From the NCBI RefSeq assembly GCF_014696355.1, contig NZ_JACJQA010000010.1, forward strand, positions 1-33,547: 33,547 bases of DNA. Reading direction: 5' to 3'. The translations under genes were made by a program, and so were the position numbers. The notes below the pieces were generated by a model. It made no database searches, was not told where the DNA came from, and saw only the letters and a list, made by a program, of their open reading frames with translations. The stretch comes from Pseudanabaena sp. FACHB-1998. GTDB taxonomy: Bacteria; Cyanobacteriota; Cyanobacteriia; Pseudanabaenales; Pseudanabaenaceae. This document shows, piece after piece, positions 1 to 33,547 of the stretch (positions are counted from its first letter, which is position 1; each line of letters starts with the position of its first letter).

Positions 1-113
1 ATCATCAATACGCCGAACCATCCGATGTATAGACGGTTGTTGGTGCTGGTGATCCAGTTGCAAAACTGATCCCAGATCGAAGCGCTTTCGCGTCTTTGTA
101 CTGCTGTGGTCAT
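1..113 (-). CDS. psbA: Photosystem II D1 protein, N-terminal fragment (cut by window edge)
   Basis: The complement read from the ATG at 113 gives 37 residues beginning [17 protein letters not shown] and continuing through [15 protein letters not shown]. This is the characteristic D1 N-terminus: a stromal helix, then the start of the first membrane span. D1 is the photosystem II reaction-centre subunit that, in the thylakoid membrane, binds pigments, the QB quinone and most Mn-cluster ligands. Only about a tenth of the usual ~360 residues is inside the window, so the isoform cannot be judged. The gene is divergent from ribD and 120 bp away. Recognition of the family is firm. Confidence 0.93.
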
Positions 114-233
114 TAGTTTATGATTGCGTTTGAGAAAAATTTATAATTAGCTTTCGCTATGTAAGTAATGTAACGTTGCACATGTAGTTTTGTAAAGCGT
201 TTGTAACACTAATCTATCCTTAGGTTGATCAGT
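114..233 (-). promoter_or_regulatory. psbA upstream region with candidate promoter
   Basis: This AT-rich spacer separates the divergent psbA and ribD starts. On the psbA strand a TATAAA hexamer lies at 140-145, and further upstream a TTTACA is followed after 17 nt by TTACAT. TTTACA-type -35 boxes are known from cyanobacterial psbA promoters, so the distal pair would give the longer leader typical of psbA. Which one is used cannot be decided from sequence. I saw no clear ribD promoter. Confidence 0.35.
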
Positions 234-1349
234 ATGTCTGGATATCCGCCCACACAATTTGATTTGACTCAGCACGATCGCTATATGCAGCAATGTCTTG
301 AGTTAGCTCAACAGGCGATAGGGCAAACCGCACCAAATCCGATGGTGGGCAGTGTGGTTGTTAAAAATGGACGGGTATTAGGCAAAGGTTTTCATCCGAA
401 GGCAGGACAGCCCCATGCTGAGGTATTTGCGATTCGGGAGGCTGTGCAAACTGGAGAAGATTTAAGTGACGCAACTTTATATGTAAATTTAGAGCCTTGT
501 AATCATCATGGGCGCACCCCCCCTTGCTCTGAGGCGATCGTCCATGCAGGAATTGGTCATGTTGTGATCGGGGCAATTGATACTGATCCGCGAGTTGCGG
601 GGACTGGACGCGATCGCCTCCGCGCGGCAGGCATCAGTGTGGTTACAAGTGTCTTAGAGCAGAAATGTTTGGAGCTAAATGAGGCATTTTTTCATCGAAT
701 AAAAACGGGACTGCCCTTTGGTATTTTCAAATATGCGATGACCCTTGATGGCAAAATCGCTACCACGTCGGGACATAGCTATTGGATTACAGGGCAAGCA
801 TCACGAAATTTAGTCCATAATTTGCGAGCAAGCTGTGATGCGGTGATTACGGGCGGTAACACGGTGAGGCTTGATAATCCGCATTTGAATACCCATGGAG
901 TAAGTAAGCATTGCCCTTTGCGGGTTGTAGTTACTCAAACTTGTGAACTGCCTGAAGATGCGAATTTATGGAAGATAACAGACATAGAAAAAACCTTAGT
1001 GATTACTTTGCCTGATATTCAGTCAGGACTTAAACAGAAATTACGCGATCGCCAAGTTGAGGTTCTAGAATTAGCCGATATTTCTCCCCAAGTTGTAATG
1101 AAAGAATTGGGAAGAAGAGGATTTAATAGTGTTTTGTGGGAATGTGGGGGTAGGTTAGGGGCAGCAGCGATCAAAGCGCAAATGGTGCAGAAAATTTATG
1201 CATTTATTGCGCCTAAGCTGATTGGTGGATTTGAGGCTCCGAGTCCGATTGATGATCTGGATTTGAGATTGATGACTCAGGCAATTAATTTATCAAGAAC
1301 TCAATTCCAACAAATAGATGCGGATTTTTTAATCACTGGTTATGTCTAA
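234..1349 (+). CDS. ribD: Bifunctional diaminohydroxyphosphoribosylaminopyrimidine deaminase / uracil reductase RibD
   Basis: RibD performs two consecutive steps of riboflavin synthesis: zinc-dependent deamination of the pyrimidine formed from GTP, then NADPH-dependent reduction of its ribose. The N-terminal deaminase domain shows the HAEV zinc/proton-shuttle motif (about residue 61) and PCNHHGRTPPC with two zinc cysteines (about 89 and 98). The reductase domain begins near KYAMTLDGKIAT and includes DAVITGGNTVRLDNP. The length, 371 residues from the ATG at 234, is normal for the fused enzyme. A TTG at 225 is in frame, but the ATG is preferred because an AGG lies about 10 nt upstream. It stands alone and ends in a palindrome shared with the convergent channel gene. 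Confidence 0.93.
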   Translation: MSGYPPTQFDLTQHDRYMQQCLELAQQAIGQTAPNPMVGSVVVKNGRVLGKGFHPKAGQPHAEVFAIREAVQTGEDLSDATLYVNLEPCNHHGRTPPCSEAIVHAGIGHVVIGAIDTDPRVAGTGRDRLRAAGISVVTSVLEQKCLELNEAFFHRIKTGLPFGIFKYAMTLDGKIATTSGHSYWITGQASRNLVHNLRASCDAVITGGNTVRLDNPHLNTHGVSKHCPLRVVVTQTCELPEDANLWKITDIEKTLVITLPDIQSGLKQKLRDRQVEVLELADISPQVVMKELGRRGFNSVLWECGGRLGAAAIKAQMVQKIYAFIAPKLIGGFEAPSPIDDLDLRLMTQAINLSRTQFQQIDADFLITGYV

Positions 1350-1384
1350 ATAGAGTTGCAGCGCTTTGCGCTGCAACTCTATTT
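1348..1384. terminator. Perfect 17-bp palindrome, bidirectional terminator between ribD and the channel gene
   Basis: The arms 1348-1364 and 1368-1384 are perfectly complementary around a TTT loop. The centre is GTTGCAGCGC/GCGCTGCAAC, and the AT flanks give a T run on either strand. It sits directly after the ribD stop and 9 bp before the end of the convergent gene. The GCGC-TTT-GCGC centre recurs in other gene-end hairpins here. Confidence 0.75.
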
Positions 1385-1392
1385 AATATTGA

Positions 1393-2199
1393 TTAATATT
1401 GATCTGCTAGCTTAGTACCACAAGCTTTGCAATACTTCGCATCACTCTCATGGAGTGACAATCCACAACTAGAACAGACAACTTCTAGTAATTTTGTTCT
1501 ATCACTATCAGAGCGATCGCTTTGATTAGCAGTTTGAATTAGCCGCTTAAATAATTCGCTTAGCTGTACAGGAATGAGGGCAATTCCCGTGAGAACCATT
1601 AGAACTGTGGTGAGTTTTCCAGCATCGGATTTGGGCATTACATCGCTATAGCCCACCGTCGTCATCGTAAAAATCGAGAAATAGAAGGCATCAAGAAAAT
1701 TGTGAAACTTGGGGTTATTAGGATGTTCGATTTGATAGACCAATCCTGAGAAGACAAAGACGATCGCAAATAAAGTAAATAGAATCCGAAACAGGATGGC
1801 GATATCTTCGGTCTTGTGGGCAAATAGCGATCGCGACTCCACTAAACGAATGAGCCGCAAAATCCGAAACCAACGTAGAAGGCGAAGAAACGCGATATCA
1901 ATTGTCCCTAAAAAGAAAGGCAAAATTGCTACCAAATCAATGATCGCATAAAGACTAAATAGGTATTTAAGCCTCTCTTCCGCACACCATAATCGCAAAA
2001 AATACTCAAAGACAAAGAGATCTAAAATGATGTTATCCATCAGATTCAATCGATGTCTTACCACTTCTGATATTTCGTAGGTTTGGGCTACAAAGCTAGT
2101 TGCCGAAGCCAAAACAAGAAGCGCGATCGCAATATTGATAACTTTACCGATGGGGGTGGCAAGGTCATCTAGATAAAATCTGATTTTTTGCCTTAGCAT
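1393..2199 (-). CDS. Voltage-gated potassium channel-like protein with C-terminal zinc ribbon
   Basis: The 268-residue protein looks like a six-segment voltage-gated cation channel of the inner membrane. Membrane segments run from about residue 18 to 215. S4 is visible at 105-119 (FLRLLRWFRILRLIR), with arginines every third residue. The pore helix leads to the selectivity filter TTVGYSD at 180-186, the K+-channel GYG-like signature with a final S/D. Beyond S6 a short linker leads to a zinc ribbon with CxxC pairs C242/C245 and C257/C260. Family and K+ selectivity follow from the S4 and filter; the role of the zinc ribbon is unknown. It is convergent with ribD and diverges from the LpxB-related gene. 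Confidence 0.85.
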   Translation of the reverse strand: MLRQKIRFYLDDLATPIGKVINIAIALLVLASATSFVAQTYEISEVVRHRLNLMDNIILDLFVFEYFLRLWCAEERLKYLFSLYAIIDLVAILPFFLGTIDIAFLRLLRWFRILRLIRLVESRSLFAHKTEDIAILFRILFTLFAIVFVFSGLVYQIEHPNNPKFHNFLDAFYFSIFTMTTVGYSDVMPKSDAGKLTTVLMVLTGIALIPVQLSELFKRLIQTANQSDRSDSDRTKLLEVVCSSCGLSLHESDAKYCKACGTKLADQY

Positions 2200-2274
2200 T
2201 TTGTCTTATGCATAATGTCGCAGTTTCTACTAAAGTTACATTAGCTTATAAAAATTAGAGTTTTTTAATAAAAC

Positions 2275-3495
2275 GTGGAAATTTTATGTATCAGTAACGG
2301 ACATGGTGAAGATATCGTTGCTGCCCGTATCTGTGTTGAACTAGAAAAATTAGGATTTTCGGTGATTGCCTTACCGCTTGTGGGCGTAGGAAATGCCTAT
2401 GCAAAGGCGCAAATATCAATAGTCAATCAATACACACAGGCGATGCCTTCAGGTGGATTTGTCAGAATGGATAGTCGCCAACTAGCCCGTGATGTCAAAG
2501 GTGGATTGGTGGGGTTAACTCGTAAGCAATTAGGTTTTGTTTGGAAATGGTCGAAGGACAATCGGAGGGGTAAGCGATTGATCTTAGCAGTGGGCGATAT
2601 TGTGCCACTGCTATTTGCTTGGTTGCCAGCTAAGTTTGGTGGTTGTGAATTTGCGTTTGTAGCGACGGCTAAATCAGAATATTATTGGCGCGATCGCCAA
2701 AGTTATTTGCCCCATGTCAAGAAACCTTTTGGGGGTTCTACCTTTTTTCCTTGGGAACGTTCTTTAATGCAAAGCGATCGCTGCAAGGCGATATTTGTAA
2801 GGGATTTGCTAACTTCTGAGATTTTAAATAAAGAATTTAAACTACCTGCTATCTATCTCGGTAATTCGATGATGGACGGACTTACGCCTCATGGATTGGA
2901 TTTTGGAATTGGGGAAAATGATTGGGCTGTCACCATTCTTCCGGGATCGCGATCGCCAGAAGCTTATGAAAACTGGCTCACATTACTGCTATGTTCCCAA
3001 GTCATTTCTCGCACCATTCCGCACAATGTACATTTCTTAGTGGCGATCGCGCCCGATCTCGATCTAGAAAAATTCGGACAAAGCATTATCCAAAAGGGGT
3101 GGCTGCGTTTAGATGAAAAGACTTTTAAAGTGCAAAATGCGCGATTATTACTTCTGCAAGATGGATTTGGGGATTGCTTGCACCAATGTCATTTAGGACT
3201 AGCTATGGCGGGAACTGCGACCGAACAATTAGTTGGACTTGGTAAGCCCGTAATCACGATCGCAGGAAATGGACCTCAGTTTACGCGCAAGTTTGCCGAA
3301 GAGCAGGCGGATTTGTTGGGTTGTTCGATTAACTTAGTGGATAAGCCAGCCCAAATTGCGGAAGTTCTCAATAAAATCCTGCAAGATCCCGACTATTTTC
3401 AAGAAGTTGGGCGTAATGGTGAGGAGCGGATGGGGCGATCGGGAGCCTCCGCACGGATCGCTAAATATATTGCCAAGGATTTTAACTTTCAATGA
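2275..3495 (+). CDS. Lipid-A-disaccharide synthase-related glycosyltransferase-like protein
   Basis: The 406-residue protein resembles the LpxB-related family (TIGR03492 type) common in cyanobacteria, which is distinct from true LpxB. Visible marks are the N-terminal Rossmann start ISNGHGEDIVA, a central ILPGSRSPEAYENW resembling the nucleotide-sugar-binding region, and a C-terminal GTATEQLVGLGKPVI followed by NGPQFTRKFAEEQADLLG, typical of GT-B glycosyltransferases. The start is GTG at 2275; the next residues EILCISNGHGED match where the family usually begins. No lipid A pathway genes are nearby and the substrate is unknown. It ends at a 23-bp palindrome shared with the convergent ferredoxin gene. 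Confidence 0.8.
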   Translation: MEILCISNGHGEDIVAARICVELEKLGFSVIALPLVGVGNAYAKAQISIVNQYTQAMPSGGFVRMDSRQLARDVKGGLVGLTRKQLGFVWKWSKDNRRGKRLILAVGDIVPLLFAWLPAKFGGCEFAFVATAKSEYYWRDRQSYLPHVKKPFGGSTFFPWERSLMQSDRCKAIFVRDLLTSEILNKEFKLPAIYLGNSMMDGLTPHGLDFGIGENDWAVTILPGSRSPEAYENWLTLLLCSQVISRTIPHNVHFLVAIAPDLDLEKFGQSIIQKGWLRLDEKTFKVQNARLLLLQDGFGDCLHQCHLGLAMAGTATEQLVGLGKPVITIAGNGPQFTRKFAEEQADLLGCSINLVDKPAQIAEVLNKILQDPDYFQEVGRNGEERMGRSGASARIAKYIAKDFNFQ

Positions 3496-3514
3496 TCGTG
3501 GCGTAGTTATTAAA

Positions 3515-3563
3515 GTGAATAAGTAAGGGTGTGGGGCAAAGCCCCACACCCTTACTTATTCAC
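3515..3563. terminator. Perfect 23-bp palindrome between convergent genes
   Basis: The arms 3515-3537 and 3541-3563 match perfectly around an AAA loop, with a GTGTGGGGC/GCCCCACAC core and AT-rich outer ends. It lies between the LpxB-related stop (3495) and the ferredoxin stop (3586) and could end transcription in both directions. Confidence 0.75.
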
Positions 3564-3585
3564 TGGGAAGTAAGTAGTTATAGAT

Positions 3586-3921
3586 TTAGACACTAACGCT
3601 AGAGCCAAAGCGGATTGAATACACTTCTTGCTCCTTATCGGTGTAGATTTCCACATCCGACTTAGGATAGGAAACACAGAGAAGAACGTAACCCTTTGCA
3701 TCTAACTCTTCACCCATACCACCGATTCCCATGCCTTGGCTTTGGTCAACTTCACCCTTCACAATTTGGGCAGCACAAGTTGTACATACCCCTGCATAGC
3801 ATGAACAGGGCAAATCCACGCCCGCCGCGATCGCGGCATCAAGAAGAGCTTGATCGGCGGGGGCAGGAACAGTATAGGTTTGTCCGTGATGATGAAGGGT
3901 AGCTGTAAAGATCTGAGTCAT
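3586..3921 (-). CDS. [2Fe-2S] ferredoxin, plant/cyanobacterial type with extended C-terminus
   Basis: The 111-residue soluble electron carrier has the plant-type ligand pattern C41-x4-C46-x2-C49 in CSCYAGVCTTC, with the fourth ligand C82 in GYVLLCVSYP. The gap to the fourth cysteine is 32 residues instead of the 29 of classical PetF, because of a glycine/methionine-rich insert (GMGIGGMGEE). An extra cysteine (C39) replaces the usual aromatic or hydrophobic residue, and the tail after C82 is longer (EVYSIRFG). These traits point to an accessory ferredoxin of the C-terminally extended FdC group rather than the main photosynthetic one; that assignment is inference. It is divergent from nusB. No strong Shine-Dalgarno is visible. 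Confidence 0.88.
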   Translation of the reverse strand: MTQIFTATLHHHGQTYTVPAPADQALLDAAIAAGVDLPCSCYAGVCTTCAAQIVKGEVDQSQGMGIGGMGEELDAKGYVLLCVSYPKSDVEIYTDKEQEVYSIRFGSSVSV

Positions 3922-3987
3922 TTTTATAAGGTTTAGTGCGTAAAGTGGATGATAAGATGTTCAATTGGCTTAATTTTATCTCCTCCT

Positions 3988-4632
3988 ATGCAACCCCGCC
4001 ACATCGCCCGCGAACTCGCACTGTTTAGTATCAATCAATTACCTAGCCAATCTCAAAAGCTAGAGACTAAAACGCTGGATGACATTGTTACAGCCGTCGT
4101 GCGATCGCTGCACGATGAAACTAAAGAATTATTACAAACCGCTAGTGCGGAACTGCAACGCAGTCAGGAACGCATATCTTCTAGCGAAACCCGCACTGGT
4201 GACATCCGCCAAGATATCCAAGCTGTGGAGGGTATGGTACGCGAGGCGATCGAGCTAACCAAAAATGCCATTAACAATATTGGCTCGGCCTTAGAGTTTC
4301 CTGTGACCTTAGTACTGTCCCAACGCGCTGAAGTGCGTGATTACACGATTGATATTCTCAAAACTGTAAATACTAAGCGATCGCAGATTGATGAAACCAT
4401 CAGTAGCGCCTTAGTTAATTGGCAAATTGATCGCCTTGCTCAAGTTGATAAAGATATTTTGCGAATTGCCACCGCGGAAATGATGTTTATGAGTGTGGCA
4501 AGTAAAGTCGCGATCGATGAGGCAGTAGAATTAGCAAAACGATACAGTAGTGAAGATGGGTATCGATTTATCAATGGAGTGCTGCGCCGCATCGACGATC
4601 AGCTTAAAGCAGCACGTAAGGCTAAATCTTAA
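3988..4632 (+). CDS. nusB: Transcription antitermination / ribosome biogenesis factor NusB
   Basis: NusB binds boxA RNA with ribosomal protein S10 and promotes antitermination on rRNA operons. The first residues, MQPRHIARELALFSINQLP, match the usual cyanobacterial NusB start, so I take the ATG at 3988 over an in-frame ATG at 3949 that would add 13 unrelated residues. The C-terminal half has the conserved helical core: LAQVDKDILRIATAEMMF, then KVAIDEAVELAKRYSSEDGYRFINGVL. The protein is 214 residues, longer than the ~140 of E. coli NusB, because of a helical insert at about residues 40-110 that is usual in cyanobacteria. It is convergent with the gas vesicle cluster. Confidence 0.9.
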   Translation: MQPRHIARELALFSINQLPSQSQKLETKTLDDIVTAVVRSLHDETKELLQTASAELQRSQERISSSETRTGDIRQDIQAVEGMVREAIELTKNAINNIGSALEFPVTLVLSQRAEVRDYTIDILKTVNTKRSQIDETISSALVNWQIDRLAQVDKDILRIATAEMMFMSVASKVAIDEAVELAKRYSSEDGYRFINGVLRRIDDQLKAARKAKS

Positions 4633-4667
4633 ATAGAAATGGCGGCGCTTTGCGCCGCCATTTCTAT
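4633..4667. terminator. Perfect 16-bp palindrome at the nusB / gvpJ convergent junction
   Basis: The arms 4633-4648 and 4652-4667 pair around a TTT loop with the core GGCGGCGC/GCGCCGCC. It starts directly after the nusB stop codon. The gvpJ stop codon (4664-4666) lies inside the distal arm, so the element serves as terminator for both genes and overlaps gvpJ coding sequence. Confidence 0.75.
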
Positions 4668-5002
4668 GGATTAGGATTGGCTTCTAATTGCTTTACAGCA
4701 GCTAATTCTCTTTCCAAAAGATTGACTCTTTCTAGTAACTGTTGATTAGAAGCAAGAAGTTCTTGAGTTCTCGAAGATAAATAGGGATCGGACTCCCACC
4801 AGTTAATCCCGATTTCTTTTGCTTTGTCTACTGAGGCAACAAGCAGCCGAATCCTAATGCTCAGCAACTCCACACTGCCCACGGACACAGTGATATCACC
4901 AGCAATGACAATTCCCTTATCCAATACTCTTTCCAGAATATCGGCAAGGGAGGAGCCAGTCGTACTAGTTTTGATTGCTTGAGGTTTAAGCGCTTGAGAC
5001 AT
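4664..5002 (-). CDS. gvpJ: Gas vesicle protein GvpJ (minor shell / nucleation protein)
   Basis: This 112-residue GvpA paralogue has the conserved shell core from about residue 17: SLADILERVLDKGIVIAGDI, then SVELLSIRIRLLVASVDKAKE. After the core it continues with INWWESDPYLSS and a heptad-like helical tail (LLASNQQLLERVNLLERELAAVKQLE), the feature that separates GvpJ from GvpA. GvpJ is a low-abundance protein needed for vesicle nucleation or cone tips. Its ATG shares one base with the gvpN stop (TAATG), so the two are probably translationally coupled. It is the last gene of the cluster and ends inside the terminator palindrome. Confidence 0.9.
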   Translation of the reverse strand: MSQALKPQAIKTSTTGSSLADILERVLDKGIVIAGDITVSVGSVELLSIRIRLLVASVDKAKEIGINWWESDPYLSSRTQELLASNQQLLERVNLLERELAAVKQLEANPNP

Positions 5003-5883
5003 TAGGGTATTTGATCCAATAGTTTAGCGAGACCGAGTTCTGACTCAGGCTCACCATTACCATAACGGGAAATCAGTACATCAAAACACAAATCACGAAA
5101 GTCATTATTCTGTCCAGAAACAGGAATTTCATGCTCATGACAGATTTTGCCAATTAATAGACAAGCTCTTAAGCTCGATGCTTTGCTACATTCGACTTGG
5201 CGACGATAGCCTCGAATCAAATTGATTAACTTCAGCGCTTGAGTGCGATCGAGTCCAATCCGATTCACTAAGATTTGCTTCTCAGTTTCGATGTCCGCTT
5301 CACCAATGTTAATGGTGATCATGCGATCGAGTAATGCATCCTGTGTTGGATGCACACCTGCATACTCGTCAGGATTAGAAGTAAAGATCGCCCGAAACAA
5401 GGGATGCACCCGCACATATTCCGATTGAGAACTATCGGGCGGTAATACGATTAGTTTCTCCTCAAGAGCGCTGAGCAAGACGTTATTTACTTCAGGGCGC
5501 GATCGGTTGAACTCGTCATAAATAAGCGTGAATCCCTCTTTAGCGGCTAAAGTGAGACGAGAATCTGTCCAACTTTGGCGCAAATCATCCTCTACTTTTA
5601 AGACCGAATGGATGTAATTGTCCACGACTTTCTTACGGGAATAGCCTGAGCTAGAGCCGACCAGTTGAGACGATCGCAAATCTTCATCGCCATAGATCAA
5701 CACCATTGGTCGTCCCACCAACCCCGCAAGGTGCATGGCGAGAGTGGTTTTGCCAGTACCTGCGGGACCACGCAAATGGATTGCAAAACCTGATTGCAAA
5801 TAACGTAAGGCGCGACGAACTATTTGTTTAGTGTAGTCAGTGCTGACAAATTGACGAGCATTAGCGTGGAGAACTGTGGTCAT
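5002..5883 (-). CDS. gvpN: Gas vesicle AAA+ ATPase GvpN
   Basis: The 293-residue MoxR-type AAA+ ATPase is required for enlargement of gas vesicles to full width. Walker A is GPAGTGKT at residues 39-46 and Walker B is TLIYDEF at 119-125, followed by NRSRPEVNNVLLSALEE, typical of GvpN/MoxR. A sensor-1-like asparagine is seen in FRAIFTSNPDEYAG, and an arginine-finger region in ALLDRMITINI. Its ATG follows the gvpC stop after one base (TAAcATG), so no independent leader exists and its ribosome-binding site must lie inside the gvpC 3' end. The length is normal. Confidence 0.92.
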   Translation of the reverse strand: MTTVLHANARQFVSTDYTKQIVRRALRYLQSGFAIHLRGPAGTGKTTLAMHLAGLVGRPMVLIYGDEDLRSSQLVGSSSGYSRKKVVDNYIHSVLKVEDDLRQSWTDSRLTLAAKEGFTLIYDEFNRSRPEVNNVLLSALEEKLIVLPPDSSQSEYVRVHPLFRAIFTSNPDEYAGVHPTQDALLDRMITINIGEADIETEKQILVNRIGLDRTQALKLINLIRGYRRQVECSKASSLRACLLIGKICHEHEIPVSGQNNDFRDLCFDVLISRYGNGEPESELGLAKLLDQIP

Positions 5884-5884
5884 G

Positions 5885-7027
5885 TTATGAGCCTTCAGCC
5901 ATTTGTAGTAAGGTATTCAGAATATCAGAAGGATCGACTTTGAGAGTATTTGCGCCTTGGGCAAGCAAATCTCTAACGGTATCGCGATCGTTTACCACTT
6001 CTAACAAACTAGAGTTTGTCGATAGTTGGGAAACATAGTCAATCACAAATTGCTCGATTTTGCCTGATGTTTTAGGATTTTCCTTAGGTGTTTCCTTGGG
6101 TTCTTCCTTCACTTCCACAGACTTGGCTGCTGGCTCTGGAGCTTTTACAGTAGTTTCCGCCTTAGCACTTTTCTTACTAGGCTTAGATGGAGACTGCTCC
6201 GCTACCTTGGGCGCAGGCTTCACTTCAGGTTGAGGCTTAGCGACAGGGGGCGTTACGGCAACCGATCTTGCGCCAGCCCATACAGAAGCTCTCAGTTCAG
6301 AGTGGAAAGCTTGTAAATTTTGGGTTTGGGCTTCAGCTTCAGCAGTTCTCTTGGCTCCAATTTGCTCTAGAGAATCTCGGACATTTGCCGTGCGATCGCT
6401 GGCTTCCTGCACTCTTGATGCAGCATCTTGCTGTCCTTGGGAGATGCGTTGCTTGTTAATAGCTTGAATTTGGGCGGCGGTAGCTGAGGCTCGGTCTTCA
6501 GCCTCCCTAGTTCTGAGTTCAGATGCTAGCTTGGCGCTTGCTAAACGCTCCTTGGTTAGATCTTCAATCTGCATCTGGGTTAAGGCTACTCGCTCTTGCA
6601 TTACTTGCTGACGCTGTTCGCTAGCCGCTTTACCAGCTCGAATTCTTGCCTTGTGAATATGTTTTAGTTGCGATCGCGTTTTAAAAGTACGAGTTCTGAC
6701 TTCTTGAGAGCGATTTTCACTATCTTCTACAGATTGTTCTTTGCGGCTAATATTAAGTTTTAGCAAATACTCGGAAACCTGACTAGCACGATGCTGGAGT
6801 TCATCCAGTCGCGCTTCTAAGGCATTTTCCGCGATCGCCTGTCTACCCTGTTCCCATGCCAGACGTGTTTGCTCAGCATGAGCTAAATACTGAGCAGTAG
6901 CTTCAGATTGAGCTTGCAAATCTTTTTCTCTCTTTTGCCGAGCTAGTTCTTGCTCTGCCAAAAAGTCCGCCCGTTCTTGTAATCGTCTCTGCCTTGCTTC
7001 TGCAAACCCTTGCATCAAAGAAGCCAT
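5885..7027 (-). CDS. gvpC: Gas vesicle outer-surface protein GvpC with six 33-residue repeats and an extra C-terminal domain
   Basis: GvpC clamps the outside of the vesicle shell and raises its collapse pressure. The N-terminus MASLMQGFAEARQ leads into 33-residue repeats that I can register at 47-79, 80-112, 113-145, 146-178, 179-211 and 212-244. Arginine is constant at repeat position 16 (R62, R95, R128, R161, R194, R227) and usual at position 1; residues 14-46 may be a decayed seventh. The cap AFHSELRASVW matches where classical GvpC (about 190 residues) ends. Here about 120 further residues follow: a Lys/Pro/Glu/Ala linker (257-320) and a predicted-helical domain (321-380). A GAGGAT ribosome-binding site lies 7 nt before the ATG. 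Confidence 0.85.
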   Translation of the reverse strand: MASLMQGFAEARQRRLQERADFLAEQELARQKREKDLQAQSEATAQYLAHAEQTRLAWEQGRQAIAENALEARLDELQHRASQVSEYLLKLNISRKEQSVEDSENRSQEVRTRTFKTRSQLKHIHKARIRAGKAASEQRQQVMQERVALTQMQIEDLTKERLASAKLASELRTREAEDRASATAAQIQAINKQRISQGQQDAASRVQEASDRTANVRDSLEQIGAKRTAEAEAQTQNLQAFHSELRASVWAGARSVAVTPPVAKPQPEVKPAPKVAEQSPSKPSKKSAKAETTVKAPEPAAKSVEVKEEPKETPKENPKTSGKIEQFVIDYVSQLSTNSSLLEVVNDRDTVRDLLAQGANTLKVDPSDILNTLLQMAEGS

Positions 7028-7325
7028 AACGTTATCCTCAAATTCATGCTTTCAAATCAAATCTTCAAACTGCCTATGCCAAAACCTAATAAAGCAAATC
7101 GCTTATCCCAAATTAATTGTCATTAATTCTCTGAAAATTTTTCATTAATCCCCCTCCCCACCATATAACTACCCTGCTAAAAATTTACTGCTTGTTCAAT
7201 ATTAATTGTTTAACATTAAATTGACAGAGTAATTTTTTAGTGAGAAGGGAGTAAAAATAAATCGGCAGACTAATCTATTGTTTAGCAGTCTACTACTTAG
7301 TATTTATTACTAAGAGCAAACTAGG
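7028..7325 (-). promoter_or_regulatory. gvpA-gvpC spacer with a 7-bp AT-rich stem-loop behind gvpA
   Basis: This 298-bp non-coding spacer starts 1 nt after the gvpA stop. A perfect stem CTTAGTA/TACTAAG (7296-7302 and 7308-7314, 5-nt loop) lies 11 nt past gvpA. In other cyanobacteria a short abundant gvpA transcript and a rarer long one are known, so partial termination or processing here is plausible, but the stem is weak. The rest is AT-rich with no feature I recognise. Confidence 0.35.
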
Positions 7326-7544
7326 CTAAGCAGCAGGTACTGCTGCCGATGCTGTAAGACCAACTGCTTCCGCATACTTGAGATATGTTTCTACAGAGGC
7401 GATAACGACACGAGCTTCGATTGATAGCAGTTCGATTCCCACCAAAGAGACTCTTACCCATGCATCAATAACAATGCCCTTATCCAAAATGCGATCAATG
7501 ACTTCCGCTAGGCTAGAGGAAGAGTTGACTTTTTCGACTGCCAT
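7326..7544 (-). CDS. gvpA: Gas vesicle major structural protein GvpA
   Basis: GvpA is the small hydrophobic protein that polymerises into the ribs of the gas-permeable, water-excluding vesicle wall. The 72-residue product is a near-canonical cyanobacterial Gvp[42 protein letters not shown], then [22 protein letters not shown], with an alanine-rich end. Only one gvpA copy is present, where several cyanobacteria have tandem copies. The start is set by a strong Shine-Dalgarno (AAGGAGA at 7553-7559) 8 nt before the ATG, matching the high expression expected. It heads the cluster and is divergent from the small membrane-protein gene at 7931. Confidence 0.96.
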
Positions 7545-7930
7545 AGTAATGTTCTCCTTGAGTTAACTATGTTCGGCTTTTAAATTCTGCCTGTGCAAAC
7601 TTTACTACACAACAGCAAAATTACTTATACTTATTTTGTACTAGTCATCTTGTATAAAGATGACATACTTAAATTCTATAATGTTTAGTGAATATCAATG
7701 ATAAACTTTCTTTAAGAGAACAATGGCTTTAAAAAATTAAATATTTTAGCTGTGAGACTAGCAATATATTTTTTGTCAAAATCCTATCGAAGTGAGCAGC
7801 TTCAATTAAAACTTAAATTGAATAGCAGATCACCTTGTCAAACGATAGAGCTTTTATTTTTCAGAACTTTATATTGATTGGTTTTCTGTCTACATATAAT
7901 TTCTATCAAATAAATTAACTCAAACAAACT
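7545..7930. promoter_or_regulatory. Divergent control region between gvpA and the small membrane-protein gene
   Basis: This 386-bp AT-rich spacer holds both upstream regions. Toward gvpA there is a -10-like TATAGAAT (complement of 7673-7680) with a TTATCA about 17 nt upstream. Between it and the gene lies a perfect dyad GTCATCTT/AAGATGAC (7644-7651 and 7657-7664, 5-bp spacer) that could be an operator or a leader hairpin. Toward the other gene there is a consensus TATAAT at 7895-7900, with TATTGA 17 nt or TTGATT 15 nt upstream. Transcription starts are inferred. Confidence 0.45.
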
Positions 7931-8152
7931 ATGAGCATTAATACTCAAGACCAACCCCAAAAACCCAGTAGTGCCGATCCAAGCTATAAAGCGCAAAAAG
8001 ACAATGCTAGTCAAGCTAAAGCTCAAGATGGATTTGTCAAACTAGCTATGCGTAATATGGTTAACAAGGGTAACACATCCTTATTTCATTTGGGATTAAC
8101 TGTTCTTGGTGTATTTGGTACTTTAATTGGATTAGCGATCGTATTTCACTAG
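7931..8152 (+). CDS. Small single-span membrane protein, DUF3285-like, function unknown
   Basis: The 73-residue protein has a polar, disordered-looking N-terminal third (Gln/Pro/Ser/Lys-rich). A conserved-looking stretch FVKLAMRNMVNKGNTSLFHL follows at 35-54, and then one hydrophobic helix (about 55-72, VLGVFGTLIGLAIVF) ends at the C-terminus. The pattern 'FVKLAMRNMV-KG--SL-H-GLT' is one I associate with DUF3285, a small cyanobacterial family without known function; that match is from memory. The positive residues before the helix suggest the N-terminus stays in the cytosol. It has its own promoter candidate (TATAAT, 7895-7900) and is followed by a short stem-loop. Confidence 0.7.
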   Translation: MSINTQDQPQKPSSADPSYKAQKDNASQAKAQDGFVKLAMRNMVNKGNTSLFHLGLTVLGVFGTLIGLAIVFH

Positions 8153-8154
8153 GA

Positions 8155-8178
8155 TTTTGTTGGCTATAGTCAACAAAA
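8155..8178 (+). terminator. Stem-loop just after the small membrane-protein gene
   Basis: TTTTGTTG (8155-8162) pairs with CAACAAAA (8171-8178) around an 8-nt loop, 2 nt after the stop codon. It is low in GC with no good T run after it, so it is a weak terminator or an mRNA 3'-end stabiliser. Confidence 0.4.
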
Positions 8179-8581
8179 ACTTTAAAGTTATTTGCAAATA
8201 TTCTGGGTATTTTTCCAATGCCAGCTTTAAGTTGTTGCTTTTATTAATTCTAGTTTTTATAACTCACATTTCGCGAGTCACTGGAATATTTTTTTAACAA
8301 GAATCATTTAAAAACTTACATTTTTTTATCTTTTATGTAAACAATAACTTTGTCTAGCCAAAAGTAATATTTTTAGAACTTGGCATTATATACAAAACAA
8401 TTGTCAAAGAATAAAACAATAATTAGTAATTATTGTTTTATTCTTTATTTAATTATTGTAGTTATAGCGCTTTGCACTTTCTAAGAAATTAAGACATTTT
8501 TTAAAAGTCTAGCTTTGCAACCCTTTGTATGCCCCCAATCCTCATAGAATTGCAGCAGAAAGTTATGGAGTATAGGAACCA
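8179..8581. other. AT-rich non-coding spacer before ybeY containing a 41-nt palindrome
   Basis: I see no gene here. The notable feature is a near-complete palindrome at 8406-8446: 20-bp perfect arms around one central G, composed almost only of A and T. Just before ybeY an AGGA (about 8574) fits as ribosome-binding site for the TTG start at 8582. Confidence 0.6.
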
Positions 8582-9100
8582 TTGAGTATTGAGCTATATT
8601 GCGAACTCTATTCTGAAATTGCTGATTGCCATCCGATCGCCCCGCATCAATGGCAAGACTGGTTTACAGTCTGGGAAAATCATCTTGTTTCTGAACAAGC
8701 GATCGCCACGGGAGAATATGAGCTTTCTCTAGCGGTTACCGATGATTTGACAATACAACAACTTAACCAGCAATATCGTCAGCAAGATCGCCCAACTGAT
8801 GTTTTATCCTTTGCCGCTTTAGAATCAGAAGTTCCCGTAATTCCCGAAGATGAATCTGACTATAGTGAACCTACCTATTTAGGGGACATTATTGTTTCTC
8901 AAACTACCGCAGCAAGGCAAGCATTAGAGCGAGGACATTCCCTTATCTATGAATTAGCTTGGCTGGCTGCCCATGGCTTATTACATTTACTAGGGTGGGA
9001 TCATCCCGACGAAGAAAGTCTAGAAGCAATGCTTGAGCAGCAAGATTTAATGCTTAGTCTGATTAATCTACATAGCAATGTTGAAACAATCACCCCCTAG
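8582..9100 (+). CDS. ybeY: Endoribonuclease YbeY, 16S rRNA maturation
   Basis: YbeY is a zinc-dependent single-strand endoribonuclease acting in 16S rRNA 3'-end maturation and ribosome quality control. The catalytic zinc motif HGLLHLLGWDH is complete at residues 131-141 (H131, H135, H141). The upstream core shows LTIQQLNQQYRQQDRPTDVLSF and YLGDIIVS, both family hallmarks. The 172-residue length is normal for cyanobacteria, with a short acidic insert at about 80-97. The start is TTG at 8582: an AGGA lies just upstream and the only nearby ATG (8565) is out of frame. It is followed by two long palindromes. Confidence 0.93.
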   Translation: MSIELYCELYSEIADCHPIAPHQWQDWFTVWENHLVSEQAIATGEYELSLAVTDDLTIQQLNQQYRQQDRPTDVLSFAALESEVPVIPEDESDYSEPTYLGDIIVSQTTAARQALERGHSLIYELAWLAAHGLLHLLGWDHPDEESLEAMLEQQDLMLSLINLHSNVETITP

Positions 9101-9147
9101 AGATGAGTGGCGGCGCGAAACCATAAGTGCTTGGGCAAAGTAAATTA

Positions 9148-9198
9148 CCAAAACCCGTAAAGTTGCGTCCCTATGGGGCGCAACTTTACGGGTTTTGG
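9148..9198. terminator. 24-bp hairpin downstream of ybeY
   Basis: The arms 9148-9171 and 9175-9198 pair with one G-T mismatch around a TAT loop; the core is AAGTTGCG/CGCAACTT. It resembles the other gene-end palindromes and probably terminates ybeY. Directly to its right (9206-9226) lies one copy of a 21-nt sequence that also borders the nested palindrome at 14534. Confidence 0.65.
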
Positions 9199-9205
9199 TT
9201 GGTAA

Positions 9206-9226
9206 TTAATTATGCTTACCTACTTA
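9206..9226 (-). repeat. 21-nt dispersed repeat, copy 1
   Basis: The reverse complement of this segment differs at only two of 21 positions from TAAGTAGCTAGGCATAATTA at 14534-14554. A partial third copy is at 32191-32204. All three lie beside a hairpin in intergenic DNA, which suggests the terminal part of a small palindromic element. Confidence 0.6.
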
Positions 9227-9278
9227 ACTCCCATCTGTTGGATGGAACACCAAATGTGAATTAAAAACCAGACTCAGT

Positions 9279-9337
9279 AAGGCTTAATACCAAAGCGCAA
9301 AATGGCGGAGCCATTTTGCGCTTTGGTATTAAGCCTT
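9279..9337. repeat. Perfect 28-bp palindrome between ybeY and dgkA
   Basis: The arms 9279-9306 and 9310-9337 are fully complementary around a GGA loop; this is the longest perfect stem in the window. It is 179 bp past ybeY and not adjacent to a gene end. Its right arm (GCCATTTTGCGCTTTGGTAT) is closely related to the arm at 32170-32190, so it looks like a member of a dispersed family rather than only a terminator. Confidence 0.7.
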
Positions 9338-9475
9338 GTAAAGCTATTTATATTTGCAGACTGGGTAATATGACAATTGATGAGCTACTGAAAACGCAAC
9401 TTAATTTATATAAACTAATCCTTGCGTATTAAAATCTTGGCACTTGCTTAGCAAAGTCTATTTGGAATAAACTCC

Positions 9476-9976
9476 ATGAATATTGATTTATCGCTACCAA
9501 GACTATTTCTGTTTTTATTTAATCCGCCTTCTGTATCCGAGCAAATGACTGAGAACGATGATTTCCATAAATCTGAACAGAGCGCTACTCAGCGCAATGA
9601 CTCTTTTCAAATTGCCACGAATTTATTTTTGAGCTTTAAGTATGCGGGAGAGGGGGTAGGCTATGCTTTTCGCACACAGAGAAATTTTCGGATTCATTTA
9701 ATTATTGGCGCGATCGCCTTATCCCTAAGTCTCTATTTCAAGCTATCGGCGGTAGCTTGCTCGATTATTAGCCTGACGATCGCCTTAGTTTTAGTATTGG
9801 AACTATTAAATACCGCTTTGGAGGCAGTTGTAGACTTAACGGTAGGACGAGAATTTCATCAGTTAGCAAAAATTGCCAAAGATTGTGCCGCAGGGGCAGT
9901 ATTAATTGCGGCGATCGCGGCTCTAATTATTGCCAGTGCGTTGTTACTACCCTATATTCTCGATACTTTAATTTAG
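9476..9976 (+). CDS. dgkA: Diacylglycerol / undecaprenol kinase family membrane protein DgkA
   Basis: This small integral-membrane lipid kinase of the DgkA/UndK family phosphorylates diacylglycerol or undecaprenol with ATP. A non-conserved polar N-terminus (about 1-48) precedes the core SFKYAGEGVGYAFRTQRNFRIH. Three hydrophobic helices follow, with the signature ELLNTALE at 109-116 and KDCAAGAVL at 135-143, where the catalytic and metal-binding residues lie. At 166 residues it is longer than E. coli DgkA (122) because of the N-terminus; an in-frame ATG at 9545 would remove the first 23 residues. In cyanobacteria, as in Gram-positives, undecaprenol is a likely substrate (inference). Confidence 0.88.
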   Translation: MNIDLSLPRLFLFLFNPPSVSEQMTENDDFHKSEQSATQRNDSFQIATNLFLSFKYAGEGVGYAFRTQRNFRIHLIIGAIALSLSLYFKLSAVACSIISLTIALVLVLELLNTALEAVVDLTVGREFHQLAKIAKDCAAGAVLIAAIAALIIASALLLPYILDTLI

Positions 9977-10003
9977 TAAGCAGTGGCTTAAAAAGCGGAA
10001 TAC

Positions 10004-10044
10004 AAAACAATGGGTGTGCGGCTTGGTCGCGCACCCATTGTTTT
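10004..10044 (+). terminator. 17-bp hairpin behind dgkA
   Basis: The arms 10004-10020 and 10028-10044 pair (one G-T) around a 7-nt loop, with a GGGTGTGCG core and a run of T at the right end. It is 28 bp after the dgkA stop and fits an intrinsic terminator on the plus strand. Confidence 0.75.
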
Positions 10045-10257
10045 TTGATAAGGGAGTACAAAGGCAGACCCAGTAAAGTTTTGAGACTCAGAAAAATGGC
10101 GTTGTAATTTTTTGAATGGGTATTAAGCTATGATTAGACTAAAATATAAGTCTGCTAATACCTCGACTTGTGAGCAAGCGAGCTAAATTATTTAGTGTAT
10201 TTTGGCGGTCAGTGGCTAGGTATATTCCCTTAACTCTTCATTCTTATATCTCAGCCC

Positions 10258-13200
10258 ATGCTGCTATCCATCTCTGACTTCTTTATCAGACGACCTGTAT
10301 TTGCAACAGTATGTTCTGTCATCATCACCCTCTTGGGAACAGCCTGTATCTTTATTTTGCCTGTTGCCCAATACCCTGAAATTACGCCTCCCAAGGTAAC
10401 GGTGACTGCAAACTACGTTGGCGCAAATGCTGAAGTGGTCGAATCGACAGTTACTAATATTCTCGAAAGAGAACTCAATGGAATCGAAGGAGTTCGTTAC
10501 ATTACCTCTACTAGTGCCAATAATGGGACTAGTTCGGTTAACTTAGTTTTTGATTTAGGCAAAAACAAAGATATTGCGGCTGTGGATGTGCAGAATCGTG
10601 TCTCCACCGTCCAATCACAATTGCCTGGCCCCGTGCAGCAGACTGGCGTGAGGGTTAGCAAAGAATCTTCAGGTTTTCTCTTTGCGATCGGGGTGTATGC
10701 CGAAAAGGGCGAATATGACGATCTTTATTTGAGTAACTATGCTGACCTTTATATTGTCGATGCCATTAAGAAGGTCAAGGGAGTTGGTAACGTCATTATT
10801 TTTGGTGAACGCAAATATGCGATGCGGGTATGGCTCGACCCTAATCGACTATCAGCGAGAGGTTTGACTGCACAGGATGTTGTAGGGGCAATCCAAAAAC
10901 AAAACATACAGGTAGGGGTTGGGCAAATTGGTCAGCAACCCAATCTCCCCGATCAGCAATATCAACTATCAATTTCCGCAACAGGTAGGTTAAAAAGTAC
11001 TGAGGAGTTCTCAGACATTGTGATCAAAACCGCTACCGATGGCTCACTTATTAAGCTTCGGGATGTCGGACGAGTAGAATTGGGCGCAGAGAACTATGGT
11101 TCTACTTTGAGATTTAACGGTACTCGTGGGATTGGGCTAGGTGTTTCGCAATTGCCTGATGCTAATGCTTTGGATGTGGCAAAGGCAGTAAAACATGTCC
11201 TAGAGGATTTAAAACCCACTTTTCCCCCCGGATTAGATTATGAAGTTGCTTTCGACACGACTAGTTTCATCGAAGCAGGAACTGAAGAAGTAATTATTTC
11301 TCTATTGATTGCGATCGCGCTGGTAATCGTGATTATTTACCTGTTTTTACAGAATTGGCGTTCAACCCTAATTCCTGCGATCGCGATTCCCGTTTCCTTA
11401 ATTGGGACGTTTATCTTTATTAAACTGCTCAATTTCAATATTAATACTCTGACTCTATTTGGGTTGACCCTCGCGACAGGGCTGGTGGTAGATGATGCGA
11501 TCGTGGTGGTTGAGGATGTGACGCGCCGCATTCAAGAAAAGGGTGAAACCCCCATTAAAGCGGCGATTTCGGCAATGAATGAATTGCAAGGGGCGGTAAT
11601 TGCGAGTTCCTTAGTACTGATCGCGGTGTTTGTTCCTGTTGCCTTCTTTCCGGGAACCACAGGACAGTTATATAAGCAATTTGCGTTGACGATCGCTTTT
11701 TCGATTACTGTTTCTACCTTCAATGCGTTGACACTTTCCCCTACTTTGGCGGGTTTATTGCTTAAGCAGGAAGCCCCAAGGAGTAATTGGTTTTTTGATC
11801 GAGTCAATTGGGTAATTGATGGCACACGCAATAACTATGAATGGTTGCTAAAAAAGGCAGCTAATCTCAAAGGCATAATTCTGATTTTGTTTATCTGTTC
11901 GCTTTTCCTCACCTATTGGGTTTACAACATCGTTCCTAAAGGATTTTTGCCACAAGAGGATCAAGGCTATTTCATTACGATTGTCCAAGCGCCTGAAGGT
12001 GTATCGCTAAATTACACCGAAAAAGTTTTGGAAAATATCGAAGGGATTATGCGTAGTAAGGATGAAAAGACAGGACAACCTGTTTATCCTGAAATCTCCA
12101 ATATTTTTGCGATCGCAGGCTTTAGTTTTAGTGGCAACACTCCCAACAACGGGATTGTGTTCACTACGCTCAAGCCTTGGAAAGAGCGATCGCGATCGGC
12201 TGAGGCGATCATTGGCGGCTTTACCCCTCAACCCTTCGGCTTACTACCTTCTTTAATTTCGATTAAAGAAGCTTTTGTAGTTCCTTTTCCACCGCCAGCC
12301 ATTCAGGGCTTAAGTAACTATGGTGGCTTTGAATATCAATTACAAGATAAGGCAAATCAAGGTTTTCCTGTAATCGAGCAGACGATGGGCGCTTTATTAG
12401 GAAAAGCCAGTACCTATCCCGATCCTAATCGTCCGATGCTAGCGGGCTTGCGTCCAAACTTTAATGGCAACACTCCCCAGTTGACCGTTGAGGTCGATCG
12501 CGTGAAGGCAAATGCTTTGCAGGTATCTTTGCAAGACATTTACAACACCTTACAGACTTTGCTCGGTTCTCAATATGTCAATGACTTCAATACCTTTGGA
12601 CGCACCTATCGCGTTTATGTACAAGCCGATGCTCAGTTCCGTGCTAATCCCGACGATATTAATAAGCTCTATGTGCGATCGGCTAAGGGACAATTAATCC
12701 CTCTTAGCAATCTCGTCAAGGTTTCTCAAACCATTGGACCATCGATTATTAATCACTATAATCTGTTCCGTTCTGTGCAAATCACTGGTAACACCGCCCC
12801 CGGAGTTAGTTCAGGACAAGCGATCGATGTTATGAACAAAATTTCTAAAGAGGTTCTTCCAAAGAGCTTTAGCTACGAATGGTCGGGCTTATCTTTAGAA
12901 GAGATTGGCTCTGGTAGTAGTGCTTTCTTTATCTTTGGGTTAGGAATCGTTTTTGTATTTTTAGTACTCGCTGCTCAATACGAAAACTATATCGATCCCA
13001 CGATCATCATGCTAACAGTGCCGCTTGCGGTATTGGGAGCACTTTTAGCGGTAATGGTGCGTGGGTTTTCCAATCCCAATTTTGTTAACGATGTTTATAC
13101 CCAAATTGGTTTGGTTATGCTAATTGGGATGGCAAGTAAAAACGCAATTCTGATTGTGGAATTTGCCAATCAGTTGCATGAAGGCGGTTTGAGTATTACG

Positions 13201-13608
13201 AAATCTGTAATTGAAGCGGCTCAGCAAAGATTACGCCCGATTCTGATGACTGCTTTCTCGACTATTATTGGCATCTTTCCACTCGTAATTGCCACAGGTG
13301 CAGGAGCCGCCGCCCGTCAATCAATTGGTACGGCGGTCATGGGTGGTATGTGTGTAGCCACATTTTTAAGTCTCTTTGTTGTACCCGTTCTATATATTTT
13401 TGTGAAAACTATTGAAAAGAGCGTAAAGCTAGATGTTCACAAACCACCTAGTGAAAACATCTCTGAGCTTGCCTTAGCCCATGACTATGCAAACGGTCAT
13501 GAGCACCATTTACATAGAGATTCACTAAATGGCGATCATATTCATCCTAATCAAAATGATTCCAGTGAATCATCTGATAAGCCACATCCAGATAATGTCA
13601 ATTCATGA
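10258..13608 (+). CDS. RND-family (HAE1/AcrB-like) efflux pump inner-membrane transporter
   Basis: The 1116-residue proton-driven multidrug/solvent exporter contains the full RND duplication: TM1 at the N-terminus (DFFIRRPVFATV), a large periplasmic porter domain, TM2-6, a second porter domain and TM7-12. The proton-relay residues are present: the aspartate pair D412/D413 in GLVVDDAIVVVED (TM4) and K961 in GMASKNAIL (TM10). The porter sequence (AQYPEITPPKVTVTANY) is typical of the HAE1 subfamily. No membrane-fusion protein or outer-membrane channel gene is adjacent, so partners must be elsewhere. After TM12 comes a polar tail (about 1054-1116) with nine histidines. The ATG at 10258 is the natural family start. 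Confidence 0.93.
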   Translation: MLLSISDFFIRRPVFATVCSVIITLLGTACIFILPVAQYPEITPPKVTVTANYVGANAEVVESTVTNILERELNGIEGVRYITSTSANNGTSSVNLVFDLGKNKDIAAVDVQNRVSTVQSQLPGPVQQTGVRVSKESSGFLFAIGVYAEKGEYDDLYLSNYADLYIVDAIKKVKGVGNVIIFGERKYAMRVWLDPNRLSARGLTAQDVVGAIQKQNIQVGVGQIGQQPNLPDQQYQLSISATGRLKSTEEFSDIVIKTATDGSLIKLRDVGRVELGAENYGSTLRFNGTRGIGLGVSQLPDANALDVAKAVKHVLEDLKPTFPPGLDYEVAFDTTSFIEAGTEEVIISLLIAIALVIVIIYLFLQNWRSTLIPAIAIPVSLIGTFIFIKLLNFNINTLTLFGLTLATGLVVDDAIVVVEDVTRRIQEKGETPIKAAISAMNELQGAVIASSLVLIAVFVPVAFFPGTTGQLYKQFALTIAFSITVSTFNALTLSPTLAGLLLKQEAPRSNWFFDRVNWVIDGTRNNYEWLLKKAANLKGIILILFICSLFLTYWVYNIVPKGFLPQEDQGYFITIVQAPEGVSLNYTEKVLENIEGIMRSKDEKTGQPVYPEISNIFAIAGFSFSGNTPNNGIVFTTLKPWKERSRSAEAIIGGFTPQPFGLLPSLISIKEAFVVPFPPPAIQGLSNYGGFEYQLQDKANQGFPVIEQTMGALLGKASTYPDPNRPMLAGLRPNFNGNTPQLTVEVDRVKANALQVSLQDIYNTLQTLLGSQYVNDFNTFGRTYRVYVQADAQFRANPDDINKLYVRSAKGQLIPLSNLVKVSQTIGPSIINHYNLFRSVQITGNTAPGVSSGQAIDVMNKISKEVLPKSFSYEWSGLSLEEIGSGSSAFFIFGLGIVFVFLVLAAQYENYIDPTIIMLTVPLAVLGALLAVMVRGFSNPNFVNDVYTQIGLVMLIGMASKNAILIVEFANQLHEGGLSITKSVIEAAQQRLRPILMTAFSTIIGIFPLVIATGAGAAARQSIGTAVMGGMCVATFLSLFVVPVLYIFVKTIEKSVKLDVHKPPSENISELALAHDYANGHEHHLHRDSLNGDHIHPNQNDSSESSDKPHPDNVNS

Positions 13609-13660
13609 TTAAAAAGAAGAGAGTTGCCGTACAAATTACTGCAACTCTCTTCTTTTTAAT
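13608..13660. terminator. Perfect 20-bp palindrome at the RND pump / pdxJ convergent junction
   Basis: The arms 13608-13627 and 13641-13660 pair perfectly around a 13-nt loop. It begins at the last base of the RND stop codon and its right arm contains the pdxJ stop (13656-13658). The T runs on both outer sides suit termination in both directions. Confidence 0.78.
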
Positions 13661-14369
13661 TGATTAATTCTTTCATCTCTCGAATCGCCCTCTCCAAGCC
13701 CACAAGCACTGCGCGGCTAATGATGCTGTGACCAATGTTTAACTCTTCCATTCCATTTATTTGAGCCACAGGACGAGTATTCCAATAGGTTAAACCATGC
13801 CCTGCATTTAGTCTCAATCCCAGACTAATCGCCAGTTCTCCGCCTTTGGTCAATACTTCTAGTTCTTTCTTATGCTCTCCCTCATTTTTGGCGTTAGCAT
13901 AAGTGCCTGTATGTAGTTCCACAAATTTTGCGCCAGTTTTTGCCGAGGCTTGTAGCTGATCGGTTTCAGCATCCACAAATAAACTTACAGGTATACCTGC
14001 TCCTTGTAATTGGCTGACAAATTTACCTAAGCGATCGCATTGGGCTTTGACGTTAAGTCCACCTTCAGTGGTGATTTCTTCTCGTCTTTCGGGAACAAGA
14101 GTAATATAGTCGGGTTTGACATCAAGGGCGATCGCTACCATCTCAGGAGTAGCAGCCATTTCGAGATTAAGCCGAGTACGAATAGTTTGCCTTAATAAAC
14201 GCACATCTCGCTCTTGGATATGACGACGATCTTCGCGCAAATGGACAGTAATACCATCCGCTCCTGCTAATTCAGCAAGCACCGCCGCAGTAACGGGGTC
14301 TGGTTCTACACCCCGACGAGCTTGGCGGAGAGTTGCAATATGATCTATATTCACTCCAAGTGTAGGCAA
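13656..14369 (-). CDS. pdxJ: Pyridoxine 5'-phosphate synthase PdxJ
   Basis: PdxJ condenses 1-deoxyxylulose 5-phosphate with 3-amino-2-oxopropyl phosphate to form pyridoxine 5'-phosphate, the last ring-forming step of DXP-dependent vitamin B6 synthesis. The 237-residue TIM-barrel protein carries the N-terminal signature [17 protein letters not shown], the phosphate and substrate loop [17 protein letters not shown], and the C-terminal [10 protein letters not shown] plus [17 protein letters not shown]. The length is normal and all family blocks are present. Its B6 product is the precursor of PLP, used by the divergent gene at 14735, but that neighbourhood link may be coincidental. Confidence 0.95.
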
Positions 14370-14734
14370 AGCTTTCTCCTCAAAAAATCTTTAAATTTTA
14401 TTCATATCCTTTACTTTACGACAACAGAGTCCTGATTAAGCTCTAAAAATTAAATGTCGCAAAATGCGAATCCTCACTGTAAAAGGCTTTGCATTTTATA
14501 CATCTCAGATCAAGTTAGCAATAAAGTCTTTATTAAGTAGCTAGGCATAATTAAAATCCAGACCTAAAAACCTACAGCGCACGCGCAGCGTGCGCTGTAG
14601 GTTTTTAGGTTTTATATTTAATTGCGCCTAGCTACTTAGCGTAATTGTGAGCAAGTAGCGATTGCTTACTCATACTAGACAAAAACAAACAAATTCGCGT
14701 AGGATCAAAAACCCGACAAAAAATCCCGAAGACA
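14370..14734. other. Intergenic region between divergent pdxJ and the PLP enzyme gene
   Basis: This 365-bp spacer holds no gene that I can support. Its centre (14534-14638) is a nested palindromic element described separately. The rest is AT-rich, and I could not define a convincing promoter for either flanking gene. Confidence 0.6.
14534..14638. mobile_element. Nested palindromic MITE-like element
   Basis: The outer inverted repeat, 12 bp perfect, is AAGTAGCTAGGC (14535-14546) with GCCTAGCTACTT (14626-14637). Inside it the 16-nt flanks are partly complementary (AATTAAA). The centre is a perfect 22-bp hairpin (14563-14584 with 14588-14609, loop GCA). The left end matches a 21-nt sequence at 9206-9226 at 19 of 21 positions. 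There is no coding capacity. A small non-autonomous mobile or REP-like element is the best reading; no target duplication was established. Confidence 0.5.
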
Positions 14735-16003
14735 ATGACCTCTGAAAAAATGAAACTGCTAGTTGAAGAAGCAGTGACAGCCCTCGTACCTACTTTCGCC
14801 AAAATCGACCTCCATGTAAAGGGAAATCTCGAACGGGTTTTGCAAGCTTTTCGCGATCATCGGGTTGGCGCACATCATTTTGCGAGTGTTTCAGGCTATG
14901 GTCATGGGGATATGGGGCGCGATGTCCTTGATGCAGTATTTGCTCAAGTTATGGGAGCGGAGTCCGCCGCCGTCAGAGTTCAGTTTGTCTCAGGAACCCA
15001 TGCGATCGCCTGTTGTTTATTTGGCATTTTGCGCCCCCTTGATGAGCTTTTGTCAGTTGTAGGCGCTCCCTATGACACCCTCGAAGAAGTAATTGGCTAT
15101 CCTTTAGTTAACGATCCGCAAGCGGCGGCAGGTCAAGCCATTAACTATGCGGGTTCGCTTAAAGACTTTGGAATTACCTATCGCCAAGTGGAACTCACGG
15201 CTGAAGGGGGCGTAAATTGGGAAGCCTTAGCCAAAGCCGTAAAACCACAAACCAAGATGGTTTTAATTCAGCGTTCCTGCGGCTACGCTTGGCGACAAAG
15301 CCTATCTATCGAAGATATTGAAAGAATCATTCAACTAGTAAAGCAACAAAATCCTCATACGGTCTGCTTTGTGGATAACTGCTATGGCGAATTTATTAGC
15401 GATCGCGAACCCACGGCGGTCGGAGCCGACATCATCGCTGGCTCATTAATCAAAAATCCGGGAGGCACGATCGCGACGGCGGGAGGATATGTTGCAGGCA
15501 AAGCCGAGTATGTGGAACTAGCGGCTCAGAGGCTCACTGCCCCCGGAATCGGACGAGAAGGAGGTGCAACCTTTGATCTAAATCGTCTCCTCTTTCAAGG
15601 TTTGTTCCTTGCGCCACAAATGGTGGGAGAAGCCATGAAAAGTAGCCATCTCGCCGCCTATGTTTTTGATAAATTAGGCTACAGTGTCAAGCCGCTACCT
15701 TACGAGCCAAGACGCGACATTATCCAAGCAATTCAATTAGGAAACCCCAAAAAACTTATTGAATTCTGTCGCAATCTTCAGCAATTTTCGCCCATTGACT
15801 CCTACGTTGATCCAGTACCGGGGGAGATGCCGGGATATGTGAGTCAGTTGGTTATGGCTGGTGGCACTTTTATTGACGGTAGTACCTTAGAGCTTTCGGC
15901 GGATGGCCCCTTGCGCGAGCCTTACACAGTATTTCTGCAAGGGGGAACCCATTGGACACATTTAGCGATCGCCCTTGAAAATTTCAAAATTGAAGACTTA
16001 TAG
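14735..16003 (+). CDS. Methionine gamma-lyase family PLP-dependent enzyme ('aluminum resistance protein' family)
   Basis: This 422-residue fold-type I PLP enzyme belongs to the family often annotated as methionine gamma-lyase-like or aluminum resistance protein (PF06838 type). The N-terminal block SGYGHGDMGRDVLDAVFAQ is diagnostic. The cofactor region includes QFVSGTHAI (phosphate-binding), CFVDNCYGEF with D214 contacting the pyridine nitrogen, and the Schiff-base lysine K240 in GSLIKNPGG, followed by the glycine-rich GGYVAGK. The true substrate is unproven; C-S lysis of a sulfur amino acid is a family-level guess. The ATG at 14735 gives the normal length. It is convergent with the REC-EAL gene across a 26-bp palindrome. 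Confidence 0.88.
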   Translation: MTSEKMKLLVEEAVTALVPTFAKIDLHVKGNLERVLQAFRDHRVGAHHFASVSGYGHGDMGRDVLDAVFAQVMGAESAAVRVQFVSGTHAIACCLFGILRPLDELLSVVGAPYDTLEEVIGYPLVNDPQAAAGQAINYAGSLKDFGITYRQVELTAEGGVNWEALAKAVKPQTKMVLIQRSCGYAWRQSLSIEDIERIIQLVKQQNPHTVCFVDNCYGEFISDREPTAVGADIIAGSLIKNPGGTIATAGGYVAGKAEYVELAAQRLTAPGIGREGGATFDLNRLLFQGLFLAPQMVGEAMKSSHLAAYVFDKLGYSVKPLPYEPRRDIIQAIQLGNPKKLIEFCRNLQQFSPIDSYVDPVPGEMPGYVSQLVMAGGTFIDGSTLELSADGPLREPYTVFLQGGTHWTHLAIALENFKIEDL

Positions 16004-16011
16004 ATATAGCT

Positions 16012-16066
16012 AAACCCCAAGAAAAAAGTTGCGGCGCTTAGCGCCGCAACTTTTTTCTTGGGGTTT
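16012..16066. terminator. Perfect 26-bp palindrome between convergent genes
   Basis: The arms 16012-16037 and 16041-16066 are fully complementary around a TTA loop, with core GTTGCGGCGC/GCGCCGCAAC and outer A/T runs. It lies 8 bp after the PLP enzyme stop, and its right arm reaches the stop codon of the REC-EAL gene (16065-16067). Confidence 0.78.
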
Positions 16067-17360
16067 ATTGGGAAAATATATTATTGATGCCATTGCTATA
16101 TCTTTCTAGACAAATATGAGTAGTATTACTTTCTAAAAGATTAGAAGCAGCTTCAGCATTAAGAGATTTAGCAAATAGATAGCCCTGTCCATAACATTCC
16201 GAGAGCGAAGAAGCAAAAAGTTCTTTGAGCAATTTAAGCTGCTCATCAGTTTCTATTCCTTCAATAATCACTGTTTTGCCTAAGGTAAACGCTAGAGAAG
16301 CAATAGCTTTTACGATTACCCACTCTTTTTTTACAATAAATGATCGATCTATTTTCAAAACATCGATCGGGAAGTCGGTAAGCCGTCGTAATGATGAATA
16401 TCCCGTACCGAAATCATCTATACAAAACTGAATACCTAATTCTTTTAGTTGATGGAGAATTTGTAAAGTGCGATCGCGATCGCCCATGACCGCACTTTCT
16501 GTAATTTCAATTTTTAAGCAATTAGGATTGATTTCATAGTCAACTAATATTTTGCTGACATCTTTTACTAAATTAAACCCTATGAGTTGCTTGGTGGAGA
16601 CATTCACACTTATTGTCAAATCTTTATACTTCGGGAAATATTTCTTCCAAATTTGTAACTGCTTGCAAGCAGTTTTAATTACCCAAATTCCTATAGGATT
16701 AATCAAATCAGTCGTCTCTACAAGATCAATGAATTCAGAAGGTTGAAGTAATCCCCGTTGAGGATGATTCCAGCGAATTAAAGCCTCAAACCCTGTAATT
16801 AAATTAGTCTTAAAATTAACAATTGGTTGATATTCTAAAACTAGTTCTTCGTTAATTAAGGCTGATTTTAATTCTAGGTATAAATTCCAATCAAATCCAG
16901 TTAGATGAGATATTTCTTGTTGGAGGCTAATATTCTGGCTCTCTAAAAGCCGAGTTTGTTCAAGCAATTCAGCCTGTAGTGATGCCACTCGTAAATGTAC
17001 TTCTACCCTAGCCAGAACTTCTACAGGATGAAATGGTTTATTAATAAAATCTATACCACCTACAGAAAATGCTTCTAACTTCTCTTCTGCATTATCAATA
17101 CCACTAATAAATACTATGGGAATTTCTTGGGTTTTTGAATTGTTTCTTAAAATTGTACATACTTCAAAACCATCCATATCTGGCATTTTAATGTCAAGTA
17201 AAATCAGGTTTGGAATGTGAGTATCGGCTAAATTAATTGCCGAAAATCCGTTTGTTGCTTCCAAAATTTTATAGCCTTGATTACCTAACATATGAGAGAG
17301 CAATTTGAGGTTAAATTCTGTATCATCAACGATTAATATGGTGGATTTATCTTTACTCAT
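16065..17360 (-). CDS. Response regulator with cyclic-di-GMP phosphodiesterase (EAL) output domain
   Basis: The 431-residue cytosolic protein has an N-terminal receiver domain (about 6-122), with acidic pocket D12/D13, phosphoacceptor D56 (LLDIKMPDMDG) and K108 (INKPF). A coiled linker (about 125-152) and an EAL domain (about 160-410) follow. The EAL domain carries the motifs of active enzymes: E192-A-L-I-R-W, VNVSTKQL, ITESAVMGD, IDDFGTGYSSL, LKIDRSFI and EGIET. There is no GGDEF domain, so phosphorylation by an unlinked histidine kinase probably controls c-di-GMP hydrolysis. No kinase is adjacent. It diverges from the DUF3086-type gene, with 281 bp between them. Confidence 0.92.
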   Translation of the reverse strand: MSKDKSTILIVDDTEFNLKLLSHMLGNQGYKILEATNGFSAINLADTHIPNLILLDIKMPDMDGFEVCTILRNNSKTQEIPIVFISGIDNAEEKLEAFSVGGIDFINKPFHPVEVLARVEVHLRVASLQAELLEQTRLLESQNISLQQEISHLTGFDWNLYLELKSALINEELVLEYQPIVNFKTNLITGFEALIRWNHPQRGLLQPSEFIDLVETTDLINPIGIWVIKTACKQLQIWKKYFPKYKDLTISVNVSTKQLIGFNLVKDVSKILVDYEINPNCLKIEITESAVMGDRDRTLQILHQLKELGIQFCIDDFGTGYSSLRRLTDFPIDVLKIDRSFIVKKEWVIVKAIASLAFTLGKTVIIEGIETDEQLKLLKELFASSLSECYGQGYLFAKSLNAEAASNLLESNTTHICLERYSNGINNIFSQ

Positions 17361-17641
17361 CTTCCAATATAGTTAGCAGCCAGCAAATACCGTCTTAAAA
17401 CTCAAAAAACATCAATAAACTATAATTCTTCCATATATAGTCTTAGATTATTTGATAATTATGAAGACTTAATTATTTGTGGAAAGGGTTAGTAAAACTT
17501 AACGCTTCCATGTAAATAGTTTTTCAACAAGATTAACTCTTCATAAATGAGCCAATTTTTAGCAGATCGCTACTTAGCTTTAGAGAAAATACTAGAAAGA
17601 AATTGGTATAAAATAGAAATGAACGATGCGATGAGAACTTT
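17361..17641 (+). promoter_or_regulatory. Upstream region of the DUF3086-type gene
   Basis: This 281-bp AT-rich spacer lies between divergent genes. A -10-like TATAAA lies at about 17608-17613, some 30 nt before the ATG, without a good -35 at 17 nt. A 39-codon reading frame (17547-17666) crosses the downstream start in another frame; I cannot tell whether it is used. Confidence 0.3.
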
Positions 17642-19132
17642 ATGGAGTCCGATCAACAGCCTGTAGAAGTGGAAAATTCTAATTTTTTAAATTCATCTGT
17701 ACAAGGAGAGTCCCCCGAAGCGATCGCCCTATCCATTAATTTAGATGAGTCTAAAACTGAAAATACTGCCAATACCGAAGATATTGCCGATATTTTGGAA
17801 ATCTCTACTGAAAATTTGACATCGTCATCGCCAGAACATAACGAAGTAGCTACATCAGCGCCAGAGGTAATTGCTGATGATGTATCCCAAAATGAAGCTG
17901 AGCCTGAGCCATTAGCTCCACTTTTAGCCATTATTGAGCAGCTCAAACAGCAAGAAACTGAGCTAAAAGCGGAACTAGAACATCTCAAAAATGCTAAAAC
18001 TAAAATTCTCCAAGATCAGATAGATGATTTGCAGTCAGGTATTATTCGCCTAGCTCAAGCAGATGTGGCAAGGCTCGAATACCAAAAACAAGAACTACAA
18101 GCGGCGATCGCTGTTCTCGAAAAACGCAAAGATCGTCTAGACAAGGAAATGACCAGCACCTATGCAGGTGCTTCGCAAGATATTGCGGTACGAGTCCAAG
18201 GTTTCAAGGACTATTTAGTGGGGAGTTTACAAGATTTAGTCGCTAGTGCTGAAAAGCTAAATCTGATCGCCCCCCCAGCTAAGGAAGTGGAGCCTGTAGT
18301 AGTTTCTGAAAAGAAACCTGCTAAAGAAATTGAACCTCCACTTTTGTCGGAGCAAACCTTTGCCGAATACAAACAACGAGTCGATCAGCTTTTAGAACGC
18401 TATCGTACTCTGCCCGATTATTATGGGCCTGCATGGAAATTACGGCGTACTTTTGAGCAGGTTCATGCCGATCGCGTTTCCAAATGGTTTTTTGAGCAGT
18501 CGGGACGTGGTGCAATCCGCACGATGGGAACTCGTTTGCAAAATATCTTGGTGACTTCGGCAGCCATTTCGGTCTTAAAAGCCGTGTATGGAGAAAAATT
18601 ACGGGTATTAGTACTCGCGACTTCTCCCGAGCGTCTGGGCGAATGGCGACGTGGATTTCAAGATTGTTTGGGCTTGACTAGAGAGCATTTTGGCTCAGAC
18701 AAGGGTATTGCCCTATTTGAAGATCCTGAACCTCTAGCGACTAAGGGCGATCGCCTTGTCAAGGAAGGGCTAAGCCCTTTAGTGATTATCGACGAATCAG
18801 AGGAATTAATCTCCGTCGATCTATTGCGATTTCCCCTGTTAATTGCCTTCGGCGGCGCACCTGATACGAAGACGGGCGCTCCTTCAAGCTATATCAATCG
18901 CGATTCAAATCGTGACACTCCCAATAATCGCGATAATCGTGACTATAACCGTGAGTCAACTCGCGATTATCCCAAAGACTTTAGCAACGATTATGCGCCT
19001 AAAGATCAGCGCAATCGCGATTACGGAACAAGAGACTATTCAAGTCAAAATCGTGATTATGGTCGTGATAGTGGCAGCTATGGTGGTGGCAATCGGAGCC
19101 GAAATAATCAAGATTCTGATTGGGATTGGTAA
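17642..19132 (+). CDS. DUF3086-type cyanobacterial protein with coiled coil and Arg/Asp/Asn/Tyr-rich tail
   Basis: The 496-residue protein has no known function. The first ~95 residues are acidic and disordered-looking (many Glu, Ser, Asn). A coiled coil follows (about 97-180: LKQQETELKAELEHLKNAK). A globular domain (about 235-403), with YRTLPDYYGPAWKLRRTFEQ and VSKWFFEQSGRGAIRTMGTR, resembles the cyanobacterial DUF3086 family as I remember it. The last 93 residues (404-496) are low-complexity, built of NRD/RDY-type units (nine RD pairs) and ending GGGNRSRNNQDSDWDW. That composition suggests an RNA-binding or condensate-forming tail, which is inference only. It ends before two palindromes shared with the Gdt1 genes. 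Confidence 0.75.
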   Translation: MESDQQPVEVENSNFLNSSVQGESPEAIALSINLDESKTENTANTEDIADILEISTENLTSSSPEHNEVATSAPEVIADDVSQNEAEPEPLAPLLAIIEQLKQQETELKAELEHLKNAKTKILQDQIDDLQSGIIRLAQADVARLEYQKQELQAAIAVLEKRKDRLDKEMTSTYAGASQDIAVRVQGFKDYLVGSLQDLVASAEKLNLIAPPAKEVEPVVVSEKKPAKEIEPPLLSEQTFAEYKQRVDQLLERYRTLPDYYGPAWKLRRTFEQVHADRVSKWFFEQSGRGAIRTMGTRLQNILVTSAAISVLKAVYGEKLRVLVLATSPERLGEWRRGFQDCLGLTREHFGSDKGIALFEDPEPLATKGDRLVKEGLSPLVIIDESEELISVDLLRFPLLIAFGGAPDTKTGAPSSYINRDSNRDTPNNRDNRDYNRESTRDYPKDFSNDYAPKDQRNRDYGTRDYSSQNRDYGRDSGSYGGGNRSRNNQDSDWDW

Positions 19133-19148
19133 TTATCGACCCGAAAAA

Positions 19149-19224
19149 GAATAGCGGCGCTTTGCGCCGCTATTCAAAACCAATAAAGCAAAAGGTTGGC
19201 TTTGCCAACCTTTTGCTTTATTGG
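19149..19224. terminator. Two tandem palindromes between the DUF3086-type gene and the Gdt1 genes
   Basis: Hairpin one has 12-bp arms 19149-19160 and 19164-19175 (loop TTT, core GCGGCGC). Hairpin two has 21-bp perfect arms 19180-19200 and 19204-19224 (loop TTT, core GGTTGGC). Each probably serves one of the two convergent transcripts. The stop codon of the minus-strand gene (19218-19220) is inside hairpin two. Confidence 0.75.
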
Positions 19225-19499
19225 CTACTAGAGTCGGTCATAAATAGACGCATTGCCATAATCGCAAATAAACCAGCCGCGATCGCTTTCAGTAATTTTG
19301 TGGGCATCAGCACCGAAATACTATCGCCTAAAATCACCCCAATAGAACTAGCCAGCAATAAAGCTGCTGCCGAACCAATAAATACAAATCTTGGGGCTGC
19401 GGAACTGCCACTCAAGCTCAGGGTTGCCAATTGGCTTTTGTCCCCCAACTCTGACAAAAAGATCGTACCGAAACTCAAAAATAATAATTGCCAATCCAT
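19218..19499 (-). CDS. Gdt1/UPF0016 (TMEM165) family half-transporter, second subunit
   Basis: The 93-residue membrane protein has about three hydrophobic spans and one copy of the family signature E-x-G-D-K-(S/T): SELGDKSQLATLSLS, with E17, D20 and K21. Full-length Gdt1 proteins carry two such motifs in pseudo-symmetric halves; this gene encodes one half and the upstream gene the other, so the pair likely forms a heterodimer. Cyanobacterial and plastid members export or transport Mn2+ (Mnx/PAM71 type), so Mn2+/Ca2+ transport is the best guess. It starts 19 nt after the partner gene stops. Its last codons and stop lie in a palindrome arm. Confidence 0.85.
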   Translation of the reverse strand: MDWQLLFLSFGTIFLSELGDKSQLATLSLSGSSAAPRFVFIGSAAALLLASSIGVILGDSISVLMPTKLLKAIAAGLFAIMAMRLFMTDSSSQ

Positions 19500-19518
19500 A
19501 TATTTTTAGAAGATATTT

Positions 19519-19920
19519 TTAGGCGATCGCATCCCACAATAAACTAAGCGAAAGAATCAGAAAACTTAGACCAGCCAAAGTATTTAGTAAGCTAGGTGAA
19601 AAGGTCTTAGCAAGCCATTTACCTGCTAGCACTCCTAGTAAGCTTGTTGACACTAAAGCGATCGCCGCCCCCGCAAATACAATTAAAGGCTGATGAGACT
19701 GAGCCGAAATCATGAGAGTAGTTAACTGGGTCTTATCGCCAATTTCAGCCAAAAACACGGTAATAAAGGTAGTTACTACAATTTGCCAATGCGGATTTTT
19801 TTGAGCTTTTTTTTGCGATTGCGATAACTGTTTAGTTACTACCGATGTTAATTGATCTGGAGTTGGAGTTAATGGTTTAGATAGCGTTTGCAGATGCGGT
19901 TCAGGTTTTGCAGACATCAT
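19519..19920 (-). CDS. Gdt1/UPF0016 (TMEM165) family half-transporter, first subunit
   Basis: The 133-residue protein begins with a polar cytosolic extension of about 45 residues (Pro/Gln/Lys/Thr-rich). About three membrane spans follow, with the cation motif AEIGDKTQLTTLM (E59, D62, K63). Together with the 93-residue gene 19 nt downstream it supplies the two E-x-G-D-K motifs of a complete Gdt1 transporter; the two genes look like one operon. The expected role is Mn2+ (possibly Ca2+) movement across the plasma or thylakoid membrane, which matters for photosystem II assembly, but specificity is inferred from the family. An MM start leaves the first residue uncertain by one. Confidence 0.87.
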   Translation of the reverse strand: MMSAKPEPHLQTLSKPLTPTPDQLTSVVTKQLSQSQKKAQKNPHWQIVVTTFITVFLAEIGDKTQLTTLMISAQSHQPLIVFAGAAIALVSTSLLGVLAGKWLAKTFSPSLLNTLAGLSFLILSLSLLWDAIA

Positions 19921-19985
19921 TATTGATAAGCTCGATTTTGCTTTTCATAATCCTTTCATAGTTCACATTATATATTAGTCCATAA

Positions 19986-20016
19986 AAAAAGAAGCGCTCT
20001 ACGAGCGCTTCTTTTT
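19986..20016 (-). terminator. Intrinsic terminator of the ribosomal operon
   Basis: The arms 19986-19999 and 20003-20016 (14 bp, core AAGCGCTC/GAGCGCTT, loop TAC) lie 6 nt beyond the infA stop. Read on the minus strand the stem is followed by a run of seven T. This marks the operon end at infA. Confidence 0.85.
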
Positions 20017-20021
20017 ATGAT

Positions 20022-20261
20022 TTATTTTTTGCCGCCGCCTTGGTTTTTGAGACGGTAGGTAATACGTCCCTTAGTAAGGTCATAGGGTGTTAGCTCCACC
20101 TTTACGCGATCGCCTGGCAAAATCTTAATGTAGTTCCGACGAATCTTGCCAGAAATATGGGCAAGTACATTAAAGCCATTATCGAGGGCAACTCGAAACA
20201 TAGCGTTAGGAAGAGATTCAGTTACCGTCCCTTCCATTTCAATAGCATCTTCTTTTGACAA
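20022..20261 (-). CDS. infA: Translation initiation factor IF-1
   Basis: The 79-residue OB-fold protein fits into the ribosomal A site during initiation together with IF-2 and IF-3. The sequence is canonical: [40 protein letters not shown], then [20 protein letters not shown]. The start appears to be TTG (complement of 20259-20261), giving [11 protein letters not shown] as expected; a GGAG lies 7 nt upstream and no in-frame ATG serves. It is the last gene of the operon, 81 nt behind adk. The usual cyanobacterial followers rpmJ-rpsM-rpsK-rpoA do not come next. Confidence 0.96.
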
Positions 20262-20342
20262 ATAAACACTCCAAAATTCAGTATAAGTTCTATATATTTC
20301 GATAATTTTATGAAGCGTTGCTCCCTAAAATTACCAGCGTAC

Positions 20343-20900
20343 CTATGCAAGGAATTTTTTGACTGCTTCAGTTACTTCTGGCATCGACGGTGTGCCATCA
20401 ATTTGTTTAACCTTATTTCCATAAAATTCCAGCAGAGGTCTTGTTTTGGCATTGTATTCCTCGAGCCGATTCTTGATCACCTCTTCTGTGTCATCTGCTC
20501 GACCTTGCTCGATCGCCCTTGCTTTCAGGCGATCGATTAGGACTGCGTCTGGCACATCAATGTTAAGCACCGAATCATAGGGCTGACTTAAATCGGCAAG
20601 CAGCACATCTAAGGCTTCCGCTTGAGCGACAGTCCGAGGAAAACCATCTAAAATCCAACCAGATTGAGTGTCAGGTTGGCGCAAGCGGGACTCAATGACT
20701 TCAATTACCACTTCGTCAGGAACCAAACGCCCTGAATCACTATAGGACTTGACCTTAAGTCCTAAGGCAGTGCTTTGCTTAATTTCAGCCCGAAAAATAT
20801 CACCAGGAGCAATTTTTGGCACTTGCCATTCATCTGCCAAAATTTCTCCTTGCGTACCCTTACCAGCTCCAGGCGGTCCCATCAAAATCACTCTAGGCAT
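20343..20900 (-). CDS. adk: Adenylate kinase
   Basis: Adenylate kinase interconverts ATP + AMP and 2 ADP. The P-loop GPPGAGKGT is at residues 8-16. The AMP-binding region shows PGDIFRAEI and GWILDGFPRTVAQAEALD. The protein is 185 residues and lacks the long zinc-type LID, so it is the short form common in cyanobacteria. Its ATG shares one base with the secY stop (TAATG), indicating translational coupling; the secY-adk-infA order is widespread in bacteria. Confidence 0.96.
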   Translation of the reverse strand: MPRVILMGPPGAGKGTQGEILADEWQVPKIAPGDIFRAEIKQSTALGLKVKSYSDSGRLVPDEVVIEVIESRLRQPDTQSGWILDGFPRTVAQAEALDVLLADLSQPYDSVLNIDVPDAVLIDRLKARAIEQGRADDTEEVIKNRLEEYNAKTRPLLEFYGNKVKQIDGTPSMPEVTEAVKKFLA

Positions 20901-22240
20901 TATTGTTTGACCATACCTTCATAACGTTGAGAAATTACATATGTTTGAATTTGCTTGGAAGTTTCGATCGCCACACCGACCAAAATCAGCAAAGATGTTG
21001 CACCGATGCCACTAAAAGTAGATACACCCGTCGCCTTCTCCAAAGCACTAGGAATAATTGCAATCCCACATAAAAATACGGAACCCAGCAAAGTTAAGCG
21101 ATTTAAGACGCCACTGATATAGTCAGAGGTTGCCTTGCCCGGACGCACTGTAGGAATACTACTACCCATCTTTTTGAGATTTTGAGACAACTCAATCGGA
21201 TTAAGCACTAACGTGGAATAGAAAAAGCTAAAACCGAGAATGAGCAACATATACACAGGAATATGTCCCGCCCCACTCGGCGAAATCCAAGTAGCGATCG
21301 ACACAAAAACATCGTTATTAATACTTTGGCTGAGATAAGCAGGCAAAATCATCACCGACGAAGCAAAAATAATGGGCATCACCCCGCCTTGATTCAAACG
21401 CAAAGGCAAATATGATTGTTGTTCGCGGTAGAGTTTACGACCTACTTGCCGACGCGCCGAAATAATCGGAATGCGTCTGGTTCCCTCTTGCACAAATACA
21501 ATTCCCACGATCATAATCAAGAAGATGAGTAACAAAAGAATAACGCCACCAACTCGGGAGCTATCCTTTTGAGCAAGAGAAATTGTGTCACCTAAAGACT
21601 TAGGTAAGTTTGCCACAATACTAATAAAAATCAGTAAAGAAGCACCATTACCAACTCCTTTCTCCGTAATCAGTTCCCCAGCCCACATTACAAACATCGA
21701 ACCTGCCGCTAAAGCAACAGTAGTCTGGAAAATAAAACTGGAAAAAATTACCCTGCCATCGCCAATGGAGAGCCAATTAGAGCTTGCCTCGGACAATACG
21801 CCAGAGTTTTGCACCCAAACGCCCAAGCCCCAGCTTTGAATAACTGCCCATACAAAAGCTACATAGCGAGTGTATTGAGAAATTTTTCTTCTACCAGCTT
21901 CACCTTCATTTTTTTGGAGATTTTCTAAGGTCGGTAAAGCCGCAGTCATCAATTGCATGATGATTGATGCGTTAATAAAGGGCAAAATACCGAGGGCAAA
22001 TATACCTAGTAGTGATAAGCCACCACCAGAGAAAATATCTAAAAAATTAACTACAGCATTATTTTTAACAATTTCGGTAAATCTTAAGCGATCTACTCCT
22101 GGCAATGGCAAATAGATGCCCAGCCTAACTAATATCAAAACACCCACAGTAACTAGCAAACGTCCACGCAAACCTGCGGCTTGCGCCATTTGTAGAAAAG
22201 TTTCCTGTGCTGTTGGCGTTTTTCCTTTACTGACAACCAT
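20900..22240 (-). CDS. secY: Preprotein translocase channel subunit SecY
   Basis: SecY is the ten-span protein-conducting channel for Sec-dependent export and membrane insertion, in both plasma and thylakoid membranes of cyanobacteria. The N-terminus AQAAGLRGRLLVTVGVLILV, the plug/TM2 region DIFSGGGLSLLGIFALGILPFI, the cytosolic loop with ARRQVGRKLY and the TM10 region are all visible. I start at the ATG at 22240 (MVVSKGKTPTAQ, 446 residues), preceded by a GAGG site, instead of an in-frame start at 22291 that adds 17 unlikely residues. A 236-nt spacer with a terminator-like hairpin separates it from rplO, so it may have its own promoter. Confidence 0.95.
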   Translation of the reverse strand: MVVSKGKTPTAQETFLQMAQAAGLRGRLLVTVGVLILVRLGIYLPLPGVDRLRFTEIVKNNAVVNFLDIFSGGGLSLLGIFALGILPFINASIIMQLMTAALPTLENLQKNEGEAGRRKISQYTRYVAFVWAVIQSWGLGVWVQNSGVLSEASSNWLSIGDGRVIFSSFIFQTTVALAAGSMFVMWAGELITEKGVGNGASLLIFISIVANLPKSLGDTISLAQKDSSRVGGVILLLLIFLIMIVGIVFVQEGTRRIPIISARRQVGRKLYREQQSYLPLRLNQGGVMPIIFASSVMILPAYLSQSINNDVFVSIATWISPSGAGHIPVYMLLILGFSFFYSTLVLNPIELSQNLKKMGSSIPTVRPGKATSDYISGVLNRLTLLGSVFLCGIAIIPSALEKATGVSTFSGIGATSLLILVGVAIETSKQIQTYVISQRYEGMVKQ

Positions 22241-22476
22241 AACTAAACTTACCTCAAAGCTATTGGTTATAGAGTAAGCAATGCTTAGCACTCCCTACCC
22301 AAACATATTTAAATATTGTAGTTCCACGAAGATCGCGATACATGCCGATCAAATGGAGAGCAAGCTGCACAAACTACCTGCGCCATAGGTTTGGCGATTT
22401 TATACTAGCTACCCTAAAACAACAAAAGAGAATATGTGGCGAAGCGCTCAACACTTCGCCACATATTCTCTTGTTT
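22241..22476 (-). promoter_or_regulatory. rplO-secY spacer with internal hairpin and possible secY promoter
   Basis: A 19-bp perfect stem (22426-22444 with 22454-22472, 9-nt loop, core GTGGCGAAG) lies 4 nt past the rplO stop. Read toward secY it is followed by a T-rich stretch, so it could attenuate transcription or protect the rplO mRNA end. Farther on, TACAAT (22315-22320 complement) and TATAAC are possible -10 boxes for secY; neither has a good -35. Confidence 0.5.
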
Positions 22477-22923
22477 TTAGGCAACGACTTCTACAGTGCC
22501 GCCAGCAGCTTCAATTTTTGCTTTTGCAGATGCAGTAATTGAGTGAGCGCGAACATTCAAAGCTACCGTGACTTCGCCTCTACCTAATATCCGTAAAACA
22601 CCATCGTTTTGAGTAACAATACCTGCATCCATTAAGGATTCAAGGGTCACTTCAGTGCCTTTAGGTAGTCCACTTAATTGATCTAAATTTACAATTGTAA
22701 AATATTTAGGGTTAACAATTGTAAAGTGCTTAAGCTTTGGTACTCGTCTATAAAGGGGAATTTGACCACCTTCAAAGCCAGGTCTGGTGGGACGACCTGA
22801 ACGAGCTTTTTGACCACGCATACCGAAACCACCGCTAGCACCTTGCCCTGCGGCAATGCCACGCCCGATGCGGCGCTTGCGATGCTGTGAGCCTTCTTGA
22901 GGCTGAAGATCGTCAATTCTCAT
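22477..22923 (-). CDS. rplO: 50S ribosomal protein L15
   Basis: L15 is a late-assembly large-subunit protein. The N-terminus [20 protein letters not shown], the glycine-rich [20 protein letters not shown] and the C-terminal helix [20 protein letters not shown] are typical. The start is the ATG at 22923, supported by AAGGAAAA just upstream; a longer frame from 22962 adds 13 residues of no family similarity. The length of 148 is normal. It is separated from rpsE by 145 nt of repeated hairpins. Confidence 0.96.
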
Positions 22924-22932
22924 GGGTTTTCC

Positions 22933-23077
22933 TTTTTTTGTGACAATAACGAGACTATGCAACGTTATATAGGTTAATTAATTTTTTGTGACAATAACAG
23001 CGCAACATGTTGTTATTGGATTAATTAAATTTTTTAATACAATAACGGCGCATAGCACCGTTATTGTATTAATTGAA
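22933..23077 (-). repeat. Three degenerate tandem hairpin repeats between rpsE and rplO
   Basis: Three units of about 48 bp follow each other (about 22933-22981, 22982-23029, 23030-23077). Each has a T run, a GACAATAAC-like arm, a variable loop, a GTTATT-like arm and TTAATTAA. The third forms a 15-bp perfect stem (23034-23048 with 23058-23072) and the second an 8-bp stem (22992-22999 with 23011-23018); the first has decayed. The rpsE stop (23069) lies inside the third. It probably acts in RNA processing or attenuation. Confidence 0.55.
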
Positions 23078-23680
23078 AAGTTGTTCCAGTGTGATACCAC
23101 GCGCTCTGGCTACTTCACCAAAGGTACGCAATGTGGAAAGTGCATTGATAGCAGCACGAGCATTATTCAAGGGGCTGCTAGAACCCAGTTGCTTAGCCAA
23201 GATGTTTTTAACACCAGCTAGTTCTAGTACAGTTCTGACCGCTCCCCCAGCAATTACCCCAGTACCTGGAGATGCAGGGCGAATCATTACCTTGGAACCA
23301 CCACCAATGCCATTGGTAGGATGGGGGATAGAGCTGCTCTTGGTTAGAGGAACATCGATCGCGTGCTTTCTGGCATCAGCAACACCTTTTTTAACGGCGT
23401 TAATAACGTCAGCAGCTTTGCCTACGCCAACACCGACTTGTCCTTTTTCGTTACCGACGACGACGATCGCACGGAAACTAAGCTTTTTACCGCCCTTAAC
23501 AACTTTAGTTACACGACGGATTTGGACAACTCTTTCTTGCCATTCTGATTCTTTCTCGGTGCGGGCGCGATCAGATTTTTTACCCTCGCGCTTACCTTTG
23601 CGTTTTTCGTCACGACTATCGCCATTGTCGCCGCCGCCATCGCGACCACCACCTGGTTTGGATTCTCTATTCTTAGCCAT
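23069..23680 (-). CDS. rpsE: 30S ribosomal protein S5
   Basis: S5 shapes decoding fidelity and lines the mRNA entry channel. The double-stranded-RNA-binding-like domain ([41 protein letters not shown]) and the C-terminal domain ([37 protein letters not shown]) are complete. The first ~45 residues form a Gly/Asp/Lys/Arg-rich extension, as in other cyanobacteria, making the protein 203 residues against about 167 in E. coli. It is 38 nt behind rplR. Its stop codon falls in a hairpin repeat. Confidence 0.96.
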
Positions 23681-23718
23681 AGTTTTTATATCTATTGATT
23701 CACTGGATGATTCATTGC

Positions 23719-24081
23719 TTAAAAATCGAGACCTGCTTCGCGGGCAGCTTCAGCGAGAGCTTGGACTCTTCCGTGATAAAGGTTACCGCCGCGATCAAAG
23801 ACCACTTTGCTAATTCCTTTAGCGATCGCTCTTTCAGCAATCAAAGCACCTACTTTAGCCGAAGCCTCAGAATTAGCTGTAGAGCTAACGCTAGAGCGGA
23901 CATCGGATTCGAGGGTTGATGCTGCAACGATGGTGTTTTGGGAAACATCATCAATCACCTGCGCCACAATGTGATTGTTAGAACGATAAATGGATAAGCG
24001 AGGACGTTCAGACGTACCTGTAATTCCTTTGCGAATTCGCTTATGGCGGCTTATGGTTGCTTGTCTGCGACTGACACTCAT
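23719..24081 (-). CDS. rplR: 50S ribosomal protein L18
   Basis: L18 binds 5S rRNA and anchors it to the central protuberance with L5 and L25. The basic N-terminus [19 protein letters not shown] is followed by [20 protein letters not shown] and ends with [20 protein letters not shown], the conserved family end. At 120 residues it has normal length. It lies between rplF (93 nt upstream) and rpsE (38 nt downstream) in the usual spc-type order. Confidence 0.96.
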
Positions 24082-24174
24082 ATTTGTTCGTAACCTATCG
24101 ATTCTGTATCGATTCTATATAAAATGAAAATTAAATAAAGAAGCCGAAATATCCTAGATATAAAAATCCTAGTT

Positions 24175-24738
24175 TTACTTCTTACCAGTCTTACCAGCCT
24201 TACGTCTGACGAATTCACCGAGGTAACGAATACCTTTGCCTTTGTAAACTTCAGGCGGACGTACAGCACGAATCTTCGCCGCTAAGTTACCGACGATTTC
24301 CTTATCAATACCTTCGACCACAATAAATGTGCCTTGTGGGACTTTCTTGCCAGAAGCATCTTCGACATCAAGCGAAATTCCTGCGGGAGGAACAATATCA
24401 ACAGTGTGGCTGTAGCCAACGGTTAGGACGATATTGCTACCACTCTTGTTAGCACGATAACCAACCCCTTGAATTTCCAACTTGCGCTGAAAACCAGTGG
24501 ATACACCTTCGACCATGTTGGCAACGAGGGTGCGGAAAAGACCGTGCTGTTGCCTTGCGGGACGAGATTCGTTAGCGCGATTGACAACGAGGTTGCTTTC
24601 TTCTTGCAGAATTTCTACAGTTGGGGGCAACACACGCTTTAGTTCGCCTTTAGGTCCTTTAACAGTTACCTCTTGCCCTACGATAGAGACCGCAACTTTT
24701 GGGGGAAGAGGAATGGGACGTTTTCCAATACGAGACAT
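24175..24738 (-). CDS. rplF: 50S ribosomal protein L6
   Basis: L6 sits near the factor-binding site beside the sarcin-ricin loop. The start MSRIGKRPIPLPPKVAV and the repeated-fold halves are clear, with the conserved RNA-contact region VRPPEVYKGKGIRYLGEFVR near the end and a lysine-rich tail (RRKAGKTGKK). The length of 187 is slightly above the bacterial mean because of the tail. It is 77 nt behind rpsH and 93 nt ahead of rplR; both gaps are AT-rich without a clear element. Confidence 0.96.
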   Translation of the reverse strand: MSRIGKRPIPLPPKVAVSIVGQEVTVKGPKGELKRVLPPTVEILQEESNLVVNRANESRPARQQHGLFRTLVANMVEGVSTGFQRKLEIQGVGYRANKSGSNIVLTVGYSHTVDIVPPAGISLDVEDASGKKVPQGTFIVVEGIDKEIVGNLAAKIRAVRPPEVYKGKGIRYLGEFVRRKAGKTGKK

Positions 24739-24815
24739 GTCTGTTTTCCGTTGCTTGTGATGTTATTTGCTGAATTAACAGCCTGAATTAACAGATCTAG
24801 ATTAAAAGATCTGAA

Positions 24816-25217
24816 TTACCAGATATAGCAAAGGACTTCACCGCCGACTCCCTGTTTACGGGCTTCGCGATCGGTCATGATCCCTTTAGAGGTGGAGATG
24901 ATCGCAATGCCGATCCCACCTAATACACGGGGTAATTCCTTAGAATTGGAGTAAACCCGTAAACCTGGTTTACTAACGCGCTTGAGGCGCTTAATAATCG
25001 ATTGACGGTTTTTGCCTTCATACTTGAGGGCGACGACCAAGGCGCGGTCAATGTTTTCGCCTGTTTCTTCAAAATCTGCAATAAAACCTTCTTGTTTCAT
25101 CACTCGGGCAATGCTCAACGTCATTCTTGTGGCAGGAATGGAAGTTGTCTGGTGCTTTGCAAGTGTTGCATTGCGAATGCGGGTAAGCATGTCCGAGATG
25201 GTGTCGTTGGTAGCCAT
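24816..25217 (-). CDS. rpsH: 30S ribosomal protein S8
   Basis: S8 nucleates the 16S central domain and in E. coli also represses its own operon by binding mRNA. The N-terminus [20 protein letters not shown] and the C-terminal RNA-binding segment [20 protein letters not shown] ending in LCYIW are canonical. The length of 133 is normal. It follows rplE by 23 nt with no rpsN between, the usual cyanobacterial arrangement. Whether S8 autoregulates here is not visible from sequence. Confidence 0.96.
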
Positions 25218-25240
25218 CCTTATCTCCTAATTCGATCTAC

Positions 25241-25786
25241 TTATGATTCTCTAAAGGGCATACCAACTGCTTTCAGGAGCGCACGTCCTTCTTCGTCCGT
25301 GTTAGCAGTGGTGATGATGGAAATATCAAGCCCCCGAATTTGCTCAATGCTGTCGTAGCTGATTTCGGGGAAGATAAGTTGCTCGCGGACACCGAGGGTG
25401 TAGTTACCACGTCCATCAAAGCTCTTGGGGCTAACACCGCGGAAGTCACGGATGCGAGGCAATGAGAAGTTGATCAGACGATCCAAAAAGTTGTTCATCT
25501 TGTCGCGACGGAGTGTAACCATCATCCCGACAGGCATTCCTTGACGCAATTTAAAACCTGCGATCGCCTTTTTTGCTCTGGTGACCACGGGCTTTTGACC
25601 TGCGATCGTCGCAATTTCAGCCAAAGAAGCTTCTAGAGACTTCGCATTCTGAGCGGCTTCACCCAGACCACGATTGATCACAACTTTATCAAATTTGGGA
25701 ACTTGATGAATGTTGGTGTACTTGAACTGTTCCATCAATTTGGGAACAGCTTGTTTAGCATAGACTTCAGCAAACGGTGTTAGCAT
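25241..25786 (-). CDS. rplE: 50S ribosomal protein L5
   Basis: L5 carries 5S rRNA into the large subunit and contacts S13 across the subunit bridge. Recognisable blocks are [58 protein letters not shown] and the C-terminal [17 protein letters not shown]. The length of 181 is standard. It is 47 nt downstream of rplX and 23 nt upstream of rpsH. Nothing unusual was seen. Confidence 0.97.
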
Positions 25787-25833
25787 TTTATCTTCCTCGA
25801 TGATTTTTCCTGGGCTTGGTCAGGTTAATAAAA

Positions 25834-26217
25834 CTATTTCTTGTCAGGTTTGACAGAATCGACAACTTCGCCAGTTTTCTTCAACATTCTGACTTTTTTG
25901 CCATCGTCCGTAAAGGTAAAGCAAGAACGACTAGCGGTCTTTTCCTTTTCGGAGTACAACAAAACTTTGGAACTATGGATTGGAAATTCGCGGGTAATAG
26001 TTTGTCCAGACTCGCCATCAGCTTGAGGCTTAATGTGCTTTGTCTTGACATTCACACCTTCAACAATGATGGTGCTGTCTTGAGGAAAAACTTGAAGAAC
26101 CTTAGCAACAGTTCCCTTGGAGCTTCCCGAAATTACTTGTACAACATCGTCTTTCTTGACATGCATCTTGAAAGACTTGCGATTTCCACGATACTTAGGT
26201 TTTGACTTAAAGGGCAT
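25834..26217 (-). CDS. rplX: 50S ribosomal protein L24
   Basis: L24 is an assembly-initiating large-subunit protein with a KOW motif, here [20 protein letters not shown], followed by [20 protein letters not shown]. At 127 residues it is longer than the ~104 of E. coli because of a basic N-terminus ([17 protein letters not shown]) and a C-terminal VDSVKPDKK tail. Its ATG overlaps the rplN stop by one base (TAATG), implying coupled translation. Confidence 0.95.
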
Positions 26218-26585
26218 TACAGTACCTCGGGCGCTAGGGAGATAATTTTGGTGAAGTTTTTATCCCGCAACTCACGCGCAACTGGACCAAATACACGGGT
26301 TCCTTTAGGGTTGCCGTCTTGGTTAATAATCACAGCAGCATTGTCGTCAAAACGAATTCTCATACCGCTTTCGCGGTTAATTGACGCTTTGGTACGCACA
26401 ATCACGGCGCGGACAACATCAGATTTTTTGACTGGCATGTTAGGTGCAGCGTCTTTAACGGTGGCGATAATTACATCACCGACTCCGCCAAAGGCCCGGT
26501 TACCACCAGCTAGGACACGAATACATAGCAGCTTTTTAGCGCCACTATTATCCGCCACATTTAAATAAGACTCTTGTTGAATCAT
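26217..26585 (-). CDS. rplN: 50S ribosomal protein L14
   Basis: L14 lies at the subunit interface (bridges B5 and B8) and is the docking site of the silencing factor RsfS. The sequence is highly conserved: [40 protein letters not shown], then [20 protein letters not shown]. The length of 122 is exactly standard. It starts 3 nt after the rpsQ stop and ends in a one-base overlap with rplX, so rpsQ-rplN-rplX form a tightly coupled block. Confidence 0.97.
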
Positions 26586-26588
26586 GGC

Positions 26589-26840
26589 TTATGCTTCCGA
26601 GCTAGATGAGAGAATCTCGACAACTTCCCACCGCTTTGTACGGCTGAGAGGACGAGTTTCACGAATTTTGACGCGATCGCCTTCGCGGGTTTTATCTTCT
26701 TCATCGTGGGCTTTAAACTTAGTTGTTTTAACCACGATTTTTCCGTATTTAGGGTGGGCAGAACGGTTTTCAACCGCTACAACCACCGTTTTTTGCATTT
26801 TGTCGCTGACAACGATGCCAACTTTTTCTTTAACTGCCAT
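26589..26840 (-). CDS. rpsQ: 30S ribosomal protein S17
   Basis: S17 is a primary binding protein of the 16S 5' domain. The OB-fold shows [39 protein letters not shown] and the conserved [20 protein letters not shown]. The length of 83 is normal. The gap from rpmC is 56 nt and the gap to rplN is 3 nt. An overlapping reading frame on the same strand at 26582-26773 is only a shadow. Confidence 0.96.
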
Positions 26841-26896
26841 TACTCAAACTCCTATGTCTTTTTTCTTAAGTTCTTTAAATTAATTGTTTAAATCTA

Positions 26897-27100
26897 CTAA
26901 GCTCTGGACTGGCGTTCGCGTTCGACAGTCATCAGTTGCGACAAACGATGCTTCGCATGTTTAAACTGATGTGGCTGAACGGGTTGTCTGGTTGCCTGCT
27001 TAAAGCGCAGATCAAAAAGCTCTTTCTTGACATTCAAGATTTGAGCTTGCAACTCATCATCAGATAGCTCTCTAGTTTCTTGGACTTTTGGGAGTGCCAT
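26897..27100 (-). CDS. rpmC: 50S ribosomal protein L29
   Basis: L29 sits by the peptide exit tunnel next to L23. I start at the ATG at 27100, giving [20 protein letters not shown] and the conserved helices [20 protein letters not shown] and [16 protein letters not shown]. The result is 67 residues, standard for the family. A longer in-frame extension to 27196 overlaps rplP and has no family similarity. It begins 4 nt after the rplP stop. Confidence 0.95.
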
Positions 27101-27104
27101 ATTT

Positions 27105-27518
27105 TTACTCCTTCTCGCGGATAACAAATCTGGTTTTGATCGGCATCTTGGCTGCGGCAAGACGGATTGCCTCTCTTGCGGTCTCTTCAGACACACCTGC
27201 TACTTCAAACATGATGCGACCGGGCTTGACCACTGACACCCAAAATTCTGGAGCCCCTTTACCAGAACCCATACGGGTTTCTGCGGGACGCATAGTTACA
27301 GGCTTGTCAGGGAAAATGCGAATCCAGATTTTGCCACCGCGTCGAATATAGCGGTTCATAGCACGTCTGGCAGCTTCAATTTGGCGAGCGGTAATCCAAG
27401 AAGGCTCTAGAGCCTGCATGGCATAATCGCCAAAGTTGATTTCAGTTCCTCTGGTAGCGGGACCCGCCATCCGACCGCGTTGCTGCTTACGAAATTTTGT
27501 ACGTTTAGGACTTAACAT
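27105..27518 (-). CDS. rplP: 50S ribosomal protein L16
   Basis: L16 is a late-assembly protein that organises the A-site finger and tRNA accommodation. The sequence [59 protein letters not shown] and [20 protein letters not shown] is canonical. The length of 137 is normal. It is 26 nt behind rpsC and 4 nt ahead of rpmC. Confidence 0.97.
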
Positions 27519-27544
27519 GTTTCAAAACTCTAGATGACAGAAGT

Positions 27545-28291
27545 TTATCCTTCAGCGCTAGAACGATCCTCAAATTGGGGACGACGTTGCTGGCGGCGAC
27601 GGGGTTGAGCGGCAGGAGCAGGAGCTTCTTCGCCTTGAATGATTTCGCCTTTAAAGATCCAGACTTTAATACCAATCACACCGTAAATGGTTCTGGAGGT
27701 TTTATAGCTATAGTCGATATCTGCACGCAATGTATGCAGAGGAACACGACCTTCACGAACCCACTCGGTTCTAGCAATTTCAGCGCCGTTAAGACGACCA
27801 CTAATTTGTACTTTGATACCTTCGATACCTGCACGCTGTGCTCTTTGAATCGCTTGGCGGACTACACGACGGAAGGATACGCGGCGCTCAATTTGTTGAG
27901 CAATGTATTCAGCAATCAATGGAGCTTCGGCATCAACTCTTGCAACTTCGGTGACATTGATCCGAACTTGGCTAGTACCTGTTTTGGTAAGAGAACCATC
28001 TTGTTCAAGATATTTCACGAGACCAACACGAAGTTGTTCAATACCTGCACCACCACGTCCAACGACAACCCCAGGGCGAGCAGTGCGGATTTCGAGATCA
28101 ACTTGATCGGCTTTGCGGTCAATCAAGATATCGGCAATACCTGCATTACTGAGGGTCTTTTCGATGTACTTGCGGATCTTGTGATCTTCTTCAGCTAAGA
28201 TGCCGTAGCGATTGACATCTGCAAACCAGCGAGAAAGGTGAGACTTAGTAATGCCGAGGCGTAACCCTGTTGGGTGAATCTTCTGACCCAT
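27545..28291 (-). CDS. rpsC: 30S ribosomal protein S3
   Basis: S3 forms part of the mRNA entry helicase with S4 and S5. The start is the ATG at 28291 giving [20 protein letters not shown]; a longer frame to 28336 overlaps rplV and begins with an unlikely His-rich stretch. The KH domain motif [13 protein letters not shown] and the C-terminal domain ([20 protein letters not shown], then [16 protein letters not shown]) are present. The length is 248, with an Ala/Pro/Arg-rich tail. Only 2 nt separate it from rplV. Confidence 0.96.
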
Positions 28292-28293
28292 AC

Positions 28294-28650
28294 CTATTCT
28301 TCCTCCGTTGGTTTGACAGTGATGGTGATGTGGCAAGTGGGCTTACGAATTTGATAAGCGCGACCTTGAGCACGGGGACGGAAGCGCTTGAGGCTTGGTC
28401 CCATGTCGGCGTAGGCTTGGTTAACTACTAAGGATGCGGGATCTAAACCTGCATTGTGTTCTGCATTAGCAACTGCGGATCTCAGTACCTTGGTAATGGG
28501 TTCGCAGGAGCGATAGGGCATAAACTCTAGAATCATTAATGCTTCGCGGTAGCTCCGACCACGGATTTGGTCGAGGACTCGGCGCACCTTGTGAGGTGAC
28601 ATCCGAATATATTTGGCTACGGCAGGGATTTCGTTTTGGGCGAGGATCAT
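28294..28650 (-). CDS. rplV: 50S ribosomal protein L22
   Basis: L22 lines the narrow part of the exit tunnel. After a short N-terminal stretch comes [20 protein letters not shown]. The beta-hairpin region contains [20 protein letters not shown] followed by [17 protein letters not shown]. The length of 118 is normal. It is 18 nt behind rpsS and 2 nt ahead of rpsC, so it belongs to a compact subcluster. Confidence 0.96.
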
Positions 28651-28668
28651 TTTTAACTACCTGTCTAC

Positions 28669-28947
28669 CTATCTCTTAGCCTTTTTATCGCTCTTGGCAT
28701 GACCGCGGAAGGTGCGAGTAGGTGCAAACTCACCGAGTTTGTGTCCTACCATTTGCTCCGTGACATATACAGGAACGTGCTGTTTTCCGTTATGGCAGGC
28801 AATGGTATGCCCGATCATTTGAGGAAGAATGGTGGAAGCGCGTGACCATGTTTTGATAACTTGCTTTTCGCCTTTGGCGTTCAGCTTTTCAATTTTGGTC
28901 AGTAAGTGATCGGCAACAAAGGGACCTTTTTTTAGCGATCGCGTCAT
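28669..28947 (-). CDS. rpsS: 30S ribosomal protein S19
   Basis: S19 binds the head of the small subunit beside S13. The 92-residue sequence is highly conserved: [60 protein letters not shown], then [19 protein letters not shown]. It follows rplB by 63 nt, a gap that holds a stable stem-loop. Confidence 0.97.
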
Positions 28948-28976
28948 AATTTGTACTCTCTAAATAAGTCTTAGCG

Positions 28977-29004
28977 CTTAGCGACTGCGAAGGCAATCGC
29001 TAAG
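28977..29004 (-). ncRNA. mRNA stem-loop in the rplB-rpsS spacer
   Basis: CTTAGCGA (28977-28984) pairs with TCGCTAAG (28997-29004), and inside it TGC pairs with GCA around a GAAG tetraloop. It lies 7 nt after the rplB stop and ahead of rpsS; on the minus strand no T run follows it. An RNA processing or stability role is more likely than termination. Confidence 0.4.
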
Positions 29005-29010
29005 AAAAAA

Positions 29011-29877
29011 TTAGGCGTTACGTCCGCCCTTACCGCGCTTCGAGGACTTGCGGCGGCGACGAACAATTAGGGCATCGCTGAGCTTCTTCTTCTTGCGAGT
29101 CTTGTAGCCCAAAGTTGGTTTACCCCAAGGTGTAACAGGACCACTGCGTCCAATGGGGGCGCAACCTTCTCCACCACCATGAGGGTGATCGACAGGGTTC
29201 ATGACCATACCACGAACCTTAGGACGACGGTTTAACCAACGGCTGCGACCTGCCTTACCCAGACTGGTGTTACTGTGGTCGAGGTTGCCAACTTGTCCAA
29301 TGGTGGCGAAGCATTCTTTACGGATCAAACGAACTTCGGTAGAAGGAAGCTTGAGAGTCACAAAATCGCCTTCTTTAGCTGCAATTTGAGCGCCAGCACC
29401 AGCAGACCTTACGATTTGTCCGCCTTTACCGGGGACAAGTTCAACGTTGTGAACGATCGTACCAAGAGGAATGTTTACCAAGGGCATTGCATTGCCAATT
29501 TCAAAAGGTACATTGCTTGTACCCGCTTGAATCTTGTTGCCAACGGCAATGCCTTTAGGTGCAAGGATGTATCTTTTCTCGCCATCTTCATATTGCAACA
29601 GAGCAATCCGAGAGGTGCGGTTGGGATCGTACTCGATCGCAATAACTTCAGCGATGATGTCGCGTTTGTTGCGTTTGAAATCGATAATCCGATAAAGACG
29701 CTTGTGACCGCCGCCACGTCTACGGCTAGTGATTACACCACGATTGTTACGTCCTCTTTTACGATGAACGTGAGTGGTTAAAGACTTTTCGGGTTCTGAT
29801 TTGGTGATTTCCGCAAAATCCGAGACAACTGTTTGTCTGGTACTAGCGGTATACGGTTTATATGCACGAACGCCCAT
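29011..29877 (-). CDS. rplB: 50S ribosomal protein L2
   Basis: L2 contacts the peptidyl-transferase centre and bridge B7b. The N-terminal RNA-binding domain ([40 protein letters not shown]) and the catalytic-centre loop [20 protein letters not shown] are intact, including the conserved histidine of the DHPHGGGEG motif. The basic end [12 protein letters not shown] closes the 288-residue protein. Gaps are 78 nt from rplW and 63 nt to rpsS. Confidence 0.97.
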
Positions 29878-29955
29878 AATTGTCTGATGTTGTTAAAGAA
29901 CGATTCTTGGTTTGTTTTTCTCAGCAAAATAACTTTGGGTTATTTATTTTGAGTT

Positions 29956-30270
29956 CTATACATCTGGGAACAAATCGATTTTGCTGCCTTCAGCGAGAGT
30001 GACGATCGCTCTCTTAATTTGAGCGCGTTTGCCAGCGAACTTACCAATACGACGCGCTTGTGCGGGTGGATTATGGGTATTCACTTTTTGAACTTTGACT
30101 GAAAACAAGCTTTCAATTGCAGCTTTAATTTCAGGCTTTGTAGCATCATGCACAACATCAAAGGTGTACTTGTTGCTTTCTAGTTGTCGGGTTGCCTTTT
30201 CATTGAGCAGAGGGCGGCGAATGATGTCGGGCAAACGACGAGGGTCGAAATTGGTTGGGATCTTAGCCAT
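29956..30270 (-). CDS. rplW: 50S ribosomal protein L23
   Basis: L23 stands at the exit of the peptide tunnel and docks trigger factor and SRP. The sequence shows [57 protein letters not shown] and the basic [20 protein letters not shown]. The length of 104 is normal. It starts 19 nt after the rplD stop. Confidence 0.96.
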
Positions 30271-30289
30271 ATTTTTCTTACTTATTCCG

Positions 30290-30961
30290 TTATTCTGCTT
30301 CTTCGACCGTAACGATCTCGGTTGCTAACTTTGCATCGCCACCGTATACCTCATGAATCTTGGCGATCGCCGAGCGAGTTGCCACAATCTTGTCAGCATT
30401 AACGATGTCAAAAATATTGAGCTGATCGGCAACAAGCAATTGCAAGTTTTGAATATTCCGAGCAGACAAGACAACGTTCTCATCTTTCTGAGCAGTGATC
30501 ATCAAAGCTTTGCTACCAGCAACAACACCCCAACGCTCAAGGGCTTGACATAGCTCTTTGGTCTTAGGTTGCGCGAGATTTACTGCAAAATCTTCAACTA
30601 TAATCAAATCGGCAGCACGACCAGTGAAAGCAGTACGAAGAGCCAAACGACGCTCTTTACGGTTCATCTTGGTTTCATAATCTCTGGGCTTAGGTCCAAA
30701 GATAACGCCACCACCACGGGTCAAAGGAGAACGGGTCGAACCAGCACGGGCGCGACCAGTACCTTTTTGTCTAAAAGGCTTGCGACCACCACCACGTACT
30801 TCCGTACGGGTTTTGGTACAGGCTGTGCCTTGGCGGGCATTGGCTAACTGTCTGACGAGGGCGCGGTGAACTAGACCTTGGGCGGTTGCTTCTTTAGCAA
30901 CACGCAACTCAAGGGCTACTTCGCCAACTTCATTCCCTGTCCAATCTTTTACTATAGGCAT
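30290..30961 (-). CDS. rplD: 50S ribosomal protein L4
   Basis: L4 extends a loop into the exit tunnel; in E. coli it also represses the S10 operon by binding the leader. The tunnel loop is visible: [37 protein letters not shown] and [20 protein letters not shown]. The length of 223 is slightly longer than E. coli (201) because of the C-terminus. The gap to rplC is 66 nt. Whether L4 regulates this operon is unknown; the leader here is structured but has not been compared. Confidence 0.96.
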
Positions 30962-31027
30962 AACTTAAACTCTCTCGATCTCACGAACAAACTACTTAGT
31001 CTTTATTTCGCGCCTTCACTTGCGCCT

Positions 31028-31669
31028 TTACTTCGCCTTGCCGACAATTACGGTAGGAATGACGTTAAGCAACGCACCAGCTTTACCTGGAACTGCTCCT
31101 TTAATTAGCAGCACATTGTTCGCTGCATCGACTTTGACTACAGTTAGCTTCTTTACGGTGATTTGTTTACCGCCAAGACGACCAGCCATCCGCTTACCAG
31201 GGTATACACGTCCAGGGGTTGTACCTGCACCAGTAGAACCTGGTTGTCTGTGATTCTTAGAACCGTGAGCCATTGGACCACGACCGAAGTTATGGCGTTT
31301 TTGATAACCAGCAAAACCTTTACCAATGCTGGTTCCAATGACATCAACGATGTCGCCATCTTTAAATTGGCTAACATCTAGAGTCTGACCAATGCTGTAT
31401 TCACTCACATTATCAAGACGATATTCACGTAAGTGCTTAACTGGTTCCGAACCTGACACTTTAAGGTGTCCTAGCTCTGGCTTAGTTAACAATGATTCAC
31501 GGGTTTTGCCATAACCAATTTGAATGGCTTTGTAGCCTTCTTTGGTATCAGTTTTAACCTGAGTGACTGTGCAGGGTCCTGCATGGACAACGGTTACTGG
31601 AACAGCGTTGCCATCCGAATCGAATACTTGGGTCATCCCAAGTTTTATGCCGAGAATTCCGACGGTCAT
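31028..31669 (-). CDS. rplC: 50S ribosomal protein L3 (first gene of the operon)
   Basis: L3 initiates large-subunit assembly and reaches toward the peptidyl-transferase centre. The start is the ATG at 31669 ([20 protein letters not shown]), preceded by GGAG; a longer frame to 31741 adds 24 residues that the family lacks. Conserved parts include [40 protein letters not shown] and the basic [19 protein letters not shown]. The length of 213 is normal. There is no rpsJ upstream, as in cyanobacteria, where rpsJ sits with the str genes. Confidence 0.97.
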
Positions 31670-32132
31670 GAAAATTAGCTCCGCTTGCTTGACTTGCAAA
31701 TGCATCTGTACTGGGTTGCACAGATTTTTTGACAGGCTCAAAGGAGATCGGTTTCGATCTTAGGTAAGCATTATTGACTTTGAAGGCTGGTTGAGGGTCT
31801 TCGAGACGACTTACAGAAGATGTCTAGTCCAAATTACTAGACGTGGGAAACACAATCTCTTGGGTTGTTATAGAATTAAAAACTTTTTGAATATTTCTAG
31901 ATTTCTATACCAATTCGTGGCTCAGACTTAAGTCAGCCAAGACTTTGCTTGATTTGCTTAGTTTCTGTTTTTAGTCACGATTAACAATCCTAACCCCATG
32001 GGATAGGTTTTGTCTATAGTTTTACAAAAAAAGTTGTTAAAACTACAAACAACGTGAGCTAAGCCTATTTGCGGGAAAGATGAATCATACTAATCCACAA
32101 AAATGTCGGCATATTTTCGGTAATCAAGAGCC
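31670..32132 (-). promoter_or_regulatory. Ribosomal operon upstream region and structured leader
   Basis: This is non-coding DNA upstream of rplC. Two compact stems stand out: AGATCG/CGATCT (31745-31750 with 31755-31760, 4-nt loop) and GTCTAGT/ACTAGAC (31822-31828 with 31836-31842, 7-nt loop). A -10-like TATAAC lies at 31867-31872 on the minus strand, which would put both stems in a leader of about 190 nt. No good -35 was found. The remainder up to the repeats at 32133 has no recognisable feature. Confidence 0.45.
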
Positions 32133-32204
32133 AAACCCTCTAAGGGTTTTAAAAACACAAAATAGCGTAGCCATTTTGTGTTTTGGTATTTAGTAGCTAG
32201 GCAT
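32133..32204. repeat. Hairpin pair with dispersed-repeat end
   Basis: Stem one is AAACCCT/AGGGTTT (32133-32139 with 32143-32149). Stem two is AAAACACAAAAT/ATTTTGTGTTTT (32152-32163 with 32173-32184), with a GC-GTA-GC tip and one mismatch. The right arm and what follows (GCCATTTTGTGTTTTGGTAT) resemble the arm at 9310-9330. Next to it TAGTAGCTAGGCAT (32191-32204) repeats the end of the element at 14534. It may also terminate the DUF29 gene on the minus strand. I see nothing more in 32205-32302. Confidence 0.5.
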
Positions 32205-32302
32205 GAGAAAACTCAAAATAGGAAGTATCAAAACTAAAGGAATCGTAATGGAAATGAAGAGTATCTTCTAAACCCCAGATTAAATTATCCTCAGATACCT
32301 AC

Positions 32303-32779
32303 TTACTTCCTATAGAAATCATCAGCAACTAAAAACTCAAAATCCCTTGATAACTGCCATGTTTTGGGATATGGATGTCTGTCAAATTCCTCATCGGTTT
32401 TGAAGTCATACTCAAGTCTGATTAGCACGATCGCCCAAGCGTGATCAAAAAGCTCATCCCAATATTCGAGAATGCTGGCACTGTCTCTCACGTCCGATTC
32501 TAATTGCTGCTGTCCCCGCAAAACATATCGCTCCCAGTCATGAAAGCGTTCTGGAATGTCTAAATACAAGCGTTTCATCGCATAGGTCAAAATCTTGATC
32601 AGGGATTCCCTAATCCATTTTTTCTGCTCAGAAATTAAACTTTCTACTTCATCAATTAAGTTTTCAAGGTCAAGATGCTCAAAGTTCTTGTCTTTGAGTT
32701 GCTGTGTCGTGAGTTTTACCCATGCGGTAAAGTCGCGATCATACAAGGATTTTTCTGGCATAATTTTGGTTAGTGTCAT
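32303..32779 (-). CDS. DUF29 family protein
   Basis: The 158-residue soluble protein has the DUF29 pattern: LYDRDFTAWVKLTTQQLKDK near the N-terminus, FEHLDLENLIDEVESLISEQ, then a long basic-aromatic helix (KILTYAMKRLYLDIPERFHD) and W/R-rich segments. DUF29 proteins are abundant, mostly cyanobacterial, of unknown function, and often occur in many copies and near mobile DNA. The ATG at 32779 or one at 32761 (MPEKSLYDRDF) may be the start; the second begins nearer the conserved region. No operon partner is visible. Confidence 0.85.
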   Translation of the reverse strand: MTLTKIMPEKSLYDRDFTAWVKLTTQQLKDKNFEHLDLENLIDEVESLISEQKKWIRESLIKILTYAMKRLYLDIPERFHDWERYVLRGQQQLESDVRDSASILEYWDELFDHAWAIVLIRLEYDFKTDEEFDRHPYPKTWQLSRDFEFLVADDFYRK

Positions 32780-32820
32780 GAATTATTCGCGCCCTCAAAG
32801 CCCTATAAAAAAACTTGTAG

Positions 32821-32887
32821 GGGTTGAGCATTTGCGCCATTATTTTTATACTCCCCACAATCATCTTGAAATGCAAATGCTCAACCC
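32821..32887. repeat. Interrupted inverted repeat 1 in the DUF29-TPR spacer
   Basis: GGGTTGAGCATTTGC (32821-32835) is the reverse complement of 32873-32887, with 37 nt between. The 15-bp arms are perfect and there is no coding content. It is unlike the tight 3-nt-loop palindromes elsewhere in the window. Confidence 0.6.
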
Positions 32888-32929
32888 TTTGTGCTTTCAT
32901 CGATAACTTGTCCCTGCGTTGTGAGGTTT

Positions 32930-32994
32930 GGGCAAAGCATTGCTAAATCAAAATTATCTGAAAATTTATAGGTTTTCGTGGCAATGCTTTGCCC
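32930..32994. repeat. Interrupted inverted repeat 2 in the DUF29-TPR spacer
   Basis: GGGCAAAGCATTGC (32930-32943) matches the reverse complement of 32981-32994, again with a 37-nt interior. The arm length and spacing nearly equal those of the preceding repeat, suggesting two members of one small element class. The pair of elements fills most of the 270-bp spacer. Confidence 0.6.
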
Positions 32995-33049
32995 CTACAG
33001 AAGGATCGCCTGATGGAGTGGATGGAGTGATAGTTCCACGTAACATCAG

Positions 33050-33433
33050 TTATTCTCCTAAGTCATCCTGAATTTTTGCTAGGAGTTCTTCGCAGTCTTT
33101 GACTAAAGGAATGCCAAGTTCTTGGGAGAGTGTGAGGGCGGATTGGCAATGGCTGAGGGCGAGTTGGGGTTGATTGGTTTTATGGGCGATTTCCGCAAGG
33201 GCTTTAAGACTATGGGCTTTTCCAGTTTGAAAGTCGATTTTATCAAAAATAGTCAGTGCATTTTTAATGTTAGTTTCTGCTTTAGGGTATTTTTCTAACT
33301 TAATCAATATCTCTCCGATATTGTGCAAAGAAATAGCGATACTAGACGGATCTCCAATTTCTTCTTTGATTTCGAGAGATTGCTGGTGATGGGTGATCGC
33401 TTCTTCATACTCCCCCAAGCTTTTATAACAACT
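33050..33433 (-). pseudogene. TPR protein, 5' end removed by an insertion sequence
   Basis: The C-terminal ~128 residues of a tetratricopeptide-repeat protein remain. Repeats of TPR_12 type are visible: SLGEYEEAITHHQQSLEIKE, ISLHNIGEILIKLEKYPKAE, SLKALAEIAHKTNQPQLAL. These proteins are scaffolds for protein-protein contact, often large and multi-domain in cyanobacteria. Upstream of CYKSLG the frame runs into the insertion-sequence end, so residues before it (MFHATKPS from a TTG at 33454) are not native. The missing 5' part should lie beyond the element. A low level of expression from the element edge is possible. Confidence 0.75.
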
Positions 33434-33547
33434 GGGCTTTGTTGCATGAAACAAAAGAAGGCAAAAGAAAGAGGATATTAGGATAGATAATTAACGAGTA
33501 ACAGGATAGGAAAGAGGTTTAGCGAGTTGAATCATGCGATTGAGCGC
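33434..33547 (-). mobile_element. End of an insertion sequence, IS5-like (continues beyond window)
   Basis: GGGCTTTGTTGCATGAAAC beginning at 33434 has the form of a terminal inverted repeat of IS5/IS4-type elements and marks the abrupt break in the TPR frame. A transposase-like C-terminus follows inside. The other end and the target duplication are outside the window, so the family assignment is tentative. Confidence 0.55.
33491..33547 (-). CDS. Transposase C-terminal fragment (cut by window edge)
   Basis: The complement from the window edge reads ALNRMIQLAKPLSYPVTR followed by TAA: 18 residues in one open frame. An ending of the form LNRMIxLxxPxSY is usual for the C-terminus of IS5-family DDE transposases, and the position, 58 bp inside the terminal repeat, fits. 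The fragment is too short for certainty about the family; other frames here contain stops. Confidence 0.45.
   Translation of the reverse strand, partial: ALNRMIQLAKPLSYPVTR

Follow-up and report, generated by a model that had tools for sequence, protein, structure and literature searches.

Perfect intergenic hairpins throughout one cyanobacterial genus, with loops inverted between sister genomes and arms probably kept matched by template switching during replication

Small inversions associated with hairpins were reportedly described in chloroplast DNA by Kelchner and Wendel in 1996. In plastids such inversions are found between relatives and typically span 4–50 bp (PMC12371153). In yeast, inversion of a spacer together with homogenisation of its arms is regarded as an outcome of template switching for which fork direction matters, and ten spacer inversions are given for yeast coding genes (PMC8604942). 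Patterns of both kinds, loop inversion and arm homogenisation, are also known from RNA genes, with 69 loop-inversion-only patterns (PMC8794818, Table 1), and template-switch mutation at quasipalindromes is described for E. coli (PMC7202029). Among bacterial palindromes, REP elements have stems of 5–13 bp and a GTAG or CGTC tag (PMC3733652), and inverted repeats near terminators have a raised density of SNVs in their spacers (PMC13155455). The hairpins described here share with the plastid cases their association of small inversions with hairpins and their occurrence between relatives; they differ in having mainly 3-nt loops, in numbering thousands per genome (by extrapolation) and in belonging to a free-living cyanobacterium. 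Among the open-licence papers listed we saw no earlier account of these hairpins in Pseudanabaena, which is weak evidence of absence, and none of loop flipping across whole bacterial genomes; the main text of a survey that covers perfect inverted repeats from 118,019 genomes (PMC13155455) has no word that starts with 'cyanobacteri' or 'Pseudanabaena'. The mechanism that we propose is already known; what is new, as far as that literature goes, is the density of the hairpins and the rate at which they flip.

The DNA analysed (the window; 33,547 nt, contig C2 of the 4.78-Mb source genome, Pseudanabaena sp. FACHB-1998) had been given a first-pass annotation that listed eight gene-end palindromes with 12–28 bp arms and 3-nt loops, all perfectly paired except the one at 9148. 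A hairpin scan located all eight, with arms of 18, 24, 16, 25, 28, 27, 12 and 21 bp; each loop does have three nucleotides, and the sole exception to perfect pairing is a single T.G pair at 9147..9199. The core proposed for them, (G)GCGC-TTT/TTA-GCGC(C), is present at 1347, 4633, 16011 and 19149, and is missing at 3514, 9147, 9279 and 19180.

Judged from ORFs and domain matches, the window hairpins lie mostly at convergent gene ends, with some at tandem junctions and one in a divergent gap. The perfect hairpin at 1347..1385 (arm 18, loop TTT) overlaps the stop of a ribD-like gene at a convergent junction, and the one at 3514..3564 (arm 24, loop AAA), where the palindromes were first remarked on, is also at a convergent junction. 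A third perfect hairpin, 4633..4667 (arm 16, loop TTT), lies immediately 3' of the nusB stop, where a gas-vesicle gene converges on nusB; this neighbour has a Gas_vesicle Pfam match at 4664–5002, and a second similar small gene is visible by eye at about 7320–7540 (window 4664–7560). The tandem junction after ybeY holds two hairpins, 9147..9199 (arm 25, loop TAT) and the perfect 9279..9337 (arm 28, loop GGA). At 16011..16067 (perfect, arm 27, loop TTA) the junction is convergent, and the perfect hairpins 19149..19175 (arm 12) and 19180..19224 (arm 21), both with loop TTT, share the junction 3' of the ORF at 17642–19132.

Eight further intergenic hairpins were detected in the window; read on the plus strand, four of them contain one mismatch. 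They include a perfect A+T-rich hairpin 5' of ybeY (8406..8446, arm 19, loop AGT), a hairpin with two G.T pairs between diacylglycerol kinase and AcrB-type genes (10004..10044, arm 19, loop TTG), one with one mismatch and a loop of five where the AcrB-type gene and pdxJ converge (13608..13660, arm 24), a perfect hairpin whose arms contain an A-tract and a T-tract (19986..20016, arm 14, loop TAC) and one with one mismatch at 32152..32184 (loop GTA), whose arm resembles the dispersed AAAATGGC family by eye. The remaining three qualify the 'gene-end' location, which holds for most sites: the perfect hairpin at 14562..14610 (arm 23, loop GCA) is in the divergent gap between pdxJ and a PLP-enzyme-like gene (weak matches) and not at a gene end, and two on the minus strand lie inside the ribosomal-protein operon, one after the rplO stop at the rplO-secY junction (22426..22472) and one after rpsE at the rpsE-rplO junction (23034..23072). 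The gene at 14735–16003 has only weak partial matches, to PLP enzymes of the methionine gamma-lyase type. A 10-bp item at 12248, inside a coding ORF, was left out of the hairpin count. Predicted RNA folding energies for the 16 sites, on both strands, range from −11 to −47 kcal/mol; a scan of the window against Rfam gave nothing at gathering thresholds, and a tRNA search of the window gave none.

Hairpins of this kind occur throughout the genus. Counting perfect arms of at least 12 bp around 3–8-nt loops, we found 459 per Mb over 0.8 Mb of the source genome (298 per Mb in the window alone) and none in 0.4 Mb of second-order Markov sequence by the same criteria, a very large genome-wide excess of the sort that the first-pass annotation had suggested looking for. 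Seven other genomes of the genus, sampled at 40–200 kb each, had 345–550 perfect hairpins per Mb, and three other genera of the same family, each sampled over 120–140 kb, had 0, 57 and 0 per Mb. Extrapolation from the sampled density gives probably about 2,000 hairpins per genome. The loop has three nucleotides in 293 of 367 hairpins from the 0.8 Mb, and in a stricter set (n = 341) arm length runs up to 38 bp, with a median of 20 bp. The exact 13-mer GGCGCTTTGCGCC, present in 111 copies in the source genome (reversed control, 0), was detected in all 26 genus genomes, the source included, and in 0 of 12 genomes from other genera.

The placement of the stricter set was judged against ORFs from a simple, length-greedy caller: 116 of the 341 hairpins are in convergent, 145 in tandem and 58 in divergent gaps, and 22 are in called ORFs, 11 of these no more than 60 bp from the ORF end. 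This amounts to 6.38, 2.15 and 1.24 hairpins per intergenic kb in convergent, tandem and divergent gaps, respectively, and to 0.86, 0.42 and 0.43 hairpins per gap. The median distance from stop codon to hairpin is 24 bp, and 64% of 377 distances are 50 bp or less. Averaged over 278 hairpins with 3-nt loops, the 3' arm is mainly G/C at positions 1–7, beyond which T is abundant and G scarce as far as position 19 or so; the 5' arm, as its mirror image, is A-rich. Despite this average, many individual window sites lack a clean T-run.

A G+C stem and, in the averaged profile, a T-rich 3' arm, together with proximity to stop codons and the highest density in convergent gaps, are features shared with intrinsic terminators. 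The difference is in the arms, which are longer (median and maximum as above) and are perfectly paired through the T-rich part and past it. In sequence the hairpins look like bidirectional intrinsic terminators with the A and T tracts inside the stem, and most of them probably serve as bidirectional transcription ends. Cyanobacteria lack Rho, and canonical intrinsic terminators end only 22% of units in S. elongatus (PMC13289151); the genus studied here is one Rho-less lineage whose convergent gaps average nearly one strong palindrome each.

Could selection alone account for such arms? The hairpins would then be long bidirectional terminators or mRNA-stabilising structures, kept perfect by purifying selection and ordinary compensatory mutation. 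Their concentration at convergent gene ends, their closeness to stop codons and the T-rich, G-poor outer 3' arms are all consistent with this explanation. Yet it does not predict that the arms should match far past the G+C stem, and it is at odds with the 58 hairpins in divergent gaps and the 22 inside called ORFs. These observations, together with the sister-genome comparisons below, make it an unlikely account of the whole, even though selection probably acts as well at some sites.

Loops were compared between sister genomes. Of 90 hairpins in the pair G013/G014, 87 could be anchored and 86 gave gap-free alignments, with flanks diverged at 106 of 20636 positions (0.5%). The loops were identical in 55 of the 86, exact reverse complements in 26 and otherwise changed in five; among three-base loops alone, 21 of 57 were exact reverse complements. 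As a control, only 16 of 20,630 overlapping 3-mers in the flanks had turned into their own reverse complement. Five non-complementary inner pairs were inverted along with their loops (e.g. T.C to G.A), and the event is therefore an inversion of the hairpin's inner part. Without the five otherwise changed loops, we estimate about 101 flips per unit of per-site substitution (CI 57–199), or 147 (CI 72–609) for three-base loops alone. The published cases of template-switch mutation that we considered, which these hairpins resemble in exact loop inversion, arm homogenisation and a probable connection with the direction of replication, come from hotspots in reporters or from scattered events; here almost a third of the loops are inverted at half a percent of divergence. 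Selection on the hairpins does not predict such exact inversion, and the raised spacer SNV density near bacterial terminators (PMC13155455) could be the same process elsewhere. A hairpin with loop TTC/GAA, GTAATTGTGTTGCGGGCGC, has near-unchanged copies at several places in G013 (C77, C1 and C119); at some of these copies the loop is inverted relative to G014, and at others it is not.

Exact inversions were seen in three genome pairs. In G029/G022, eight of 52 loops were exactly inverted, 27 were the same and 17 otherwise changed; in G019/G023, two or three of seven loops were exactly inverted, depending on the direction of comparison. The share of inversions is thus smaller in G029/G022 than in G013/G014 despite a tenfold greater divergence, and a simple clock does not fit. 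Saturation with biased orientation, together with other changes in the loops, would explain the lower share.

Palindromes are hard to sequence and assemble. An artefact of assembly or library preparation, in which loop orientation is ambiguous and flips are errors, would draw on this difficulty. Flips were not commoner at the longest arms, though (3 of 19 with arms up to 15 bp, 17 of 42 with 16–20 bp and 6 of 25 above 20 bp), exact inversions occurred in three pairs, and errors would yield neither compensated changes in the arms nor a strand bias that is mirrored between oppositely oriented syntenic contigs. We give this explanation hardly any credence.

The strand bias concerns the orientation of loops TTC, TAC, AAT and TAA versus their reverse complements, a set picked after the counts were seen. 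In the source genome (G000), TTC-type loops are split 108:37 by chromosome strand. Split by the sense strand of tandem genes they show no bias (70:78), which rules out gene direction as the source of orientation: loop orientation in the source genome tracks chromosome strand rather than gene direction. AAA and TTT loops had no clear strand bias. Detection repeated on one contig read in reverse complement gave nearly mirrored counts (110 and 108 hairpins). In mirror-syntenic regions, TTC-type loops were split 18:30 in G029 versus 38:10 in G022 (Fisher P = 6.5e-5), the bias in G029 alone having P = 0.11; in the small samples of G019, G023, G012, G009 and G014 it was not significant.

A less dependent test used the positions of GCGC-TTC/TAC-GCGC cores across complete G029, taking the first 100 of 149 places. 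The cores on C1 change from mostly plus (41 of 57) to mostly minus (13 of 43 plus) near 1.68 Mb, with a permutation P of 0.0013; the remaining 49 of the 149 places are split 24:25. The switch near 1.68 Mb resembles a replichore boundary. A corresponding test in G014, on a different core with 48 places, showed no regional switch (P = 0.66). The process that would most naturally act on loop orientation along a whole strand is replication. Fourfold GC skew was uninformative for assigning replication direction.

The arms of sister hairpins were then compared pair by pair. For G029/G022, compared over 400 kb of each genome at a flank divergence of 5.8%, we kept those of the 133 anchored hairpins that were ungapped and had similar arms (52); 80 gapped ones and one unlike were dropped. 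Across their 939 arm pairs there were 39 single-sided changes, versus 109 expected from the flanks, in a count biased downward because query-genome hairpins were picked for good pairing, and 35 compensated doubles versus 1.05 by chance. If mismatches were corrected by copying an arm chosen at random, half of them would revert and half would become doubles, and the doubles should therefore equal half of the missing singles. This model predicts 35.0 doubles in G029/G022, where 35 were seen, and 31.9 in the reciprocal comparison, where 37 were seen; for the two directions of G019/G023 it predicts 8.9 and 7.6, and 8 and 8 were seen, with the proviso that reciprocal comparisons share most hairpins with the forward ones and are not independent. 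By chance, 0.27 doubles rather than 8 would be expected in G019/G023. In the arms of G013/G014, single changes were not depleted (21 versus 16.5 expected), and compensated doubles numbered only two (versus 0.01 by chance); arm correction is visible only at larger divergence.

Two-sided, pairing-preserving changes of this kind, which the first-pass annotation had proposed looking for at the same junctions in sister strains, are thus present at 6–8% divergence. Since a mutational model predicts their observed amount at that divergence, compensatory change is not in itself proof of selection on RNA structure. Transversions make up 19 of the 35 doubles in G029/G022 (flanks, 278 of 675; difference P = 0.16); a single G.U intermediate therefore cannot account for those 19, and selection with ordinary compensatory mutation does not predict them. 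In G019/G023, transitions account for seven of the eight doubles; a G.U path would yield these too, and this count favours selection.

Together, the loop inversions and the arm changes of sister genomes suggest how the arms remain perfect. The reading that we hold with good, though not full, confidence is that the hairpins are a genus-wide population, most of them probable bidirectional transcription ends and some spread by mobility, in which template switching during replication keeps the arms perfect and inverts the loops. As a hairpin is being copied at the fork, the growing strand would occasionally switch to the other arm or to the other strand. A switch and return across the centre would leave the loop inverted along with any inner mismatches, and a switch that spans a mismatch would copy one arm onto the other; a new point mutation would then be either erased or made two-sided. 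That the agent is replication template switching and not another inversion process is something we infer. Of the three causes that the first-pass annotation had put forward for near-perfect arms (recent origin, conversion between arms and selection), conversion is the best supported, by the loops and the arm changes of sister genomes.

Another process probably contributes to the number of hairpins. Single-linkage clustering of the arms of 351 hairpins (perfect ones only, from 0.8 Mb and the window) placed 140 in 14 families, versus 13, 2 and 4 members in three column shuffles; 211 are outside any family, 31 of these having arms too short for comparison. Hairpins 4633..4667 and 16011..16067 belong to the largest family, which by eye has conserved outer ends and a loop orientation seemingly independent of the orientation of these ends. 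Hairpin 9279..9337 belongs to the AAAATGGC family, which has 21 sampled members, and 9147..9199, itself outside the clustering, is similar by eye to perfect hairpins that form a family of five at other places in the genome. Between G029 and G022 we found eight distinct presence/absence sites of 56–130 bp (one G022 site was listed twice), six of them edged by short direct repeats by eye.

Some of the hairpin stock is accordingly MITE-like, probably spread as small non-autonomous mobile elements: the conserved terminal sequences and the presence/absence sites, six of the eight with direct repeats by eye, resemble those of MITEs. The near-perfect hairpin centre and the majority without a family are unlike them. 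Like these hairpins, the REP elements of the REP/RAYT system are short extragenic palindromes, dispersed in the genome, whose stem variants are compensated (PMC3733652). No GTAG or CGTC tag was seen by eye in the flanks of the four hairpin families listed. The Y1 transposase was matched in 22 of 26 genus genomes and is missing from G009, G016, G022 and G024, all four of which have the hairpin core; RAYT as the only mobiliser is thereby ruled out.

A mobile palindrome amplified too lately for its arms to have diverged would produce just such families, with conserved ends in the largest and with presence/absence sites between sisters. It would not produce the 211 hairpins of no family. Members of a family, moreover, differ from one another at matched positions on both arms (in a clustering of perfect hairpins only), and orthologous hairpins with compensated arm changes last across 6–8% divergence. 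Recent origin as the sole cause fails on this last point and is contradicted by one hairpin of the ribosomal-protein operon that is present in every genome of a set of 18. We consider it very improbable; as the only cause recent spread is largely refuted, and it stands as a second process.

The set of 18 comprises the window and 17 loci (L139–L155) whose ribosomal protein S5 is 86–96% identical to the window's, from 14 Pseudanabaena records, Phormidium tenue FACHB-1050 and two unclassified cyanobacterial genomes; it may partly coincide with the genus genomes used above, and the two sets are not independent. The rplO-secY hairpin (22426) is in the window and in all 17 relatives, with similar outer arms and varying loops by eye, and with compensated differences in CG2_30_44_21, O153 and FACHB-1277; it was not found in L156–L159, the four examined of 63 other loci. 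A G.U pair near the loop is present in 15 of the 18 genomes (counted by eye). This persistent pair shows that correction is incomplete at some sites or that selection maintains the pair; like the presence of the hairpin in all 18, it counts in favour of selection and, with the concentration at convergent ends, is why we think that selection probably acts too at some sites.

At the rpsE-rplO junction (23034), the same arm type was seen by eye in 11 of the 18 genomes and unrelated arms in the same position in six, with no hairpin in FACHB-1277. The window's nusB-end hairpin (4633) was found at none of the other 24 genus loci (the stop codon was not located in two of these). Sister strains with unrelated, imperfect terminators, together with no excess of hairpins, were named beforehand as the outcome that would speak against the palindromes being unusual. 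At the nusB end, seven of the 24 loci have a different, unrelated hairpin within about 100 nt of the stop, at least one of them perfect in five of the seven, and the excess is as given above.

Work on template switching at inverted repeats usually relies on engineered reporters or on rare events in alignments. This genus offers hundreds of native reporters per Mb, with a flip rate that is measurable and an arm-correction rate that apparently is so too; strand dependence, loop-sequence dependence and genetic control are therefore directly testable.

As to genetic control, the loops might instead be inverted by a site-specific recombinase or a hairpin nuclease, for which an additional SbcCD-like pair would be a candidate. 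A second SbcD match above the cut-off was found in 25 of 26 genus genomes, G018 being the exception; among 12 others none clearly had one, and two of these gave marginal split matches. A second full-length SbcC match was found in four of four genus genomes tested and in none of four others, all SbcC matches being below the curated cut-off. The association comes from one lineage, and G018 is without the second SbcD match. Loops between many different arm sequences flip, so that no recognition site is evident, and site-specific inversion would leave the arms unhomogenised. Such an enzyme as the agent seems to us highly doubtful next to template switching during replication.

A bolder extension of the template-switching reading, which we offer tentatively and would not bet on, is that each genome holds some two thousand hairpins that flip continually, with orientation at an equilibrium set by the direction of replication. 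The loops would then be a fast record of fork polarity, and the genus-specific second SbcCD-like pair may have evolved along with the load of hairpins, either tolerating or driving it. Loss of SbcCD as the reason for palindrome tolerance was rejected, as SbcD was matched in 38 of 38 genomes and the genus has an extra one. Loss of ExoVII was likewise rejected: its large subunit (XseA) was matched in 26 of 26 genus genomes. XseA had no match in nine of the 12 genomes from other genera of the family. The second SbcD-like and SbcC-like loci are on different contigs in the source genome (G000:C41:45209-45970 and C56:21333-24335) and are adjacent in G029 (C1:198414-202635).
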